DNA of 64,000 nt from Solwaraspora sp. WMMD406 (GTDB taxonomy: Bacteria > Actinomycetota > Actinomycetes > Mycobacteriales > Micromonosporaceae). Positions 1 to 64,000 of this stretch are shown in pieces. Each line of letters starts with the position of its first letter. Position 1 is the stretch's first letter. Location of the stretch: the NCBI RefSeq assembly GCF_029626025.1, contig NZ_JARUBF010000001.1, positions 6,294,001 to 6,358,000 of the forward strand, read 5' to 3'. A program made the translations under genes and the position numbers. Under the pieces are notes generated by a model, which saw only the letters and a program-made list of their open reading frames with translations, did not search any database and was not told the DNA's origin.

Positions 1-792
1 GCCTTGCACTTCATGATCACCAAGTATCAGCCGGCGAAGTGGCCTGGCCGTTATCGGACCGGCGGGATCTTCGTAACCAGTGCCGACCCGCTGGAGCCCG
101 TGTACACCGGCCCGGACGCGGAACGGGTCTCCGGGCTGATGGGCGAACTGGTCGAATGGCTCCGCCACGGCGACCTCGACGCGCCGGCGTACGCGCGAGC
201 GGCGATGGCACACCTGAACCTGGTCAGCATCCACCCCTGGCGCGACGGCAACGGGCGCACGGCCCGCGCCCTGCACACCCTCGTGCTGGCCCGCACCGGG
301 GAACTCGCCGCCGAGTTCTCCTCGATCGAGGAGTGGCTGGGCGAGCAGATCAACACGGTCCAGTACTACGAGGCACTGCGGTCCGCTCAGGACGGCAGCT
401 TCCAACCTGATCGCGACGCCCACCCCTGGCTGCGATTCGTCCTGGCGGCGCATCACCGGCAGGCGCAGCGGGTGAAACGGCGCTCCGAGTGGGCAGTTCG
501 ACTGTGGAACGATCTGGAACGCCTCACCGAGCAGAAGGGCCTGCCCGGACGGGTCGTCTCGGCGCTCTACGCCGCCGCCGCTGGCGAGCTACGGCGGACC
601 ACTTATCAGCAGGACGAAGGTCTCAGCCGCGACCAGGCCATCCGCGACGTCCAGGCGCTGACCCGCGCCGGACTGCTGACGCCGCGCGGCAACGCGACCT
701 CCCGGGTCTATCTGCCGGCCGGGGCGGTGGCCGAGATCGCCCAGGCGGCGACCGCAGCAGTACGCGGGCCGGGGCGCGACCCCTACCAGTGA
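1..792 (+). CDS. Fic domain protein, 5' end outside window
   Basis: Fic-family enzyme; family members transfer AMP (or another phosphate-containing group) to target proteins. The Fic core motif HPWRDGNGRTAR is visible at about residues 77-88 counted from the TTG at base 4, with the catalytic His and the anion-hole GNGR. The C-terminal third (about residues 180-250) looks like a winged-helix DNA-binding segment (RDQAIRDVQALTRAGLLTPRG), as in many free-standing Fic proteins. The reading frame is open to the window edge, and family proteins are usually 350-400 residues, so the N-terminus is taken to lie upstream. Its stop codon lies inside a 22-bp inverted repeat. No partner antitoxin is cotranscribed in the visible part. 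Confidence 0.85.
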   Translation, partial: ALHFMITKYQPAKWPGRYRTGGIFVTSADPLEPVYTGPDAERVSGLMGELVEWLRHGDLDAPAYARAAMAHLNLVSIHPWRDGNGRTARALHTLVLARTGELAAEFSSIEEWLGEQINTVQYYEALRSAQDGSFQPDRDAHPWLRFVLAAHHRQAQRVKRRSEWAVRLWNDLERLTEQKGLPGRVVSALYAAAAGELRRTTYQQDEGLSRDQAIRDVQALTRAGLLTPRGNATSRVYLPAGAVAEIAQAATAAVRGPGRDPYQ

Positions 793-819
793 GCGCCCGC
801 CCCGGCCCGCGTACTGCTG
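755..819. terminator. 22-bp perfect inverted repeat spanning the Fic stop codon
   Basis: Arms 755-776 and 798-819 are perfectly complementary over 22 bp with a 21-nt spacer that contains the TGA stop of the Fic gene (790-792). It lies between convergent genes, so a bidirectional intrinsic terminator is the simplest reading; there is no T-tract, which is common in actinomycetes. Confidence 0.65.
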
Positions 820-837
820 TGAGAACGCCTGCTGGGG

Positions 838-1044
838 CTACCGTGCAAGGTTGAATTCCGCGAACGCCGCAGCCTCCTCGCCGGTGAGGGAGGCGTGCCA
901 GGCAGCAGCGGCGTCGACGGCACGACGGTCGAGGTGTTCGCGGATCGCCTGAGCGACCAGAGCCGACCGGTTGCCACCAGCGACGGCGGCGACAAGATCC
1001 TCGCCGAGATCGTCGTCAAGGGTGATCGAGATGCTCATGGTCAT
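838..1044 (-). CDS. Ribbon-helix-helix antitoxin-like protein
   Basis: A 68-residue protein starting MTMSISITLDDDLGEDL, followed by a basic/amphipathic helix-turn-helix (GGNRSALVAQAIREHLDRR). This is the typical layout of CopG/VapB-type ribbon-helix-helix antitoxins that bind DNA as dimers and cap a toxin with their C-terminus. No toxin ORF follows in the same direction: the gene is immediately convergent with the Fic gene. It may be an orphan antitoxin, a stand-alone repressor, or a trans partner. The start is the ATG pair at the N-terminus; the second Met is two codons downstream and cannot be excluded. Confidence 0.75.
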   Translation of the reverse strand: MTMSISITLDDDLGEDLVAAVAGGNRSALVAQAIREHLDRRAVDAAAAWHASLTGEEAAAFAEFNLAR

Positions 1045-1124
1045 GCCGCCAAGACTGCCAGCAATCGTGCCGGAGCAGGATCACCGATCGCATCGGCGTG
1101 TTGGGAGTCGGCTCGATCCACCGC

Positions 1125-1192
1125 CATGATCAGTTGATGCTCCGCCGGGCGACACGCCGGCAAAACTCCCGGCAGAGCATCAACTGATCATG
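1125..1192. terminator. 25-bp inverted repeat (one mismatch) between VOC gene and antitoxin-like gene
   Basis: Arms 1125-1149 and 1168-1192 pair over 25 bp with a single mismatch (1143/1174) around an 18-nt loop. The outer 18 bp, CATGATCAGTTGATGCTC and its complement, are perfect and contain two GATC sites. It lies about 60 bp past the stop of the minus-strand VOC gene, so it can terminate that operon, but the length and the AT-containing outer stem are unusual for the surrounding DNA and it could instead be a dispersed repeat. Confidence 0.55.
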
Positions 1193-1251
1193 ATGAACTG
1201 CGGCCCGTCGCCGCACCGCGTGACCCGGGACGTGCCGCGTCGAGGTGAGGT

Positions 1252-1644
1252 TCACGCCGGGCTGACCAGCTGGATGAGATTGCCGCAGGTGTCGTCGAGT
1301 ACCGCGCCGACGAACGGGCCCATCGGCGTGGGGGTCTGGATGAAGGTGACCCCGTCGGCCTGCAGCGTCCGGTAGGCCTCCTCGACGTCGTCCACGGCGA
1401 ACGAGGCCGCCGGGATGCCCTGCTCGGCGAGCGCCTGCTTGTACGCCTGGGCGGCCGGGTTCTCGTCGGGCTCCAGCAGCAGTTCGACGCCGTCCGGGGC
1501 GTCGGCACCGACCACGGTGAGCCACCGGTGTTCCCCGACCGGAAAATCGGTCTTGGGGACGAAGCCGAGTTTGTCGGTGTAGAAGGCGAGCGCCTTGGCC
1601 TGGTCGTCGACGAAGACGCTGGTCACGTAGATGCGGGCTTTCAT
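1252..1644 (-). CDS. VOC family (glyoxalase/bleomycin-resistance-like) protein
   Basis: A 130-residue single-domain member of the vicinal oxygen chelate superfamily: beta-alpha-beta-beta-beta repeats are visible as KARIYVTSVFVDDQAKALAFYTDKLGF at the N-terminus and VTFIQTPTPMGPFVGAVLDDTCGNLIQLV at the C-terminus. Such proteins are glyoxalase-like enzymes or small-molecule binding proteins; the substrate cannot be told. Its ATG overlaps the stop of the upstream ArsR gene by four bases (ATGA), so the two are translationally coupled. This ArsR-VOC pairing is frequent in actinomycetes and suggests that the VOC protein is the regulated product of the repressor. Confidence 0.85.
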   Translation of the reverse strand: MKARIYVTSVFVDDQAKALAFYTDKLGFVPKTDFPVGEHRWLTVVGADAPDGVELLLEPDENPAAQAYKQALAEQGIPAASFAVDDVEEAYRTLQADGVTFIQTPTPMGPFVGAVLDDTCGNLIQLVSPA

Positions 1645-1934
1645 GTCTTCTCCTCATCGCTGAGCGGCCACCGCTCGGTGATCGAGCGCAGCGGCCGGGT
1701 GTCGAGGTAGTGGAGCTTGGTGCGGCCGACCCGTTCGGAGCGGACGAGTCCGGCCTCCTCCAGCACGGCCAGGTGCTGCGAGATCGCCTGCCGGGTGGAG
1801 GTGGTGCCGTGTTCGGTGAGCAGGCGGGTGCAGATCTCGAACAGGCTCATCCCGCCCTTGCGGGCGAGCTCGTCCATGATCCGCCGCCGGGTCGGGTCCG
1901 CGAGTGCCCGGTAAAGGACCGCCACCCGCCCCAC
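1641..1934 (-). CDS. ArsR family winged-helix repressor
   Basis: An about 97-residue ArsR/SmtB-fold regulator: RALADPTRRRIMDELARKG is the canonical first helix pair, and TSTRQAISQHLAVLEEAGLVRSERVGRTKLHY is the recognition helix and wing. No metal-binding Cys cluster (ELCVCDL type) is present, so it probably senses something other than metals. The start given is the GTG at 1934; a TTG at 1943 and a GTG at 1925 are alternatives. An imperfect dyad (1936-1959) overlaps the TTG, which favours a start downstream of it. First gene of a two-gene operon with the VOC gene. Confidence 0.85.
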   Translation of the reverse strand: MGRVAVLYRALADPTRRRIMDELARKGGMSLFEICTRLLTEHGTTSTRQAISQHLAVLEEAGLVRSERVGRTKLHYLDTRPLRSITERWPLSDEEKT

Positions 1935-1935
1935 A

Positions 1936-1959
1936 ATAGGCAAGCCTGCACTTGCATAT
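1936..1959. promoter_or_regulatory. Candidate ArsR operator
   Basis: Imperfect palindrome with 9-bp arms ATAGGCAAG and CTTGCATAT (one mismatch) separated by 6 bp, directly upstream of the ArsR coding start. Position and form match autoregulatory ArsR-family operators; this is inference. Confidence 0.4.
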
Positions 1960-1978
1960 CAAGTCCGAGGGACCACAG

Positions 1979-2012
1979 GGTGAGGCCGGCCACCTGAGTG
2001 GCCGGCCTCACC
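1979..2012. terminator. Terminator hairpin after the surface protein gene
   Basis: Perfect 15-bp stem (1979-1993 with 1998-2012) and a CTGA tetraloop, 18 bases past the stop of the minus-strand surface-protein gene. It also faces the 5' end of the ArsR operon, which it would insulate. Confidence 0.75.
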
Positions 2013-2029
2013 TCGGCGGGTGGCGGTCG

Positions 2030-3876
2030 TCAGATCGCGGTGAAGGTGATCGTGGCGACGTAGGTGCCGGCAGCCACGTCGGTCGGTGCCTCGATCCGCA
2101 GGCCGGCACCGAGCTCACTGGTCCCCCGGGCACCGACGGCACCGATCGCGAGCGGGCTGCTGTCCAGCAGGCCCCGGCCGGAGTCGAAGGCCGGAGCGAC
2201 GCTCTCACCGGCCGTCACCGCACCGACACCGGGCTGCGACACCACGCGCGGCGTCCAGCCGAGGAACCGGCCGGAGAGCGTCTGCGTATCGGCGACGAAG
2301 TCGCTGACCTGGCCGGAAGCGGTCCAGCCCGGTGCCGACGCCCGGGCGTCGGTGACCCGTACCGGACGCAGTTCACCGGTCGACACCCAGCGGTCGGCCT
2401 CGGCGCTGAGCGCGAAGTCGCTCATCAGCACCTGGTCGTTGGCGTCGACGCTGATCACCAGGGTGCCGTCCGGCACCGCGGCGATGACCTCCTGGCTCGT
2501 CGCGCCGACCCCGCCGCCGGAATCGTCGACGGCGAGGGTGACCGATGCCGACGGCCCGTACGCGATCTGGCCGGTGGGTGTCACCACCGCGACAATGAGT
2601 TCGCGACTGTGGTGCCCGGCGGTGACGGTGAACGAGTACTCGCGGCCGGTCGCGCCCGGGATCGGGGTGGCCTCGGCCGCGTCCGGCGCCTTCTCGAACC
2701 ACTGGTAGCTGGTCAGCACGGTCGCGGTCGACACCTCGGCGGTGAAGGTCGCGACGTCGCCGACGGCCACCGACGTCTCCCCGGTGACGGTCACCTGCTG
2801 ACGCGGCGCCGCACCGTGGTCGTCGACGTGGATCGTCACCGCGGTGGCTCCGACCACTCGGGCCTGGAGCAGGTCACCGGGCTGGTACGACTCGGCGATG
2901 CCGGCGATGCCGAACTCGACGCCGGAGTCGTCGGTGACGGTGACCGCCACCGACGCCGAGGTGGAACCCCCGGCGAGGTTGCCGACCGCGGGCACGAAGG
3001 ACGCGGTGAGCGGGTGTGCCCCGACCGCCAGATCCGGTACGACGAGCTCGGCCGAGCCATTGTCGACCGGCGCGTGGCCGAGCACGGTGCCGCCGTCGCG
3101 GAACTCCACGTACCCGTCGGTTTCCGCTGGGGTCACCGTCCCGGTCAGGGTGACCGGCTCGCCCACCCGCAGCGCGGTCGCCGACGCCGTCAGCGCGGTG
3201 GAGGTACTCACGACCTCCGGCAGGTCACCGACCACGAACGTGTAGGTGGCGGTGGCGGCCATCGGGGTGGCACCGGCGGTGGCCGTGGCGATGACGGTGA
3301 GCCGGTAGGTGCCAGCTGCGGTGAACGCCCAGTTGGCGTGCATGTGGGTACGGCCGACGCTGAACGTCTTGTGATCCTCGTCGGAGGACCACAGCCGGGT
3401 CGGAGTGCCGAACGACCCGGTGCGGAAGAGCTCGACGTCGCCAGGCCCGTCGAACCCGCTCAGCGTGAAGGTCGTCTGGTCGCCGGAGACCGCGCCGGCC
3501 GGCACCGACTCGGTCGAGAAGCCGGGCCAGAGCTGCCCGCCGCCCGGGTTCGACTCCGGCGCGATCCAGACCTGCTCGCCGGCGGCGGCGATGAACTCGT
3601 AACCGGCGGGTACGGGTCGGGCCGCGTCGTCGTCGATGTGGAACCAGACGTCGTCGTCGTCGAACCGGGTGCCGGTGCCTTCGGCGACGTCGGCCTTGGT
3701 GCCGAGGGCGAGGACGCCGTCGTCCAGGAAAGTCGATATCGCGTCGGTGTGAATGTCCTGCAGGACGCGGTACTGCTGCGGCGCGGGTGCCGGGCCGGGT
3801 GCGGCGGCGGCCTGGTTGGTGGGGAGTAGCAGCGCGCCGGCGGACGCGGCGGCGGCGACCGCGACGGCCCTTTCAT
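2030..3876 (-). CDS. Secreted choice-of-anchor M surface protein, frameshifted at start
   Basis: Read from 3868 downward the protein has a hydrophobic signal segment (AVAVAAAASAGALLL), then the actinobacterial surface-anchored domain seen in zinc/manganese ABC-transporter-linked wall proteins (VLQDIHTDAIS... DDVWFHID... VWIAPESN... LWPGFSTE), Ig-like beta repeats, and a C-terminal WxL-like domain (ISVDANDQVLMSDF... GWTPRVVS... GTYVATITFTAI). No LPXTG signal or C-terminal membrane helix is seen. The ATG at 3876 has an excellent AAGAAGGGA site but is in a different frame from the signal peptide: one base appears to be missing in the A-run just after it (ATGAAAGGG; an extra A would give MKRAVAV...). 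Without this base the first in-frame start is a GTG at 3505, which removes signal and anchor domain. About 615 residues if repaired. A Zur-like box precedes it. Confidence 0.75.
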
Positions 3877-3911
3877 GATCGTTCCCTTCTTCGCGCGCAG
3901 CCTATAGCTAA

Positions 3912-3926
3912 CGAAAACCATTCTCA
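3912..3926. promoter_or_regulatory. Candidate Zur/Fur-type box
   Basis: On the minus strand the 15-mer TGAGAATGGTTTTCG matches the 7-1-7 palindrome TGAAAATGATTTTCA typical of actinobacterial Zur sites at 12 of 15 positions. It lies 36 bases upstream of the ATG of the surface-protein gene. The protein family is known from zinc-uptake loci, so zinc-responsive repression is plausible. Confidence 0.5.
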
Positions 3927-3980
3927 ATAGCTGCAGATGTGCTGCTCAGCTCAGGGATACAACCCACGCGCGGCAGGAAA

Positions 3981-4015
3981 GGAACCTCCACCCCTCAGGG
4001 CGGAGAGGAGGTCAA
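3981..4015 (+). mobile_element. Solo IS200/IS605-type right end
   Basis: Bases 3998-4015 (GGGCGGAGAGGAGGTCAA) match the right end of the element at 12503-12520 (GGGCGGCGAGGATGTCAA) at 16 of 18 positions and, like both other elements in the window, form an imperfect C-rich/G-rich hairpin ending in TCAA. No tnpA or tnpB remains here. The final TCAA overlaps the stop codon (TCA at 4012-4014) of the neighbouring minus-strand gene. Confidence 0.55.
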
Positions 4016-4611
4016 CGCGCCCAGCTCGACGCCCGCGCGTCCCGACCCAGCAGGGCGAGCAGCTCGGTCTGGCGGTCCGTGGTGGGCCCCACCTCCGGCG
4101 GTGCCGCGAAGTGCCCGGTCGGCAGGGAGTCCGCGACCGGCGCGAAGAACGCGTGGGCGGCTTCGACCAGCATCGGGTCGAGGGTCACGTCGACGCCGAT
4201 CGCCTGTGCGAGGTCCCAGCCGTGCACCAGGTTGTCGGTGAAGCACAGTCCGGCCAGCCTTCGACCCCGCAGGTCGCCGACCGGGTGGTGCACGACGGTG
4301 TCGAGCACCCCGGGTTGGGCGAACGCCTCGACCGCGACGTCGACCGAGCGGCGGACCGCCGTGAGCGGATCGGCACCCAGCACGTCGACGTCCGGCCGGG
4401 CGATGTCGAGCCTGCCGAGGTCGGCGAGGGGGATGCCGTCGAGCACCGGGACCACCGCGAGGTTGCCCCGCACCACGTGGTCGACCAGCGCCCGTACGTC
4501 CCACTCGGAGCACGGCGTGGGGGCGCCCCACTGCTCGGCGCCGACCCGCGCGACCAGGTCACAAAAGCGGCGGCTGGCCTGCTCGTAGAGAGGGACGAAG
4601 TCGATAGCCAT
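4012..4611 (-). CDS. TIGR03086 family (DinB/maleylpyruvate isomerase N-like) protein
   Basis: A 199-residue protein of the DinB-like four-helix metal-binding fold: TPCSEWDVRALVDHVV carries the first metal-ligand region and NLVHGWDLAQAIG the conserved His-Gly-Trp-Asp motif of the TIGR03086 group. Family members include mycothiol-dependent isomerases and transferases; the reaction here is unknown. ATG 4611 is chosen because GGAGG lies nine bases upstream. It is divergent from the TetR gene, with two TetR-type palindromes in the shared 112-bp region, so it is probably the primary repressed target. Its stop codon falls in a solo IS right end, so the original 3' end may have been altered by insertion. 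Confidence 0.8.
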   Translation of the reverse strand: MAIDFVPLYEQASRRFCDLVARVGAEQWGAPTPCSEWDVRALVDHVVRGNLAVVPVLDGIPLADLGRLDIARPDVDVLGADPLTAVRRSVDVAVEAFAQPGVLDTVVHHPVGDLRGRRLAGLCFTDNLVHGWDLAQAIGVDVTLDPMLVEAAHAFFAPVADSLPTGHFAAPPEVGPTTDRQTELLALLGRDARASSWAR

Positions 4612-4661
4612 GTGGCACCTCCCTGCGGCACGGAGGCCGCCTCTGCGATTCACCCATGTTC

Positions 4662-4677
4662 TTGACTGATCGGTCAA
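4662..4677. promoter_or_regulatory. TetR-type operator 1
   Basis: TTGACTGATCGGTCAA, a near-perfect palindrome 50 bp upstream of the TIGR03086 start. The same half-sites recur at 4690-4707 and 5363-5380, which argues for a common regulator, the TetR gene at 4724. Confidence 0.65.
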
Positions 4678-4689
4678 CACTCCTAGACT

Positions 4690-4707
4690 CTTGACCGCAC
4701 GGTCAAG
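4690..4707. promoter_or_regulatory. TetR-type operator 2
   Basis: CTTGACCGCACGGTCAAG: two perfect 8-bp arms around a CA centre, 16 bp upstream of the tetR ATG, which fits autorepression. Confidence 0.7.
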
Positions 4708-4723
4708 AGAATGAGGTCAGCTG

Positions 4724-5317
4724 ATGGCGAGAGACACCCGCGAGCGCCTGCTGCGCACGGCACGCGACCTCGTGCACGGCACTTCGCTGGCCGAGGTGAG
4801 CATCGAGGACGTCTGCGCGGGTGCTGGCGTCCACCGGGGCAGCCTCTACCACTTCTTCCCATCGAAGGACGCGCTCGGCTTGGCGGTGCTCGACCTCAAC
4901 TGGTCGATGGTGCGGGCCGTGCTGGACGAGGCGTTCCAGGCCGAGGTCGAGCCACTCGCCCGCATCGACCGCTCCATCGATGGGTTCGCCCGGATGCTCG
5001 GGTTGATGCGCGAGAAGATGGGCACGACACCCGGCTGCCCGCTGGGCAACCTCACCGCCGAGTTGTCCACCCAGCCAGGGCCGGGCCGCGACCGTGCACA
5101 GGACGTCCTGCGCGCCTGGGCCCGCTACTTCGGCGACGCCATCCGGGAGGCTCAGGCCCGTGGTCAGCTGGCCCGGACCATCGACCCGGAGGCGGCGGCG
5201 CTGCGCGTCCTGGCTTACCTGCAGGGCATGGCGCTGCTGGCGAAGGTCTACGACGATCCGACTCTCGTGGCGACCGCCCGCGCCGCCGTCCGGGCACTCA
5301 TCGACCAAACCGACTGA
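4724..5317 (+). CDS. TetR family repressor
   Basis: A 197-residue TetR regulator. The HTH is DTRERLLRTARDLVHGTSLAEVSIEDVCAGAGVHRGSLYHFFPSKD split over residues 4-48, with the diagnostic GSLYHFFPSKDAL at the end; the ligand-binding domain follows, containing the GCPLGNLTAEL segment typical of the TetR_C_16/CTPE-like group that contacts small electrophiles or thiol-active compounds. GAGG precedes the ATG. Three copies of the same palindrome (before the divergent TIGR03086 gene, before tetR itself and before the thioredoxin-like gene at 5410) define a compact local regulon. Confidence 0.9.
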   Translation: MARDTRERLLRTARDLVHGTSLAEVSIEDVCAGAGVHRGSLYHFFPSKDALGLAVLDLNWSMVRAVLDEAFQAEVEPLARIDRSIDGFARMLGLMREKMGTTPGCPLGNLTAELSTQPGPGRDRAQDVLRAWARYFGDAIREAQARGQLARTIDPEAAALRVLAYLQGMALLAKVYDDPTLVATARAAVRALIDQTD

Positions 5318-5321
5318 CTGA

Positions 5322-5345
5322 CCGCGTGTCGACGACGACACGCGG
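5322..5345. terminator. Terminator hairpin after tetR
   Basis: Perfect 10-bp stem CCGCGTGTCG/CGACACGCGG with a four-base loop, beginning four bases after the tetR stop codon. Confidence 0.65.
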
Positions 5346-5362
5346 GTTCGCGTACCCGCCGA

Positions 5363-5380
5363 GTTGACTGATCGGTCAAC
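5363..5380. promoter_or_regulatory. TetR-type operator 3
   Basis: GTTGACTGATCGGTCAAC, sharing the 16-bp core of operator 1 exactly, 29 bp upstream of the ATG at 5410. Confidence 0.7.
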
Positions 5381-5409
5381 TGTCACCCAGCACACGAGGA
5401 GAACCAGCC

Positions 5410-6252
5410 ATGGACAGGCCAGCGACAGCGACCGGCAAGCGACCCACCGCCACGCCGGGATCCACGTACCGGTTCGAACGCTTCACCACCGCGTTGCTCG
5501 TCGACGACATGTTCTTCCGCGCCGACGCGCCCGGCGCCGGCGACCGGGTGCCGGCCTTCGACCTGCCCACCCTGGACGGCGGGCGGTTCCGCAGCGACGA
5601 CCTGGGCCCACTGCCGGTGCTGATGGTGTTCGGATCACGGACCTGCCCGGTCACCGAGAGCGCCGGCCCGGCGCTGCGCGCCCTGCACGCCGAATTCGCC
5701 GGACAGGTACGGTTCGTGCTGGTCAACACCCGTGAAGCACATCCCGGCGACGTGTTCACCCAGCCACGGTCCACCTCGGAGAAATGGGCCCACGCCCAGG
5801 AACTGCGTACCCACCACGGGTTCACCTTCGAGGTCGCGGTCGACGACATCGACGGCGACCTGCACCGGGCGATGACCCCGAAACCCAACTCGGCCTACCT
5901 GCTCAGCCCCACCGGCATCATCGTCTACCGGGCGCACTGGGCCAACGACGAACGCGGGCTGCGGGCGGCACTCACCCGCGTCCGCGCCGGCCAGCCGCCC
6001 GTACGGGGGGCCAGCCGGGCGATGGTGGGACCGTTGCTGCGGGCGGTCGGCCACCTGCCCGGCGTGGTGGCCTTCGCCGGACGCGGCGTCGAACGCGACG
6101 TCTGGCGCGCGGCGGCACCGCTGGCGGTCCTCGGCCGGCTGTCCCGGCTGTTCCGTGGCCTTCCCACCGACCTACGTGGCCCGGCCGCGACGGTGCTGCT
6201 CCTGACCGTCGCCGCGATCGCCACGCTCGCCGGGAGCCTGCTCCTACGGTGA
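5410..6252 (+). CDS. Deiodinase-like thioredoxin-fold membrane-anchored protein
   Basis: A 280-residue protein with a redoxin/thioredoxin fold at about residues 45-195. The segment VLMVFGSRTCPVTES carries a single Cys where iodothyronine deiodinases have selenocysteine in their FGSxTxP active site, and DIDGDLHRAMTPKPNSAYLLSPTGIIVYR matches the rest of that family. No resolving Cys follows, so a one-Cys peroxidase or thiol-transferase chemistry is likely. The C-terminus (about residues 258-280) is a single hydrophobic helix, presumably a membrane anchor. Expression is probably under the adjacent TetR protein, given operator 3. Not a true deiodinase by any direct evidence. Confidence 0.75.
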   Translation: MDRPATATGKRPTATPGSTYRFERFTTALLVDDMFFRADAPGAGDRVPAFDLPTLDGGRFRSDDLGPLPVLMVFGSRTCPVTESAGPALRALHAEFAGQVRFVLVNTREAHPGDVFTQPRSTSEKWAHAQELRTHHGFTFEVAVDDIDGDLHRAMTPKPNSAYLLSPTGIIVYRAHWANDERGLRAALTRVRAGQPPVRGASRAMVGPLLRAVGHLPGVVAFAGRGVERDVWRAAAPLAVLGRLSRLFRGLPTDLRGPAATVLLLTVAAIATLAGSLLLR

Positions 6253-6294
6253 GCACCGCGCCACCCGTCCGGCGGAGCCATGCCGATGGCCCGA

Positions 6295-6336
6295 CTGGCA
6301 GGTCCCGCCCCCGGTCGGGCGGCGTCGACCTGCCAG
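6295..6336. terminator. Nested hairpin after the deiodinase-like gene
   Basis: Outer arms CTGGCAGGTC/GACCTGCCAG and inner arms CCGCCC/GGGCGG form a strong two-part stem about 40 bp past the stop; probable terminator. Confidence 0.55.
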
Positions 6337-6345
6337 GATGAGGCG

Positions 6346-6831
6346 GTGTCGTATCCCCCTCATCCCGGCTACCCGCCGATGCCCGGTCCGGCGTCTCTGC
6401 TGATCGCCTACCCGCACCCGATAGCTCCGCCGCCGGGCTGCGCCGTGCTGGTGGTCTCGGTCAACCGGGGCCCGTACCTGGTGCCGGCGACGGCGGCGGG
6501 GCGGTTCAAGGTCGGCGGCCGCGACGTTCCGATCCCCCACGAGGGCACCTGGCACGTGGCGGTGCCGGCCGGTCAGCACGACGTCCGGTACACCGACTTC
6601 ATGGGCCTGCCGGTGATGACCACGACGGTCATGGTCCAGCCCGGGACGGCGCATCCGCTGTCGTTCCGGTTCGGCGGTTGGCGCAACCGGGTCCACGACG
6701 GGTACGGCACCGACGTGACGAAGTTCGGCCTGTGGTCGAACTACCTGATCGCGCTGGTCACGCTGGTGGTGTTCGGGGTGGTGTGCTGCGGCGGGTTCGG
6801 GCTCGTCGCCGCGCTGTCCGGGTCGCCCTGA
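6346..6831 (+). CDS. Hypothetical membrane-anchored protein
   Basis: An about 161-residue protein with no recognised family. The first 25 residues are Pro/Tyr-rich (SYPPHPGYPPMPGP), the middle is beta-rich and contains FKVGGRDVPIPHEGTWHVAVPAGQHDVRY, reminiscent of small carboxypeptidase-regulatory or PEGA-like sandwiches, and a single transmembrane helix (NYLIALVTLVVFGVVCCGGFGLVAAL) closes it. GTG 6346 is chosen because a GAGG lies just upstream and the upstream sequence is a terminator hairpin; longer starts would read through that hairpin. Confidence 0.65.
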   Translation: MSYPPHPGYPPMPGPASLLIAYPHPIAPPPGCAVLVVSVNRGPYLVPATAAGRFKVGGRDVPIPHEGTWHVAVPAGQHDVRYTDFMGLPVMTTTVMVQPGTAHPLSFRFGGWRNRVHDGYGTDVTKFGLWSNYLIALVTLVVFGVVCCGGFGLVAALSGSP

Positions 6832-6931
6832 CGGCGAGTCTCGGACAAATCAGACAGGTACCGGAACCGATGGCGCCGCGTACGCGTCCAAACACTGTCT
6901 GATTCCCACGCCCCTCGCCCAGGAGGTGGCC

Positions 6932-7510
6932 ATGCAGAACAATCGAAAGAACATCAGGAGGCTCGCGCTTCTCCCACTCGTCGTGGCGCTCGCCGCCGCC
7001 GGCTGCGCGGGCACCGGTACGGGAGGTTCCGCCGGGCCCGCGCCGGCACCCGAGGAGGGTACGACCGTGAATCCTTCATCACGGGCGAGCGCCGACGCGC
7101 TCGGCTGCGGTGCACCGTTCGAGGTCGCGGCCGACGGAGTGCTGACCGTCGACGGCCAGTTCCCCTCGACCGCGGCGGCCGCCGACCGCGACGTCACCGG
7201 CACCGTCGAGGTCACCAGTAACCGCGCCGTTCGCGGCGTGGTCAGCCCACGGGCCGAGGTGTTCCTGGTCCGACAGGGCCGGGTGGCGGCGGTGCCGGCC
7301 GCCCAGGACCTGGTCGGCGTGCAGTGGGACCTCGCCGCCGGTGACGTACGACGGTTGCCCGGCGACGTACCGCTGGTCTCCTGCGAGCCGGACGGCGGGC
7401 CGATCCCGGCCGGGACCTACCAGCTGTACGCGCGGGTGTCGATCGTCCCGGACGACGGCGCCGACCGGCTGGTGTCCTACGGCGGCCCGTGGCAGCTACG
7501 GGTCGACTGA
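6932..7510 (+). CDS. Secreted lipoprotein of unknown function
   Basis: A 192-residue putative lipoprotein: positively charged start (MQNNRKNIRRL), hydrophobic core and a lipobox ending AAAGC, followed by a Gly/Pro-rich linker. The remaining beta-rich domain has two Cys (GCGAPF and VSCEPD) that could pair. The final part (GTYQLYARVSIVPDDG) resembles repeated modules of actinobacterial secreted proteins, but no enzyme motif is visible. ATG 6932 follows AGGAGG by five bases; a GTG at 6926 is a weaker alternative. It stands alone, followed by a strong terminator. Confidence 0.75.
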   Translation: MQNNRKNIRRLALLPLVVALAAAGCAGTGTGGSAGPAPAPEEGTTVNPSSRASADALGCGAPFEVAADGVLTVDGQFPSTAAAADRDVTGTVEVTSNRAVRGVVSPRAEVFLVRQGRVAAVPAAQDLVGVQWDLAAGDVRRLPGDVPLVSCEPDGGPIPAGTYQLYARVSIVPDDGADRLVSYGGPWQLRVD

Positions 7511-7519
7511 GACCGCGGC

Positions 7520-7560
7520 CGCACCGGGCCGGGAACCTCTGTGATTCCCGGCCCGGTGCG
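7520..7560. terminator. Bidirectional terminator
   Basis: Perfect 16-bp stem (7520-7535 with 7545-7560) and a 9-nt loop, between the convergent lipoprotein and protease genes. Confidence 0.8.
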
Positions 7561-7617
7561 CTTCCCGGTCGCCGCACCGTACGAGATCGCCGCCGGGCGC
7601 GCCGACGCCGGACCTGA

Positions 7618-8673
7618 TCAGCCGGTGACGATGCTGACGCCGTACGCGGCCGCGACGTCGATGTAGCGCTCGGCGTAGCTGGTGGTGCCGTTGCCGGCGA
7701 TCACGTTGCCCCGGATCCACGCCCCACCCGAGGTGTCCTTCACGTAGAACGGGCTGCCCGAGTCGCCGCCGGCCGGCTGCGTGCCGCCGTTGAAGACGAT
7801 CACCGGAGACTTGCAGCCGGTGGAGGTGCAGACCTGGCCGGTGATGCTGGTCGCGGTGTGCCCGCAGTGCTCGCCGGTGGTCCGGCCACTGTGGCAGTAG
7901 TCGGTGAAGCCGACGTAGGCGGTCCCGGCCGCCACGACGGGTGCGCTGGAGGTGCTGGTCACGCCGCCGGTGAAGATCCGGCCCGAGTAGGACCGGCCGC
8001 CGACCAGCTCCATGTCCTGGGCGTGGCCACTGACCGTGGGCAGTCGCCGGTTCGACACGACACCGTACGGGTTGGCTCCCGACTCGGTGAGCACGTTGAT
8101 GCCGTTGGCGAAGCAGTGCCCGGCGGTGACGGAGAAGCGGGTACCGGCGCCGTTCTGCACGGCGTACCCGGCCGAACACCAGGCCACCCCGGCGGTCTGG
8201 GTGATGCCGCCACCACCCCAGTACGGCTGGATGTCGTCGCGGCGGTGCCAGAAGTCGCTGGTGGTGGATTGGTTCACCTGTACGGCGTTCGCCGCCTGCA
8301 GGTGGCCTGCGGTCATGCCGGTCGGCTTCGTCAGCGCGGCCACCACGTCGGCGGGCGCGTCGGTGTCGAGGACGATTTTGCCGGTGGTGGCGTCGAAGTA
8401 GCTGCCGAAGGTGTACTTCGTGCCGTGGGTGGCGACGTAGTCGGCGATCCGTCGCTGGATCACCGCCAGGGTCGCGGTCGCCGCCGCCGAGGCGGCGACG
8501 GTGGCGCGGGCGTTGCGGTCCGGCGCGTGCCTGTCGGCGAGTTGGACCGTGGCCGAGCGGGCGGTCTCCTTGCCTCCGTTCGGCGCGGCGTGCGCCGCGC
8601 TCGTGCCGAGCACGGCCAGCGCGACGGCCGCAGCAGCCACGGCGCCGGCGAACGCCCTCCTTTTCGCGAACAT
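7618..8673 (-). CDS. Secreted trypsin-like serine protease (S1 family)
   Basis: A 351-residue preproprotein. Residues 1-30 are a signal peptide ending AAHAA, residues about 31-150 a propeptide region, and the mature domain shows the chymotrypsin-fold triad: His186 in SVTAGHC, Asp220 in AQDMEL and Ser305 in GGDSGSP. Several Cys (166, 187, 260, 270, 282, 287) are placed for disulfides. It is closest in plan to streptogrisin-like or alpha-lytic-like secreted proteases of actinomycetes but the propeptide is shorter than in classical streptogrisins. AAGGAGG lies upstream of the ATG. Monocistronic, with its own 5' untranslated region and terminator. Confidence 0.9.
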   Translation of the reverse strand: MFAKRRAFAGAVAAAAVALAVLGTSAAHAAPNGGKETARSATVQLADRHAPDRNARATVAASAAATATLAVIQRRIADYVATHGTKYTFGSYFDATTGKIVLDTDAPADVVAALTKPTGMTAGHLQAANAVQVNQSTTSDFWHRRDDIQPYWGGGGITQTAGVAWCSAGYAVQNGAGTRFSVTAGHCFANGINVLTESGANPYGVVSNRRLPTVSGHAQDMELVGGRSYSGRIFTGGVTSTSSAPVVAAGTAYVGFTDYCHSGRTTGEHCGHTATSITGQVCTSTGCKSPVIVFNGGTQPAGGDSGSPFYVKDTSGGAWIRGNVIAGNGTTSYAERYIDVAAAYGVSIVTG

Positions 8674-8976
8674 GATTCCTCCTTATGAATTGCGGCCCGT
8701 TACCGCAAGATGGTGCATGCATAAGAAGCGATCACGACGCAAGATCGATAGTAGAATGTCAATGTTGAGACAGTACGGACATGTACATCCGCCGGCCCGG
8801 AAACAAGAATGACGGATCTAGGACCAGCCGACGACACCTACAGTGGGAAGTATCAATAATCGCTTGACACCTGTCCCGGCGATGTGTCCGAAATCCAGCG
8901 GCAGCCGCGCTTCGATGCGAGAATTCTTCCACCTCTACGGACACCGAACAGGCAGCTCGGAGCGAGCGGTGAAGCG
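8674..8976. other. AT-richer intergenic region with divergent promoters
   Basis: This stretch is visibly less GC-rich than its surroundings. On the minus strand it holds the AAGGAGG of the protease gene and a short dyad TTGCGG/CCGCAA (8690-8708). On the plus strand TTGACA at 8864-8869 is a possible -35 element for the TMEM175 gene, without a convincing -10. No small gene was found. Confidence 0.5.
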
Positions 8977-9588
8977 GTGAAGGCAGATCGACTGGGGTCG
9001 TTCAGCGATGGCGTACTCGCCATCATCATCACGATCATGGTGTTGCAGCTGAGAGTGCCGGAGGGTCACGAACTCGACGACCTGATTCGCTCGACCGGCG
9101 TCGGCCTCCTGACGTACCTGCTCAGCTTCGTTTACATCGCCACCTACTGGAACAACCATCACCAAATGTTCCACCTGGTCCAGCATGTCGACGGATCCAT
9201 GTTGTGGGCCAACCTGGCACTGCTGTTCTTCCTGTCGCTGCTGCCGTTCACCACCTCCTGGCTGGACCAGTCACAGTTCGCCACCACCCCGGTCGTGGTG
9301 TACGGCCTCAACCTGCTGGTCGCGGCGATCGCGTACTTCGTGCTGCAACGGGCGATCATGTGGCGGCAGGGGCCGGACTCACCGCTGCGCCGAGCGGTCG
9401 GCACCGACGCCAAGGGCAAGATCTCCCCGATCCTGTACGTCGCCGGGATCCTCAGCGCACTCACGATCGACCGAGGCGGGCCGGTCGGCGTCGGGATCGC
9501 GTTGGCCTGCTTCGTCGGGGTGGCGGTCCTCTGGATCGTCCCGGACCGGCGGATCGTCCGGGTGATCGACCAGGCCGACCGGACCTAG
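8977..9588 (+). CDS. TMEM175-type potassium channel family protein
   Basis: About 203 residues, six predicted membrane helices. The signature of the TMEM175 family, LGSFSDGVLAIIITIMVL, is at the N-terminus; in bacterial homologues the first helix lines a potassium-selective pore. YLLSFVYIATYWNNHHQMFH is the matching third helix region. GTG 8977 is preferred because family members begin only a few residues before the FSDG motif; an upstream GTG at 8884 would add an Arg/Pro-rich stretch overlapping the putative promoter. The last 23 bp of the gene, including the stop codon, are duplicated 31 bp downstream (9597-9619) with one mismatch. Confidence 0.85.
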   Translation: MKADRLGSFSDGVLAIIITIMVLQLRVPEGHELDDLIRSTGVGLLTYLLSFVYIATYWNNHHQMFHLVQHVDGSMLWANLALLFFLSLLPFTTSWLDQSQFATTPVVVYGLNLLVAAIAYFVLQRAIMWRQGPDSPLRRAVGTDAKGKISPILYVAGILSALTIDRGGPVGVGIALACFVGVAVLWIVPDRRIVRVIDQADRT

Positions 9589-9615
9589 CCGGGTCCTCGA
9601 CCAGACCGACCGGAC

Positions 9616-9794
9616 CTAGGCGTACCGATGGTGTTCCGGCGCTTCCGCGAATGGCCTCGTGGGGTACGCGATCCCCGGCTCAGGGAGTCCGGCATGCCGG
9701 GTGAGGGTGCCGTCGTCGAGCCGGCGACCGGGTAGCCGGGTAGCCGGGCCGGAGACAGCCGGACGAGACCGTCGATGGTGACGAACTTCGGCAT
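9616..9794 (-). pseudogene. Possible small ORF broken by an 8-bp duplication
   Basis: An ATG at 9794 preceded by AGAGGA starts MPKFVTIDGLVRLSPARLPG and then runs into a tandem copy of GGGTAGCC (9730-9745). Removing one copy shifts the frame into a plausible tail ending PEHHRYA at 9616, for a product of about 55 residues. No family is recognised. It could also be a random ORF; the rest of the 9589-9962 interval shows nothing else. Confidence 0.25.
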
Positions 9795-9962
9795 CGCGGA
9801 TCCTCTTCAGCCAGGCCCTACCGCTCAGACAATGGCAGAATTCTCCGCCAATCGGACTGAGCGTACCGCTTGGCAGACCATGCCCGACGGACCGCTCGCC
9901 GGGCACCGTCACTCGGGTAGGTTCGATCTTCGAGAAGCAGGCCGGGTGACTGGGAGTACGAG

Positions 9963-10958
9963 TTGGCGCAACCGTCCCGTCCCGTGACATCACCACCGCC
10001 GGTGGAGATCGAGGAGCTCTTTCCCGAGCTGCGGGAGCACGCGGCGACCGCGATCCGGCTGCACCCCCGGCCGGGTGAACCGGGCGTCGACGACAGCTCC
10101 GTCGGCGGGCCGCTGCGCTGGCCGGCCGGCGAGCCGTGGCCGTACTGCACCGACCAGGACCACTACGTCGACCAACTGTTGACGCCCGACACGGTCCGCC
10201 GGACCCGCCGGGTCTACGCGGCGGCGAAGGCCCGCGCGACGGCCACCGGGCAGAAGTACACGTTGACCGAGGCCGAGCAGGCAGAGGTGCCGGAGTTCGA
10301 CTACACCGAGCCGTTGGCGTTGGCGAAGCAGCCGATCGCGTTGGTCCCGGTGGCCCAGCTGTACCGGCACGACGTCCCGGATCTCGACCTCGGCGGGCCG
10401 CCGGACGCCGACCTGCTCCAGGTGCTCTGGTGTCCGCTGGACCATCCGGACACCGGTTACCAGCCTCGGGTCGAGCTGCGTTGGCGGCGGGTCGCCGACA
10501 TCCACGGCCAGCTGGACCCGGCGCCCGAGCCGGTGGTGGTGAACGAGAACTATCTGCCGACGCCGTGCGTGGTGCACCCCGAGCCGGTCCGGGAGCACCA
10601 GTACGCCGATCTGCTGCCGGAGAACCTCAAAACACGGCTGTACGCCTGGGAGAAGCAGTCCGGTCACAGTTACCAGAACGACTTTTCGCTGGCCCCGGGC
10701 TGGAAGGTCGGCGGTTTCGCCAACTGGTCGCTGTCGGACTGGCAGCCGGTCGACTGCACCGCCTGCGGCACACCGATGACGTTGCTGCTGACCGCCGACT
10801 CGGGTGCACGCACCGGCAGCCAGCGGTGGCGGGCCACCGGTGAATCGGCCGACGCGCCGATGAACCCGGTCGACGTACTCATCGGTCGGGGTTATGCGTT
10901 GTACGTCTTCGCCTGCCCGACGTCGGCGGCACACCCGGCGGCCACCGCGATGCAGTGA
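9963..10958 (+). CDS. DUF1963 (YwqG-like) protein
   Basis: A 331-residue cytosolic protein of the DUF1963 group: GGPLRWPAGEPWPYC near residue 48 and WKVGGFANWSLSDWQPVDCTACGTPMTLLLTADSG in the C-terminal half are the hallmark segments (a Gly/Trp-rich first motif and a CxxC pair). Biochemical function of the family is unknown. The TTG at 9963 is the first plausible start in frame; no strong ribosome-binding site is seen, so an internal start is possible. It is monocistronic and ends just before an IS element. Confidence 0.75.
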   Translation: MAQPSRPVTSPPPVEIEELFPELREHAATAIRLHPRPGEPGVDDSSVGGPLRWPAGEPWPYCTDQDHYVDQLLTPDTVRRTRRVYAAAKARATATGQKYTLTEAEQAEVPEFDYTEPLALAKQPIALVPVAQLYRHDVPDLDLGGPPDADLLQVLWCPLDHPDTGYQPRVELRWRRVADIHGQLDPAPEPVVVNENYLPTPCVVHPEPVREHQYADLLPENLKTRLYAWEKQSGHSYQNDFSLAPGWKVGGFANWSLSDWQPVDCTACGTPMTLLLTADSGARTGSQRWRATGESADAPMNPVDVLIGRGYALYVFACPTSAAHPAATAMQ

Positions 10959-11007
10959 GGTCGACGCCCCACCTCGACGTGCCCTGCTACCGGAATGCGG
11001 GCCGGTG

Positions 11008-11027
11008 CTCCGGCCTTCGGGCCGGGG
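11008..11027. terminator. CCGGCC-TTCG-GGCCGG hairpin
   Basis: A 6-bp G/C stem with a TTCG tetraloop, extended by a wobble and one more pair, 50 bp downstream of the DUF1963 gene. It may terminate that gene or be part of the left end of the IS200/IS605 element that starts here. Confidence 0.5.
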
Positions 11028-11071
11028 GTGAAGGCCCGTGCTGGGAGGGCCGCCAGGGCCCGAGCAGTGTT

Positions 11072-11497
11072 CTAACCTGGCTGGTTCTGCTGCTCGATGT
11101 ACTGCTTCACGGCGCTCGGCGGCGTGCCGGCGACGGAGCCGGCGAAGTACGAGCCTGACCAGAGCTTGTTGGCCCGGTAGAAGTGGCGTGCGAGGTCGGG
11201 GAATTCCTGCCGCAGGCGGCGCGACGAGACGCCCTTGAGGCTGTTGACCAGGCGGGCCACGGCGACTTTGGGTGGGTGGTTGACCAGCAGGTGGACGTGG
11301 TCGTGGCCGCCGTTGAACTCGACCAGTTCGGCCTCGAAGTCGTGGCAGACGTCCCGCATGATCTGTTCCATGCGGGTCAGGTGCCGGTCGGCGAACACCT
11401 CGTGCCGGAACTTCGTGACGAAAACCAAATGGACGTGCATCGCGAAACACAGTGCCTGCCGGTACGGACACCTTCGAGTTCTGCCATAGACCAACAT
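11072..11497 (-). CDS. tnpA: IS200/IS605 Y1 transposase TnpA
   Basis: A 141-residue HUH single-strand transposase. The HUH pair is at residues 67-69 (HDHVHLLV) and the nucleophilic Tyr at 133 (AVKQYIEQQ), in the right spacing for a complete catalytic domain; FVTKFRHEVF near residue 26 is the conserved first strand. Length equals that of typical IS200/IS605 TnpA, so the enzyme looks intact and could act on its own ends and possibly on the other right ends in this window. Its ATG lies 15 bp from the divergent tnpB GTG, so the promoters overlap. Confidence 0.92.
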   Translation of the reverse strand: MLVYGRTRRCPYRQALCFAMHVHLVFVTKFRHEVFADRHLTRMEQIMRDVCHDFEAELVEFNGGHDHVHLLVNHPPKVAVARLVNSLKGVSSRRLRQEFPDLARHFYRANKLWSGSYFAGSVAGTPPSAVKQYIEQQNQPG

Positions 11498-11512
11498 GAT
11501 ATCGTGTGGTTC

Positions 11513-12503
11513 GTGCAGCTCCGGTACCAGTTCCGGGTCTATCCGACACCCGACCAGCAGATCGCGCTGGCCCGGGCGTTCGGATGCGCCCGGGTGCCGG
11601 TTCCGGTCCCGTAAGGACAACCGGCAGGCTGTCCGCTTCACCCGCAACTCCCGGTTCACGGTCCTGGACAACGGCCGTCTGCGGCTGCCGAAGATCGGCG
11701 ACCTCACGGTCCGCTGGTCGAGGTCGTTGCCGTCGGACCCGTCCTCTGTGACGGTCATCCGGGACGCCGCCGGGCGGTATTTCGCCTCGTTCGTCGTCTC
11801 GTCCACGGACGAGCCGCTGCCCGAGTCGGACTCGGAAGTGGGGATCGATCTGGGGCTGACGCATTTCGCGGTCATGTCGGACGGTACGAAGGTGGCCGCA
11901 CCCAGGTTCCTGCGCCGCGCGGCCCGCAAGCTCAAGCGGCTGCAACAGGCCCTGTCCCGCAAGCAGCGCGGGAGTCAGAACCGCAAGAAGGCTGTGGTGA
12001 AGGTCGCCAGGGCACACGCCCGGGTGGCCGACACCCGGCGGGACTGGCAGCACAAGCTGTCCACGACGATCATTCGCGAGAATCAAGCGGTGTACGTCGA
12101 GGATCTGTGCGTCGTCGGTCTCGGCCGCACGAGGCTGGCGAAGTCCGTGCACGACGCGGGATGGTCGTCGTACGTCGCCATGGTGGAGTACAAGGCGGCG
12201 AGGTACGGACGCACGTTCGCCCGGGTGGACCGGTGGCTCCCGTCCACCCGGATGTGCTCGGACTGTGGCCGGGTCAACGAGAAGATGGCGCTCGACGTCC
12301 GGTCGTGGGTGTGTCCGTGTGGCGGTCTCCACGACCGGGACGTCAACGCGGCGATCAACATCAAGGCCGCCGGGCAGGCGGACTTCAACGACCGTGGAGC
12401 GCGGGTAGGACCGGGACCCGTCCCGGCACCGCGCGGTGAAACGGTAACCCACCAGAACACCGCGCGTGACACGCGCGGTGTGGCTGGAATCGCCGCCGCT
12501 TAG
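11513..12503 (+). pseudogene. tnpB: tnpB with internal deletion and frameshift
   Basis: The N-terminal segment VQLRYQFRVYPTPDQQIALARAFGCARV is read from GTG 11513, then the frame breaks at about 11590-11612 and TnpB homology resumes in another frame at RFRSRKDNRQAVRFTRN. Roughly 75 codons expected between these points are missing, removing much of the REC/wedge region. Downstream, the RuvC motifs (VGIDLGLTHFAV, VYVEDL, DRDVNAA) and the zinc ribbon (CSDC and CPCG) are all intact up to the stop inside the right-end hairpin. The deletion junction contains a short CCGGT repeat compatible with a slippage or microhomology event. As read, no functional nuclease can be made. Confidence 0.8.
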
Positions 12504-12520
12504 GGCGGCGAGGATGTCAA
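12380..12520 (+). ncRNA. Putative omega/reRNA of the deleted tnpB element
   Basis: In IS200/IS605 elements a guide RNA scaffold overlaps the 3' end of tnpB and the right end; here that region, including an ACCGCGCG/CGCGCGGT dyad (about 12456-12480) and the terminal hairpin, is retained. The predicted guide would start at 12521 (GGTGAGCCCCGACGCG). Boundaries are inferred, not seen. Confidence 0.35.
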
Positions 12521-12558
12521 GGTGAGCCCCGACGCGGTCCTGGTACGACGGAGGTCAC

Positions 12559-12912
12559 GTGGGCGGTCGACGGTCGTTGCCAAAGCAGTTCGTGGGCAGA
12601 TTCAACGCCTGCGTTCTGACGTTGCGTTCGTCGCCCCGGTGGGGCCGGCTGGTCCAACGCCACCTGACGGTCGTCACCTACACCGGGCGCCGGTCGGGCC
12701 GCACGTTCAGCACCCCGGTCAGCTTCCGCCGTACGGGCGACACCGTCACCATCAGGGTCGCGATGCCGGACGCCAAGAACTGGTGGCGCAACTTCACCGA
12801 CGGCGGCGGCCCGCTCTCACTGCACCTCGATGGGGTCGACCGCCCCGGGCACGCCGTCGCCCGACGCGACGACCGGGGCCGGGTCACGGTCGTCGTCACC
12901 CTGGACAGCTGA
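12559..12912 (+). CDS. DDN/F420-type nitroreductase-family protein
   Basis: A 117-residue split-barrel protein. TVVTYTGRRSGRTFSTPVSFRR matches the first beta strands of the deazaflavin-dependent nitroreductase (DDN, formerly DUF385) group, and PDAKNWWRNF the following helix. These proteins usually bind F420 and reduce or isomerise small substrates, but the present one is shorter than typical members (140-150 residues) and the substrate cannot be named. GTG 12559 has GGAGG six bases upstream. Its last 96 bp overlap antiparallel with the DUF3817 gene. Confidence 0.7.
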   Translation: MGGRRSLPKQFVGRFNACVLTLRSSPRWGRLVQRHLTVVTYTGRRSGRTFSTPVSFRRTGDTVTIRVAMPDAKNWWRNFTDGGGPLSLHLDGVDRPGHAVARRDDRGRVTVVVTLDS

Positions 12913-13218
12913 CCCGACGCTGGCGAGCATGCCGCGCCGACGGGCCCACCGCTCGAAGGCGAGCGTCGCGAACGGCGGCACCGCGCAGATCATGGCCAGC
13001 ACGGTGACCGGCACCCGCCACCGGTGCACCCAGGCCACGGCCAGCGTGAGCAATCCGTACGCGGCGAAGAGCGCCCCGTGGATCGGCCCGAAGATCTGCA
13101 CGCCGAGTTCGTTGCCGGGCGGCCCGTACTTGACCGCCATCCCGACCAGCAGGCCCGCCCAGGAACCCGCCTCCGCGATGGCCGTCACGACGAACAGCCG
13201 GGTCACCATCTCGCGCAT
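12817..13218 (-). CDS. DUF3817 membrane protein
   Basis: An integral membrane protein with three hydrophobic helices: the first around AIAEAGSWAGLLVGMAV, the second around HGALFAAYGLLTLAVAWV and the third around VTVLAMICAVPPFATLAF, with the DUF3817 motif GPIHGALF between. The core ends at about residue 98 (ERWARRRGML); the remaining 35 or so residues are an Asp/Pro-rich tail encoded antiparallel to the DDN-type gene, which suggests loss of the original stop codon. ATG 13218 fits the family N-terminus; a GTG at 13254 overlapping the upstream stop is an alternative. Confidence 0.75.
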   Translation of the reverse strand: MREMVTRLFVVTAIAEAGSWAGLLVGMAVKYGPPGNELGVQIFGPIHGALFAAYGLLTLAVAWVHRWRVPVTVLAMICAVPPFATLAFERWARRRGMLASVGSAVQGDDDRDPAPVVASGDGVPGAVDPIEVQ

Positions 13219-13246
13219 CCACCCGATGGTAGTGGCGCTGTCGGCC

Positions 13247-13615
13247 TCAACCACGGTTGACGTGCTCCGCGAGCTGCTCCGGGGCGCGCATCCGCCACGC
13301 GTCGGTGACCAGTTCGGCGAGCCGGTCGACGTCGACCCGCTCCAGTCGGAGCATCACCAGCGGCAGACCGTCGTAGGCGGGTGTGGTGAAGAACAGGTCG
13401 GGTTCGCCGAGCAGCAGCGCCTGCTTCTCTGCCTCGTCGCCGACGTACAGCACGGCGACGTCGGTGCGGATCACCCGTGGCTTGCCAGGTCGGCGCTCCG
13501 GGTAGGACCAGACGAAGCCCTTGTCGGCGACCCGGAAATCGAAACCGTCGCTGGGTATCTCGACGACCTGCGGCAGCGTCAGCGCCAGGCGACGAACGTC
13601 GTCGGCGTCAGCCAT
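13247..13615 (-). CDS. MmcQ/YjbR family protein
   Basis: A 122-residue MmcQ/YjbR-like (double-wing) protein. Diagnostic parts are MADADDVRRLALTLPQVVE at the start, FVWSYPERRPGKPR in the middle and LAELVTDAWRMRAPEQLAEH at the end. The family binds DNA weakly in vitro and no precise role is known. ATG 13615 is chosen because AGGAG lies five bases before it. It is followed directly by the DUF3817 gene and may be cotranscribed with it. Confidence 0.85.
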   Translation of the reverse strand: MADADDVRRLALTLPQVVEIPSDGFDFRVADKGFVWSYPERRPGKPRVIRTDVAVLYVGDEAEKQALLLGEPDLFFTTPAYDGLPLVMLRLERVDVDRLAELVTDAWRMRAPEQLAEHVNRG

Positions 13616-13671
13616 CGGGACTCCTGCGCACCGCCGCACCGCACATGGCCACAGGTTAGCCGTCGGTCCGG

Positions 13672-14457
13672 TCAGCCGTCGGTCCTGGTCGCCACGACGA
13701 ACACCCGGCGGAACGCGAACGCGACAAGTCCGTCCCGGATCGGGTATCGGAGCGCGAGGTCCGCGCCGAGCCACTGGCGGAACAGCGCCCATTCGTCGTC
13801 GTCCAGCGCCGCCCGGACCGGCCGGGCAGCCGTACCCTCGACCCAGGCAAGCACCGGATGCGCCGCCGGGTCGGGGTCACCGGCGGGCAGCAGATGCAGG
13901 TACGTGGTCTCCCACGCGTCGACCGCGCAGCCGGAGGGCAGCAGCACGGCCGCGTAGCCCGCCGGGTCGAGCACCGCGTCCCCGCCCCGGATGTCGGACA
14001 GCCGGTCCCGCCACCGGGGATCCGTCGCGACCGAGCGGATCGCCTGATGCGCCGGGGCGTCGAAGTTGCCGGGGACTTGGACGGCCAACACCGCCCCCGG
14101 CCGCAACCGGGCCGCCCACCGCTCGAGCAACGCGGGATGCCCGGGCACCCATTGCAGTACGGCGTTGCAGGTCACCACGTCGGTGTCGGGCGCCGGGTCC
14201 CAATCGGTCACGTCGCCGACGTCGAACCGTACCGGTGACCCGAGCGCCCGGGCAGCGGAGATCATCTCGACCGACGAGTCGAGCCCGCTGATCCGGGCCT
14301 GCGGCCAGCGCGCCGCCAAGCGGAGCGTCATGGTGCCCGGCCCGCAGCCGAGGTCGACGACCACTGCCGGGTCGTCGACCGCGATCCTCGCCAGCAGGTC
14401 GTCGAACGGACGGGACCGGTGGTCGGTGAAGCGCAGATAGGCGGCCGGGTCCCACAT
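13672..14457 (-). CDS. tam: Trans-aconitate 2-methyltransferase-like enzyme
   Basis: A 261-residue class I SAM methyltransferase. MWDPAAYLRFTDHRSRPFDDLL is the typical Tam N-terminus, VVDLGCGPGTMTLRLA is motif I, and VTCNAVLQWVPGHPALL is the substrate-proximal loop conserved in trans-aconitate methyltransferases, which monomethylate trans-aconitate, an aconitase inhibitor. It starts two bases after the GNAT gene stop, so the two are one operon. Confidence 0.85.
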   Translation of the reverse strand: MWDPAAYLRFTDHRSRPFDDLLARIAVDDPAVVVDLGCGPGTMTLRLAARWPQARISGLDSSVEMISAARALGSPVRFDVGDVTDWDPAPDTDVVTCNAVLQWVPGHPALLERWAARLRPGAVLAVQVPGNFDAPAHQAIRSVATDPRWRDRLSDIRGGDAVLDPAGYAAVLLPSGCAVDAWETTYLHLLPAGDPDPAAHPVLAWVEGTAARPVRAALDDDEWALFRQWLGADLALRYPIRDGLVAFAFRRVFVVATRTDG

Positions 14458-14459
14458 CG

Positions 14460-15071
14460 CTACCGTCCTCCCGGCGGTGCCGGCGTGCCGCCGGCCCGGT
14501 ACGCCGCCCATTCCTCGGCGAGCATGGCGAAGTCGAGTTCCGTGCTCCACTCGCCTTTGAAGAATTCGTTGCGGACCAGTCGGGCTTCCTGCCGCATGCC
14601 GAGTCGCCGCGCGAGTCGGGCCGACGGCTCGTTGCGTTCGTCGATCCGGGCGACGATCCGGTGCAGGCCGAGGTGGTCGAACCCGAGGCCCAGCAGTGCG
14701 TACGCGGCCTCGGTGGCGTAGCCGTTGCCGCCGACGTCGGGGTGTACGACGTAGCCGATTTCCCCGCCACGATGCACGCGGCTGCGCCAGAAAAGCACCA
14801 CGTCGCCGATCAGCCGGCCGGTCCCGGCGATCTCGACGCCCAGGGTCAGCGCCTGACCGTCGTCGGTCAGACCGGTGTTGGCCCACATGGTGGAGAGCCG
14901 TCTGACGATCTCGTCGCGGGTCATCGGCCCGAACGGCACGTACCGGCAGACGTCGGGCAGGCTGCGGTAGGCCAGCAGCGCGTCGACGTCGTCGATGGTC
15001 AGCGGGCGCAGCAACAACCGCTCGGTGCGTACCGGGTAGTCGGGGCGCAGGCCCGACGGCGGTGCGGTCAT
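14460..15071 (-). CDS. GNAT family N-acetyltransferase (RimJ/RimL type)
   Basis: A 203-residue acetyltransferase. YPVRTERLLLRPLTIDDVDALL is the usual start of RimJ/RimL-like enzymes; the acetyl-CoA loop is GNGYATEA and the following helix-strand is GLHRIVARIDERNEPSARLARRLGM. Acceptor unknown: this subgroup includes ribosomal-protein N-terminal, aminoglycoside and small amine acetyltransferases. ATG 15071 has GGAAGGA five bases upstream. First gene of an operon with the tam-like gene; its upstream region was probably replaced by the second IS element, which begins about 80 bp away. Confidence 0.85.
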   Translation of the reverse strand: MTAPPSGLRPDYPVRTERLLLRPLTIDDVDALLAYRSLPDVCRYVPFGPMTRDEIVRRLSTMWANTGLTDDGQALTLGVEIAGTGRLIGDVVLFWRSRVHRGGEIGYVVHPDVGGNGYATEAAYALLGLGFDHLGLHRIVARIDERNEPSARLARRLGMRQEARLVRNEFFKGEWSTELDFAMLAEEWAAYRAGGTPAPPGGR

Positions 15072-15147
15072 CGGATTCCTTCCGTGGATACTCCGGTGTT
15101 GCGGCCGGAGAGGAAACGGAACTCCTGCGGAGCAGGACAGGGCAAGT

Positions 15148-15170
15148 CGATCCGCCGCCGAGGCGGATCG
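15148..15170. repeat. 9-bp hairpin near the left side of the tnpB element
   Basis: CGATCCGCC/GGCGGATCG with a five-base loop, 57 bp upstream of the tnpB start; candidate left-end hairpin of the stand-alone element. Confidence 0.4.
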
Positions 15171-15226
15171 GCGTCCACCCCACACGCAACCCCACCGCTC
15201 ACGACCGGATCGCTAGACTGTCGACT

Positions 15227-16438
15227 GTGTCCAGGACCGTGAAGCGGGCGTTCAAGTACCGCTTCTACCCGACCCCCGGGCAGGCGGCCGAGCTCGCCCG
15301 GACGTTCGGCTGTGTCCGGCTGGTCTACAACAAGGCCCTGGCCGCCCGCACCGAGGCCTGGACCCAACGCCAGGAACGGGTCACCTACCACGCCACGTCG
15401 GCGATGCTGACCGCGTGGAAGAAGACCGAGGAGTTCGCGTTCCTCGGTGAGGTGTCGTCGGTGCCGTTGCAGCAGGCGCTGCGGCACCTGCAGACCGCGT
15501 TCACCAACTTCTGGGCGAAACGGGCCCGATACCCGACGTTCAAGTCGAGGAAACGGTCGCGGCGGTCTGCGGAGTACACCGCCAGCGCGTTCCGCTGGCG
15601 CGACGGCCGCCTCACCCTGGCGAAGATGACCGCACCGCTGGACATCGTCTGGTCCCGGCCACTCCCGCAGGGCGCGGCGCCGTCGACGGTGACCGTGTCC
15701 CAGGACCCGGCGGGCCGCTGGTACGTCTCCCTGCTCTGCGACGACCGGATCGAACAGGTGCCGGCCTCCACCGCTGTGGTGGGGGTCGACGCCGGTCTCG
15801 ACAGCCTGTTCACCCTGTCGACCGGGGAGAAGATCGCCAACCCGAGGCACGAACGCCGCGACCGCCAGCGGCTGACCCGCGCCCAACGCAACCTCGCCCG
15901 CAAAGCCAAAGGCTCGGCGAACCGGGCCAAAGCCCGACTGGCGGTGGCCCGCGTGCATGCCCGGATCGCCGACCGCCGCCGCGACCACCTGCACAAACTG
16001 ACCACTCGGCTCGTTCGTGACACCCAAACGATCGTGATCGAGGACCTGACCGTCCGCAACATGACGGCCAACCACCGTCTGGCCCGCGCCATCTCCGACG
16101 CGGCCTGGCGGCAGTTCCGCACCATGCTGGCCTACAAGGCCGACTGGTACGGCCGGGACCTGGTGGTCGTCGACCGCTGGTTCCCGTCGACCCGACTGTG
16201 CTCCGCGTGTGGTGCCCTGGCCGAGCGGATGCCGTTGGCCGTCCGGTCGTGGACCTGCCGGTGCGGGCGGACCCATGACCGGGACGTGAACGCGGCCCGC
16301 AACCTTCTCGCGGAGGGGCTCTCCGTGATTGCCTGTGGAGGCGGTGTAAGACCTCACCGGGAGTCCTCCTCTCGGACGGGGCGGTCGTCGGTGAAGCAGG
16401 AACCCCCTGGGGCGACCCAGGGAATCCCCGTCCCTTAG
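15227..16438 (+). CDS. tnpB: TnpB RNA-guided nuclease-type protein, intact
   Basis: A full-length 403-residue TnpB. RuvC acidic residues are Asp188 (VGVDAGL), Glu272 (VIEDL) and the Asp pair 351/353 (HDRDVNAA); the zinc ribbon is Cys325-Cys328 and Cys344-Cys346. The N-terminal FKYRFYPTPGQAAELARTFGCVRLVYNK and SSVPLQQALRHL segments are complete. TnpB proteins of this family act with an RNA made from the element's right end to cut the empty target site and so favour element retention. The stop codon lies inside the right-end hairpin, as usual. GTG 15227 gives the family-typical start VKRAFKYR. Confidence 0.93.
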   Translation: MSRTVKRAFKYRFYPTPGQAAELARTFGCVRLVYNKALAARTEAWTQRQERVTYHATSAMLTAWKKTEEFAFLGEVSSVPLQQALRHLQTAFTNFWAKRARYPTFKSRKRSRRSAEYTASAFRWRDGRLTLAKMTAPLDIVWSRPLPQGAAPSTVTVSQDPAGRWYVSLLCDDRIEQVPASTAVVGVDAGLDSLFTLSTGEKIANPRHERRDRQRLTRAQRNLARKAKGSANRAKARLAVARVHARIADRRRDHLHKLTTRLVRDTQTIVIEDLTVRNMTANHRLARAISDAAWRQFRTMLAYKADWYGRDLVVVDRWFPSTRLCSACGALAERMPLAVRSWTCRCGRTHDRDVNAARNLLAEGLSVIACGGGVRPHRESSSRTGRSSVKQEPPGATQGIPVP

Positions 16439-16461
16439 CTTTAGGCGGGGAGGATTGTCAA
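16320..16461 (+). ncRNA. Putative omega/reRNA of the intact tnpB element
   Basis: Region overlapping the 3' end of tnpB and the right-end hairpin, where the guide scaffold is encoded in this family. The predicted guide begins at 16462 (CTCCGCCGGCCAGTCA), which is the flanking chromosomal sequence. Exact ends are not visible from sequence. Confidence 0.4.
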
Positions 16462-16524
16462 CTCCGCCGGCCAGTCAGTGTCGGCATGGTTGGTATTGTC
16501 GCCGCCCGGTCCGACAATGTGGCG

Positions 16525-17166
16525 ATGGCATCGGAGTCCGACCGCGACCAGTCGACACGGATCCTGCGCACCTGGTCCGTGCAGCTGGTGGCGGTCGCCG
16601 GGGCCTGGGCGGTGGTCGTCGGAGTTCACCTGTTCGGCGTACGGATCGCCAGCCTGTGGCTGCTCGCGCCGGTGGTGTACGTACTGGTCTGGTTGCTTGC
16701 CATGCTCGTCACGACGACGGTCGTGGTGTCCGCCTGGCGACGTCGGCGGCGGGCAGCGGCAGCGGGCGTCGTGACCATCGCGGTGCTGGTGGCCGCAGGT
16801 GTGGTCGCCGTCGACTGGACGTACGCCTACGCGCAGGGCTTCTTCCGGCTCCACCGCGCGGACTTCGCGGCTCTCGCGGCGCTCGCCGATGCCGGCGGGC
16901 TCGCCTCCGGGGAGTACTACGGAGCCCGGCTGCCAGCTGATCTGCGGCACCTGTCGGTCACCGGTCGGGCGGCCTGGATCGGCCCGCGTGGTGGTGACCG
17001 CACGGTACTGTTTGTTCCGATGTGGACAGGCTTGTTGGATGGCGCGGTCGGCTACGCGTACGACCCGAAGACCCCGGCACCGGCAACCGGGGGCCGGCTC
17101 GACTGCTTCGCCGACCTCTGCGAGGTCCGCTGGACGCTGGGTGACGGCTGGCGGTGGGTGGGGTGA
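16525..17166 (+). CDS. Hypothetical membrane protein
   Basis: About 213 residues with three hydrophobic segments, beginning WSVQLVAVAGAWAVVVGV, SLWLLAPVVYVLVWLLAM and AGVVTIAVLVAAGVVAV, followed by an extracytoplasmic C-terminal domain with RDLAALA-like helices and two Cys (RLDCFADLCEV). No family was recognised. ATG 16525 or ATG 16486 could be the start; neither has a good ribosome-binding site. The IS right end lies only 64 bp (or 25 bp) upstream, so the original promoter may be displaced. Its stop overlaps the GTG of the next gene by four bases, so the kinase-like protein downstream is its likely partner. Confidence 0.65.
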   Translation: MASESDRDQSTRILRTWSVQLVAVAGAWAVVVGVHLFGVRIASLWLLAPVVYVLVWLLAMLVTTTVVVSAWRRRRRAAAAGVVTIAVLVAAGVVAVDWTYAYAQGFFRLHRADFAALAALADAGGLASGEYYGARLPADLRHLSVTGRAAWIGPRGGDRTVLFVPMWTGLLDGAVGYAYDPKTPAPATGGRLDCFADLCEVRWTLGDGWRWVG

Positions 17167-18311
17167 CGCGCCGTGGGATCGATCGACCGGCGGCGGCGGC
17201 CGCCGGGCCGCCGGCGCCGGACGAGCACCCCGACCACGTACGGGTGGCCCGGCACCGGACCGTCGCCGCGCACCTGGCCGCGCTCGACGACGACGAACTC
17301 GCCACGCTGCTGGCCGGCGCGACGCCGGGCGACACCGGGATGGGCGGTGCGACGGCGACCATGTCGGTCGCCGGCGTACCGGTGTTCGTCAAACGGGTTC
17401 CGCTGACCGAGCTGGAGCAGCGCCCGGGCAACGTCGGCTCGACCCGCAACGTGTTCGGGCTGCCGACCTTCTACCAGTACGGCTTCGGCTCCACCGGATT
17501 CGGCGCGTGGCGGGAGCTGGCGGCGCACCAGCTGGTCTCGGACTGGGTACGGCGGGGCCGGTTCGCCGGCTTCCCGCTGCTGTACCACTGGCGCGGGGTG
17601 TCGCGACCGGCGGTGGCGTCGACGCAGATGCCGTTGTGGACGCCGTCGCCGTTGTCCACACCCGAGGCGATCGACACCTGGGTCCGGCGCTGGGATGACT
17701 CGGCCGCGGTGCGGGACCGGCTCACCGCCATCGCCGACGCGTCGGCCGGCATCGTCCTGTTCCTGGAGCACATTCCGTACCAGTTGGACACCTGGCTGGC
17801 CGATCAGGCTGGCGCGGGCGAGCGAACCGGCCCGGCGGAGCGGGTCGCCGCCGCGTACGACCTGGTCGACCGGTCGTTGCGGGCCGGTACACGGTTCCTG
17901 TCCACGCAGGGTTTCGTGCACTTCGACGCACACTTGCGCAACCTGCTCACGGATGGCCGGCGGGTCTACTTCGCCGACTTCGGCCTCGCGGTCCACTGCG
18001 GATTCGAGTTGAGTGCGGAAGAGTCCGCGTTCCTCGCCCGACACCGGGCCTACGACCGGTGCTACACCGCCACCCAGCTGACCTTCCGGCTGATCAAAGG
18101 CACGCTCGGGCTGGACTGGCCGGACAGCCTCGAATACCTGCGCACGGAGCGGGCAGCCGGCTGTCCGGACCTGCCGGCGGCGGCCCGGGTACTGGTGTCA
18201 CGGGACGGGCGGATCGCCGAGCTCATGGGCGGCTTCTGGCACCGGATGCTGCGGGACCGGACAACGTCCTACCCGTACGGCGAACTCGAGGCGGCGCTCG
18301 CGGCGCGGTGA
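17163..18311 (+). CDS. Protein kinase-like/aminoglycoside-phosphotransferase-like protein
   Basis: A 382-residue protein with kinase-fold motifs: VPVFVKRVPL carries the nucleotide-binding Lys, GFVHFDAHLRNLLTDG the catalytic loop (H-F-D-x-x-x-x-N instead of the usual HRDLHxxN) and YFADFGLAV the DFG magnesium loop. No transmembrane segment or glycine-rich loop of a classical eukaryotic-type Ser/Thr kinase is seen, so it is closer to the APH/choline-kinase side; the substrate is unknown. Coupled by a GTGA overlap to the preceding membrane protein. Confidence 0.75.
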   Translation: MTRRGIDRPAAAAAGPPAPDEHPDHVRVARHRTVAAHLAALDDDELATLLAGATPGDTGMGGATATMSVAGVPVFVKRVPLTELEQRPGNVGSTRNVFGLPTFYQYGFGSTGFGAWRELAAHQLVSDWVRRGRFAGFPLLYHWRGVSRPAVASTQMPLWTPSPLSTPEAIDTWVRRWDDSAAVRDRLTAIADASAGIVLFLEHIPYQLDTWLADQAGAGERTGPAERVAAAYDLVDRSLRAGTRFLSTQGFVHFDAHLRNLLTDGRRVYFADFGLAVHCGFELSAEESAFLARHRAYDRCYTATQLTFRLIKGTLGLDWPDSLEYLRTERAAGCPDLPAAARVLVSRDGRIAELMGGFWHRMLRDRTTSYPYGELEAALAAR

Positions 18312-18369
18312 CCACCGGTCGGGACACCGGCGACGGTCGGCCACCCGTACCGGTGCCGACCCCGGCCTG

Positions 18370-18411
18370 CCGATCGACACCGAAGATCCGCCGATCGACA
18401 CCGAAGATCCC
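18370..18411. repeat. 21-bp tandem repeat upstream of the subtilase gene
   Basis: Two adjacent 21-bp units each containing CGATCGACACCGAAGATCC, 120-165 bp before the subtilase ATG. Could be a pair of regulator sites; nothing else is seen in the 18312-18533 interval. Confidence 0.5.
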
Positions 18412-18533
18412 CTGTATCGCAATGTGAAGGGTTGACGGCAGGAAGTCATCAACATCACGATGGTCGCCGACAGCGTTCCACGAGCTTCGATGAGTTCGGA
18501 CTGATCCCGGCCCCGCGATCCAGGAGACGATCG

Positions 18534-21500
18534 ATGTCAGGACGCAAGCGTACGCCTCCACCACCATGGACCAGATTCCGTCGCCTGCTGGCGGCCGCCG
18601 CCAGCGCCGTCCTGGCCGGCGGGCTGCTCGCCGCGCCGGCCGCCGCGACACCCGTCGGCGACGACGCCGCACCGGGAGCCGCACCGAAGACCGCGACGGC
18701 GACGATCGCCGCCGAGCTGCGGACGACCGTCGCCGAGTCGACCGGTGAACGGATCCAGGCGCTGCTGATGCTGCCCAACCCGCAGCGGTACCCGACGAAC
18801 CCGGACACCGCCGTCGACCAGCTGCGCACCCACGCCCAGGAAGTCCAGGACGAGGTCGAGACGGCGCTCGAGGAACGGGCCGAGACCGCCGGTGACGTAC
18901 GGGTGGTCAACCGGTTCTGGATCACCAACATGCTGCTCGTCGAGTTCACCGCCGACGCGTCCCGGCTGGCGGCGCTGGCCGCCCTGCCCGGCGTACAGCG
19001 GGTGTTGCCCAACTTCACCCTGAGCCTGCCGGACACCGAGATGACCGCGACCGCCGACCCCGCCGCGGCGATCATCGACGGCCGGATCACCTGGGGCCTC
19101 GACCGTATCGGCGCCGAAAAGGTCTGGACCGAACTGGGCCTCGACGGCACCGGCGTACGGGTGGTCACCCTGGACACCGGGGTCGCGATCAACCACCCCG
19201 ACCTGGTCGGCAAGATGGCCACCGACGACCCGACCGACCCGACCTACCCGGGCGGCTGGATGGAGTTCAGCTCCAGCGGCGGCCTCGTCTCGTCCCAGCC
19301 GCGGGACTCGTCCACCCACGGCACCCACGTCTCCGGCACGATCCACGGCGGCGCGGCGTCCGGCGTGATCATCGGCGGCGCCCCCGGTGCCGAGATGGCC
19401 CACGGCCTGGTCATCCCCGGCGGCTCCGGCTCGTTCACCCAGGTCGCCGCCGGCATGCAGTGGGCGATCGCGCCCACCGACGCGGCCGGCAACCCGGCCG
19501 GCCGGCCCGCCGACGTGGTCAGCATGTCGCTCGGCGCGGCGAGCTACTCGGCCGAGATGATCGCCCCGACGCGGGCGATCGTCGCCGCCGGCGCGTTCCC
19601 GTCGTTCGCCATCGGCAACGAGGACATCTTCGGCAGCTGCGGCGTCGGCTCGTCCAGCCCGGGCAACGTCTACGAAGCGGTCGGCGTCGGCGCCACCGAC
19701 ATCGACGACAACGTCGCCGACTTCTCCTGCGGCAACGTGGTCAACAAGTCGAGCTGGGCCAGCCCGCCCGCCGACTGGCCGGACAGCTGGGTCACCCCGG
19801 ACCTGTCCGCCCCCGGCGACGAGGTCTGGTCGGCCAGCCCCGACGGCAGCTACCGCTACGCCAGCGGCACCTCGATGGCCACCCCGCACACCAGCGCCGT
19901 CGCCGCGCTGCTGCTGCAGGGCGCGCCGGAGCTCAGCGTCGACGCGACCCGTACCGCCCTGATCGACACGGCGTTCTGGGACGACCGGTACGCCGACGTG
20001 GCCCCCGACACCCGCTACGGCCACGGCCGGATCGACGCGTACGCCGCCGCCAGCCAGGTGGCGCTCGACAGCGGCGTCACCGGTGCGGTGACCACCGCCG
20101 GCACCAGTGCCCCGATCGCCGACGCCGTCGTCACCGTCACGCCCGGCGGAGCCTCGGTCCGCACCGGCGACGACGGCGCCTTCACCCTGCGCCTGCCGCC
20201 GGGCGACTACACGCTGACCGCGTCCGCGTTCGGCCACGAGACCACCAGCGCCTCCGCCGTCGTGGTCGAGGAGTCGTTCACAACGGTCGACCTCGCCCTC
20301 GAACCGCTGCCGATCGGGGTGATCACCGGTGCCGCGACGTTCGAGGAGAGCGGCCACGGCGTGCCCGGGGTGACGATCACGGTCACCGCCGACGGCGCCC
20401 CGGTGGACCGTACGGTGGTCACCGGAGCCGACGGCGCGTACCGCATCGAACTGCCGGCCGGCGACTACCGGGTCGCCGCCGACCATCCCCGGTTCGCCGC
20501 CTCCCCGCCGGTCGAGGTGACCGTGCCGGACGGCGGCACCGTCACGACCGACTTCACGCTGCGCCCGCCGCCGCAGACAGTCGCCCTGGTCGGCAGCTAC
20601 GCCGAGTCGTACGCCGAGGAAATTTTCACGCCGCGCGGCATCGAGACGGTGATCTACGACTGGAGTGAGCTGGCCGACGCCGCCGAACACTCGCTCGTGG
20701 TGCTCGGCTACGGCGTGAGCAGCAACTACAACGAGGCGACGTTCCAGGCGTTCCTGGACGCCACCGACGCCGCCGGCACCGGCGTGATCTTCACCGACCA
20801 CGCGTACAGCACCGGCAACGGCATCCGGCAGCTGTCCCGGCACACCGGGCAGCCCGTGTCGACCGGTTCCAACACTGGCGGGACCGGGGTCGCCGAATCG
20901 TTCTACGAGGTGACCGCAACCCACCCGATCCTCGACGGGTACGCCGTCGGCGACCGGATCCCGCTGGACACCAGCACCCAGGCGAAGTGGATCGCCTGGT
21001 TCGGCGACTACTCCGGCGAGGGCCGGCAGACCCTGGCCGACCTCGGCCGCAGCGACGCCACCGGCATCTACGGTGGCGGCATCGGCGTCGACCAGCGGCC
21101 CACCAACCGGCACGTGTTGCTCTCCACGCACGGCGTGTCGGTCACCCGGGGTCCGGTCGACTGGAGCCCCGAGGCGACCGAGGTGTTCCTGAACGCCGTC
21201 GACTGGGCGGCCCGGCCGGCCGAGGACGGGCAACCGTACTTCGCCGTGCACGGGTTGACGGTCGGCCCCGACGAGGTCAAGAGCGACGAGCCGGTGACGG
21301 TGACCGTGCAGGTCAAGAACGTCGGCGCGTCGGCCGGGCCGTACCAGGCGGTGCTGCGGGTCGACGGCGAGCCGGCGGCGACCACCACGGTCACCCTGGA
21401 CTCCGGTGCCAACCGGAGTCTCACCTGGACGATCAGCGAGCGGGAGATCGGCGACTACGCCGTGTCGGTCGAGTACCTGACCGACTCGTTCCGGGTTCGG

Positions 21501-22877
21501 CCGCCCCGGGTGAGTTTGACCGCCCGTACCGTCGACGCCCCGGACGCCGCGCCCGGCCCGCTGGCCGGCGCGACCGTCGAGCTGATCCACGACGGCGCGG
21601 TGGTCCCGGTCGGCGCGACCGGCGACGACGGCACCCTCACCTTCGAGACCCCGGCGGCCGTCGACCGCTACACCCTCGTCGTGCGTCGGGCCGCGACCGA
21701 GGCCGACGGTACGGCGTACCTGCTGCACCGGGTGATCACCGTGATCGACGACGACGAGGTGGTGTTCGCCCCCCGGGTGTTGGCCGGCGGCATGACCGAG
21801 GGGTCGACGGCGGCGGAGAACCTGTCCACCCGGATGGAGTTGGCCGCCGAGCAGGTCGATGACGCGCATGAGGCGCTGGTGTATCTGCGGTCGACCGGGA
21901 CCGCGCCGTGGGCGTACCCGTTCGGACCGGGGCCGCTGGTCGCGTCCCTGGACACCTACCAGGCGGTCGCCGTGCACCAGGTGCCCCGGCTGGAGCAGGA
22001 CTGGTGGCTGGTCAGCGAGATCCTGTCCGATCTGGACTGGACCGAGCCGTTCGACGGCACGCTGCCGTTCGGTGGGGCACCGAAGGTGGAGGTGGCGGCG
22101 AGCGTACCGGCGCCGGCGACGGCCGAGGTGGACTGGTCGGTGACCGACGCGTACGGGCATCCGTTCGCGACCGTACGCGCGACCGAGGTTCGCCCGTTCG
22201 CGGATCTGCCGGCGGTGACCCGGCTGGAGGATGTCGCGGCGGCGGTCCGGACGTTGGCGCCCGTCGAGGCCCGCCCGGTGCTGCGGTTGTCCGCTCCGGA
22301 CGGCACCCCGGTGCGGGGCGGCTATGTGAACTGGGCCGACCGGCCGTACACGTTCGAGGTCGACGATCCGCAACCGGGCCGCTACCAGCTCGAACTCGAA
22401 CTGGACACCGGCTGGTACGGCGGGAGCGTCGACGCCGAGACGTCGGTGGTGCTGGCTCCGGCGGCGACGCTGACCGCCGACTATCCGGCGGCGGCCGAGG
22501 TCGACGGCTGGGTGCACCCGACAGTCCGGGCGGTCAACTCAAGCGGGGTGGACCAGGGCACCGCCGCCCTGACCCTGACGGTGACCCACCCCGACGGTGA
22601 CCTGCTGGCCCGGGACCTCGCCGTGCAGGTACGGGTCGACGACGCCTGGGTCCGGGTGCCGCTGACCGTACGGGACGGCGCGTTGACCGCGACGCTGGCA
22701 CCGGAGGTGGCGCTGCCGGCCGGGGCCGACCACACCTGGTTGCTGCATACCCGGGCCCGCCGGGCCGGCGAGTTCACGTTCACCCACGAGCTGTCCGGCG
22801 ACGGGGTGTCGGTGACCGCCAGCAGCGTGGTGTCCGTCGTCCCGGCGACGGCCGGTTACGGAGCGTTGCCGGTCTGA
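18534..22877 (+). CDS. Large secreted subtilisin-like protease with beta-sandwich tail
   Basis: A 1447-residue S8 peptidase. Signal peptide to about residue 38 (LLAAPAAA), an inhibitor I9-type propeptide at about 60-170, and a catalytic domain with Asp214 (TLDTG), His262 (THGTHVSG), oxyanion Asn362 (AIGNED) and Ser447 (SGTSMATPH). Two carboxypeptidase-regulatory-like repeats (about 500-680), a flavodoxin/GATase-like segment (VALVGSYAESYAEEIFTP to VDWAARP), a CARDB domain (YFAVHGLTVGP) and further beta modules follow. No LPXTG or membrane anchor, so it is likely released. ATG 18534 has AGGAG eight bases upstream. Followed by a 34-bp palindromic terminator. Confidence 0.92.
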   Translation: MSGRKRTPPPPWTRFRRLLAAAASAVLAGGLLAAPAAATPVGDDAAPGAAPKTATATIAAELRTTVAESTGERIQALLMLPNPQRYPTNPDTAVDQLRTHAQEVQDEVETALEERAETAGDVRVVNRFWITNMLLVEFTADASRLAALAALPGVQRVLPNFTLSLPDTEMTATADPAAAIIDGRITWGLDRIGAEKVWTELGLDGTGVRVVTLDTGVAINHPDLVGKMATDDPTDPTYPGGWMEFSSSGGLVSSQPRDSSTHGTHVSGTIHGGAASGVIIGGAPGAEMAHGLVIPGGSGSFTQVAAGMQWAIAPTDAAGNPAGRPADVVSMSLGAASYSAEMIAPTRAIVAAGAFPSFAIGNEDIFGSCGVGSSSPGNVYEAVGVGATDIDDNVADFSCGNVVNKSSWASPPADWPDSWVTPDLSAPGDEVWSASPDGSYRYASGTSMATPHTSAVAALLLQGAPELSVDATRTALIDTAFWDDRYADVAPDTRYGHGRIDAYAAASQVALDSGVTGAVTTAGTSAPIADAVVTVTPGGASVRTGDDGAFTLRLPPGDYTLTASAFGHETTSASAVVVEESFTTVDLALEPLPIGVITGAATFEESGHGVPGVTITVTADGAPVDRTVVTGADGAYRIELPAGDYRVAADHPRFAASPPVEVTVPDGGTVTTDFTLRPPPQTVALVGSYAESYAEEIFTPRGIETVIYDWSELADAAEHSLVVLGYGVSSNYNEATFQAFLDATDAAGTGVIFTDHAYSTGNGIRQLSRHTGQPVSTGSNTGGTGVAESFYEVTATHPILDGYAVGDRIPLDTSTQAKWIAWFGDYSGEGRQTLADLGRSDATGIYGGGIGVDQRPTNRHVLLSTHGVSVTRGPVDWSPEATEVFLNAVDWAARPAEDGQPYFAVHGLTVGPDEVKSDEPVTVTVQVKNVGASAGPYQAVLRVDGEPAATTTVTLDSGANRSLTWTISEREIGDYAVSVEYLTDSFRVRPPRVSLTARTVDAPDAAPGPLAGATVELIHDGAVVPVGATGDDGTLTFETPAAVDRYTLVVRRAATEADGTAYLLHRVITVIDDDEVVFAPRVLAGGMTEGSTAAENLSTRMELAAEQVDDAHEALVYLRSTGTAPWAYPFGPGPLVASLDTYQAVAVHQVPRLEQDWWLVSEILSDLDWTEPFDGTLPFGGAPKVEVAASVPAPATAEVDWSVTDAYGHPFATVRATEVRPFADLPAVTRLEDVAAAVRTLAPVEARPVLRLSAPDGTPVRGGYVNWADRPYTFEVDDPQPGRYQLELELDTGWYGGSVDAETSVVLAPAATLTADYPAAAEVDGWVHPTVRAVNSSGVDQGTAALTLTVTHPDGDLLARDLAVQVRVDDAWVRVPLTVRDGALTATLAPEVALPAGADHTWLLHTRARRAGEFTFTHELSGDGVSVTASSVVSVVPATAGYGALPV

Positions 22878-22908
22878 CGTTCCCGCGTTTCGACGTCATC
22901 GCAGCCTG

Positions 22909-22942
22909 ACCCGGCGGCCACCGGTACCGGTGGCCGCCGGGT
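22909..22942. terminator. 34-bp perfect palindrome
   Basis: Arms 22909-22925 and 22926-22942 are perfectly complementary (17 bp) with no unpaired centre, 31 bp after the subtilase stop and 12 bp before the lipid-kinase start. Likely terminator; it also separates the two genes. Confidence 0.75.
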
Positions 22943-22954
22943 TAGGGTCTGCCC

Positions 22955-23884
22955 GTGCGAACCAAGCAGGAGTTGACCGAGGCCATTCGGCGACAGCGCC
23001 GAGCGGCGCTGATCGTCAACGCCAAGTCGCGGCGGGGGCGTCAGCTCTACAGCGACGCCAGGCAGCGGCTCACCTCGGCCGGCTTCACGCTGGTCGGTTC
23101 GTATCCCGTCGACGAGCCGGGTGAGCTGGAACGCAGCCTCGACGAGGCGGTCCGACTCGCCCCGGACCTGCTGGTGGCCGGCGGCGGGGACGGCACGATC
23201 GGGGCCGCCGCCCGGTTGCTGGCCCACCGCGACATCGCGCTCGGCCTGCTGCCGCTGGGCACCACCAACAACTTCGCCCGGACCTTGGGCATCCCGATCG
23301 ACCTGGACGCCGCCGTCGCGGTCATCACCACCGGCAAGGTGATCGACGTTGACCTGGGTCTGGCCGGTGACCTGCCGTTCGCCAACCACGTCGGCATCGG
23401 GCTGTCGGCCGAGGTGATGCTCCGTACCCCGCCCCGGCTCAAGCGGGCGGTCGGCAAGCTGGCCTATCCGGCGACGGCGGCGGCGTTGATGGCCCGGCAC
23501 CGCCCGCTGCGGGTCACCGTCCGGGCCGAGGGCCGGATCCGGGAGTTCACCACCCATCAGCTGTACGTCGCCAACGGCGGTCATCAGGCGGGGCGGCCGA
23601 TCACCGCCGACGCCAACGCCGACGACCGGCTGCTGGTGGCGTACCCGGTCGGTGGGCCGAGCCGCCGCGGCCTGTTGGGCGCGACGGTGCGCAACGCCGC
23701 GACCGGCCATCGCCGGACCTTGCGGCACGATCCGTTCCTCGCCGTCGGCGAGCTGCTGGTGGAGGCGGACCGGCCGGCCGCCGTCGAGATCGACGGCGAG
23801 CCCAGCGGGGAGACGCCGATCCGGCTGTCGGTCGATCCCAACGCGCTACGGGTGATGGCCGCCGCCGACGTCGTCGACCGGTGA
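22955..23884 (+). CDS. Diacylglycerol kinase-family lipid kinase
   Basis: A 309-residue DgkB/YegS-type lipid kinase. The nucleotide-binding GGGDGT is at residues 76-81 and LGLLPLGTTNNFARTLGIP is the conserved second motif; VEIDGEPSGETPIRLSVDPNALRVM is the C-terminal beta-sandwich hallmark. It phosphorylates diacylglycerol or a related lipid at the inner membrane. The protein has no membrane helix. GTG 22955 lacks a strong ribosome-binding site, but the palindrome immediately upstream leaves no room for a longer product. Convergent with the DUF1707 gene. Confidence 0.9.
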   Translation: MRTKQELTEAIRRQRRAALIVNAKSRRGRQLYSDARQRLTSAGFTLVGSYPVDEPGELERSLDEAVRLAPDLLVAGGGDGTIGAAARLLAHRDIALGLLPLGTTNNFARTLGIPIDLDAAVAVITTGKVIDVDLGLAGDLPFANHVGIGLSAEVMLRTPPRLKRAVGKLAYPATAAALMARHRPLRVTVRAEGRIREFTTHQLYVANGGHQAGRPITADANADDRLLVAYPVGGPSRRGLLGATVRNAATGHRRTLRHDPFLAVGELLVEADRPAAVEIDGEPSGETPIRLSVDPNALRVMAAADVVDR

Positions 23885-23970
23885 GGTCGACGCTCACCAG
23901 ACGAACCCGGCCGCCGCCGATCCCGAAACCACCAGGCCGAAGGATCAGCGGGCCGGATCGGGCGAGGTAC

Positions 23971-24564
23971 TTAAAAACGCCAGCGCCAGAAACGATATTC
24001 GTACCGGACGAGCAGCGTGCCGGCCGCGACACTGCCGGTGATCACGACATGCGGCGCGGTCGAGCCCGGCTCCGGAACCGCCGGCACCTTGACCCTGGCC
24101 GAACCGGCCGTGGTGCGCACGCCGTCGACGTTCGCGGTCGCCCCCGCCGGCAGCACGATGGTCGTCGAGCCGGCCTGCGTCGCCAACTCGATCTCCACCA
24201 CCCGGTGGCTGATCACCGCCTCCCGAAGATCGAGATGGACCGATCCCGCTCGGCCCCGTACCCGCAGCCGGCGCGGCACGCTCCAGCGGCCCTTACGCCG
24301 CAACTCGCCCGCCTCGCTGTGGAGCTCGACCACGTCGGCGACCTCGGCGACGGCAGGCTCGACCGCCGGCAGGTCGGCGACGTACGGCTCCACCTCGCCG
24401 AACGTGACCGACCGCAGCACCCCGTCGACGCGCTGCTCAAACTCGGACAGGGTCAGCCGGCCCTCGGCGACGGCGGAGTTCAACCGGGCGACGACGGCTT
24501 CCCGGTCGGCGTCGGACATCCGCAGATCCCGCCGCTGCGGGACGAGTTCGCCACTCACCCGCAC
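23971..24564 (-). CDS. DUF1707 and LiaF-like C-terminal domain protein
   Basis: A 197-residue protein with an N-terminal DUF1707 SHOCT-like domain (RMSDADREAVVARLNSAVAEGRLTLSEFEQRV split over residues 15-47) and a C-terminal beta-helical part (residues 100-190) like the cell-wall-active antibiotics response domain. There is no transmembrane segment, unlike LiaF. In actinomycetes DUF1707 proteins are common and presumed regulatory at the envelope. GTG 24564 is the first plausible start; ATG 24519 would cut into the N-terminal arm. Confidence 0.8.
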   Translation of the reverse strand: MRVSGELVPQRRDLRMSDADREAVVARLNSAVAEGRLTLSEFEQRVDGVLRSVTFGEVEPYVADLPAVEPAVAEVADVVELHSEAGELRRKGRWSVPRRLRVRGRAGSVHLDLREAVISHRVVEIELATQAGSTTIVLPAGATANVDGVRTTAGSARVKVPAVPEPGSTAPHVVITGSVAAGTLLVRYEYRFWRWRF

Positions 24565-24597
24565 GACTCTACGGGCGGCCGGGCCGGACGACGACCG

Positions 24598-24649
24598 CCC
24601 CGGCCACCCCGGCCACCCCGGTCTGCCCGGTCTGCCCGGTCTGCCCGAG
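24598..24649. repeat. 9-bp tandem repeats between two minus-strand genes
   Basis: Short tandem units CCCCGGCCA (two copies plus) and CGGTCTGCC (three copies) fill the gap between the DnaN-like gene stop and the DUF1707 gene. Confidence 0.6.
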
Positions 24650-25381
24650 TCAGTACCGGATCGGCATCAGCAGCGAGAAGAACCGATCGTCGGCCGGAGC
24701 CCGGACCACCAGCGGCCTGATCGGACCGTCAAGGTCGAGGACCAACTGACCACCGCCGGCCGCGTCGAGCGCCTGCAGCAGAAACTCCCGGTTGACCGCG
24801 ACGTGCCGGTCCGGGGCCGACCGCCAGTCGGCCTCATCGGAGATCCGCACCGTCCCGGAACCCGAGACCGCCAGTACGGCGACCGGATGCACCGCACCCT
24901 CGTGCTCACGTACCACCGTCGGTGCGGAACCCGGCGCCAACGCCTGCCGCAACGCCGCCGCGTCGACGGTGACCCGCTGCCCGCCCGGACCGGTCGCCAC
25001 CGGCACCAGCGACCGGTAGTTGGGGAAGTCGTGGTCGATCGGCTCGGCGGTGATCCGCCAACCCGGCGCGAAGGCTTCGACGCCGTCGGGGCCCAGGACC
25101 AGATCGATCCGGGGGTCGCGGTCCAGCTGGCTGCGTACGCCGTCGACGAACGACGTCGGTACGAGCACCGACACGGCCGGACCGTCGATGGCTGAGGGCG
25201 CCAGTTCAGCGAAGGCCAACCGGTATCGATCGGTAGCGGCGAACCGCACGGCGCTGGCGTCGACCTCGAACTGCACCCCGCTCAAGGCCGGGATGTCGGG
25301 GTTGTCGCCGACCGCGAAGCGTACGGCGTCCAACGCGCCCGCCAGGTCGGCGGCGGCGACGGTGACCCGGGTGGTCGTCAT
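24650..25381 (-). CDS. DNA polymerase III beta-clamp-like protein (non-canonical DnaN paralogue)
   Basis: A 243-residue protein with two clamp-like domains: VTVAAADLAGALDAVRFAVG and FAATDRYRLAFAEL resemble the middle domain of DnaN, and the end RFFSLLMPIRY is the typical clamp C-terminus (LMPxR). It lacks the first DnaN domain, so it is not the replication clamp. In actinomycetes such clamp-like domains are usually fused behind a MerR helix-turn-helix; the residues immediately upstream in frame (LLDTHLRRLEDGLSDARRELARVDALL, split by the window of positions 25400-25480) are exactly the MerR coiled-coil, but a stop at 25511-25513 precedes them. ATG 25381 has a GGAGA upstream. Confidence 0.75.
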   Translation of the reverse strand: MTTTRVTVAAADLAGALDAVRFAVGDNPDIPALSGVQFEVDASAVRFAATDRYRLAFAELAPSAIDGPAVSVLVPTSFVDGVRSQLDRDPRIDLVLGPDGVEAFAPGWRITAEPIDHDFPNYRSLVPVATGPGGQRVTVDAAALRQALAPGSAPTVVREHEGAVHPVAVLAVSGSGTVRISDEADWRSAPDRHVAVNREFLLQALDAAGGGQLVLDLDGPIRPLVVRAPADDRFFSLLMPIRY

Positions 25382-25690
25382 AGTGATCTGGTTCTCCTCG
25401 GTGTCGAGTAGGGCATCAACGCGGGCGAGCTCACGGCGGGCATCGGACAGGCCGTCCTCCAACCGGCGTAGATGGGTGTCCAGCAGCCGGCGGGCACCGA
25501 CGGATTCCCATCACCCAGCCGTACGCCTGGCGCCCCGACCAGGAGGTTCCACCGCCGTGACGCCACCGCCGACGATCCCCGGCCTTCCTCACCGGATGTA
25601 CCAGCGTCTTCGAACGGATCCAGCTGGTGGACACCGTGCCGGCCGATCTCCGCGACGGGAGTTGACATCACCAAGGCATCAGGGCATCGC
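25382..25690 (-). pseudogene. Decayed MerR N-terminal region
   Basis: Forty-three codons in frame with the clamp-like gene (25510 to 25382) read as the end of a MerR effector coiled-coil, including RRLLDTHLRRLEDGL. Upstream of the in-frame TGA at 25511-25513 no frame gives a recognisable MerR helix-turn-helix, and no start codon restores a full protein. The DNA-binding half appears lost or scrambled. Confidence 0.45.
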
Positions 25691-25695
25691 GGCCG

Positions 25696-27054
25696 ATGAC
25701 GCTCGTACGCGATGATGGTGCGGTGGCGGACCGGGCGTGGGAGACGGAACTACGGATCAACGCGCTAATCGCCGAATCCGAACAGCACAGTGCGCGCCGG
25801 GACTTCGACGCGGCGCTGGGCGCTCAGCGCCACGCCGCCGACCTGGCCCGCGATCTGGTCTCCCGGTCGCCGCAGGACGCCCGGTGGCGGCAGGGGCTGG
25901 GAAGTCTCCTCTATCGGCACGGTGCGCTGCTGTTGGCGGTCGGTGAACCAGCGGCGGCCGTGTCCACGCTGGACGAAGCCGAGCGGGTCTACGCCGATCT
26001 GGTCGGCACCGTACCGGAGATGGAATTCTTCCGGGCCGACGTGCTGGCGCGCCGGGGCCTGGCCCGGTCGGTGGCTGGTCGGGCCGTCTCGGCGGCGGTC
26101 GACGCCGACGAGGCGGTGATCACCTACCTGTCGGTGACCGGTGGCGACCCGCGCCACCCGAAACGCCACGACCTGGCTCGCGTCCTGGCCATGAACGCGG
26201 CGATCCTGGCCCGGCATGGCGATCCCGACCTGGCGATCTCCTCGGCCAACGCGGCGCTCGGCTACTTCGGCTACCCGGGCTCGGACGGCGCGGACCAGGA
26301 GAACGACACGGACGACACGGACGCCGAGAACGGCGCGGACTCCGACGGCTACGTCGACGCCCAGGACAGTGGGTACGTGCACAGCGCGGCCACCGTGTCG
26401 GCGCTGCTGAACTTCACTGACGGCCGGGTCGCCGAAGGATTCCTGCCGGCCGTGGTGGTCTTCAGCAACCTACGGGCCGACGACCTACCGCGGGCGCGCG
26501 CGCTCGAAACGGATCTACGGCTGGTGGACGAACTGCTGGTCGCCGGCCGGTCGGTGCCGTATCCGCTCGACTACGGCCGCGAACTGGCCCGGAAACTACT
26601 GCCCGTCGTCCGGGGTCGCGGCCTGCTGTGGGTGCCACCCGACGAATGGGTGGAGCGGGGGGCGCGGCCCACCTTGGCGGCGGTGTTGCGGCGACACGCG
26701 GCCGATGGCTCCGAGCTCGACGTACAGTTGTCCTATCAGGACAGCCTGGAGTTGCTCTGGACCGGATCGATGCGGTGGCTTCCGGCCCTGCCGCTGGCGA
26801 CCGTGCTGCGGCTGGCCGAGCTCGCCGTCGAGGTGCTGCCCCGCTCGTACGCCGACGGGCTGCGACTGGCGCTGGACGCCCACCTGCTGTTCGCCACCGC
26901 GCACCGTCGACGGGCCCACCTGCCGACACCCGATCGTCACGAGTACGGCCAGCCCTGGCTCCGGCTGCTGACCGTCGCCGCCGAAGCCACCCGGGCGACC
27001 GGTGACGACGAGCTCGCCGCCGATTTCGCCGGGTGGATCACTGCTGTGCGCTGA
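25696..27054 (+). CDS. TPR-like repeat protein
   Basis: A 452-residue all-helical protein. Helix pairs such as FDAALGAQRHAADLARDLVSRSP, LGSLLYRHGALLLAVGEPAAAVSTLDEAERVYADLV and RVLAMNAAILARHGDPDLAISSANAAL have tetratricopeptide spacing. An acidic insert (about 200-225) separates them from a second helical half ending in RATGDDELAADFAGWI. No enzymatic motif; probably a scaffold. The start is the ATG at 25696, which overlaps the decayed MerR region; a GTG at codon 10 is possible. Convergent with the AhpD-like gene, overlapping it by 17 bp. Confidence 0.7.
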   Translation: MTLVRDDGAVADRAWETELRINALIAESEQHSARRDFDAALGAQRHAADLARDLVSRSPQDARWRQGLGSLLYRHGALLLAVGEPAAAVSTLDEAERVYADLVGTVPEMEFFRADVLARRGLARSVAGRAVSAAVDADEAVITYLSVTGGDPRHPKRHDLARVLAMNAAILARHGDPDLAISSANAALGYFGYPGSDGADQENDTDDTDAENGADSDGYVDAQDSGYVHSAATVSALLNFTDGRVAEGFLPAVVVFSNLRADDLPRARALETDLRLVDELLVAGRSVPYPLDYGRELARKLLPVVRGRGLLWVPPDEWVERGARPTLAAVLRRHAADGSELDVQLSYQDSLELLWTGSMRWLPALPLATVLRLAELAVEVLPRSYADGLRLALDAHLLFATAHRRRAHLPTPDRHEYGQPWLRLLTVAAEATRATGDDELAADFAGWITAVR

Positions 27055-27655
27055 CCGGTCCACTCACCGAACCGGCACCGGCGCTCGGGCCACCGACGGG
27101 AGTTCCGGCAGCCGTGCCGTATCCCTCGTGGACGATCTGATGGGCCTGGGCGAGATAGCTGTCCGGGCTGTCCGGCGCGTACGTGTCCAGCCCATCGACG
27201 TACCGGTTGAACATGCAGAACGCGGCGGCGATCAGAACCGTGTCGTGGACCTCGAGGTCGGTCGCGCCAGCGGCGCGGGCCGCCGCGACCAGCCCGCTGG
27301 TCACGCTGCGGCCGTCCTGCTGCACCGCAGCGGCGATTCGCAGCAACGCTCGCAGCTTGTTCGACACGGACGCGGTGTCGGGATCCGCGAGAACCTGGTC
27401 GACCAGCGCCGCTCCCTCGTCGAGCTGCACGGCGGCGAACGCCGAGTGTGACGAGCAGCAGAAGGTGCACTGGTTGAGCCGCGAGACGTAGGCGGCGATC
27501 AGTTCCCGTTCGCCAGGAGTGAGTGGGTGGGGAGTCCTCCGAAGCAGGACCTCCGCCAGTTCGTTGAGCGGCCTCGCGGTCTCGGGTCGGAACCTCATCG
27601 GCCCGATGATCCCGGGGAATTCCTGCTCGTCGACACCGAGTTCGATGTGAGCCAT
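27038..27655 (-). CDS. AhpD-like/carboxymuconolactone decarboxylase-family peroxidase
   Basis: A 205-residue CMD/AhpD-fold protein. The active-site pair is in RLNQCTFCCSSHSAFA (CxxC followed by xxxH), as in alkylhydroperoxidase D and the peroxidase-related (TIGR01926) group that reduce peroxides with a thiol relay. The fold repeats twice; TVLIAAAFCMFNRYVDGL is the second signature helix. GGCAGGAG precedes the ATG. Single gene, no adjacent AhpC. Confidence 0.85.
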   Translation of the reverse strand: MAHIELGVDEQEFPGIIGPMRFRPETARPLNELAEVLLRRTPHPLTPGERELIAAYVSRLNQCTFCCSSHSAFAAVQLDEGAALVDQVLADPDTASVSNKLRALLRIAAAVQQDGRSVTSGLVAAARAAGATDLEVHDTVLIAAAFCMFNRYVDGLDTYAPDSPDSYLAQAHQIVHEGYGTAAGTPVGGPSAGAGSVSGPVSAQQ

Positions 27656-27750
27656 GGCGCTCCTGCCGGTGGTCGTGACGAAACCCGTTCCCTGTCAGAT
27701 GGTCGCAGTTCCGTCAGTCTCGGTCGCCTTCCTCCGTGCGGTCTCGCGGT

Positions 27751-27786
27751 GGCGTCGTGACAGTTGGCGTCGTGACAGTTGGCGTC
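27751..27786. repeat. 15-bp tandem repeat
   Basis: GGCGTCGTGACAGTT is present twice in tandem plus GGCGTC of a third unit, in the 187-bp divergent region between the AhpD-like gene and the gene at 27846. Confidence 0.6.
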
Positions 27787-27845
27787 CTCCGCACCGGCGT
27801 CCTTGGCATAGCCAACGAGAAGCATCGATAGCGTAACTTGAAGTG

Positions 27846-28319
27846 ATGGTCCCCGATACCGCGCTGTCCGGAGTCGGTGTTCTGGTGGCGGGGATGGTGG
27901 CGTCACCCGCCTGCCTGGCTCGTCGGGGCTCGGCCAGCTTCGGCCGGGAGGCACCCGGATGGCCGATCGTGCCGTACGCGCTGCAGATCGGGACCGAGCG
28001 GCTGTGCGACCTGATCGAGCCGGTGTACGAGCGGTTCCTCCGCGACGCGCTGATCGACGCCCAGCATTTCCCCCACGACTGGCCGGAGCTGGTGGCGGTG
28101 ATCGACGCCGAGTGTCCCCCGCTGGCCCGGCTCCCCGCCGAGTTGCCCGACTATCTCGCGGAGATCATGTGCGGGCCGCTGGCCTCGGACGTCCTCGAGG
28201 CCCTCCTTCCGCCCGACGACGCGGCGCCGGCCCGGTACCTCGCCAACACGGTGGACTACGTCCGGGTCGATCCGGCGTGGACCACACTGTGCGGCAGGGC
28301 CGTCCAACGCCCCGGGTAG
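27846..28319 (+). CDS. Hypothetical protein
   Basis: A 157-residue protein not assigned to a family. The first 25 residues are weakly hydrophobic (GVGVLVAGMVASPACLA) but not a clean signal peptide. The rest is helical and acidic with PIVPYALQIGTERLCDLIEPVYERFLRDALIDA and a C-terminal VDYVRVDPAWTTLCG. Coding potential is supported by normal C/G third-position use over the whole length. Downstream is a convergent gene with an 11-bp gap. Confidence 0.55.
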   Translation: MVPDTALSGVGVLVAGMVASPACLARRGSASFGREAPGWPIVPYALQIGTERLCDLIEPVYERFLRDALIDAQHFPHDWPELVAVIDAECPPLARLPAELPDYLAEIMCGPLASDVLEALLPPDDAAPARYLANTVDYVRVDPAWTTLCGRAVQRPG

Positions 28320-28330
28320 GCGACCAGTCG

Positions 28331-28726
28331 TCATGCCCGCCGCCGGTAGCGGACCAGGGCGTACCCGCAGGCCACGCCGAGAACCAACTCGACGGCGGTC
28401 GCGGCGACCAGGGCACTCGCCGGCGGTCCGTCCACGGCCAGACTGACCAGCCGGGCGAACCCGTACGCCAGGTAGAGGACCGTACCGACCACCGTGGCGG
28501 TGAAGGCCAGTCGGCGGACGAACGCCCCGAGCGCGATCAGGAGGCCGATGGCCAGCAGGGCACCACCGGCGGCACGGGTCTCGCTCAACAGGCTGCTGTT
28601 GCCGGCGTACACGATGCCGTTGCCGGCGTGAAACGCGTCCGGCACCGTCAGGATCGCTCCGCCGACGCCGACCACGACCAGGCCGGCGGCGACCAAGATG
28701 ACCTTGAGCACGATCAGCTCCCGCAT
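28331..28726 (-). CDS. DUF4345 membrane protein
   Basis: A 131-residue integral membrane protein with four hydrophobic helices: LKVILVAAGLVVVGVGGAI, AAGGALLAIGLLIALGAFV, FTATVVGTVLYLAYGFARLV and LVAATAVELVLGVACGYAL. RAAGGALLAIG and YGFARLVSLAVDGPP are DUF4345 hallmarks. ATG 28726 has GGAGG five bases upstream. A 45-bp tandem duplication immediately upstream repeats this ribosome-binding site and ATG in frame at 28771, giving a possible product with 15 extra residues. Sits behind the NmrA-like gene on the same strand. Confidence 0.8.
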   Translation of the reverse strand: MRELIVLKVILVAAGLVVVGVGGAILTVPDAFHAGNGIVYAGNSSLLSETRAAGGALLAIGLLIALGAFVRRLAFTATVVGTVLYLAYGFARLVSLAVDGPPASALVAATAVELVLGVACGYALVRYRRRA

Positions 28727-28806
28727 ACTCGCCTCCGGCACGGTCGGCCCCGGCATGGTCGGCTCCCGCATACTCGCCTCCGGCACGGTCGGCTCCGGCA
28801 CGGTCG
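28717..28806. repeat. 45-bp tandem duplication containing a ribosome-binding site and start codon
   Basis: The segment CTCCCGCATACTCGCCTCC and the following GGCACGGTCGG occur twice with a 45-bp period (about 28717-28749 and 28762-28794), then partially again. On the minus strand each copy encodes GGAGGCGAGTATG, so the DUF4345 gene has two identical initiation sites in the same frame. Confidence 0.75.
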
Positions 28807-28809
28807 CCG

Positions 28810-29631
28810 TCACCGCCGCCACACTCCGGACGCGGCGGCCTGCCGGCAGACCTCGGCGAAGTCGCGCGGCTCGCGGCCGAGCGCCCGACGGACGCCGTCG
28901 CCGAGCGAAGCGTTCCGACCGTCGAAGACCTCCACGCACAGGTCGGTCAGCAGGCGGGCGTGGTCCGGGCCGACCTCGGCGACCAGCCGGAGGTGGAACT
29001 GTTCGGCGGAGACCGGCAGATAGCCGACGTCGAGTCCGCTGGCGACGGATATCTCGGCCGCCGCCTGCGCGAAGGTCAACAGCCGAGGGCCGGTCACCTC
29101 GTACACCCCGCCGATGTGCCGGTCGTCGGTGAGAACGGCGACCGCGACGTCGGCGATGTCGTCCACGTCGACGAACGGTTCCGGCGTCGTCCCGGCCGGC
29201 AACGCGACCATCCCGGCGCGGACCGCGTCCAGCAGCTGCCCTTCGGTGAAGTTCTGGGCGAACCAGCTGGCCCGGACGATGCCGTACGCCAAGCCGCCGG
29301 CGGCGACGATCTCCTCGCAGCGCCGCGCGTTGGCCTCACCCCGGCCGGAGAGCAGCACCAGCTTGCGAAGTCCGGCGTCGCGGGCGGCGGCGGTGAACTT
29401 CTCGACGACGGCCGGGGCCTCGGGTGCGGCCAGGTCCGGGTAGTAGGACAGGTAGGCGGCGTCGACGCCCCGCAGCGCCGCCGACCAGGTGGCCGGGTCT
29501 TCCCAGCGCAGCGGTTGGTCGCTGGTACGGCTGGCGCGCACCACCGGGTGGCCGAGCGCGGTCAGCCGGTCGGCGACACGCCGGCCGGTCTTACCGGTCG
29601 CTCCGGTGACGAGCACTGAAGGTCGAGACAT
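28810..29631 (-). CDS. NmrA-like NAD(P)-binding protein
   Basis: A 273-residue atypical short-chain dehydrogenase of the NmrA/NAD(P)H-azoreductase-like group. SVLVTGATGKTGRRVADRL is the dinucleotide-binding motif (GxxGxxG), RKLVLLSGRGEANARRCEEIV and VRASWFAQNFTEGQLL follow the family order. These proteins are redox sensors or quinone/azo reductases; the typical catalytic YxxxK is absent. Divergent from the AraC-type gene with a 138-bp or shorter shared promoter region, so it is the probable target. Confidence 0.85.
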   Translation of the reverse strand: MSRPSVLVTGATGKTGRRVADRLTALGHPVVRASRTSDQPLRWEDPATWSAALRGVDAAYLSYYPDLAAPEAPAVVEKFTAAARDAGLRKLVLLSGRGEANARRCEEIVAAGGLAYGIVRASWFAQNFTEGQLLDAVRAGMVALPAGTTPEPFVDVDDIADVAVAVLTDDRHIGGVYEVTGPRLLTFAQAAAEISVASGLDVGYLPVSAEQFHLRLVAEVGPDHARLLTDLCVEVFDGRNASLGDGVRRALGREPRDFAEVCRQAAASGVWRR

Positions 29632-29769
29632 GTGGTGACTCCCATTCGAGGTACGGCGTTCCCGGGCGGGTCGCCGGTCGTTCCGCTGTGGTGATGCCGT
29701 TCCAGTTTGGCGGGCCGTCTCTGGTCGATCAATGACTGGGAGACCGGGATCGTTTGCCGTACGTCCAAC

Positions 29770-30822
29770 GTGCTGGACGATCGGCAAATCCTGCGCGATT
29801 CTGGTGGGGTGCACTTCACCTTCCCCCACACCGGCACCGGCCCGGTCCGCACCGATCCACTCGGCGAGACCCTGCACCTGTTCCGGTTGACCGGCACGCT
29901 CTACTGCCGGGCCGAGTTGACCGCACCGTGGGGGGTCGACGTGCCGGCGATGCCGGGCTGCATGGCGCTGCAGGTGGTCACCGCCGGACAGTGCTGGCTG
30001 GAGGTGGCCGGCGAGCAGCCCCGCCTGGTCGGCGCGGGCAGCCTGACGTTGATCCCGCACGGGGTCGCGCACCGGTTCCGCAGCGACCCGTCGGCGTCGA
30101 CCAGGCCGTTGGCCGACATCCCGGTGCGGCAGCTCAGCGAGCGCTACGAGATCATGCGCCACGGCGGCGGTGGCGAGCTGACCCAGGTCGCGTACGCGGT
30201 GCTGCGGGTGGACCATGTGGCGGCCCGACGGCTGGCGGCGCAGTTGCCTGCCGTCCTGCAGCTCGACCGGTTCGACGACGACGAGTCCGGTTGGCTGCAC
30301 AGCACGCTGCGGTTGATCGCCCGCGAGTCGCAGGCGCTGCGGCCGGGTGGCGAGACGATGTTGACCCGGCTGGCCGACGTGCTGGTGATCCAGGTGATCC
30401 GGATGTGGCTGGACGCCGCGCCGGAAGCCCGCCAGGGTTGGTTGGCGGCGCTGCGCGACGAGCAGCTCGGGCGGGCGTTGACAGCGGTGCACCGGGCACC
30501 CGAGCGGGACTGGACGGTGGCCACCCTGGCACGGGAGGCGGGCATGTCCCGGTCGGCGTTCGCCGCCCGGTTCACCGGGCTGGTCGGCGAGCCGGTGATC
30601 CGCTATCTGGCCGCCTGGCGGCTGCAGCTGGCGCACGATCATCTGCGCGGCTCAGGGGATCCACTGCCGGTGGTGGCCCGCCGGTTCGGCTACCAGTCGG
30701 AAGCGGCGTTCTGCCGGGCGTTCAAGCGGGAGTACGGCGTACCGCCGGGCCAGGTCCGTCGGGCCGGCGTCGCGACCGGGTGGCCGACGACGTCGAGGGT
30801 GGCCGACGTCGATCCCGACTGA
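29770..30822 (+). CDS. AraC family regulator with cupin_6 N-terminus
   Basis: About 350 residues. The N-terminal cupin part is marked by LFRLTGTLYCRAELTAPWGVDVPAM, and the C-terminal double HTH by WTVATLAREAGMSRSAFAARF and LPVVARRFGYQSEAAFCRAFKREYGVPPGQVRR. Cupin_6 AraC proteins are usually activators or repressors of a divergent dehydrogenase, which fits the NmrA-like gene next door. The start is uncertain: TTG 29707, GTG 29770 and GTG 29809 are in frame and none has a good ribosome-binding site. Confidence 0.85.
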   Translation: MLDDRQILRDSGGVHFTFPHTGTGPVRTDPLGETLHLFRLTGTLYCRAELTAPWGVDVPAMPGCMALQVVTAGQCWLEVAGEQPRLVGAGSLTLIPHGVAHRFRSDPSASTRPLADIPVRQLSERYEIMRHGGGGELTQVAYAVLRVDHVAARRLAAQLPAVLQLDRFDDDESGWLHSTLRLIARESQALRPGGETMLTRLADVLVIQVIRMWLDAAPEARQGWLAALRDEQLGRALTAVHRAPERDWTVATLAREAGMSRSAFAARFTGLVGEPVIRYLAAWRLQLAHDHLRGSGDPLPVVARRFGYQSEAAFCRAFKREYGVPPGQVRRAGVATGWPTTSRVADVDPD

Positions 30823-30839
30823 CCCGGCACACTGGTCGG

Positions 30840-31610
30840 ATGGCACTTCTGCGGGTCGACTTCTTCTCCGACGTGTTGGAGCAGGGCACCTCGATGACCG
30901 TCCTGCTGCCGCAGCGTTCCCGGACCCGGATCGGCGCCCCGGCGCGCGGCGGCGACACCGATCCGCCGGTGCTCTACCTGTTGCACGGGCTCACCGACGA
31001 CGCCACCGCCTGGCTGCGGTACAGCTCGATCGAGCGGTACGCCGAGGAGCGCGGGCTCGCCGTGGTGATGCCGCAGGTCCACCGCAGCATATACGCCGAC
31101 GAGGCGCACGGGGCACCGTTCTGGACGTTTCTCTCCACCGAGCTGCCGGCGGTGGTCGACTCGTTCTTCCGGGTCTCGCGGCGGCGGGCCGACACCTTTG
31201 TCGCCGGCCTGTCCATGGGCGGGTACGGCGCGTTGCGCTGGGCGTTGCGCCAACCCGAGCGGTTCGCGGCGGCGGCCAGCCTCTCCGGCGTACTCGACGT
31301 GGCCGCCCGGCAGTACGGACCGTCGGTGTCGGCCACCGACCCGTTGATGCGACGGGTCTTCGGCGATCACGACGTCGCGGGTAGTGACGACGACCTGTTC
31401 TGGCTGCTCGACAAGGCGGACCCGGCCGCGCTACCGAAGCTGTGGCTGTGTTGCGGCACGTCCGACGAGCTGTATCCGGACAACGTACGGTTCCGCGACC
31501 GCTGCGCGGACCGGGGCGTTCCGCTGGCCGTCGACTTCGGCCCGGGCGACCATCTGTGGACCTACTGGGATGCCAAGATCCACGAAGTGATCGCCTGGCT
31601 GCCGCTGTGA
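30840..31610 (+). CDS. Esterase-family alpha/beta hydrolase (esterase D/antigen 85-like)
   Basis: A 256-residue hydrolase. LLHGLTDDATAWLRYSSIERYAEERGLAVVMPQ is the oxyanion region, the nucleophile is in AGLSMGGYGALRWAL, the Asp is expected in CCGTSDELY and the His in FGPGDHLWTYWD. This pattern is that of the FrmB/antigen-85-like tributyrin esterases and S-formylglutathione (or mycothiol) hydrolases. No signal peptide. The ATG at 30840 is 18 bp after the AraC-type stop codon, so it is likely cotranscribed with it. Confidence 0.87.
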   Translation: MALLRVDFFSDVLEQGTSMTVLLPQRSRTRIGAPARGGDTDPPVLYLLHGLTDDATAWLRYSSIERYAEERGLAVVMPQVHRSIYADEAHGAPFWTFLSTELPAVVDSFFRVSRRRADTFVAGLSMGGYGALRWALRQPERFAAAASLSGVLDVAARQYGPSVSATDPLMRRVFGDHDVAGSDDDLFWLLDKADPAALPKLWLCCGTSDELYPDNVRFRDRCADRGVPLAVDFGPGDHLWTYWDAKIHEVIAWLPL

Positions 31611-31650
31611 ACGAACGCACCGACCGCATGCCGGCACCGGACGAGACGAC

Positions 31651-32211
31651 GTGCGAGGAGACGACGCCGGACGCGGTGGCGCGGTCGGTGCGTCGCTGGC
31701 GGAGCGGCTCACCGCGCTGACCTTCTCCGAGCTGACCACCGAGCAGGTGACCGCGTTGCTCATCGACACGGCCGTCGCCTGGGGTACTGAGCAGGGCTGG
31801 CGGGTGTACCGGCGGGCGGCCAGCGTCCTGCCGTTGCCGCCGCCGCTGTCCCGGCAGCACTCGGTGGTCGACGTCGCCTGCGCCCGGCCGGACGCACCGC
31901 CCCTGGTGATCGAGGTCGATCACACCGACCGGCGCCGTACGGTCGAGAAGCTGCTCGCCGAGGCGGCCGCCGGACGGGTGCCGATCTGGGTCCGTTGGGG
32001 TACCCGCGGCTTCGTCCCGCCGCCGAATCCGGTATTCATGGTCACCGTGTCGGTCACTACCCGCGCCACCGCCGGGTCGGGCGTACGGCTGCACTCGCGA
32101 CTGCCGGCACGGTACCTTCCGGCGCCGGAGCACCGCGCCGCACCGATGACCGCCGCCAGCCCGCCGGATCCACTCTTCGACCCCGCCGGCACCACCCGGG
32201 CGGCGGATTGA
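31651..32211 (+). CDS. Hypothetical protein with PD-(D/E)XK-like motif
   Basis: A 186-residue protein without a recognised family. HSVVDVACARP (Asp74) and LVIEVDHTD (Glu88, Asp90), preceded by a helix-rich N-terminus and followed by a helix (RRTVEKLLAEAAAGRVPIWVRWG), has the alpha-beta-beta-beta-alpha-beta order and D...ExD(K) acidic spacing of restriction-endonuclease-like folds. Such small proteins in actinomycetes are seldom characterised. Assignment to a nuclease fold is inference; a conserved Lys is replaced by Asp. GTG 31651 is the best start; no strong ribosome-binding site. Confidence 0.6.
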   Translation: MRGDDAGRGGAVGASLAERLTALTFSELTTEQVTALLIDTAVAWGTEQGWRVYRRAASVLPLPPPLSRQHSVVDVACARPDAPPLVIEVDHTDRRRTVEKLLAEAAAGRVPIWVRWGTRGFVPPPNPVFMVTVSVTTRATAGSGVRLHSRLPARYLPAPEHRAAPMTAASPPDPLFDPAGTTRAAD

Positions 32212-32224
32212 CCGGATGCCGCGA

Positions 32225-32312
32225 TGCGGGAAAGACGGACGAGTCGAGCACCGCCGCAGGTGCCCGGGCCGTCCCCGTGTCCACGTTGGGCGCCGTGAAC
32301 CGGCCCCGGCAC
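32225..32312 (-). pseudogene. Fragment of a DUF4166 gene 3' end
   Basis: Read on the minus strand the fragment encodes RGRFTAPNVDTGTARAPAAV, nearly the same as the C-terminus of the intact DUF4166 protein at 35542-36213 (RGRFTAQYVDTGTAPVPAAV). At DNA level 32268-32308 matches 35591-35631 at 36 of 41 bases, with the five differences contiguous. No upstream part of the gene remains, so it is a remnant. Confidence 0.6.
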
Positions 32313-32493
32313 CCGCAGGTCGGGCTACGGAGGCGCGGTACGGACTCGCGCCCCCGGCTCGGGAGCAGATCACGTCGGATCTCGCTGCGATCAGTTTCGA
32401 CCACACGCGAAGGCCCGCAAAACTCACATCGAGTGACAGAATAAGGGGGCGCAGTCACAGAGTGGACAAAGATGACTCTCCTCGGAAGGGACG

Positions 32494-33471
32494 GTGACAT
32501 CGGTGTCCGCAGTGGAGATCAAGTCTGAGCTCCGCTCGTTGCGGGCCGGCCGTGGTGTCGCGGCACCCAACCTGTCCGCGCGCCTCGGTGACCATCTGCG
32601 TGCCCTGTGCGGCGGCGGTGGCGGCAACGGCCGCGTCGACGAGCCAGCCAACCTACGGGAACGGGTGATCGCCGAGCTCCAGGGGCAGACCCGACACCTG
32701 CCCGACGACATGGCGCTCGCCGCGCGGGTCGCGCTGGGCATGCACGCACCGGCCCAGGACACCCACTTCCGAGGACGGGTCGCCTGGTTGGCCCGGCGAC
32801 TGGGCCGTGAGGACCGGACCGCGCTGCGGCGCATCAACGAGGCGGAAGTGCTGCTCGCCGAGGCGATCGGCCGCGAGTTGGGACGTCGCACCGCGCATCC
32901 GGTAGGCGACGGCTGGCACGTCGCCGCGCTGCGCGTCCTGGTCCGGCTGGACACCCCGACGATGGAGGCGTACGAGGAACGGCGGATCGTCGCCGATCGG
33001 GACGGCGTCGGGGAGGTCACGCTCGGCATGTCGCTGCCCTGTCCACCGGACAGCACCGGTCTCGACATCGAGGCCGGCGTGCACTGGGGCGGACGGTTGA
33101 TCCGGCACGAGCGTCCGCTACCGCAACGGTCTCAGCTGGTGATCGGCCTGCCCCGGCCACTCGCCGCAGGCGAATCGTGCGACTTCAGCGTGGTCACCCG
33201 ATTGGGGCCGAGCCAGGTCGCTTCGCCGCACTACGTCCTCACGGCGACCAGACGTTGTCGACGCTTCGAACTGCGCGTGAGATTCGACCCGGACCGATTG
33301 CCCAAATGGGTACGGCGAGTGACCGGGGAGCCTGTTCGGTTGTTGGATACGCCACGACCAGTGAGCGAGCTGCTGCAACCGGACGCGGTCGGAGAGGTGT
33401 ACACGGAGTTCGACGAGCCAGAACTGTATCTCGCGTATGGCGCACAGTGGCTGGCCGTCCCGGAACCGTGA
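32494..33471 (+). CDS. Conserved actinobacterial protein of unknown function
   Basis: A 325-residue protein. The N-terminal third (SELRSLRAGRGVAAPNLSARLGDHLRALCG, then LPDDMALAARVALGMHA and GRVAWLARRLGREDRTALRRINEAEVLLAEAI) is a helical domain common in hypothetical proteins of actinomycetes, where it is often joined to effector or HTH domains. The C-terminal half is beta-rich (TLGMSLPCPPDSTGLDIEAGVHWGG) and not recognised. Start GTG 32494 or GTG 32503; GAAGGGACG is upstream. Usually such genes are followed by an effector gene, but here a gene-free stretch follows. Confidence 0.65.
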   Translation: MTSVSAVEIKSELRSLRAGRGVAAPNLSARLGDHLRALCGGGGGNGRVDEPANLRERVIAELQGQTRHLPDDMALAARVALGMHAPAQDTHFRGRVAWLARRLGREDRTALRRINEAEVLLAEAIGRELGRRTAHPVGDGWHVAALRVLVRLDTPTMEAYEERRIVADRDGVGEVTLGMSLPCPPDSTGLDIEAGVHWGGRLIRHERPLPQRSQLVIGLPRPLAAGESCDFSVVTRLGPSQVASPHYVLTATRRCRRFELRVRFDPDRLPKWVRRVTGEPVRLLDTPRPVSELLQPDAVGEVYTEFDEPELYLAYGAQWLAVPEP

Positions 33472-34238
33472 GGCGAGTTCACGGGGACATCGGCTGGGGT
33501 CAGTCGGTCTCCATCGCGCATCACCTCCGTTGAGATGGACAGACACGACCGAGCAACAGGCGCATCCAGTGGCGCGGATGGCATCCCTGGCCACCGAGGT
33601 CGACATTGCTCGGATAGGCGTAATGGCTGGACGACGAGTACCCCGCGCTGGTCGGCGCGAGCAGGCGAACGACGCCAGGAGTCGAGTGCCGCAAGCCGGC
33701 CACGCCGGCCGGTGGACACACGGAACTCCTGGGCATCCAGGTACGCGATGGTCCGTCACTCGGCCCGACGGCCGGACGGATTTCGTCAATGGTCAGATGG
33801 TTACCTGGGCCGCGACTCTGACGGCACGGCCCAGCGGCTTCAAGCGGCGAGTGACCTGTCGAAACAGCGTCGGATCGCTCCTCCGGTCATCGCACCAAGC
33901 GCATACATGTCTCATTGCTCAGCATGTCTGTATCCCCCGTTGAGTCGCCTACGCCAACGGTAACACCGCCTGTCGAGATCGCCATCGTAAATATGACGGG
34001 CCGGAGGTCCGGTCACCCACGGCCATCTCGACCAAGGCCCTGACCACGGGCGACAGTCGAGTGTCGACGGCTGGGGGGCGGGACGATGCTCGTTTCACTT
34101 CCGGTAAACTCTCCGCAGCGTCGCGTGCCGGTGGCAGACCGTGTCAGGCATGGAGGCGCCGGACCGAAGGGAACGCAGCGTTGACGACCGTTGCCCCTTC
34201 GCCCTCCACCTGTGGATGAGGGCGAAAAGTCCAGGCTC
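33472..34238. other. 767-bp stretch with no supportable gene
   Basis: All frames are broken or have shuffled codon use, GC content is lower than around it, and no ribosome-binding site precedes a conserved-looking ORF. It lies between the gene at 32494 and the hemerythrin gene and could be a decayed gene or a regulatory/insertion scar. Nothing more is seen. Confidence 0.55.
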
Positions 34239-34682
34239 ATGGCCTGGGACCGAGAGCTGCGCAGGGTTCATGACCGGTTGCGCGAAGCGCTGAGCGTGAC
34301 CCGGCAGGCCGTTGCCGCCGGCGAGCCGGCGGAACCGGCGACCAGGGATCTGCTGTTGTTCTGCCACGGGTTCTGCGCGGCCCTGACCGCGCACCACGAC
34401 GGTGAGGACCGGGACCTGTTCGCGGCGATCGCCGAGCAGCACCCCGAGCTCCACGAGACGCTCTACTACCTGCGGCAGGACCACTCGATGATCGCCCACC
34501 TGCTGTCCGGGTTGAAGGCCGCCGTGGCCAGGTCCGCCTCGCCCGCGGAACTCGACCGACACCTCGAAGGTCTGGCCGCGATCATGGAGTCGCACTTCCG
34601 GTACGAGGAACGCCAGTTGCTGTCGGTGTTGGAGACCTTGTCGCTCGACGCGGATCCGGACGACGTACTGGGCCCGTTGTGA
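34239..34682 (+). CDS. Hemerythrin-like (HHE) protein
   Basis: A 147-residue four-helix bundle. The iron ligands are expected among RVHDRL, FCAALTAHHDGEDRDLF, RQDHSMIAHLL and MESHFRYEERQLL, the usual H-HxxxE-H-HxxxE order of hemerythrin cation-binding domains. Such proteins bind a di-iron centre and sense or carry oxygen or NO. ATG 34239 gives the family-typical start MAWDRELRRVH; GTG 34212 and TTG 34191 are in frame. Convergent with the TetR gene. Confidence 0.85.
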   Translation: MAWDRELRRVHDRLREALSVTRQAVAAGEPAEPATRDLLLFCHGFCAALTAHHDGEDRDLFAAIAEQHPELHETLYYLRQDHSMIAHLLSGLKAAVARSASPAELDRHLEGLAAIMESHFRYEERQLLSVLETLSLDADPDDVLGPL

Positions 34683-34695
34683 CTCACCCGACCAA

Positions 34696-35475
34696 TTACG
34701 GATCCGGGGCCGATCGGGGCAGGTCAAGGCCGATCGGGGCGGTACGGCGACGCTGGCCGAGTCGGGACCGCAGCGCGCGCCGGGCGATCGGTCCCAGGTC
34801 GTCGACGACGTCGACCAGCACCGCCAACTGGTCCAAGGCGGCCAACGCGTCCTGCGCTCCGGACGGGTCGACGCCGTCGTACAGCTCGAGCCCGATGAAA
34901 CCGGCGGCCACGGTACGGGCCAGACCGACCGGGTCGGCCAACTCGGCGAGCGGCGAACCGGCGAGCAGCCGGCGCAGCACCTGCTCGATCTCGTCGACCC
35001 ACAGGCGCAGCGCGGCGGCGGTGGCCGGCGCGAGCCGGTCGTCGGACTGCGCTCCGGCCAGCAGCTGGGCCAGCACCCCGAGGTTGCCCTCCGCACGCTC
35101 CCGCTCGTGCAGTTCACGGCCGAGGTCCAGCAACTCCCGCAGCGAACCGACAGCGGCGAACCGGGTGTGGTAGGCGGCCACCCGCCGCGCGGTCGCCGCG
35201 TGGCAGGCGGCGGCGAGCAGGTCGTCGAGGGTGCCGAAGTGGTAGAACACCAGCGCCTGGTTGACGCCGGCACAGGCCGCGACGGTCCGGGCGGACACCC
35301 CGGCTATGCCGTGCCGGCGGATCGCCAGCACCGCGCCGTCCATCAGCCGCTGCTTGGTGGTGGCGCGGTCGACGTGGGTCCGGCCAGCTACCGCAGGGGT
35401 GGGTTCGCCGGCCGGCGGGGCGGACGCCCCGCCAGCCGGGTCCGGGTCCCCGGCAGGGCCTGACTCGGTGTTCAT
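34696..35475 (-). CDS. TetR family regulator
   Basis: A 259-residue TetR-type repressor with a Pro/Ala-rich N-terminal arm of about 30 residues. The HTH is RLMDGAVLAIRRHGIAGVSARTVAACAGVNQALVFYHFG, split over residues 38-77, ending with the family hallmark LVFYHFGTLDDLL. It is preceded by GGAAGG and ATG 35475. It lies downstream of the DUF4166 and SRPBCC genes in the same operon; two strong palindromes upstream of that operon are its probable sites, so it would repress its own transcription. Confidence 0.88.
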   Translation of the reverse strand: MNTESGPAGDPDPAGGASAPPAGEPTPAVAGRTHVDRATTKQRLMDGAVLAIRRHGIAGVSARTVAACAGVNQALVFYHFGTLDDLLAAACHAATARRVAAYHTRFAAVGSLRELLDLGRELHERERAEGNLGVLAQLLAGAQSDDRLAPATAAALRLWVDEIEQVLRRLLAGSPLAELADPVGLARTVAAGFIGLELYDGVDPSGAQDALAALDQLAVLVDVVDDLGPIARRALRSRLGQRRRTAPIGLDLPRSAPDP

Positions 35476-35541
35476 CAGTGCCTTCCGTGGGCTGCCGTGG
35501 CTTCGATGGCTTCCGTGGCCGCCCACCGCACGGCGGGTGGA

Positions 35542-36213
35542 TCACACCTGGGCATTCTCCCGCAGGGGCCGCACGGCGGCGGGTACCGGGGCCGTCCCCG
35601 TGTCCACGTACTGTGCCGTGAACCGGCCCCGATAGCCGAAGACCGGGCCGAGGAAGCGGTTGGTGACCCGTACCTCGATCCGGAAGCTGTCCTCGGCGTC
35701 GTCCCACCACTCGTGCACCTGCGCGCGGCCGGAGAGGGCGACCGGGAAGCGGTGCCCGGCGTAGCGCTGCTCGCCGGTACGGATGATCAGTCCGCCACGC
35801 CGGTCGACGGTCAGGTGCAGCAGCACCGCGTAGTGCTGATGGGTACCGAGATAGTCGACGATGGCTCCGCTGGCCGGGCTGTAGACCATGGTCGCGTCGA
35901 ATCGGCGACGGCGGTGGGCCGCCACGTCGAAGGTACGGACGAAGCTCACCGTCTCCCGTCCGTAGCTGTCCCGGTAGGCGTAGTTCTCGATACGGAACGC
36001 GATGTCGGTGCCCTGCTCGGGAAAGAGGATGTGGCGGGTCGCGCCGAGCCGCAGCAACGGCACGGTGACCGCCGGCCCGTGCCAGATCCGGTCCATCACA
36101 CCGGTGCCGACGCAGGCCGTACGCCGTGCGCTGCTGATTCCGAAGCGTTGCCGCAGCCGAGGGTGCAGGCGATCGAAGTCGCGGCCGAGCGCCTGCTGGA
36201 AGATCGACGTCAT
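35542..36213 (-). CDS. DUF4166 protein
   Basis: A 223-residue protein of DUF4166, whose members are lipocalin-like beta-barrels often fused to or paired with saccharopine-dehydrogenase-like or polyketide-cyclase-like proteins. Characteristic pieces are LHPRLRQRFGISSA, GTGVMDRIWHG and GYRGRFTAQYVDTG. Its ATG overlaps the stop of the SRPBCC gene (ATGA). A second copy of its 3' end is found as a fragment at 32225-32312. Confidence 0.85.
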   Translation of the reverse strand: MTSIFQQALGRDFDRLHPRLRQRFGISSARRTACVGTGVMDRIWHGPAVTVPLLRLGATRHILFPEQGTDIAFRIENYAYRDSYGRETVSFVRTFDVAAHRRRRFDATMVYSPASGAIVDYLGTHQHYAVLLHLTVDRRGGLIIRTGEQRYAGHRFPVALSGRAQVHEWWDDAEDSFRIEVRVTNRFLGPVFGYRGRFTAQYVDTGTAPVPAAVRPLRENAQV

Positions 36214-36866
36214 CGGAGTCCTCTCCGCCGATAGCTACGTGGCCGGCAGCGGCGGGCGGCCGGAGTGGTGGGCAGCGGCGGCGCCACCAGCATCATCGCC
36301 GTGATCAGCAGCCCGGCCGGGTGGCCGCCGGCTGTCGCCGTGGTCACCCCGGCGACGGCGACCACCAGGCGTACGGTCGCCTCGACGATCGCCTGGTCGC
36401 GGCTGCGTTCCGGTGGTACGCCGCGCTCCAGCCACAGCCGGAGCCGGTCGAACGACCAGGCGGTGGCCCAGCCGAAGACGGGACGAAAGAACCAGTCGGC
36501 CAGCTGGCCGATCCGCCCCCAGCCGGGCAGATAGTCGTAGCCGGTCCAGAACCGCACCCCGTCGGGGGTCGGCTGGTAGCGCCAGAAGCCGCTGCCGGAC
36601 CGGATCAGCGACAGCTGGTGATCGCAGACGAAACGCAGTACGGAGGTGGCAGAACCGTCGGGGCGGCGACGCTCACCGGCGGTCTCGCCGACACCGACGA
36701 TCGTCAGACCGGGCAGCAGCCGGGTGGCGTACCGGAAGCGGCCGTCCGGCCCGTACGGGTCGATGCGGGTGAACCGCAGATCCCACCGGCTGTGCCGGTC
36801 CGGATCCCGGGTGTGCCGCCACACCCGGTCGATCGGTGCCCGGATCAGCGTCTCGACGTAGATCAC
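36210..36866 (-). CDS. SRPBCC-fold protein
   Basis: A 218-residue protein with the START/Bet v1-like (SRPBCC) fold: VIYVETLIRAPIDRVWRHTRDPDRHSRWDLRF is the typical first strand and helix and RYATRLLPGLTIVGVG the following strands. The last 50 or so residues contain a hydrophobic stretch (AGLLITAMMLVAPPLP), perhaps a membrane anchor. GTG 36866 is preferred because GGGAGG stands eight bases upstream. First gene of the SRPBCC-DUF4166-TetR operon; two operators lie 15 and 44 bp upstream. Confidence 0.8.
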   Translation of the reverse strand: MIYVETLIRAPIDRVWRHTRDPDRHSRWDLRFTRIDPYGPDGRFRYATRLLPGLTIVGVGETAGERRRPDGSATSVLRFVCDHQLSLIRSGSGFWRYQPTPDGVRFWTGYDYLPGWGRIGQLADWFFRPVFGWATAWSFDRLRLWLERGVPPERSRDQAIVEATVRLVVAVAGVTTATAGGHPAGLLITAMMLVAPPLPTTPAARRCRPRSYRRRGLR

Positions 36867-36880
36867 CCCGACCTCCCGTT

Positions 36881-36894
36881 TGAGCGATCGCTCA
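36881..36894. promoter_or_regulatory. Palindromic operator 1 of the SRPBCC-DUF4166-TetR operon
   Basis: TGAGCGATCGCTCA is a perfect 14-bp palindrome 15 bp before the SRPBCC start. Half-site TTGAGC is shared with operator 2. Confidence 0.7.
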
Positions 36895-36909
36895 GAATTC
36901 AGGCTAGCA

Positions 36910-36933
36910 CTGGTTGAGCACTCGCTCAACCAG
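36910..36933. promoter_or_regulatory. Palindromic operator 2 of the SRPBCC-DUF4166-TetR operon
   Basis: Perfect 10-bp arms CTGGTTGAGC and GCTCAACCAG around ACTC. It also lies 74 bp upstream of the divergent transglutaminase-like gene, which could therefore share regulation. Confidence 0.7.
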
Positions 36934-37006
36934 CCGACGCACCGGGTAGCCGGTAGCGTGCCGAAGGGCAGGATGCGCACGACGGCCGTCACCCGGGAGG
37001 CTGGCG

Positions 37007-37918
37007 ATGATCACGCTGGACGAATACCGCCGGCAGTCCCGGTGGTCCGATCCCGGGCCGTACGCGGCGTTGCTCGATCCGCTGCCCAGCACGATCCCGC
37101 AGCTGACCACGGTCGTCCGCAACCTCGTCGTGCACTACGTGGCATCCGGCGAGAGATTCGCCCCGGATCGGCTCGCCGAGATCGACCTCCGGTGGATCGC
37201 CCGACGCCTCGCCGTCGACCAGGACCGCTTCGACGCGCCGTTGGCGCGACCCCGGCCGGTGCCGGACCGGGTCGCCGGCTGCTGCCGCGACTTCACCCTC
37301 ACCACGGTCGCGGCGCTGCGCCACCACGGCGTCCCGGCCCGCAGCCGGGTCGGCTTCGCCGGCTACTTCCTACCGGACTTCCACGTCGATCACGTCGTCG
37401 TCGAACACTGGAACGGGGCCCGGTGGATCCGTACCGACGCGCAACTCGACCCGGCGGCAGGCTGGCCCTTCGACCCGGCGGACCTGCCCCGGCCGGTCGT
37501 CGCCACACCGGAGGGCGAGCGGGAGGGCGAGCCAGGGTTCGCGACCGCCGCGCAGGTGTGGACCGCCTACCGCCGCGGCGAGGTCGACCCCGACCGGTAC
37601 GGCGTCAGCCCGCACCTGCCACTGCGAGGACCCTGGTTCCTCCGCAACTACGTGCTGCACGAGTTGGCCCACCGGCAGCGCGACGAACTGCTGCTGTGGG
37701 ACAACTGGGGCGCGATGTCACAGGACCCCGACGCCGAGGTGGAGCTGGTCGACGAGATCGCCACGCTACTCCTCGCGGCCGACGGCGACGGCGACGCCGC
37801 CGCCGCCGAGCGCGAGCTGTCCCGCCGGTACGCCGCCGACGAGCGCCTGCGTCCGATCGGCGAGATCGTCTGCCACTCGCCCACCGGATCGGTCACCACA
37901 ATGGACCTGACCGACTGA
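37007..37918 (+). CDS. Transglutaminase-like superfamily protein
   Basis: A 303-residue protein with a papain-like transglutaminase core: Cys in AGCCRDFTLTTVAALRHHG, His in FHVDHVVVEHWNG and Asp in WIRTDAQLDP. Such bacterial cores act as proteases or amide-bond enzymes; the partner is unknown. The C-terminus (AELVEIATLL... LRPIGEI) is family-specific and unassigned. GGGAGG precedes the ATG. Divergent from the SRPBCC operon with its operators in between. Confidence 0.85.
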   Translation: MITLDEYRRQSRWSDPGPYAALLDPLPSTIPQLTTVVRNLVVHYVASGERFAPDRLAEIDLRWIARRLAVDQDRFDAPLARPRPVPDRVAGCCRDFTLTTVAALRHHGVPARSRVGFAGYFLPDFHVDHVVVEHWNGARWIRTDAQLDPAAGWPFDPADLPRPVVATPEGEREGEPGFATAAQVWTAYRRGEVDPDRYGVSPHLPLRGPWFLRNYVLHELAHRQRDELLLWDNWGAMSQDPDAEVELVDEIATLLLAADGDGDAAAAERELSRRYAADERLRPIGEIVCHSPTGSVTTMDLTD

Positions 37919-37933
37919 CCGTACCATTGGTCG

Positions 37934-38470
37934 ATGGCCCGTCACCTGCTCGTCCCCGGTCGCGGGCTGCCCCGCCCCGAACACTGGCTCAATCGCTGGG
38001 CGGCGGCCAACCCCGACTACCGGTGGGCTCCGGAGCCGCCCGGTCCGCCGTACGTGCTCGACGACCGGCTGGCCGCCCTGCACGCGGCGATCAGCGCCAG
38101 CGACGAGCCGGCGGTGCTGATCGCGCACAGCGCCGGATGTCTGACCGTGGCGCACTGGGCGGATCGGCACAGCGGTTCGGTGGCCGCCGCGCTGCTGGTC
38201 ACTCCGCCGTACCTGGACCCTGGCTGGCGGCCCGGACCGGACGACCCGACCGACCTGTACGTCGACGCGGTCCCCCGGCGACGGCTGCCGTTCCGCACCG
38301 TGCTGGTGGCCAGCCGCACCGACCCGTACACGACGTTCGAGGAGTTCGAGCGGTACGCGGCCGACTGGGGCGCAGAGTTGTACGACGCCGGCGATGCCGG
38401 ACACATCGAGACGGCGAGCGGCTACGGTCCCTGGCCGGCCGGCGAACGACTGGTCGCCGCCCTGAACTGA
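37934..38470 (+). CDS. RBBP9/YdeN-family serine hydrolase
   Basis: A 178-residue small alpha/beta hydrolase. The nucleophile is in AVLIAHSAGCLTVAHWA, Asp in LVASRTDPYTTFEEF and His in GDAGHIETASGYGPW, the RBBP9-like order. The substrate is unknown. The ATG is 15 bp after the transglutaminase-like stop, with no evident ribosome-binding site, so it is probably coupled to that gene. Confidence 0.87.
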   Translation: MARHLLVPGRGLPRPEHWLNRWAAANPDYRWAPEPPGPPYVLDDRLAALHAAISASDEPAVLIAHSAGCLTVAHWADRHSGSVAAALLVTPPYLDPGWRPGPDDPTDLYVDAVPRRRLPFRTVLVASRTDPYTTFEEFERYAADWGAELYDAGDAGHIETASGYGPWPAGERLVAALN

Positions 38471-38478
38471 TCGGCGGC

Positions 38479-38871
38479 TCAGGCGTCGTCGGCTGGTGAC
38501 GCGTCGTCGTCCTCGTCGTCGTTCGACGACTCGTCGATCCACCGCCACCAGGCCTCGTCGCCGTCGACGTGCAGCAGGAACTCGGACACCGGCCGACCGT
38601 CCGGATCGATCAGGACGGTCGCGGCACGTAGTTCGAGGTACGCCCGCTCCCAGGCGTCGACCGCGCCGGCGGCGTCACCAGCGGCCTCACCGTCCTCGCT
38701 GGCCCGCATCGCCCGCAACTCCTGCTCGAACAACGGCCGCACCGGCTCGAACGCCTCCGTCTGGTGCAGCGTCGCGTACAACCAGGGGAAGTCGCCGTCG
38801 GTGACCACCAGCTCGGCGAGCAGCACCCCGTCGTGGTCCCGCAACAGCCAGCGTCCACCGAACCCGCTCAC
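38479..38871 (-). CDS. Acidic hypothetical protein
   Basis: A 130-residue protein, very acidic at the C-terminus (DESSNDDEDDDASPADDA). The N-terminal GRWLLRDHDGVLLAELVVTDGDFPWLYATL is beta-rich and seen in unannotated actinobacterial proteins. GTG 38871 is preferred because GGAGGAG lies eight bases upstream. Convergent with the RBBP9-like gene, stop codons 8 bp apart. Confidence 0.65.
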   Translation of the reverse strand: MSGFGGRWLLRDHDGVLLAELVVTDGDFPWLYATLHQTEAFEPVRPLFEQELRAMRASEDGEAAGDAAGAVDAWERAYLELRAATVLIDPDGRPVSEFLLHVDGDEAWWRWIDESSNDDEDDDASPADDA

Positions 38872-38973
38872 GTCGACTCCTCCATAGATCGCCCGCCGGA
38901 CTCCGCAGGACGCATGGTCCGCCCGGCTGGTGCCGTCCGGCCCTGCCGGTGACAGTGTCGGGCAGGCGATCGT

Positions 38974-39177
38974 ATGGGCATGACCAGTCGAACTCACCGC
39001 CGGGTTCCCGAGGCGAAGTGCCCGATCCGGCCCGGCGAGCCGTGCACACTCTGCCTACCCGGCGCCACCGGGCCCGCCGACTGCGGTCTCGTGTACCTGG
39101 TGATGGGCGACGACGAACTCCGCGAAGGACTGCGCCAGGCCCGCCTGGAAGCGGCCGGCGAAACGGTCCCGGCATAG
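38974..39177 (+). CDS. DUF6767 small protein
   Basis: A 67-residue protein with four conserved Cys: KCPIRPGEPCTLCLPGATGPADCGLVYLVMGDDELREGL, split over residues 15-53. This is the DUF6767 pattern, found only in actinomycetes, function unknown; the Cys set suggests zinc binding. ATG 38974 or 38980 is the start. Confidence 0.8.
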   Translation: MGMTSRTHRRVPEAKCPIRPGEPCTLCLPGATGPADCGLVYLVMGDDELREGLRQARLEAAGETVPA

Positions 39178-39196
39178 TGCGACCTCACCGGCCGTC

Positions 39197-39943
39197 TCAG
39201 GTACCAGGTGTCCCGATCGACCGGGCCGGGATCGGCCGCTCGACAGCCGTTCCCGGTTCGTTGCCGGGCTCGATCCGGTACGCGCCGGCCCTGGCTCGGC
39301 TGGTGACCGCCTCGACCAGCGTGGTGCCGACGTAGTGCAGCCCGACGCCGTCGTCCGTGGCGTGACCGGCCGGGAGGACGCCAGCGGCGACGGCCTCCAG
39401 GTAGCGGGCGCGACGAGGCTGCTCGGGCAGGTCGTGATGCACCCCGTTGCTGTACGGCAGCAGCGCCAACGCGTCGGTGACCGGGTCGAGCCGGTCGGAG
39501 AACGAGTCGGTCATCCCGCCGGTGTGCCAGCAGAGGCTGCCGGCGCTGCCGCCGCCGAGCACCACGCCCGCCTCCCAGCACTCGCGCAGCACCTCGTCGA
39601 GGCGGTGGGCCCGCCACACCGCCAGCAGGTTGACCACGCTGCCGCCGGCCACCCAGATCAGGTGCTGGTCGAGCAGGAACGACCGTACGTCGGCGACGTT
39701 CGGCTGGGGAAACAGCCGCAGATGTGTCGCGACCGCGTGCCGTGCCCCGTCAAAGGCCGCGTGGAAGGAATCGATCACCTGCTGGCTGTCGCCGGTAGCG
39801 GTGGGGATCAGGCAGACGTTGGCGACCGTCGCGCCGGTCAACGAGATCGCGTGGTCGAGCAGTGCGCTGCGCTGCGGCGTCGGCTGGTGTGCCGACGGGT
39901 GCACGATGCCGGAAACCGCGAAGATCTGGCGAAGGGGAGCCAC
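39197..39943 (-). CDS. pepE: Peptidase E-like (S51, class I glutamine amidotransferase fold)
   Basis: A 248-residue protein. LLDQHLIWVAGGSVVNLLAVWRAHRL and the nucleophile elbow GVVLGGGSAGSLCWHTGGMTDSF are those of cyanophycinase/alpha-aspartyl dipeptidase family S51, which use Ser at the elbow and His in the following helix. Family members cleave N-terminal Asp dipeptides. The start is the GTG at 39943; GAAGGGGAG is nearby. Convergent with the DUF6767 gene. Confidence 0.88.
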   Translation of the reverse strand: MAPLRQIFAVSGIVHPSAHQPTPQRSALLDHAISLTGATVANVCLIPTATGDSQQVIDSFHAAFDGARHAVATHLRLFPQPNVADVRSFLLDQHLIWVAGGSVVNLLAVWRAHRLDEVLRECWEAGVVLGGGSAGSLCWHTGGMTDSFSDRLDPVTDALALLPYSNGVHHDLPEQPRRARYLEAVAAGVLPAGHATDDGVGLHYVGTTLVEAVTSRARAGAYRIEPGNEPGTAVERPIPARSIGTPGT

Positions 39944-40024
39944 TCGTCCAGCATGCCCCGACCGAGCGGTCGATCGGGATTCCGGTTCTCCCCGATCCGG
40001 TCCTCCCCTGCGTCGGCACGTCTA

Positions 40025-40037
40025 CTACCGGCGGTAG
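40025..40037. promoter_or_regulatory. Candidate BlaI operator
   Basis: CTACC-GGC-GGTAG, 9 bp upstream of the blaI GTG. Form and spacing fit BlaI/MecI-type autoregulatory sites of actinomycetes, usually built on TAC and GTA half-sites. Confidence 0.5.
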
Positions 40038-40046
40038 GCTTGGCTG

Positions 40047-40469
40047 GTGAGGCGACTGGGTGACCTCGAACGCGCCGTGATGGACGTGCTGTGGGATCGC
40101 GATCCGACGGCCGGCCCGGTCACGGTCCGCGACGTCGCCGAGGCACTGCGCGAACGCGACCTCGCCTACACGACGGTGATGACCGTGCTCGACCGGCTCG
40201 CCGGCAAGGGCATGGTCAGCCGCGAACGCTCCGGCCGGGCCTGGCACTACCAGCCGGTGGCCAGCCGGGAGGCGTACATCGCCCAGCTGATGCTCGACGC
40301 GCTCGACCTCGCCGGCAGCCGGGACGCGGCGCTGGTGCGGTTCGCCAAGTCGGTGACCGGCACCGAGGCCGAGGTGCTGCGGACCGCGCTCACCGAGCAG
40401 GCCCGACCGGCGGATGACGACGCACAGCCGGCCCAACGGCGGGCCCAGCCGGCGGAGCGGCAGGGCTGA
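40047..40469 (+). CDS. blaI: BlaI/MecI/CopY family repressor
   Basis: A 140-residue winged-helix repressor: GDLERAVMDVLWDRDPTAGPVTVRDVAEAL, TTVMTVLDRLAGKGMVSRERSGRAWHYQPVASREAYIAQLM cover the HTH and dimerisation parts typical of BlaI. In this family a membrane M56 peptidase cleaves the repressor or signals its inactivation. The two downstream ABC genes and the M56 gene are placed in the same operon. Start GTG 40047; the dyad upstream suggests autoregulation. Confidence 0.9.
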   Translation: MRRLGDLERAVMDVLWDRDPTAGPVTVRDVAEALRERDLAYTTVMTVLDRLAGKGMVSRERSGRAWHYQPVASREAYIAQLMLDALDLAGSRDAALVRFAKSVTGTEAEVLRTALTEQARPADDDAQPAQRRAQPAERQG

Positions 40470-40476
40470 GCCGGTG

Positions 40477-41436
40477 ATGGCACCCGCCACCCACTTCGCC
40501 GCAGCGGTGCTCGCGTGCTATCTCGTCGCCCAGGCGATGACCCGCTCCGCCTGGCTCGGTCGGGCGTGGACGTGGCGCACGCCCCGGCTGGCGATCCTCT
40601 GCTGGCAGGCGTTGGGGCTGTCCGTCGGACTCGCCGCGATCGGCCTGCCGCTCTCCCTCGGACTCGCCCCGTACCAGGCCGGGCCGGGCACCGCGACGCT
40701 GCGTTTCCTGCGCGACCTGGCCGGCGCGGGCACCTCGCTGCTCGGTGGACACGGCTGGCCCGCCGACGCCTTCCCCACCGGCCTCGGTCCGCCCCGGCTC
40801 GCCCTGATCGCGCTGGCCGCGACGATCGCCGTGGTGCTGCTCGGCTCGACCGTACGCAGCCTGTCCGGCGCCGTACGGGTCCGGCGCCGCCACCGCGACC
40901 TGCTGACCCTGGTCGGCCGGGCCGATCCGGCGGTACCCGGCGCGTTGGTCCTCGACCACCCGAGCGCCGCCGCCTACTGCCTGCCCGGCGTACGCCCGAC
41001 CGTCGTGGTCAGCGCCGGCACCCTCGCCCTGCTCGACGCGAGACAACTGGCCGCGGTACTCAGCCACGAGCGTGCCCACGCCGACGAACGCCACGATCTG
41101 GTGCTGCTGCCGTTCACCGCGCTGTGCCGGGCGTTGCCCCGGGTCGCCTGGCTGCGGGCCGCGCACGACTGCGTCGCGCTGCTGGTCGAGATGCGCGCCG
41201 ACGACAAGGCCCGCCGGCAGCACGCCGACGAATCGCTCGCCGCCGCGCTGCGCCGCTTCGCGACGGCCGATTCACGGATCGTTCCCGCTGGCGCGCTCGG
41301 CGTCGCCGACCGGGACCTCGACGCGCGGGTCCACCGACTGCTCTGGCCCGGTCCGGCTCCCCGGCTGCGTCCACTGGCCGCCAGTGCCGTGGCGATGCTG
41401 CTGCTCGCCCTGCCGGTGTCGCTCTACCTGAGCTGA
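40477..41436 (+). CDS. M56 family membrane metallopeptidase (BlaR1-like, no sensor domain)
   Basis: A 319-residue membrane protein with a cytoplasmic gluzincin domain: AVLSHERAHADERHDL is the HExxH motif. Four hydrophobic helices are seen (near residues 1-20, 35-60, 100-125 and 300-318). The extracellular penicillin-binding sensor domain of true BlaR1 is absent, as in most actinobacterial M56 proteins. Presumed to relieve repression by the preceding BlaI. The ATG at 40477 (or GTG 40474) follows the blaI stop by a few bases; its stop overlaps the next ATG (TGATG). Confidence 0.87.
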   Translation: MAPATHFAAAVLACYLVAQAMTRSAWLGRAWTWRTPRLAILCWQALGLSVGLAAIGLPLSLGLAPYQAGPGTATLRFLRDLAGAGTSLLGGHGWPADAFPTGLGPPRLALIALAATIAVVLLGSTVRSLSGAVRVRRRHRDLLTLVGRADPAVPGALVLDHPSAAAYCLPGVRPTVVVSAGTLALLDARQLAAVLSHERAHADERHDLVLLPFTALCRALPRVAWLRAAHDCVALLVEMRADDKARRQHADESLAAALRRFATADSRIVPAGALGVADRDLDARVHRLLWPGPAPRLRPLAASAVAMLLLALPVSLYLS

Positions 41437-43229
41437 TGGAGACCGCCACCGCGCCCCGGCGCCGCCCCTTCGACCCCCGGCTGGTGCGACACGTGCCGGC
41501 CGTACGGCGACAGCTGGGTACGCTCGGGGCGCTCGGGGTCCTCACCGCCGGGTTGATCATCGCGCAGGCGACCGCGCTGGCTACCGTGCTGGCCGCCGCC
41601 GCGCAGGGCCGACTGGACCGACCCGCGCTCGGCGCGTTCGTGCTGATCGTGGCCGCGCGCGCGGCGGTGGTCTGGGCACAGGGTCTGATCGCCGCCCGGG
41701 CCGCCGCAGGCGTCAAGGCGCGGTTGCGGATCGACCTGCTGGCGGCGATCCAGCGACACGGCCCGGGCTGGCTGTCCGGGCAACGGACCGGCCGGCTGGC
41801 CACCCTCACCGGACGGGGGCTCGACGCCCTGGACGGCTACTTCACCGGTTACCTGCCGCAGCTGGTGCTCAGTGTGACCGTACCGGTGGCGGTCCTCGCC
41901 CGGCTGGTCTTCGCCGACTGGAGCTCGGCGCTGATCGTAGCGGTCACGCTGCCGCTCATCCCGATCTTCGGGGCGCTGCTGGGCTGGCACGCCCAGGCCG
42001 CGACCGAACGGCAGTGGCATCGGCTGAGTCAGTTGGGCGGCCACTTCCTGGACATGGTCGCCGGCTTGGCGACGCTGCGGGCGTTCGGCCGCGAACGCGG
42101 ACAGATCGACGTGGTCCGGCGGATGGCCGACCGGCACCGGGTCGCCACCATGGGCACGCTACGGATCGCCTTCCTGTCCGCGTTGGTGCTGGAGCTCGTC
42201 GCCACGTTGGCGGTGGCGTTGGTGGCGGTGCCGATCGGGCTACGGCTGCTCGGCGGCGGCATCGCCCTGCAGACCGCGCTGCTGGTCCTGCTGCTCACGC
42301 CGGAGGCGTACCTGCCGCTGCGGGCCGCCGGCAGCCGCTTCCACGCCAGCATGGAAGGGCTGACGGTCCTCGACGAAGCCCTGACCCTCACCGCGACCAC
42401 CACCACCGCGACCGCAGCCACCGCCACCGCCACCGCAACCACCGTCACGACCGAGTTCGCCGACGGCCCGGCCGAGCCGGACCGGTCCGCCGTGGTCAGG
42501 CCGGTCCCGGCGGCGACCCCCCCGACTGGCCCGGCCCCGCCGTTCCCGGTCGAGGAAATCAGGTTCGAGTCGGTCACCGTCGAATACCAGCGGACCGTCG
42601 CGCTGCGCGACGTCTGCCTGACGGTACGGGCCGGCGAACGAATCGCCGTGATCGGGCCGAGCGGGGCCGGCAAGAGCACGCTGCTCGCGCTGTTGCTCGG
42701 CTTCGTCCGGCCCACCTCCGGTCGGATCCTGATCGACGGCGTCGACCTGGCCACGCTCGACCTCGACCGGTGGCGCCAGCAGCTGGCGTGGGTGCCGCAG
42801 CACGCCCACCTGTTCGCCATGTCGCTGACCGGCAACATCACACTCGGCGTACCGTCGGCTCCCCCGTCGCGGATCGCCGCCGCCGTACGGGCCGCCGCGC
42901 TGACCGACGTCGTGGCCGCCCTGCCGGACGGGCTCGACACCCAGCTGGGCGAACGCGGCTACGGCTTGTCCACCGGTCAGCGGCAACGCGTGGCCCTGGC
43001 CCGGGCCTTTCTGCGCGACGCCCCGGTGGTGCTGCTCGACGAACCGACCGCCCGCCTCGACGCCACCTCGGAGGCGGCCGTGCTGACCGCGTCCCGGCGG
43101 CTCGTCGAAGGCCGGACCGCGCTCGTCGTCGCGCACCGGCCGGCGTTGCTCGACGGCGCCGACCGGATCATCCGGGTCGACGCCGCACTGGTCACCGAGC
43201 GCCACCGGCTCAGCGGAGCGCCGACATGA
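41436..43229 (+). CDS. cydD: Thiol reductant ABC exporter CydD
   Basis: A 597-residue half-transporter of the CydDC type that exports glutathione/cysteine or other low-molecular-weight thiols and is needed for bd oxidase assembly. Five to six membrane helices occupy residues 30-310, and the ATPase has Walker A GPSGAGKST, Q-loop WVPQHAHLF, signature LSTGQRQR and Walker B VVLLDEPTA. An Ala/Thr-rich low-complexity linker (about residues 320-345, TTTTATAATATATA) joins the two domains. The ATG overlaps the M56 stop (TGATG), and the stop overlaps the cydC ATG (ATGA). Confidence 0.9.
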   Translation: METATAPRRRPFDPRLVRHVPAVRRQLGTLGALGVLTAGLIIAQATALATVLAAAAQGRLDRPALGAFVLIVAARAAVVWAQGLIAARAAAGVKARLRIDLLAAIQRHGPGWLSGQRTGRLATLTGRGLDALDGYFTGYLPQLVLSVTVPVAVLARLVFADWSSALIVAVTLPLIPIFGALLGWHAQAATERQWHRLSQLGGHFLDMVAGLATLRAFGRERGQIDVVRRMADRHRVATMGTLRIAFLSALVLELVATLAVALVAVPIGLRLLGGGIALQTALLVLLLTPEAYLPLRAAGSRFHASMEGLTVLDEALTLTATTTTATAATATATATTVTTEFADGPAEPDRSAVVRPVPAATPPTGPAPPFPVEEIRFESVTVEYQRTVALRDVCLTVRAGERIAVIGPSGAGKSTLLALLLGFVRPTSGRILIDGVDLATLDLDRWRQQLAWVPQHAHLFAMSLTGNITLGVPSAPPSRIAAAVRAAALTDVVAALPDGLDTQLGERGYGLSTGQRQRVALARAFLRDAPVVLLDEPTARLDATSEAAVLTASRRLVEGRTALVVAHRPALLDGADRIIRVDAALVTERHRLSGAPT

Positions 43230-45049
43230 ACGGCGGAACCGACACGCGCGGCGGGCCGGTGATCCGACAGTGGTGGCGGCCGGAGCGGACCGTACTCGCC
43301 GTCGCCCGGCCCTACCTGCTCCGGCTGGTCGGTGCCGGGCTGCTCGCCGCCGCGACGGAACTGGCGGCGCTGGCCCTGATGGCGACCGCGATCTGGTTGC
43401 TGATCACCGCCGCCGGCCGGCCGCCGCTGGACGCGATCACGGTGGCGATCGTCGGCGTACGGGCGCTGGCGATCAGCCGGGGCGTGTTGCGCTACACCGA
43501 GCGACTCGCCGGGCACGACGCCACGTTGCGGGTGGTTACCGACGTACGGGCGCGAATCTTCGCCGCGCTCTCCACCCGGCGGGCCACCACGGCCGACCGG
43601 TCCGGGGACGCGCTGAGCCGGCTGGTCTCCGACGTGGAGGCCGTCCAGGACCTGCTGCTCCGGGTGCTGGTGCCGGGTACGGCCGCAGCGGTGGTGGCGG
43701 TGCTGGCGGTGGCCGGGGCGGCGGTGATCAGTCCGGCCGCGGCGGTGATCCTGGCCGTCGGGCTCACGGCCGCCGGTGTCGTGCTGCCGCTGGCGGCGCT
43801 GGCACTCACCCGCCGTACCGCCGATCGGGTGGCCCCGCTGCGCGGCGCGCTCGCCGCCGACACCACCGATGTGATCCACGGCGCCGCCGACCTCGCCGCC
43901 TTCGGTGCCACCGCGACCGCGCTGGCCCGGACCACGACGCGCGTCCAGGAGCTGGCCCGGCTGGAACGGCGGCTGGCGGCGACCGGTTGGGCCGCCGACG
44001 CGGCCGGCGTGCTGATCGCCGGGCTGACCGTGGCCGGGGTGGCGGTCGGCGCGCTGCGGGCGGACGTGGACGGTGTCTTGGTCGGGGTGCTCGCGGTCGG
44101 CAGCCTGGCTGCGGTCGAGATGACCTTGGCGCTGGTCGCCGCCGTACGCCAGTGGGCGCAGCTGCGCGGCGGCCTGCGGCGGGTGGCCGACCTGCTCGGA
44201 CCGGCCGACCTGGCCGGACCGGCCGACCTGGCCGGACCGGCCGAGGACGCTCCGTCGGCGGGATCCGAGGCACCGGCGAGGGCGGCTGAACCAGTGGAGG
44301 TGCAACTGGACGGGGTCTCGGTGCGTTACCGGCACGACGCCCCGGCGGCCGTGGCCGACATCGACCTGCGGCTACCGGTGGGACGCCGGATCGCGGTCGT
44401 CGGACCCAGCGGAGCGGGCAAGAGCACCCTGCTCGCGCTGCTGACCGGGGCGCTCCCACCCAGCACCGGACAGGTCAGGATCGACGGTCGGGACCTGGCC
44501 GGCATACCGGTCGACCATCGGCATCGGCTGGTTGGCGGACTGCTCGCCGAGGCCTACGTGTTCAACGCCACAGTTCGCGACAACCTGCTGCTCGCGCGCC
44601 CGACCGCCGACGACAGCCAACTCGCGGCGGCTACCGAGGCCGCCGGGCTGCTGGACTGGATCCGGGAGCAGCCGGACGGCTGGCAGACCCTGGTCGGGGC
44701 CGCTGGCGGTCAGCTCTCCGGCGGCCAACGCCAGCGGCTGAACCTGGCGCGGGCGATGCTGGCCGGTCCGGCCGTACTGGTACTGGACGAACCGACCGAG
44801 GGCCTCGACCCGGCCGCCGCCGACGACGTGCTGGCCAGGGTCCTCGCCGCCGCCGGCCGGCGCACCGTCGTCCTGGTGACCCACCGGCTGAGCGGACTGG
44901 AGTCGATGGATGAGATCCTGGTGCTGGACGCGGGTCGCGTCGTCCAGCAGGGCACCCATGCCGCGCTGGTCGACCGGCCAGGTTGGTACCAGGACCAGTG
45001 GATCATGCAGCAGGCAGCCGAACAGGGATACCTGACGGTTTCAGATTAG
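43226..45049 (+). CDS. cydC: Thiol reductant ABC exporter CydC
   Basis: A 607-residue half-transporter, partner of CydD. Membrane part at 30-320 (LLRLVGAGLLAAATELAALAL, etc.); ATPase with Walker A GPSGAGKST, signature LSGGQRQR, Walker B VLVLDEPTEGLDP and switch His LVTHRLSG. A short tandem repeat (PADLAGPADLAGPAED, 18-bp DNA units) lies in the linker. The cydAB oxidase genes that normally precede cydDC are absent here, so the oxidase (if any) must be elsewhere. Last gene of the blaI operon. Confidence 0.9.
   Translation: MNGGTDTRGGPVIRQWWRPERTVLAVARPYLLRLVGAGLLAAATELAALALMATAIWLLITAAGRPPLDAITVAIVGVRALAISRGVLRYTERLAGHDATLRVVTDVRARIFAALSTRRATTADRSGDALSRLVSDVEAVQDLLLRVLVPGTAAAVVAVLAVAGAAVISPAAAVILAVGLTAAGVVLPLAALALTRRTADRVAPLRGALAADTTDVIHGAADLAAFGATATALARTTTRVQELARLERRLAATGWAADAAGVLIAGLTVAGVAVGALRADVDGVLVGVLAVGSLAAVEMTLALVAAVRQWAQLRGGLRRVADLLGPADLAGPADLAGPAEDAPSAGSEAPARAAEPVEVQLDGVSVRYRHDAPAAVADIDLRLPVGRRIAVVGPSGAGKSTLLALLTGALPPSTGQVRIDGRDLAGIPVDHRHRLVGGLLAEAYVFNATVRDNLLLARPTADDSQLAAATEAAGLLDWIREQPDGWQTLVGAAGGQLSGGQRQRLNLARAMLAGPAVLVLDEPTEGLDPAAADDVLARVLAAAGRRTVVLVTHRLSGLESMDEILVLDAGRVVQQGTHAALVDRPGWYQDQWIMQQAAEQGYLTVSD
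44203..44243. repeat. 18-bp tandem repeat in cydC
   Basis: In-frame repeats of GACCTGGCCGGACCGGCC (two full copies plus part) encode the DLAGPA repeats in the CydC linker. Confidence 0.7.
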
Positions 45050-45175
45050 GTTGAGCCGAGACGGGGTGCGGGCAGCCGCCTGGACCACCGGACCACTAGG
45101 GTGTGCGCAGAGTCACCCACCCGACAGGCCAGGTCCGGGTCGGGCGCCGTCACCGGAAGACAAACGGAGGTCAGC

Positions 45176-46162
45176 GTGGCCAAGTCGCCGAACCGGCCCA
45201 ACGCCGACGGGCTCGCAGCCCAGTCCCCCGAGATCGACCCCGACGCAACGTCCGACGCGGCTACCGCCGACGCCGACGACGACGTCGAATCGGCTGTCGA
45301 CTCGGCGGAGACGGGCTCGTCTTCACGCACCGAATCGTCCGCTGACCGGTCACTGTGGCGCGACGTACGGATCGATCCGGTGGAGATCGCGCTGCCGGCC
45401 GGCGTCGGATACACGCTGCGCGCCTATCGGCCGTCCACCGAACTGACCCCCACCGACATCTCCGAACGTGAGGAAGACGACCCGTTCGCCGCCCGTCGCC
45501 GCGCCGCCGAGGCATCCGAAGACGACGAGGACGAAACGGTCGTCATCCTCGACGAGGAGTTCGCCGCCGCACTCGCCGAGGAAGAGGCCGCCGAAAAGAA
45601 GCCGGCCGGCGGTGAGCGGGCCAGCGACGGCGAGGTGGACGCGGACGACGAGGCCGACACCGAGGCCGACGCCGGCGAGGAGGTCCCCGTCTTCCTGACC
45701 CACCGGGGCAACCTGCTGTTGTTCAAGAACCCGCAGGCGCTGGTGAGTTTCGTACGCTCGGGCGCGCCCAACGACCTCGACCAGCTCGACACCTGGCCCG
45801 AGCTGGTCGAACGGCTGCAGCCGGCGGACGTCGAGGCCCTGCCGGAAGACACCTACGAGCTCGATCTCGTCGTGGAGAACCTCCGTGGCGGGCACGACGT
45901 GTGGGACGCCCCGTTGCTGATCCAGTCGGGCGAGGTCGCCCGCGACCTCGCCTACGCGCTGCGCATGCCCTCGGTCCTCGAGATGCTCTCCAGCGGTTCC
46001 AGCCTGGACGATCTCGACGAGGCGCTAAGGTCGACGGTCGACGGCGGCATCGGCGGGTTCATGGCTCGACGGCGCCTCAAGAAAATCGGGGCACAAACGG
46101 CAAGTCTCGGGTGGCGCACGATTATCGGGAAGATCTCTGCCGCTGCGGACTGGCGCGACTGA
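45176..46162 (+). CDS. Conserved Micromonosporaceae-type protein of unknown function
   Basis: A 328-residue protein. The first 190 residues are strongly acidic and low complexity (SPEIDPDATSDAATADADDDVESAVDSAE). The C-terminal domain, from VPVFLTHRGNLLLFKNPQALVSFVRSG to IGKISAAADWRD, is globular. Such proteins are sometimes labelled primase- or primosome-related in databases, but no primase motif is visible and I would not use that name. GTG 45176 has GGAGG five bases before it. Followed at 61 bp by the conservon-module gene on the same strand. Confidence 0.6.
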   Translation: MAKSPNRPNADGLAAQSPEIDPDATSDAATADADDDVESAVDSAETGSSSRTESSADRSLWRDVRIDPVEIALPAGVGYTLRAYRPSTELTPTDISEREEDDPFAARRRAAEASEDDEDETVVILDEEFAAALAEEEAAEKKPAGGERASDGEVDADDEADTEADAGEEVPVFLTHRGNLLLFKNPQALVSFVRSGAPNDLDQLDTWPELVERLQPADVEALPEDTYELDLVVENLRGGHDVWDAPLLIQSGEVARDLAYALRMPSVLEMLSSGSSLDDLDEALRSTVDGGIGGFMARRRLKKIGAQTASLGWRTIIGKISAAADWRD

Positions 46163-46223
46163 CCCTTACCAGGGAGCATCAGTTCTTGGCACATGGCAGG
46201 TGTCCCGGGAGGAGGACGGCGCA

Positions 46224-48686
46224 GTGGCGCTCGTGCGGGTGTACTGCGGTCTGGCAACGGCGGACCGGTCTACCCGGTCGGCTCCGGCTGGTCCGGCCCT
46301 GACCGCCGCGATAGTCGACGACGCCGGACGGCTGCTCGACCTCCGCGAGATCGGGGACGATCCGGCTGGCTACGCCCGGCTCGGTACCCTGCTCGTGGAG
46401 CGCTCCAGCGGCCCGAGCGGCGCGGCGATCGCCGCCGACAGTGACGATCATCTGGTCACCTCCCTGCTCACCGCCGCCGGTCGCCCGCTGGCCATCGCCG
46501 ACGACGATGCCGCCGACGACTACGCCGAGCGCTTCGCCGACGACGAGTCGTTGGAGGAGATGTCCGCGCCACAGGCGCTGCGGCGAGCGATCGGCTTGGC
46601 CAGAGCGCTCCAGGCCGGTGCGTTGTCAGCCGTCACCCTGCCTGCTCCGCGTGACCTGGTCGCCTACAAGCCGGTGCTGGCCGCCCACTCGGCTCTGGCC
46701 AACGGACGCCTGGCCGCCGCGGTCGCGCTACGCGAGGTTCTCCGCGAGCTCTACCCCGCTGCCCTCCGGGCTTATCCGGATCCGGCCGATCCGGTCGCGC
46801 TCGCCGTACTGGACGCGCTTCCCGAGCCAGGCATGCTCAGTGGCACCAGCTCACGTAACCGCGAACTGTCGGTCGCGGCCGACGCGGTCGCGGCCCATCT
46901 CGCGGCCGACGGCGTCGCTGACGCCGGGACCATCGACGACGCGGTGACCGCGCTGCGGGTGGCGATCGTCGAATCGCCCCGACGGAGCGTGGTCAACAAG
47001 GCCCTCACCTCCGCCACCGCCGAGACGGTCCGGCATGCGGTCGCCGCCGTCCGGTCCTGCGACGCCGCTGCGGACGCCCTCGTCGCCACGCTGGCCGCCC
47101 GGGTGACCACTCCGACCCCGCTGAGCGCCCGGCGAACGGTCCGCCGATCCGCCGATCCGACCTCCGGCCCGCCCGCGACCGGTCTACACGCCGTACCGAC
47201 GGTCGATCCGGAGCAGGCACCCGGCCGGCAGCCGGCCGGCAGCCGCCGGGCCCAACCGCAGCCGGTCAGCGCGACCGGGTCGATCATGACTCCGCAACCG
47301 ATGACGACTCCGCCGGTGGCTCCAGCCCCGGTCGCCCCACCGCCGATGGCCCCGACCCCGCTGACGCCAGCGGCTCGGCGTACCGACATCGGCGGCGACC
47401 GGCCGGTGTCCGCACCACCGCCGCCCCCCGGCATGACGCCGATGCCGACGCCCCGGCCGCAGCTCGCTCCGGCGGACGCCGGGGAGCCGTTCCGGGCCAC
47501 TCTCACCACTGCGGCGCTCAACGACGCACGCGCGCAGCGTCGGCCGACTCCGATCACGCCCCGTCCCAACACTCGAGGCGGTACGGGCCCAGCCGCCGCG
47601 CCGATGTCCGGAGCGCCGATGTCCGGAGCGCCGATGTCCGCACCGCCGGTCTCCGGTGCCCCGGTGTCGGCCAGCCCGGTGTCCGGACCGCGCGTGCCGA
47701 CCGCCCCGGTCTCGTCGGCCCCGGTCTCCTCAGCGCCTATCTCGTCGGCGCCGATCTCCAGCGCTCCGCCCACTGCGCCGTCGAACGGGCGTTTCTCCGC
47801 CACCGACTACACCCTGCCGGTCCCCGCGCCGCGTCCGGGCCCGGCCGGGCCCCCGGGGTCACGGTCCAATTGGCCGCTGGTCGCCCACGCCAACGACGAG
47901 ACCCCCGCCGGCCCGGTCGGACCGTCCCCGTACGGGTCGCGTGACGAGCACCGTACCGCTGTACCCGCTGGGTACGGATCAGCTGAGCAGCCACCGGGCG
48001 GGACCGGGCACACCGGGCGGGTCAAGCCACCGTGGCTCGCCGACGACCTGCCGCCCGAGCCACCGGTGCTGCGCCTGGTCGAGCCAAAGCTCGCCGAGCG
48101 CGTATCACGCGACGAATACGGCCGGCCGGCGGAGACGACGCTGGAGGCGCCTGCGCTGCGGCTGGTGGAGCCGGGACAGCCCGATTACGCCCGAGGGGCT
48201 GGCCGGGGCCGACGGGCGGCTCCTGAGCCGTTCAGCGCCCCACCCGTGCCCGACGAGGGTGACGGCGATTTGCTGATCTTCGCGGCAGCCCGGTCGGCCT
48301 GGTTCGTCCGGCAGCCGGAGGAGGCAGACGTCGACTTCACCACGCCGGCGGACACCGGCTGGCGGGCCGCGGAGCAGGCCGCCCAGCCGTCGATCGGTGC
48401 CGAGACCGAGGCTGGTCTACCGAAGCGCGTACCACAGGCCAACCTCGTTCCCGGATCGCCGCTACGCGACGAGCGTCCGCTCCGGATCGTGCGGGACGCG
48501 GCGAGCATCGCGGAGCACACCAACGGCTACTTCCGTGGTTGGCGACGTGGGCAGGAAATCGGCGGATACGCGGTCGGTGGCCGGCCGGGCCGGGAAGCCG
48601 CAGGCGGATGGGACTTCAGCCGGGACCAGAGCGGTCAAGGCGACGGACGCGAGTTCGAGTACCGTCCGGCCAGCTACCAATCCTGA
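46224..48686 (+). CDS. IS110-transposase-like N-domain joined to conservon C-terminal module
   Basis: An 820-residue protein. Residues 1-240 (ALVRVYCGLATADRS, VDDAGRLLDLREIGDDPAGYARL, LLRELYPAALRAYPDPADPVAL) resemble the RNase H-like N-terminus of IS110-family transposases, but the acidic residues expected for catalysis are mostly changed (for instance IDxxK to CGLAT), and the Ser-containing C-terminal transposase domain is absent. A long Pro/Ala/Ser linker (about 300-600) with APMSGAPMSGAP-type repeats follows. The last 120 residues hold [38 protein letters not shown] and YFRGWRRGQE, in the same order as at the end of the conservon kinase ([43 protein letters not shown]). Best read as a domesticated conservon component. 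GTG 46224 has GGAGGAGG upstream. Confidence 0.6.
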   Translation: MALVRVYCGLATADRSTRSAPAGPALTAAIVDDAGRLLDLREIGDDPAGYARLGTLLVERSSGPSGAAIAADSDDHLVTSLLTAAGRPLAIADDDAADDYAERFADDESLEEMSAPQALRRAIGLARALQAGALSAVTLPAPRDLVAYKPVLAAHSALANGRLAAAVALREVLRELYPAALRAYPDPADPVALAVLDALPEPGMLSGTSSRNRELSVAADAVAAHLAADGVADAGTIDDAVTALRVAIVESPRRSVVNKALTSATAETVRHAVAAVRSCDAAADALVATLAARVTTPTPLSARRTVRRSADPTSGPPATGLHAVPTVDPEQAPGRQPAGSRRAQPQPVSATGSIMTPQPMTTPPVAPAPVAPPPMAPTPLTPAARRTDIGGDRPVSAPPPPPGMTPMPTPRPQLAPADAGEPFRATLTTAALNDARAQRRPTPITPRPNTRGGTGPAAAPMSGAPMSGAPMSAPPVSGAPVSASPVSGPRVPTAPVSSAPVSSAPISSAPISSAPPTAPSNGRFSATDYTLPVPAPRPGPAGPPGSRSNWPLVAHANDETPAGPVGPSPYGSRDEHRTAVPAGYGSAEQPPGGTGHTGRVKPPWLADDLPPEPPVLRLVEPKLAERVSRDEYGRPAETTLEAPALRLVEPGQPDYARGAGRGRRAAPEPFSAPPVPDEGDGDLLIFAAARSAWFVRQPEEADVDFTTPADTGWRAAEQAAQPSIGAETEAGLPKRVPQANLVPGSPLRDERPLRIVRDAASIAEHTNGYFRGWRRGQEIGGYAVGGRPGREAAGGWDFSRDQSGQGDGREFEYRPASYQS

Positions 48687-48831
48687 CCGACGGCTGAGCC
48701 AAGCTAGGCCTGACCAATGGCTGGGCCAGTTACCGGGCCTGGCCCAGCTCGGAGGCAAGCGTCAGGCAGCTGTCTCCCGTTCGCGGCCGGACGTCAACCG
48801 ATGGATCGGGTCGACCATACGCGGCTGTCGA

Positions 48832-48865
48832 GATCATCGGTCGACCGAGATCATCGGTCGACCGA
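48832..48865. repeat. 17-bp tandem repeat
   Basis: GATCATCGGTCGACCGA twice in tandem in the 403-bp interval between convergent genes (48687-49089). The interval holds no gene; a hairpin lies at 48924-48951. Confidence 0.65.
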
Positions 48866-48923
48866 AGCGACCATCACGCGGTAGGAAACCAAGCGGATCT
48901 GTCGATATAGCCGTCGCCTCAAG

Positions 48924-48951
48924 CCCTTACGGGCACGCTCGCCCGTAAGGG
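48924..48951. terminator. Bidirectional terminator hairpin
   Basis: CCCTTACGGGC pairs perfectly with GCCCGTAAGGG (48941-48951) with a six-base loop, between the 3' ends of the module gene (stop 48686) and cvnD (stop 49090). Confidence 0.6.
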
Positions 48952-49089
48952 TGGGAATCGTCGGAGCGGTGCGACCGATCCGAGGACGGCGACGAGGCGC
49001 TGCGCGGCGTTACCGGCGACGACACCAGCGTCGCCGGTGATGAGTACCGGCCGAGCCCCGAGCGGACCGGTACGGCCGACCGAGCCCGG

Positions 49090-49698
49090 TCAGGCTGGAG
49101 CGACGGCGCGCTGGCGACGCATCGTCAGCACGTACTCGACCAAGGAGATCAGCACGTGCTTCGTCGATTCGCGGTTCCGCGCGTCGCAGGGGATCACCGG
49201 TACGTCGCTGGAGATCGCCAGCGCGTCCCGGACATCCTGCGGGTCGTGGTACTGCATCCCGTCGAAGCAGTTGATCGCCACCAGGTACGGCAGCCGCCGG
49301 TGCTCGAAGAAGTCGATCGCCGCGAAGCAGTCGGCCAGCCGACGGGTGTCGACCAGCACCACCGCCCCGATCGCACCCCGTACCAGTTCGTCCCACATGA
49401 ACCAGAATCGAGTCTGGCCCGGCGTACCGAACAGGTAAAGGATGAGATCCCGGTCGATCGAAATCCGTCCGAAGTCCATAGCGACCGTGGTGGTCGTCTT
49501 GCCCGGCACCTGTCGCGTGTCGTCGACGCCGACCCCGGCCGAGGTCATGATCGCCTCGGTGGTCAGCGGCGTGATCTCCGAGACCGAGCCGACCAGCGTC
49601 GTCTTGCCGACGCCAAACCCACCGGCGATCACGATCTTCGCCGATGTCACGCGCCCGGCCATGGGGCGGTGCGCCATGTCAGAGCCTGCGAAGTCCAC
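49090..49698 (-). CDS. cvnD: Conservon GTPase CvnD
   Basis: A 202-residue small GTPase of the conservon (DUF742-linked) type. Walker A GGFGVGKTT is at residues 26-34, the switch/DxxG region is LILYLFGTPGQTRF and the base-recognition NxxD is VAINCFDG. It is membrane-associated in Streptomyces conservons, where CvnA-B-C-D form a signalling complex resembling a G-protein coupled system. It overlaps cvnC by 20 bp. ATG 49698; an ATG at 49677 is also possible. Confidence 0.92.
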   Translation of the reverse strand: MDFAGSDMAHRPMAGRVTSAKIVIAGGFGVGKTTLVGSVSEITPLTTEAIMTSAGVGVDDTRQVPGKTTTTVAMDFGRISIDRDLILYLFGTPGQTRFWFMWDELVRGAIGAVVLVDTRRLADCFAAIDFFEHRRLPYLVAINCFDGMQYHDPQDVRDALAISSDVPVIPCDARNRESTKHVLISLVEYVLTMRRQRAVAPA

Positions 49699-50056
49699 TC
49701 AGCACCCTCTCCAGCAGTTCCGTGCCCACCGCGTCATTCGTGTCGTCCAGGGATGTCGGTTCGTATACCGCGACCAGGCCGTCGGAGGCCATGTCCGCGA
49801 TAATGACCCGGGCTACTCCGAGTGGAAGCTGCATCCGCGCCGCGATCTCCGCGAGCGACTGCAGCCGGCCGTCACATAGCGCGGCAATGTATTGGTGCTC
49901 TCGACCGCTGCCGCCCTTTGTCGCGCCTGCGGACCGACCACGCACCGTTGTTTCCACGAGCGCCTCGAGGGCGATCTCCAGCTTCGGCCGGGTACGACCA
50001 CGGGTAACGGCGTACGGCCTGACCAACGCACCCGTCGGCTCATCGCGTTCGGTCAT
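49679..50056 (-). CDS. cvnC: Conservon DUF742 protein CvnC
   Basis: A 125-residue DUF742 winged-helix-like protein: GALVRPYAVTRGRTRPKLEIALEALVETT (split at the middle) and LQSLAEIAARMQLPLGVARVIIADMASDGLVAVYEP are the standard features. Third gene of the conservon. AGGGGG is within 15 bases of the ATG. Role: presumed link between the Roadblock protein and the GTPase. Confidence 0.92.
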   Translation of the reverse strand: MTERDEPTGALVRPYAVTRGRTRPKLEIALEALVETTVRGRSAGATKGGSGREHQYIAALCDGRLQSLAEIAARMQLPLGVARVIIADMASDGLVAVYEPTSLDDTNDAVGTELLERVLSGLRRL

Positions 50057-50173
50057 CTGCCATCACCCCCTCTCGTCCTGCCAACAGCCCCACCCCGTCG
50101 GAGCTCGTCGTGTCGAATTTCGTCAGGTCCACAGCGGCCGGATGCATCCCGGGAGTGGACGTCGTGTGCCGGG

Positions 50174-50578
50174 TCAGCCCAGCATTCCCGCAGCCGTACG
50201 CGGCGCCGGCGTGAGCGCGTCACCGACTCGATCGACCAGTAGCGCCATTTCGTACCCCACCTGGCCCACGTCACTGCTGCGAGCGGCCAGCACCGCGAAC
50301 GACGAGCCGTCCGAGATCGACATGAGGAACAGGAATCCGTTGTCCATCTCGACCACTGTCTGCAGCACAGCACCACCTTCGAAACAGCGTGCGGCACCTT
50401 GTGTGAGGCTGACCAGTCCGGAGGCGATGGCCGCGAGTTGGTCCGCCCGGTCCCGGGGAAGGTCCCGGGACGCCGCCAGGAGCAGACCGTCCGCCGAGAC
50501 CGCGATCGCGTGAGCGACCCCGGGCACGCGGTCGGCGAAGTTGGCCAGCAACCAACCGAGATCCTGCGTAGATGTCAT
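50174..50578 (-). CDS. cvnB: Conservon Roadblock/LC7 protein CvnB
   Basis: A 134-residue Roadblock/LC7 fold protein ([37 protein letters not shown]). It is the likely regulator (GAP-like or MglB-like) of the small GTPase CvnD. Its start overlaps the cvnA stop by four bases, giving tight coupling. Confidence 0.92.
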
Positions 50579-53500
50579 CCCTCATGCTCCTTGCCAGCCT
50601 GCGAGGATTGCTGCCCTCCCGGGGCCGCCCCCGGGTTGGTCGAGTGGTCGTCCTTGGGCTGCGTCCGGCCGCGTTGCACACCACGGTGGTACGCGGACAA
50701 TAGCCCACGGACCGCTTCTGGTGAACGACGCTGTACCGAACTTGTCGCCTTGTCTACGCCACCTGGTACCAGCTGTGCCATCGGGACCCGTTTCGGGAGT
50801 CCCGCCTGGGTCTTTTCGGCTACCGCCACCTCGGCCGCAGCGCTGGCCGCCCGCCAGCCGTCGTCGGCGGCGGTCTGCCAACCGTCCGGCCGGCCGCCGT
50901 CCCGGGAGTTGCCGTCCCGGGAGTTGCCGTCCCGGGAGTTGCCGTCCCGGGAGTTGCCGCCACCGTTGCCGCCGCCACCGGTCGCGACCGGCTCTGGCCG
51001 GCGCGGCAGCCCTGTGCCCGTTCCCGAGCCACTCGCCACGGCGGCCGGTGCCGGCCGAGCGGAGTCCGTGGCCGACTGGGTGGATGCGACCGACGCCGAC
51101 GAGGTCGATGGTGTCATCATCGCTACGGCAGCCTCGCGTGCCTCCTCCGCCGTCGGGCGGCGGGTCCGGAACCACGCGGATTCGAGTTCACGGAAGATCG
51201 GTAGTTCCATGGTCTCGTCCGCGAAGCGTTTGGGCGCTGCGGCGGGAGCGGGCACCGGATGTGGAGCCGAAGCGGGGTTTTCGGCGTCCGAGCGGGTCAC
51301 CCGTGGCAGTTCCGCCGTCATGTCGAGCGCGGCCGCCAACTTCTCCGGCACCGGCGGAGTGACGGCGTCGCGGTCGGCCGCGACCGGCGGCCAGGCCGGT
51401 GGCGCAGAAGCCGGCGGTGCTGCGGATGGCACCACCGTCGGGGGCACCGCCGGTGGTGCCGAACTCGCCGGAACGATCGGATGCTGCGCCGTGGGGGCCG
51501 ACGACGCGGACTGATGAAAGGCCGCCGGATGCTGCTGATTGCCCGCCGACGACGGTGGCACAGGTGGCGCCGAGAACGGTCGTACCGGTGGCGCGGAGAC
51601 CGGTGGGACCGACACCGGTGGCGCGGAGACCGGTGGGATGTACGGCTGTCCGCTGACCGGCTGTCGACCACCGGCACCCGGTGTCTCGGGCGACGTCGGG
51701 ATCTGCCGGGGGATCACGCCACCCGGTGTGCCGCCGGCCACCTCGCCGTCGACCGTCCAGTGGTCGTTCGATCGGCGTTGCGGCAACGGCTCCGTACGCG
51801 ATCCGCCGTTGGTCGGCACGCCGTTGAACATCTCCGAGCCGTTGGCGCCGTTGCTTCCGTTGGCGCCGTTGCTCGCTCCGGTGAGATCCGACCAGGCCGG
51901 CATGGCCCTCGCCGGGGTGGACGGTTTCACCGGACCGCCGCCGTTGACCGGGGCCGGCTCGAACGGACGCGGCGGCGGTCCGATCTGCGCCGGTGGTTCG
52001 GTCGGCGGGCCGAAGCCGGTTCCGGGGCCACCAGGGCCGGTTCCGGGGCCACCGGGGCCGGCCGGGCCGCCGCCTTCGAGCGCCAGCGGCGCGGGGAACG
52101 GTGATCGGGCGGGTGCCGCCGGGGTGTCCGGCCCGGCGGCGCCGAACGCGGCGGGTGCGGTGGTGCGGCCCGCGAGTGCCCGTGGGATGAGCACCGCGGT
52201 CGGCAACGTGACGTCGGCGATGGTGCCCCGTTCGGTAGCCGGCCGCAGCTCGACCTTGACCCCGTGCCGGGCGGCCAGCCGGGCGACCACGACCAGGCCC
52301 ATCATCCGGGACACCGCGACGTCGACCATCGGGGGTGTGGCGAGCCGTTCGTTGAGGTCACGCAACTGCTCGGGGGTGATGCCGATACCCCGGTCCTCGA
52401 CGTAGAGCACCGCCCGGTCACCGACCCGCCGGGCCTCCACCATGACGTGGGAGTCCGGCGGCGAGAAGGCGGTGGCGTTGTCGAACAGCTCGGCGACGAG
52501 GTGGACCAGGTCGTTGACGGCGTGCGCGGAGACCTCGATGTCACGGTCGACGACGCCGAACTCGATCCGGGTGTAGTGCTCGACCTCAGACTGGGCGGCA
52601 CGCAGCACGTCGATCAGGGCAGCTGGCTCGCGCTGCACCCGGGTGGAGTCGGCACCGGCGAGTACCAAGAGGTTCTCGTCGTTACGCCGCATTCGGGTCG
52701 CGAGGTGGTCGAGCTGGAACAGCTCGCCGAGGCGGTCCGGATCCTCCTCGCCGCGTTCCAACCGGTCCAGGTGTCCGATGAGGCGGTCGACCAGGATCTG
52801 TGACCGGCGGGCCAGGTTGACGAACATCGTCGAGACCGACGAACGCAACGCGGCCTGTTCCGCCGCGGTCCGGACGGCCTCCAGGTGAACGGCGTTGAAC
52901 GCCTCGGTGACCTGGCCGAATTCGTCCTTGCTGCGCACCGGCAGCGGCTCGGCGATCTGATTGGCCAGTTGCACCGGGGATGCCTGGGCGGTGACCTGTG
53001 GATCGCGCAGCCGGGCGACGGCCTGCGGCAGGCCGTGCTGAGCCACCGCGAGCGCGCCCTGGCGGAGTTCGCGCAGCGAACGGGCCATCGACCGGGCGAC
53101 CAGCGCGGCGAAGAGGATGGCGAGCAGCAGTACGAACAGCAGCAGGATCGTTTCGACGAGCAGCCGCTGCTGGACGTCGTTACTGAGCACGGTGGCCTCG
53201 TTGACCACGTCGCTGTCGATCTTCTGCTCGACGGTACGGATCAGATCGGCGTGACCGACCAGCGCGGCGTCCCAGGCCTCGGCGTCGAACGGCGTGTTGC
53301 GCATCGACTCTTCGCTCTGGCCACGGATGAAGCCACCGTAGGTGTCCGCCTCACGCAGCGCCGGACCCGCCACGGTCTGGTTGTAGAACTCCAGGTCGTC
53401 CGCTGTCGCGGCGGCTTCGAACGCCTGCCGGGACTGAGCCTGACCGGCCCGGGTGCTGATGTAGTCGGTACGCAGCGCCGGAGTCAGGGCGTCCTGGCTG

Positions 53501-54174
53501 AACGCCCGCAGGACCACCACCCGTTCGCGGGACAGGAACTCTTTGTTGCGGGCGAGCGCGGCGGTGGCCCGCATGTGGTCACTCAGCGCGGTGTCGTTGG
53601 CCAGCTGGGCGGCCGAGTCCCGGATGTCCAGCAGGTCGCTGAGGAGCACCTCGTACGCGCGGGCGGCCTCGGTGAGCCGGAAGGCACCGTCTTCGGTGGC
53701 GCTGTTGACGACCTGGCTGCGCAGGCCGGGAAGATCGGCGAGGTTCTGATCGACTCGGGCGAGCAGATTGCGGAAGTTGACTGGCAGGTCGGTCAGCTCG
53801 GCCCGCCGCTGCGAGTACGGCGTCCGTGATTCGTCGACGGTGCCGTGCAGGGCGTTGTAGGCGTCCAGGTAACGACGCTCGAGTTCCTCGTCCTGCGTAC
53901 CGAGGAGAAGCACGGCGGCGGCGCGCTCGTTCTGCAGGTCGTGGACCAGGTCGCCGGAGGCCCGGGTGAGGGTGGCGAGGGTGTGGGCCTGGCTTGCGTT
54001 GTTGGCGGTCTCGAGGTGGCCGATCAGACCGTTGGTGCCGACGACGATCGTCGCCAGGGTGGGCACGATCATAATCAGACCGAGCTTGGACCAGATCGGC
54101 AGATCGTTAAGCCGGCCAACCGGCCGGCGGAGACGCGACAGGAAGGAGTCTGCCGTCTTCGGCCGCTTGCTCAC
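50575..54174 (-). CDS. cvnA: Conservon sensor histidine-kinase-like protein CvnA
   Basis: A 1199-residue membrane sensor. First TM helix [20 protein letters not shown], an extracytoplasmic nitrate/nitrite-sensing-like (NIT) helical domain, second TM helix [23 protein letters not shown], then HAMP and an HATPase domain ([41 protein letters not shown]). No classical H-box is visible, as in other conservon kinases. The last 480 residues are Pro/Ser/Ala-rich and end with the [15 protein letters not shown] module. Start GTG 54174 (VSKRPKT) follows GAGGAGG; an upstream ATG at 54261 would add 29 residues. Confidence 0.92.
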
Positions 54175-54598
54175 GTCACCGCCCTCCTCATCGGTGCCGG
54201 TCGGATGCACCGGGCACCGCCCATCGGCCGACCCGGGCGGATCGGACCTCCGAGATTCCATCACGACACCACCCAAAGAGAAAGCCCAGGTGGTCAGTCA
54301 CTCGGAGTGTGATGCGATGGTTATCCGGACTTCTAACGATTTGCACTCTCGTGGCTACCGTAAGTAATCGTCCCTGTCCAGAATGTCTCGTTCGCACGCC
54401 GCTACGCTCGCGATGCGCGACGTGCCATCGTACGCCCGGCGGCGACCCGGCGTGCGCGGCGGACATGCCGGATTACGCGGTACCTGACGACCGCGCGTCC
54501 GTCCGGCCGATCCGGCGTCGACCGGACGGCCGGTCGGCAGGCCCCTACCAGGCCTTTGTCAGGGACTGGTCGGCCAGGACCACGGCCGGCGGCCAAGG
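54175..54598. other. 424-bp upstream region of the conservon
   Basis: Contains the cvnA promoter region. A dyad CACTC-G-GAGTG (54300-54310) resembles, at 9 of 11 constrained positions, a BldD-type box; this is weak. An ORF with CxxC pairs (54309-54620) was not accepted as a gene. Near 54330-54360 the DNA is AT-richer, fitting a promoter. Confidence 0.4.
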
Positions 54599-55681
54599 TC
54601 AGGCCAGCAGCTTCGCGTAGCCCGGCTTGATGACGTCGTCGATGATCGCCAACCGCTCATCGAACGGAATGAACGCACTCTTCATCGCATTAACCGTCAA
54701 CCACCGCAACTCCGACCACCCCCACCCAAACGCCTCCACCAACAACCACATCTCCCGCGACATCGACGTCCCACTCATCAACCGATTATCCGTATTCACC
54801 GTCACCCGAAACCGCAAATCACGCAACAACCCGATCGGATGCTCACCAATCGAACCCACCGCACCCGTCTGCACATTCGACGACGGACACAACTCCAACG
54901 GAATCCGCTTATCCCGCACATACGCCGCCAACCGCCCCAACCGCACCCCACCATCCGCACCCACCTCCACATCATCCACAATCCGCACCCCATGCCCCAA
55001 CCGATCCGCCCCACACCACTGAATCGCCTGCCAAATCGACGGCAACCCAAAAGCCTCACCCGCATGAATCGTAAAATGAAAATTCTCCCGCTGCAAAAAC
55101 TCAAAAGCATCCAAATGCCGAGTCGGCGGAAAACCCGCCTCCGCCCCCGCGATATCAAACCCCACCACCCCCGCATCCCGATACCGCACCGCCAACTCCG
55201 CGATCTCCTGCGACCGCGCCGCATGCCGCATCGCCGTCAACAACGTCCCCACCCGCACCACCCGACCCGCCCCCGCCGCCCGCGCACACCCATCCGCGAA
55301 CCCCGCCAACACCGCCTCCACCACCGCACCCAACCCCAACCCCCGCTCAAGATGCTGCTCCGGCGCGAACCGCACCTCCGCGTACACCACCCCGTCCGCC
55401 GCCAGATCCACCGCACACTCCGACGCCACCCGAAACAACGCCGACTCCGTCTGCATCACCGCCACCGTGTGCGCGAACGTCTCCAGATACCGCTCCAACG
55501 ACCCCGAATCCGCCGCCGACACGAACCACCGACCCAACCCCACCGGATCCGCCACCGGCAACACATGACCCACCTCATCGGCCAACTCCACCACCGACTC
55601 CGGACGCAACCCCCCATCCAGATGGTCATGCAACAACGCCTTCGGCGCCCGGACGATCTCCTCAAACGAAACAGCCACCAT
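54599..55681 (-). CDS. add: Adenosine deaminase
   Basis: A 360-residue adenosine deaminase: zinc ligands HDHLDGG (His18, His20) and the [14 protein letters not shown] and NTDN segments are in the usual order. It converts (deoxy)adenosine to (deoxy)inosine in the salvage pathway. The N-terminus is at the ATG 55681; an upstream in-frame extension looks non-coding. The gene stands out by its third codon positions, which are mostly G or T on the coding strand (GGT, GTG, TTG, GCG, TCG) rather than the C/G mix of neighbours. Confidence 0.95.
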
Positions 55682-55814
55682 GGATGGCAGGGTAGTGGGT
55701 GACCGTACGCACTCGTGTCGGCCACACCGAGCCCGGCACCCGGGCCCGGCACCCGAGCCCGACACCCCGACCAGGACGCACGGCGAGAAACCCCGGCCGG
55801 CAAGATGACAGGCG

Positions 55815-56750
55815 ATGCTCGCCGACCTGGTGCCGTACCTGCGCTGCCCGTTGTGCCGTCAGCCGTTCGCCGCCGGCAGCACCACCGCCGGCAACGCCGC
55901 AGCCGGCAGCACTGCGGCCGAAGCCGGCACGGTGCGGACGCTGCGCTGCCCGACCGGACACCACTTCGACGTCGCCCGCCAGGGCCACGTCGACCTGCTG
56001 CCCGGCGCGGTGACCCACGGCGGCGACACCACCGAGATGGTCTCGGCCCGGGACCGGTTCCTGGCCGCCGGTAATTTCGCGGCGGTCCGGGACAGCGTCG
56101 TACGAGCGGCCAGCGCACACCTCCACGTCATCGCGAGGCCCGCCGGTCAGCCGCCCGCCGGTCAGCCGCCCGCCGGTCAGCCGCTCGTCGTCGACGCCGG
56201 GGCCGGAACCGGTGCCTACCTGTCCGCCGTACTCGACGCCCGGACCGACGGTCACGGCCTCGCCCTGGACATCTCCAAGGCGGCGGTACGCCGTGCCGCA
56301 CGGGCCCACCCCCGAAGCGGCGCGGTCCGGTGCGACACGTGGCGCTCGCTGCCGATCGTCAACGGCTGCGCGGACCTGGTACTCAACGTGTTCGCCCCGC
56401 GTAACGGCGCCGAGTTCGCCCGGATCCTGCGCCCGGGTGGAGCGCTGATCGTGGTCACCCCGGAACCAGATCATCTCGGTGAACTGGTCGACGCGCTGCG
56501 ACTGCTGCGGGTCGATCCGGAGAAGGAGGCACGGGTGGCGGCGGCGCTCGGCCGCTACTTCCGCCCGAGCCAGAGCGCGACGATCCACGATCGGCTGGAG
56601 CTGGACCGGGCCGGGGCCGAGGCCGTCGTGGCGATGGGCCCCAGCGCGCGGCACGCGGATCCGGGCGGGCTCGCCGAGCGAATCGCCGGGCTGCCGGAAC
56701 CGATCGGCGTGACCACGGCGGTCCGACTGACCGTCTACCAGGCCGACTGA
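55815..56750 (+). CDS. rlmA: RlmA-type 23S rRNA (guanine-N1) methyltransferase
   Basis: A 311-residue enzyme with an N-terminal zinc finger ([11 protein letters not shown] and [11 protein letters not shown], with C-x2-C and C-x3-H) and a SAM-binding domain ([30 protein letters not shown]). This is the plan of RlmA-I/II (TlrB-like), which methylate the G745/G748 region and can affect macrolide or tylosin binding. A 15-bp repeat coding for [10 protein letters not shown] is inserted before motif I. Divergent from add with 133 bp between. Confidence 0.87.
56147..56182. repeat. 15-bp repeat in rlmA
   Basis: Three near-identical copies of CCCGCCGGTCAGCCG code for the (PAGQP)3 insert in the linker before the SAM motif. 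Confidence 0.65.
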
Positions 56751-56802
56751 CCGTTCACCAGGACGACCTATCAACTACCGAACGACGGAGAGTCCGGGTC
56801 GC

Positions 56803-57483
56803 TCAGGTGGAAAGGTCGATCTCCTCCCAGCCGGCGGGTGGATCGTGGTACGGGCCGCGAAATATCACCGCCCATTCCAGTGCCCATCGGCGCTGTCCGA
56901 TCGCGTTGGCGTCGACCACTCCGGGCAGCGGTTCGCCCCGTCGTTCCGCCTCCAGATATCCCCAGTCGAGACAGTAGTAGAAGTCGAGCAGCACTGCGGC
57001 TTCCGCCGCGTCACGCGGCGCGACGAGCGTCCGGGACCGCCACTGGGCGAAGGTCTCCCCCGCTGGCAGGTTCGGCAGCAGCGACATCAGCCGGTCGTCC
57101 GAGGCGGCGACCGGGTCGAGATGTCGGGTCAGCCCGAGCACCCAGGCGAGCGCGAAGATGGCGTCGTGGTGCAGGACGAACGACCGATGGTCGCCTCGGC
57201 CGCCGATGACGAACTGCCATTCCGGCGGCGTGACCAACTCGACCAGATGCGAGCCGAGCAACCAGCTCATCGCCGCCTGCGGCGGCATCCCGAAACAGCG
57301 GGCCAGGACCAGGTGCAGGATCGCGGTCCGGGCTTCGATTTCGGCGGTCGGCCGCAACTCGACCGCGTCACCTGGTTCCCAGACCAGCGGGAACTGCGCA
57401 GGCGGCAGCGGTAGGCGGAGCCGACGCAGCTCGTCGAGACTCTCCGCGCGAATGGCCCGGGGGTCAGGAGCGAGTACGGTCAC
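56803..57483 (-). CDS. DUF4272 protein
   Basis: A 226-residue protein of DUF4272. RSAESLDELRR-like start (IRAESLDELRRLRLPLPP), the central AILHLVLARCFGMPP helix, and the C-terminal RRWALEWAVIFRGPYHDPPAGWEEIDLST (typical ending W-(D/E)-(D/E)-V-x-L-x-T) support the assignment. Function unknown. Start GTG 57483. Confidence 0.75.
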   Translation of the reverse strand: MTVLAPDPRAIRAESLDELRRLRLPLPPAQFPLVWEPGDAVELRPTAEIEARTAILHLVLARCFGMPPQAAMSWLLGSHLVELVTPPEWQFVIGGRGDHRSFVLHHDAIFALAWVLGLTRHLDPVAASDDRLMSLLPNLPAGETFAQWRSRTLVAPRDAAEAAVLLDFYYCLDWGYLEAERRGEPLPGVVDANAIGQRRWALEWAVIFRGPYHDPPAGWEEIDLST

Positions 57484-57574
57484 AGGCCTCGTTCCCTGCT
57501 AGTCGGCGTCGGTCTTCTCCTGGACTACCCCCCTGGCGAGGCAGGATATCCGCTCGCCGACAGCGGTGCCACGA

Positions 57575-57633
57575 CCGGTCACGGTCGACGGCGCCACTGC
57601 CGGTCACGGTCGACGGCGCCACTACCGGTCACG
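57575..57633. repeat. 25-bp tandem repeat (2.4 copies)
   Basis: CCGGTCACGGTCGACGGCGC plus CACTG/CACTA is repeated twice with a partial third copy, between the deoA stop and the DUF4272 start. Confidence 0.75.
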
Positions 57634-57653
57634 TCCGGCGGACGACCGGCGGC

Positions 57654-58991
57654 TCAACCGATCCGCTCGATCACGAGATCGCCGTCGGGTGGCGGCTGGT
57701 CGGTCAGCCGTACCGCGTCGGCGATGCCCGGCAGCACGTCGGCGATCCGGTCGGGCGTGTCGGCGCGCAGTTCCAGCAGCGGGTCGCCGGCCCGGACCGC
57801 GTCGCCCGGCCGCCGGTGCAGGATCACCCCGGCGGCGGCGCTCACCGGGTCCTCCTTACGGGCGCGGCCGGCGCCGAGACGCCAGGCGGCGACCCCGACG
57901 GTACGGGCGTCCACCGCCGCCACGTAGCCGTCCCGGTCGGCGCGGATCAGCTCGGCCTCGGCGGCGACGGGCAGCGGCGCGGACGGGTCGCCACCCTGTG
58001 CCCTGATCATCGCCCGCCAGCTGTCCATCGCCCGGCCGTCGCGCAGCGCGGCCGCCGGGTCGGCGTCGGTCAGCCCGGCGGCGTCGAGCATCTCGCGGGC
58101 CAGGGTGAGGGTGAGTTCGACCACGTCGGCGGGTCCGCCGCCGGCGAGGACCTCGACCGCTTCGGCCACCTCGATGGCGTTGCCGACGGTCCGGCCCAGC
58201 GGGGTGGACATGTCGGTGAGCAGGGCGACGGTCCGCACGTCGTGTGCGGCACCGAGGTCGACCATCGTACGGGCGAGTTCCCGCGCGTCGGCGACGGAGG
58301 ACATGAACGCGCCGGTGCCGACCTTGACGTCCAGGACCAGCGCCTCGGTGCCTTCGGCGATCTTCTTGCTCATGATCGAGCTGGCGATCAGTGGTATCGC
58401 CTCGACCGTGGCGGTGACGTCGCGCAGGGCGTACAGCTTGCGGTCGGCCGGCGCCAGGTGGTCGCCGGCGGCGCAGACGACGGCCCCGATGTCACGGAGC
58501 TGCCGGACGAACTGGGCGTTGGTCAGCTGTGCCCGCCAGCCGGGGATGGCTTCGAGCTTGTCCAACGTACCGCCGGTGTGGCCGAGCCCTCGGCCGGACA
58601 GCTGCGGTACGGCCGCCCCGCAGGCGGCGACCAGCGGGGTCAACGGCAGGGTGATCTTGTCGCCGACACCGCCGGTGGAGTGTTTGTCGACCGTCGGCCG
58701 TGCGACTCCCGACAGGTCCAGCCGCTCGCCGCTGGCGATCATGGCGGCCGTCCAGCGGGCGATCTCCCCGGCGGTCATCCCGCGCAGCAGGATGGCCATG
58801 GCGAGCGCCGACATCTGCTCGTCGGCGACGTCGCCCCGGGTGTAGGCGGCGACGATCCAGTCGATCTGCGCGTCGCTGAGCCGACCGCCGTCGCGCTTGG
58901 TCCGGATCACGTCCACGGCGGTCGGGCCGACCTGCGCGCTACCGGCGGCCACGCCGACCTGCGCCCTATCGTCGGACAACGTCGTCACCAT
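57654..58991 (-). CDS. deoA: Thymidine phosphorylase
   Basis: A 445-residue pyrimidine-nucleoside phosphorylase: VDVIRTKRDGGRLSDAQIDWIV, the phosphate site TVDKHSTGGVGDK, the LSGRGLGHTGGTLDKLEAIPG signature, and the C-terminal lipoyl-like domain GDAVRAGDPLLELR. It cleaves thymidine/deoxyuridine with phosphate. ATG 58991 gives the family-typical N-terminus. Downstream of the cytidine deaminase and ABC genes in the same direction, which makes a salvage operon likely. Confidence 0.95.
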   Translation of the reverse strand: MVTTLSDDRAQVGVAAGSAQVGPTAVDVIRTKRDGGRLSDAQIDWIVAAYTRGDVADEQMSALAMAILLRGMTAGEIARWTAAMIASGERLDLSGVARPTVDKHSTGGVGDKITLPLTPLVAACGAAVPQLSGRGLGHTGGTLDKLEAIPGWRAQLTNAQFVRQLRDIGAVVCAAGDHLAPADRKLYALRDVTATVEAIPLIASSIMSKKIAEGTEALVLDVKVGTGAFMSSVADARELARTMVDLGAAHDVRTVALLTDMSTPLGRTVGNAIEVAEAVEVLAGGGPADVVELTLTLAREMLDAAGLTDADPAAALRDGRAMDSWRAMIRAQGGDPSAPLPVAAEAELIRADRDGYVAAVDARTVGVAAWRLGAGRARKEDPVSAAAGVILHRRPGDAVRAGDPLLELRADTPDRIADVLPGIADAVRLTDQPPPDGDLVIERIG

Positions 58992-59089
58992 CTCTCGTCG
59001 GCACCGCACGCGGACACGCGCGGATCGGTGTGGTAGATCGGTGTGGCAGGTCGGGCAACGGCCAGCCTGCTCGGCCGGCCAGCGGGTGC

Positions 59090-59866
59090 TCAGCCGGCCC
59101 AGCGGGTGCTCACCTCGGCCGGCGGGTCCCCCTCGCCGGCCCAGGAGACCGTGCCGTCGGCGTCGACCACGACCACCCGGTGCGTCCGGGCCCGCCCCCA
59201 GGCCACCGCCGACTCGGCCGACGGCCAGCTCGGCGCCTCCTCCAGGATGCCCGAGTCGGCGGTCCCGCCGGTGGACTCCGAACGCTCCCAGTAGCCGGTC
59301 CAGACCACCTCGCCGCCGGCCGAGTCCGGGTGCACGAAGACGGTGCCCCGCCCCCGCCAGCGGGCCAGCCGGGCGGGCACCGCCGTGTCCGGAGCGACCA
59401 CCGCCCGGCCGGCGGCGTCGGAGCGGCCGATGTGCTCGGCTCCGACCCGGCTACGGTCCGCCGGCGCGGTCAGCGCGGCCGCCGCCAGGTCCGCCGGGCC
59501 GAACGCGTGGGGCAGCAACTCCGCCACTGTCAGCGGTGCGGGCAAGGCCTCCACCAGGCATTCCGGGCCGCCGTGCTCCCAGAGCAGTTGGCGGCACCGG
59601 CCGCAGGGCATCAGCGGGCGGCCGTCGCCGCCCACGCAGGACAGCGCCACCAGCCGACCGCCGCCGGTGCTGTGCAGCGACGACACCACCCCGCACTCGG
59701 CGCAGAGCGCGACACCGTACCCGGCGTTCTCCACGTTGCAGCCGACCACCACCCGGCCGTCGTCCACGAGCCCGGCCGCGCCGACCGGGAAGCTCGAATA
59801 CGGCGCGTACGCGTGGCGCATCGCTTCCGTCGCCGCCCGCCGCAGCTCCACCCAGTCGATCTCCAC
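59090..59866 (-). CDS. cdd: Cytidine deaminase with long C-terminal extension
   Basis: A 258-residue enzyme. The cytidine-deaminase core (residues 1-125) has CAE at 55-57 and PCGRC at 87-91 for zinc, and CNVENAGYG for the substrate. Homotetrameric cytidine deaminases are about 130 residues, so the 130 C-terminal residues (from about LPHAFGP to STRW) are an additional domain of unknown type, containing repeats like VVWTGYWERSE and HRVVVVDADGTVSW. GTG 59866 has GAAGGAGG upstream. Middle gene between the nupQ-type permease gene and deoA. Confidence 0.92.
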   Translation of the reverse strand: MEIDWVELRRAATEAMRHAYAPYSSFPVGAAGLVDDGRVVVGCNVENAGYGVALCAECGVVSSLHSTGGGRLVALSCVGGDGRPLMPCGRCRQLLWEHGGPECLVEALPAPLTVAELLPHAFGPADLAAAALTAPADRSRVGAEHIGRSDAAGRAVVAPDTAVPARLARWRGRGTVFVHPDSAGGEVVWTGYWERSESTGGTADSGILEEAPSWPSAESAVAWGRARTHRVVVVDADGTVSWAGEGDPPAEVSTRWAG

Positions 59867-59991
59867 GGCTGTCCTCCTTCACCCTGCGCCCGGCCGGACA
59901 CCGGGCACCGCGGTCACCGACCGGCGGGTGCCCGCCTCCCGGCGGGGACCGGGCACCCGACCGGTCAGTGGTAAACGGTAGACGGCGGTGA

Positions 59992-61260
59992 TCAGGCTTT
60001 GATGTAGGGCTTGCCGTCGGCGGCCGGTGCCCGTACCCGCCCGACCAGCCCGGCCACCGCGAGGATCGTCGCCAGGTAGGGCAGCATCGCCAGGAACTGG
60101 CTCGGGATCGCGCTGCTGATCGCCCCCAGGTAGGCACCGAGCTGGTCGGCGAAGCCGAAGAACAGCGACGCCAGCAGTGCCCCGGTCGGGCTCCACCGGC
60201 CGAAGATCAGCGCGGCGAGCGCGATGAAGCCCTTGCCGCCGATCATGTTCTTGGTAAACGAGTAAAGCAGCAGGGTGTACGACCCGCCGCCGACCCCGGC
60301 GACCATGCCGGCGAGCAGCACGTTGCGGTAGCGCAACCCCAGCACCCGTACGCCCAGGGTGTCGGCGGCGATCGGGTGCTCGCCGACCGACCGGGTCCGC
60401 AGCCCCCACCGGGTCCGGAACAACGCCACGTTGATCACCACGACCAGGATCAGCGCCAGGTAGAGGAAGATGTTGCCGCGAAACAGCGCCGGCCCGATCA
60501 CCGGGATCTGCGACAACAGCGGAATCTCCCAGGTGCCGAAGTGCGGCGGCTGGTTGTAGGCCGGCTGGTCGGTCTGCATCAGCCGCTCGTAGAGGAACCC
60601 GGTCAGACCGACCGCGAACAGGTTGAGCACGATCCCGATGACGACCTGGTCGACCAGGTAGCGGATGGCGAACAGGGCGAGCAGCAGCGAGATGAACGCC
60701 CCGCCGAGGGCGGCGGCGATCAGCCCGACCCAGACGCTGCCGGACATGGTGCCGATCAACGCGCCGGCGAAGGCACCCATCAGCAGCTGGCCTTCGATGG
60801 CCACGTTGACCACGCCGGAGCGTTCGCAGAGCACCCCGGCGAGCGAGCCGAAGATCAGCGGCAGGGCCAGCAGGAACGTGCCGCGCACCATGTTGACCAT
60901 CGGCATGAAGTTCTGCCCGGTCGGGGCGGTGGAGATCTGCCAGCAGAGGAAGCTGACCACGAAGCCGACGACGCCGACGGCGAGCAGCGGCGTGAACCAG
61001 CGGGCACCGTACGGGCTGAGCAGGGCGACCCCGGCGACTACGGCGATCAGGCCGAACAGGACCGCGCCGAGGGTGCCGGGAATCCGCAGCGCCGCCCCGC
61101 CGGCGGTCTCGCTGAGGGTGAACCGGGCCTCCTGGGAGTCGGCCAACGTGCCGAAGACGGCCGTGGCGACGCCGCCGGCGGCGACCAGACCGACCCCGGT
61201 CATCCGGGTACGGTTCCAGAAACGCTCCGCGACGGTCACCGGAGTATCAGTGACGACCAT
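59992..61260 (-). CDS. Nucleoside ABC transporter permease (NupQ-like)
   Basis: A 422-residue permease of the Bmp/YufQ-like branch of branched-chain amino acid/ribose-type systems. About nine hydrophobic segments; SGVVNVAIEGQLLMGAFAG and GLRTRSVGEHPIAADTLGVRV are the EAA-like loop and signature of nucleoside (Nup/Yuf) permeases. Together with the next two genes and cytidine deaminase/thymidine phosphorylase it forms a nucleoside import system. ATG 61260 follows GGAG by nine bases. Confidence 0.9.
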   Translation of the reverse strand: MVVTDTPVTVAERFWNRTRMTGVGLVAAGGVATAVFGTLADSQEARFTLSETAGGAALRIPGTLGAVLFGLIAVVAGVALLSPYGARWFTPLLAVGVVGFVVSFLCWQISTAPTGQNFMPMVNMVRGTFLLALPLIFGSLAGVLCERSGVVNVAIEGQLLMGAFAGALIGTMSGSVWVGLIAAALGGAFISLLLALFAIRYLVDQVVIGIVLNLFAVGLTGFLYERLMQTDQPAYNQPPHFGTWEIPLLSQIPVIGPALFRGNIFLYLALILVVVINVALFRTRWGLRTRSVGEHPIAADTLGVRVLGLRYRNVLLAGMVAGVGGGSYTLLLYSFTKNMIGGKGFIALAALIFGRWSPTGALLASLFFGFADQLGAYLGAISSAIPSQFLAMLPYLATILAVAGLVGRVRAPAADGKPYIKA

Positions 61261-61275
61261 GGTGGACAACTCCGG

Positions 61276-62670
61276 TCACCAGCCCTTCGCCATGCTGGTC
61301 TGCAACCGGGCGGACCGGGCCGCCCGGAGCTGGAAGATCGCCTTCACCAGAGCGGGGGCGGCGATGAAGATGACGATCAGTGCCTGCAGTACGGTGACCA
61401 GCTCCAGGGAGATGCCGGAGCCGGACTGCATGGCGTTTCCGCCGGCCCGCAGCGCCCCGAACAGCAGCGCCGCCAGCGCGACCCCCCAGGGTTTGACCCG
61501 GCCGAGCAGGGCGACCAGGATGCCGTCGAAGCCGATCTGGGCGGCGACCAGCGGGGTCAACGCGTTCGCCGTACTGCCGAGCACCATGGTGGCACCGCCG
61601 AGTCCGGCCAGGCCGCCGGCGACGACCATCAGCAGCACGTACGTGCCGGTGACGCTGATCCCGGCGGTCCGGGCGGCGTCGGGGTTGGCGCCGACGGCGC
61701 GCAGTTCGAAGCCGAACGTGGACCGGTTGAGCAGCCACGCGATGGCGGCGGTGGCGGCGATGGCCACCAGGATGCCGGCGTGGACCCGCAGGCCGTCGCC
61801 GAGCAGCCGGGGCAGCTGGGCGGTGGTCTCCACCGGCCGGCTGATCGCGTCCGGCCGGTCCGGGTTCTGCACGCCGGGCTGCACGATGATCCAGGTGAGG
61901 AAGTACAGCGCGATGTAGTTGAGCATGATCGTGGTGATCACCTCGTGGGCGCCGGTACGGGCTTTGAGGAAGCCGGGGAAGAAGCCCCACAGCGCGCCGC
62001 CGAGCGCTCCGGCCGCCACCGCGACGATCACGTGCAGCACCAGCGGCAGCGGCAGCAGGAAACCGGCGAGGGCGGCCACGATGACGCCGATGATCGCCTG
62101 TCCCTGGGCGCCGATGTTGAACAGGCCGCCCCGGAACGCCAGCGCCACCGACAGTCCGGTGAAGACCAGCGGGGTGGTGTAGGTCAGCGTCTCGGAGATC
62201 GGCCGGAGCACCGCGGTCCACTCGGCCTCGCCGGCGGTCCACGCCCGTACCGTCTCGGGGTTGATCACCGAGCCCTTGAACAGGTTGGCGTACGCCTCGC
62301 TGACCAGCGTCCAGCTGGCGCTGAACGCGTCACCGGGCCGGGCGAACAGGTAGGTGTAGGTGGCCAGCACGTCGGCGTCGGAGACGATCATCAGTACGCC
62401 GCCGATGACGACCGCGAGGGCCAGGGCGAGCACGGTGACGGTGACCGTGTTGGCGGCCCAGAGGTGGTGCAGGAAACGCTGCCCGAGGGATTCGTCGGCG
62501 TCGGACGCCGGTCCGCCGGTCGGCACCGTGGCCGGCTGGCCGGCTTCCGGTGTCGGGGTGTCCGGACTGGCGGCGTCGCTGGCGGCCGCGTCGTGCGCGG
62601 CGGCGGCCGGTTCGACGCCGGCGGGCGGCTTGTCCGGCGAGCCCGCCGGCGAGCCGTTCTCGCTGGTCAT
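61276..62670 (-). CDS. Nucleoside ABC transporter permease (NupP-like)
   Basis: A 464-residue permease with a Pro/Ala-rich cytoplasmic N-terminus (about 60 residues), first helix VTVTVLALALAVVIGGVLMIV, and NIGAQGQAIIGVIVAALAGF and ELRAVGANPDAARTAGISV as the transporter signatures. Partner of the NupQ-like protein. Stop is 12 bp from the next ATG; its own ATG overlaps the ATPase gene stop (62667-62670). Confidence 0.92.
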   Translation of the reverse strand: MTSENGSPAGSPDKPPAGVEPAAAAHDAAASDAASPDTPTPEAGQPATVPTGGPASDADESLGQRFLHHLWAANTVTVTVLALALAVVIGGVLMIVSDADVLATYTYLFARPGDAFSASWTLVSEAYANLFKGSVINPETVRAWTAGEAEWTAVLRPISETLTYTTPLVFTGLSVALAFRGGLFNIGAQGQAIIGVIVAALAGFLLPLPLVLHVIVAVAAGALGGALWGFFPGFLKARTGAHEVITTIMLNYIALYFLTWIIVQPGVQNPDRPDAISRPVETTAQLPRLLGDGLRVHAGILVAIAATAAIAWLLNRSTFGFELRAVGANPDAARTAGISVTGTYVLLMVVAGGLAGLGGATMVLGSTANALTPLVAAQIGFDGILVALLGRVKPWGVALAALLFGALRAGGNAMQSGSGISLELVTVLQALIVIFIAAPALVKAIFQLRAARSARLQTSMAKGW

Positions 62671-64000
62671 TGCGTCCCTTCTTGGTCTACCGCCGAGCCG
62701 GGCTCCGACTCGGTCGGGCCGGGTTTCGACTCGGGCGCTGCGGGGTCCGATCCCGGCGCTGCGGTGACGCCGGCCATCAGCAGGCCGATCTGTTCCCGGG
62801 GGGTGTCCGGCGACACGACGGCGATGATCCGACCGCGATACATCACCGCGACCCGGTCGGCCAGCCCGATCACCTCGTCGAGTTCGCTGGAGACGACCAG
62901 GACGGCGGTGCCGGAGTCACGTTCGTGGACGATCCGGCTGTGGATGAACTCGATGGAGCCGACGTCGACGCCCCGGGTCGGCTGGGCGGCGATGAACAGC
63001 TTCAGTGGCCGGGACAGTTCCCGGGCCACGATCACCTTCTGCTGGTTGCCGCCGGACAGGGTGGCCACCGGGGCCTGCGCCGACGACGTGCGTACGTCGA
63101 ACTGGGCGATCCGTTCCTGCGCGGAGGCGGCGATGGCCGCCGGGCGCAGCACCAGCCCGGAGCCGTACGGCGGCTGGTCGTAGAGGTCGAGCACCAGGTT
63201 CTCGGCGACGCTGAACTCCTTGACCACCCCGTCGACGCTGCGGTCCTCCGGCACGTAGCCGACCCCGGCCCGCAGCACCCGTTTGGTGCTCCAGCCGTCG
63301 ATCCGCTCGCCGTTGAGGCTGACGTCGCCGGACAGCACCGGCCGCAGACCCATGATCGCCTCGACGAGTTCGGTCTGGCCGTTGCCCTGCACACCGGCGA
63401 TGCCGAGCACCTCACCGGCCCGTACGGTCAGGTCGACGCCGTCGACGACGCGCACGCCCCGGTCGTCGTCGACGACCAGCCCGGCGATGTCGAGCACCGG
63501 TTCCCCGGGCTGCGCCGGGGTCTTGTCCACGGTCAGGCTGACGTTGCGGCCGACCATCAGCGCGGCCAGTTCGTCGCGGCTGGCGGTCGGTTCGGCGGTG
63601 GCGACGGTACGGCCGCGCCGGATCACGGTGATCCGGTCGGCGATCGCCTTGACCTCGCCGAGTTTGTGGGTGATGAAGACGATCGACTTGCCGGCCGCCT
63701 TGAGCGAGCGCATGACGGCGAGTAGTTCCTCGGTCTCCTGCGGGGTGAGCACCGCGGTCGGCTCGTCGAGGATCAGCAGGTCGACGTCGCGGGTGAGGGC
63801 CTTGACGATCTCGACCCGCTGCTGGATGCCGACTGGCAGGTCCTCGATGACCGCGTCCGGGTCGACGGCCAGGCCGTACCGGTTGGAGACGTCGACCACC
63901 TCCGCGCGGGCCTTGCGCTGGTCGAGGAAGCCGAGCAGTCCGCCCCGGGTACGTTCGGCGCCGAGCATGACGTTCTCGGCGACGGTGAGCACCGGGACCA
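62667..64000 (-). CDS. Nucleoside ABC transporter ATPase (NupO-like), 5' end outside window
   Basis: A double-domain ATPase, at least 440 residues inside the window. First ATPase domain lacks its Walker A (upstream of base 64000) but shows signature VGIQQRVEIVKAL and Walker B LLILDEPTAVLTPQE; second domain has a degenerate P-loop GIAGVQGNGQTEL and signature LSGGNQQKVIVARE, with a GYVPEDRSVDGVV segment. This asymmetric arrangement is that of ribose/nucleoside (Mgl/Rbs/Yuf) ATPases. A Pro/Glu-rich C-terminal tail ends the protein. The substrate-binding (BmpA-like) gene is probably just beyond the window. Confidence 0.93.
   Translation of the reverse strand, partial: VPVLTVAENVMLGAERTRGGLLGFLDQRKARAEVVDVSNRYGLAVDPDAVIEDLPVGIQQRVEIVKALTRDVDLLILDEPTAVLTPQETEELLAVMRSLKAAGKSIVFITHKLGEVKAIADRITVIRRGRTVATAEPTASRDELAALMVGRNVSLTVDKTPAQPGEPVLDIAGLVVDDDRGVRVVDGVDLTVRAGEVLGIAGVQGNGQTELVEAIMGLRPVLSGDVSLNGERIDGWSTKRVLRAGVGYVPEDRSVDGVVKEFSVAENLVLDLYDQPPYGSGLVLRPAAIAASAQERIAQFDVRTSSAQAPVATLSGGNQQKVIVARELSRPLKLFIAAQPTRGVDVGSIEFIHSRIVHERDSGTAVLVVSSELDEVIGLADRVAVMYRGRIIAVVSPDTPREQIGLLMAGVTAAPGSDPAAPESKPGPTESEPGSAVDQEGTQ

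What the first reader, a model, noticed from the sequence alone, without database searches (positions are those of the whole stretch)
46224..48686. Transposase-like N-domain fused to a conservon signalling module
The protein's last 120 residues share four co-linear motifs with the end of the conservon kinase CvnA (SAWF, GWRAA, [15 protein letters not shown], YxRGxxRG), while its first 240 resemble an IS110-family RNase H-like domain with eroded acidic residues and no C-terminal transposase domain. It is convergent with the cvnA-D operon. This suggests a domesticated transposase domain recruited as an extra conservon partner; neither half is linked to known conservon biology. A protein-protein docking module at the C-terminus could explain why CvnA and this protein carry it.
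Basis: partly seen in the sequence, partly recalled or inferred. Interest (0 to 1): 0.8.

Follow-up and report, generated by a model that had tools for sequence, protein, structure and literature searches.

The report
Dead transposase domain wired into signalling
A family of soil bacteria has kept, beside a G-protein-like signalling operon, a gene that joins the inactivated front half of a jumping-gene enzyme to the tail of the operon's sensor protein, suggesting that a mobile-element protein was turned into a signalling part.

The parts
46224..48686 (+). IS110N-CvnA-tail fusion gene, 820 aa, GTG start
   Evidence: open frame, conserved start and SD; N-domain in 294 of 300 family genomes
46233..46643 (+). 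RuvC-like (RNase H fold) domain, residues ~4-140, D1 to A11, E to D72, D3 to A118, D4 to R121
46650..47114 (+). Coiled-coil/helical half of the IS110 module, residues ~143-297
47124..48230 (+). Proline-rich linker, residues 301-669, 22% Pro
   Evidence: differs in length and sequence between orthologues
48285..48554 (+). CvnA-type C-terminal tail (SAWF, GWRAA, [15 protein letters not shown], YFRGWRRG)
48555..48683 (+). C-terminal extension with a core (GGRPGRE...GWDFSRD-like) present in all 16 crown-type tails aligned; not in the CvnA tail of the window
45101..46162 (+). Up353: conserved gene of unknown function directly upstream, same strand; conserved C-terminal 158 aa
49090..49698 (-). cvnD (small GTPase)
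49679..50056 (-). cvnC (DUF742)
50174..50578 (-). cvnB (Roadblock/LC7), overlaps the end of cvnA by 4 bp
50575..54276 (-). cvnA sensor kinase-like protein (NIT, HAMP, HATPase_c) with the same C-terminal tail
48687..49089 (.). Convergent intergenic region, 403 bp; no Roadblock gene found here; poorly conserved in six genus relatives apart from inverted repeats

Best explanation
An IS110-family recombinase was exapted, most simply once, early in this bacterial family. It lost its catalytic residues and its serine (Transposase_20) domain and kept the RuvC-like plus coiled-coil half. That half, through a proline-rich linker, carries the CvnA C-terminal tail, which docks a Roadblock (CvnB-type) protein. 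The result is a soluble, kinase-free stand-in for CvnA: the IS110 half dimerises and/or senses a ligand, and the tail presents or sequesters the Roadblock regulator of a Ras-like CvnD GTPase. Divergent lineages pair it with a dedicated CvnB2. In the crown, including the window, cvnB2 is gone from the locus and the protein probably uses CvnB of the convergent cvnA-D operon. Shown: homology, loss of catalytic residues, conservation, synteny, tail-to-Roadblock gene linkage. Inferred: docking, dimerisation, signalling role, single origin.
Against: No binding or phenotype data exist here. Seven of 16 divergent orthologue regions have no cvnA-D within the held ~5-9 kb on either side. cvnB2 is missing at the crown loci (the own genome's best match to the B2 model is the main CvnB, 102.7 bits, against 244.7 for a B2 that is itself in the model), so a strict pairing of tail and own CvnB is broken in the window itself. 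The tail could bind something other than CvnB. Synteny could reflect a frozen neighbourhood. Only 2 of 28 orthologues reach Pfam at E<=1e-3, and Foldseek's best IS110 match is only E 1.8e-3 with Spt6 next at 2.7e-3. NG86 dN/dS is rough at this divergence. In the N-domain tree one very long IS110 row (L122) falls inside the family, and only 6% of bootstrap trees have the family on one side of a branch with that row in. Long branches are also flagged in the CvnB tree.
Confidence: 0.6

Rival explanations
1. The protein is a competitor or decoy: its CvnA tail binds the neighbouring CvnB and titrates it away from CvnA, and the IS110 half is only a dimerising handle.
For: In the crown, cvnB2 is not found, no kinase or transmembrane segment is present, and the tail is kept.
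Against: Divergent lineages carry its own CvnB2, which a pure decoy would not need; 7 of 16 such loci lack a nearby conservon.
Confidence: 0.15
2. RNA-responsive arm: the dead RuvC plus Nop-like coiled-coil half of a former RNA-guided recombinase still binds an RNA, and RNA binding gates the Roadblock/GTPase module.
Against: In nearly all of these rows the matched part of the chain is about residues 128-298, which I take (recalled) to be mainly the coiled coil and not the RNA-binding end; the tool warns that helical bundles reach such Z without kinship. No Rfam match at E<=1 in 44000-55500, and the downstream intergenic DNA is poorly conserved in six genus relatives apart from inverted repeats; the upstream spacer is only 61 bp.
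Confidence: 0.12
3. A DNA-binding output arm: the RuvC-like fold still binds branched or duplex DNA without cutting and brings the GTPase module to the chromosome.
For: RuvC, Tex/Spt6 and IS110 folds, the best structural matches, are nucleic-acid proteins (their binding is general knowledge).
Against: No conserved basic patch was looked for; the tail belongs to a membrane-kinase family.
Confidence: 0.08
4. Ordinary remnant: an old IS110 insertion fused by chance to a duplicated cvnA end, drifting without function.
For: Sequence origin is compatible.
Against: 294 of 300 genomes, both ends strongly conserved, dN/dS about 0.27, conserved start and spacing.
Confidence: 0.03

Closest known systems
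IS110-family recombinases (IS621, ISCro4; PF01548)
   Same: RuvC-like fold and following helical/coiled-coil part; profile alignment over 261 columns
   Different: D1, D3, D4 lost; no PF02371 match; constant locus rather than mobile; CvnA tail added
CvnA of conservons / actinobacterial G protein systems (AGPS)
   Same: C-terminal tail motifs, and in divergent lineages a CvnB-type gene directly downstream
   Different: No NIT, HAMP, kinase or membrane segment
CvnE/CvnF accessory proteins of conservons (CvnF8, GAF domain)
   Same: Additional input or modulator gene next to cvnA-D (PMC13343842, passages)
   Different: CvnE/CvnF lie mostly with CvnA proteins lacking sensor domains, and CvnF8 acts on the kinase; here CvnA has NIT, the gene is convergent, and the domain is IS110-derived, not GAF
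Box C/D Nop5/56/58 and TIGR-Tas proteins
   Same: Inactive RuvC-like domain followed by a coiled coil (PMC12045711, passages)
   Different: RNA-binding end not clearly detected; no guide RNA found; CvnA tail

Membership tests
IS110 transposase (active) | PF01548-type RuvC-like domain | tested here: met
   hhalign 99.4%; Pfam in 2 of 28 members at E<=1e-3 and 13 of 28 at E<=1; the window copy itself is below Pfam detection
IS110 transposase (active) | Four DEDD catalytic acids | tested here: not met
   D1 0 of 28; D3 1 of 28; D4 2 of 28; E position D in 23, E in 1
IS110 transposase (active) | C-terminal Transposase_20 (PF02371) serine domain | tested here: not met
   No Pfam match in P0001; 8 of 10 distant relatives scanned have it
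IS110 transposase (active) | Mobile, multicopy | tested here: not met
   One full-length copy in own genome and constant synteny
CvnA sensor protein | HATPase_c kinase-like core with membrane segments | tested here: not met
CvnA sensor protein | CvnA C-terminal tail | tested here: met
Conservon component | Encoded with cvnA-D genes | tested here: met
   window and 66 other loci adjacent and convergent with cvnD; but only 9 of 16 divergent regions
Conservon component | Physical interaction with CvnB/C/D | not testable with these tools
   needs pull-down
Nop-domain RNA-binding protein | Nop RNA-binding C-terminal part | tested here: inconclusive
   matches mostly to residues ~128-298 of Nop5/56/58 chains

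The most novel reading that the evidence does not exclude
A retired RNA-guided recombinase became the RNA-sensing input of a bacterial Ras-like signalling system: the dead RuvC/Nop-like half binds an RNA and the CvnA tail passes the state to a Roadblock/GTPase pair.
Probability: 0.12. Interest if true: 0.92.

Novelty: new variant of a known kind. Interest (0 to 1): 0.72.

Why it matters
It would be an ancient, family-wide exaptation of an IS110 recombinase into signal transduction, next to a conservon. The searches run here list no paper that joins the two (open-access library, mostly listings). It also points to a testable function for the CvnA C-terminal tail: the tail and a downstream Roadblock gene travel together even when the kinase is replaced by an unrelated domain, which suggests the tail is the CvnB docking site, a missing link between CvnA and CvnD.

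Tried and rejected
Single-sequence Pfam and NCBIfam scans of the window protein found nothing, and phmmer of the N-domain against PDB sequences gave only two weak matches, a pentatricopeptide repeat protein and an alpha solenoid protein. A family profile against PDB sequences gave only weak acetyl xylan esterase matches, so the IS110 link rests on Pfam via orthologues, profile searches and fold. On checking I found that the '13 of 28' Pfam count was at E<=1; at E<=1e-3 it is 2 of 28. A cognate RNA was sought: Rfam found nothing at E<=1 in 44000-55500, and intergenic DNA in six genus relatives is poorly conserved apart from inverted repeats. I considered a recent local inverted duplication of the cvnA end plus cvnB and rejected it: CvnB2 is a separate deep clade. 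For cvnB2 elsewhere in the window genome, the best match is only the main CvnB. Up353: one weak Pfam match below cut-off for the full protein, none for its conserved part in the window copy and one chance-level match among 21 members; its fold model (pTM 0.57) gives no significant PDB match. In six crown loci with a long gap I listed ORFs between the gene and cvnD; the ABC-transporter-like look of one is recalled, not searched.

Full report
WHAT IS THERE. The gene at 46224-48686 (+) encodes 820 aa. The GTG start at 46224 is preceded by a GGAGGAGG site and is kept with MA-VRVYCG in the 24 crown sequences aligned, so the longer frame from 46200 in the ORF list is not the likely start. The protein has an N-domain (~1-300), a 369-aa linker that is 22% proline, and a conserved tail. 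It has no hydrophobic window like the two seen in CvnA.

CATALYTIC STATE. In IS621 the acids are D11, E60, D102 and D105, each needed for recombination, with S241 in the Tnp domain (PMC11208158, passages). Mapped onto this family, D1 is A, T or V in 28 of 28. The E position is D in 23, E in 1 and another residue in 4. D3 is D in 1 of 28 and D4 in 2 of 28. In several divergent members a DxxD-like string sits one residue off (contexts), which looks like a remnant. In the IS110 set the same columns hold D in 26 of 26, E or D in 27 of 27, D in 27 of 28 and D in 27 of 29 rows with a residue. No Transposase_20 match is seen. I infer no recombinase activity.

CONSERVATION. A1 finds the domain in 294 of 300 family genomes, 43 of 44 genera. 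In 268 the score is strong (E<=1e-43). In 26, of two genera and two single genomes, it is weak (E about 1e-9 to 1e-22). I re-searched 22 low-scoring genomes, chosen for that and not at random, and fetched 16 regions, 9 of them from the 26 weak ones; all 16 hold N-domain and tail in one gene. The other 17 weak genomes were not looked at in this way. Median dN/dS is 0.27 for the N-domain (276 pairs, 24 sequences) and 0.32 for the tail (120 pairs, 16 sequences) (NG86, rough). On a tree with IS110s the family lies together except that one very long IS110 row (L122) falls among them; only 6% of bootstrap trees have the family on one side of a branch with that row in.

THE TAIL. A model from 12 tails of both kinds hits five places in the own genome: this gene, the neighbouring CvnA and three more. 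The four others all have a HATPase and a Roadblock gene with the tail. In a sample of 79 genomes of the class, 30 match at E<=0.01. Of the 52 listed matches at E<=1e-3, 30 were held as loci (the own genome's five included): 28 of 30 are followed by a Roadblock gene and 22 of 30 show the HATPase within the held flank. The two without a Roadblock gene are this gene and a borderline hit, L236. So the tail is a CvnA feature tied to cvnB, not a generic linker.

THE UNEXPECTED PART. In 15 of 16 divergent orthologue regions the gene is followed by a second Roadblock gene, cvnB2 (Robl_LC7 7.2e-17 and 2.7e-16 in two tested). The spacing runs from -4 to 118 bp and is a 4-bp overlap in 6 of 15, the same as between cvnA and cvnB in the window. 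CvnB2s form one clade, 100/100, apart from 47 other CvnBs (long branches are flagged there). Presence of cvnB2 needs one change on the N-domain tree. In the crown, 57 of the 80 named loci, plus L146 and the window, gave Roadblock hits, each at one place only, the main cvnB; the other 23 gave none. In the own genome seven CvnB-like genes match the B2 model and the best is the main CvnB.

NEIGHBOURHOOD. In 67 of 87 loci examined the gene and cvnD were both found, and in all 67 they are neighbours 65-2331 bp apart; the other 20 lacked one of them, many by contig ends. Up353 lies directly upstream in 80 of 80 named loci (partial hits included) and in 15 of 16 divergent ones. Nine of 16 divergent regions hold cvnA-D; seven do not within the held DNA, which weakens a strict link to that operon and shifts weight to the Roadblock pairing.

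NOVELTY. Searches for conservon with transposase (2 papers, listing only), conservon with Micromonospora (3, one read in passages), IS110 with domesticated and transposase (9, listing only), and IS110 with exapted or inactive terms (4, one read in passages) list no description of this protein. The word transposase does not occur in the main text of the two conservon papers looked into.

Noticed in passing
window 45101-46162: Up353, a conserved gene of unknown function directly upstream of the fusion gene in nearly all relatives examined; a distant paralogue lies at G000 C1:4537685 (29%).
   Followed up: partly
G000 C1:1211371/1213544, 3756780/3758953, 4043676/4045849, C3:10839/8657: Two different IS110 frames (476 and 414 aa) sit as a pair at constant ~2.2 kb spacing in four places, as if one element carried both; three more copies of the first stand alone.
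   Followed up: no
L006, L012, L015, L068, L075, L009 between the gene and cvnD: In 28 of 67 loci the convergent gap is ~1.4-2.3 kb; in the six looked at it holds long frames, one of which by recall is like an ABC substrate-binding protein.
   Followed up: partly
window 40047-45049: Two adjacent ABC transporter-like genes (CydDC-like by recall) upstream, preceded by a BlaI/M56-like pair (names recalled, not searched).
   Followed up: no
L253, L254, L256, L257, L258 intergenic region: An inverted repeat (accggcggcacctg / caggtgccgccggt) is shared by five genus relatives between the convergent genes, perhaps a two-way terminator; L255 and the window show different repeats at the same place.
   Followed up: no
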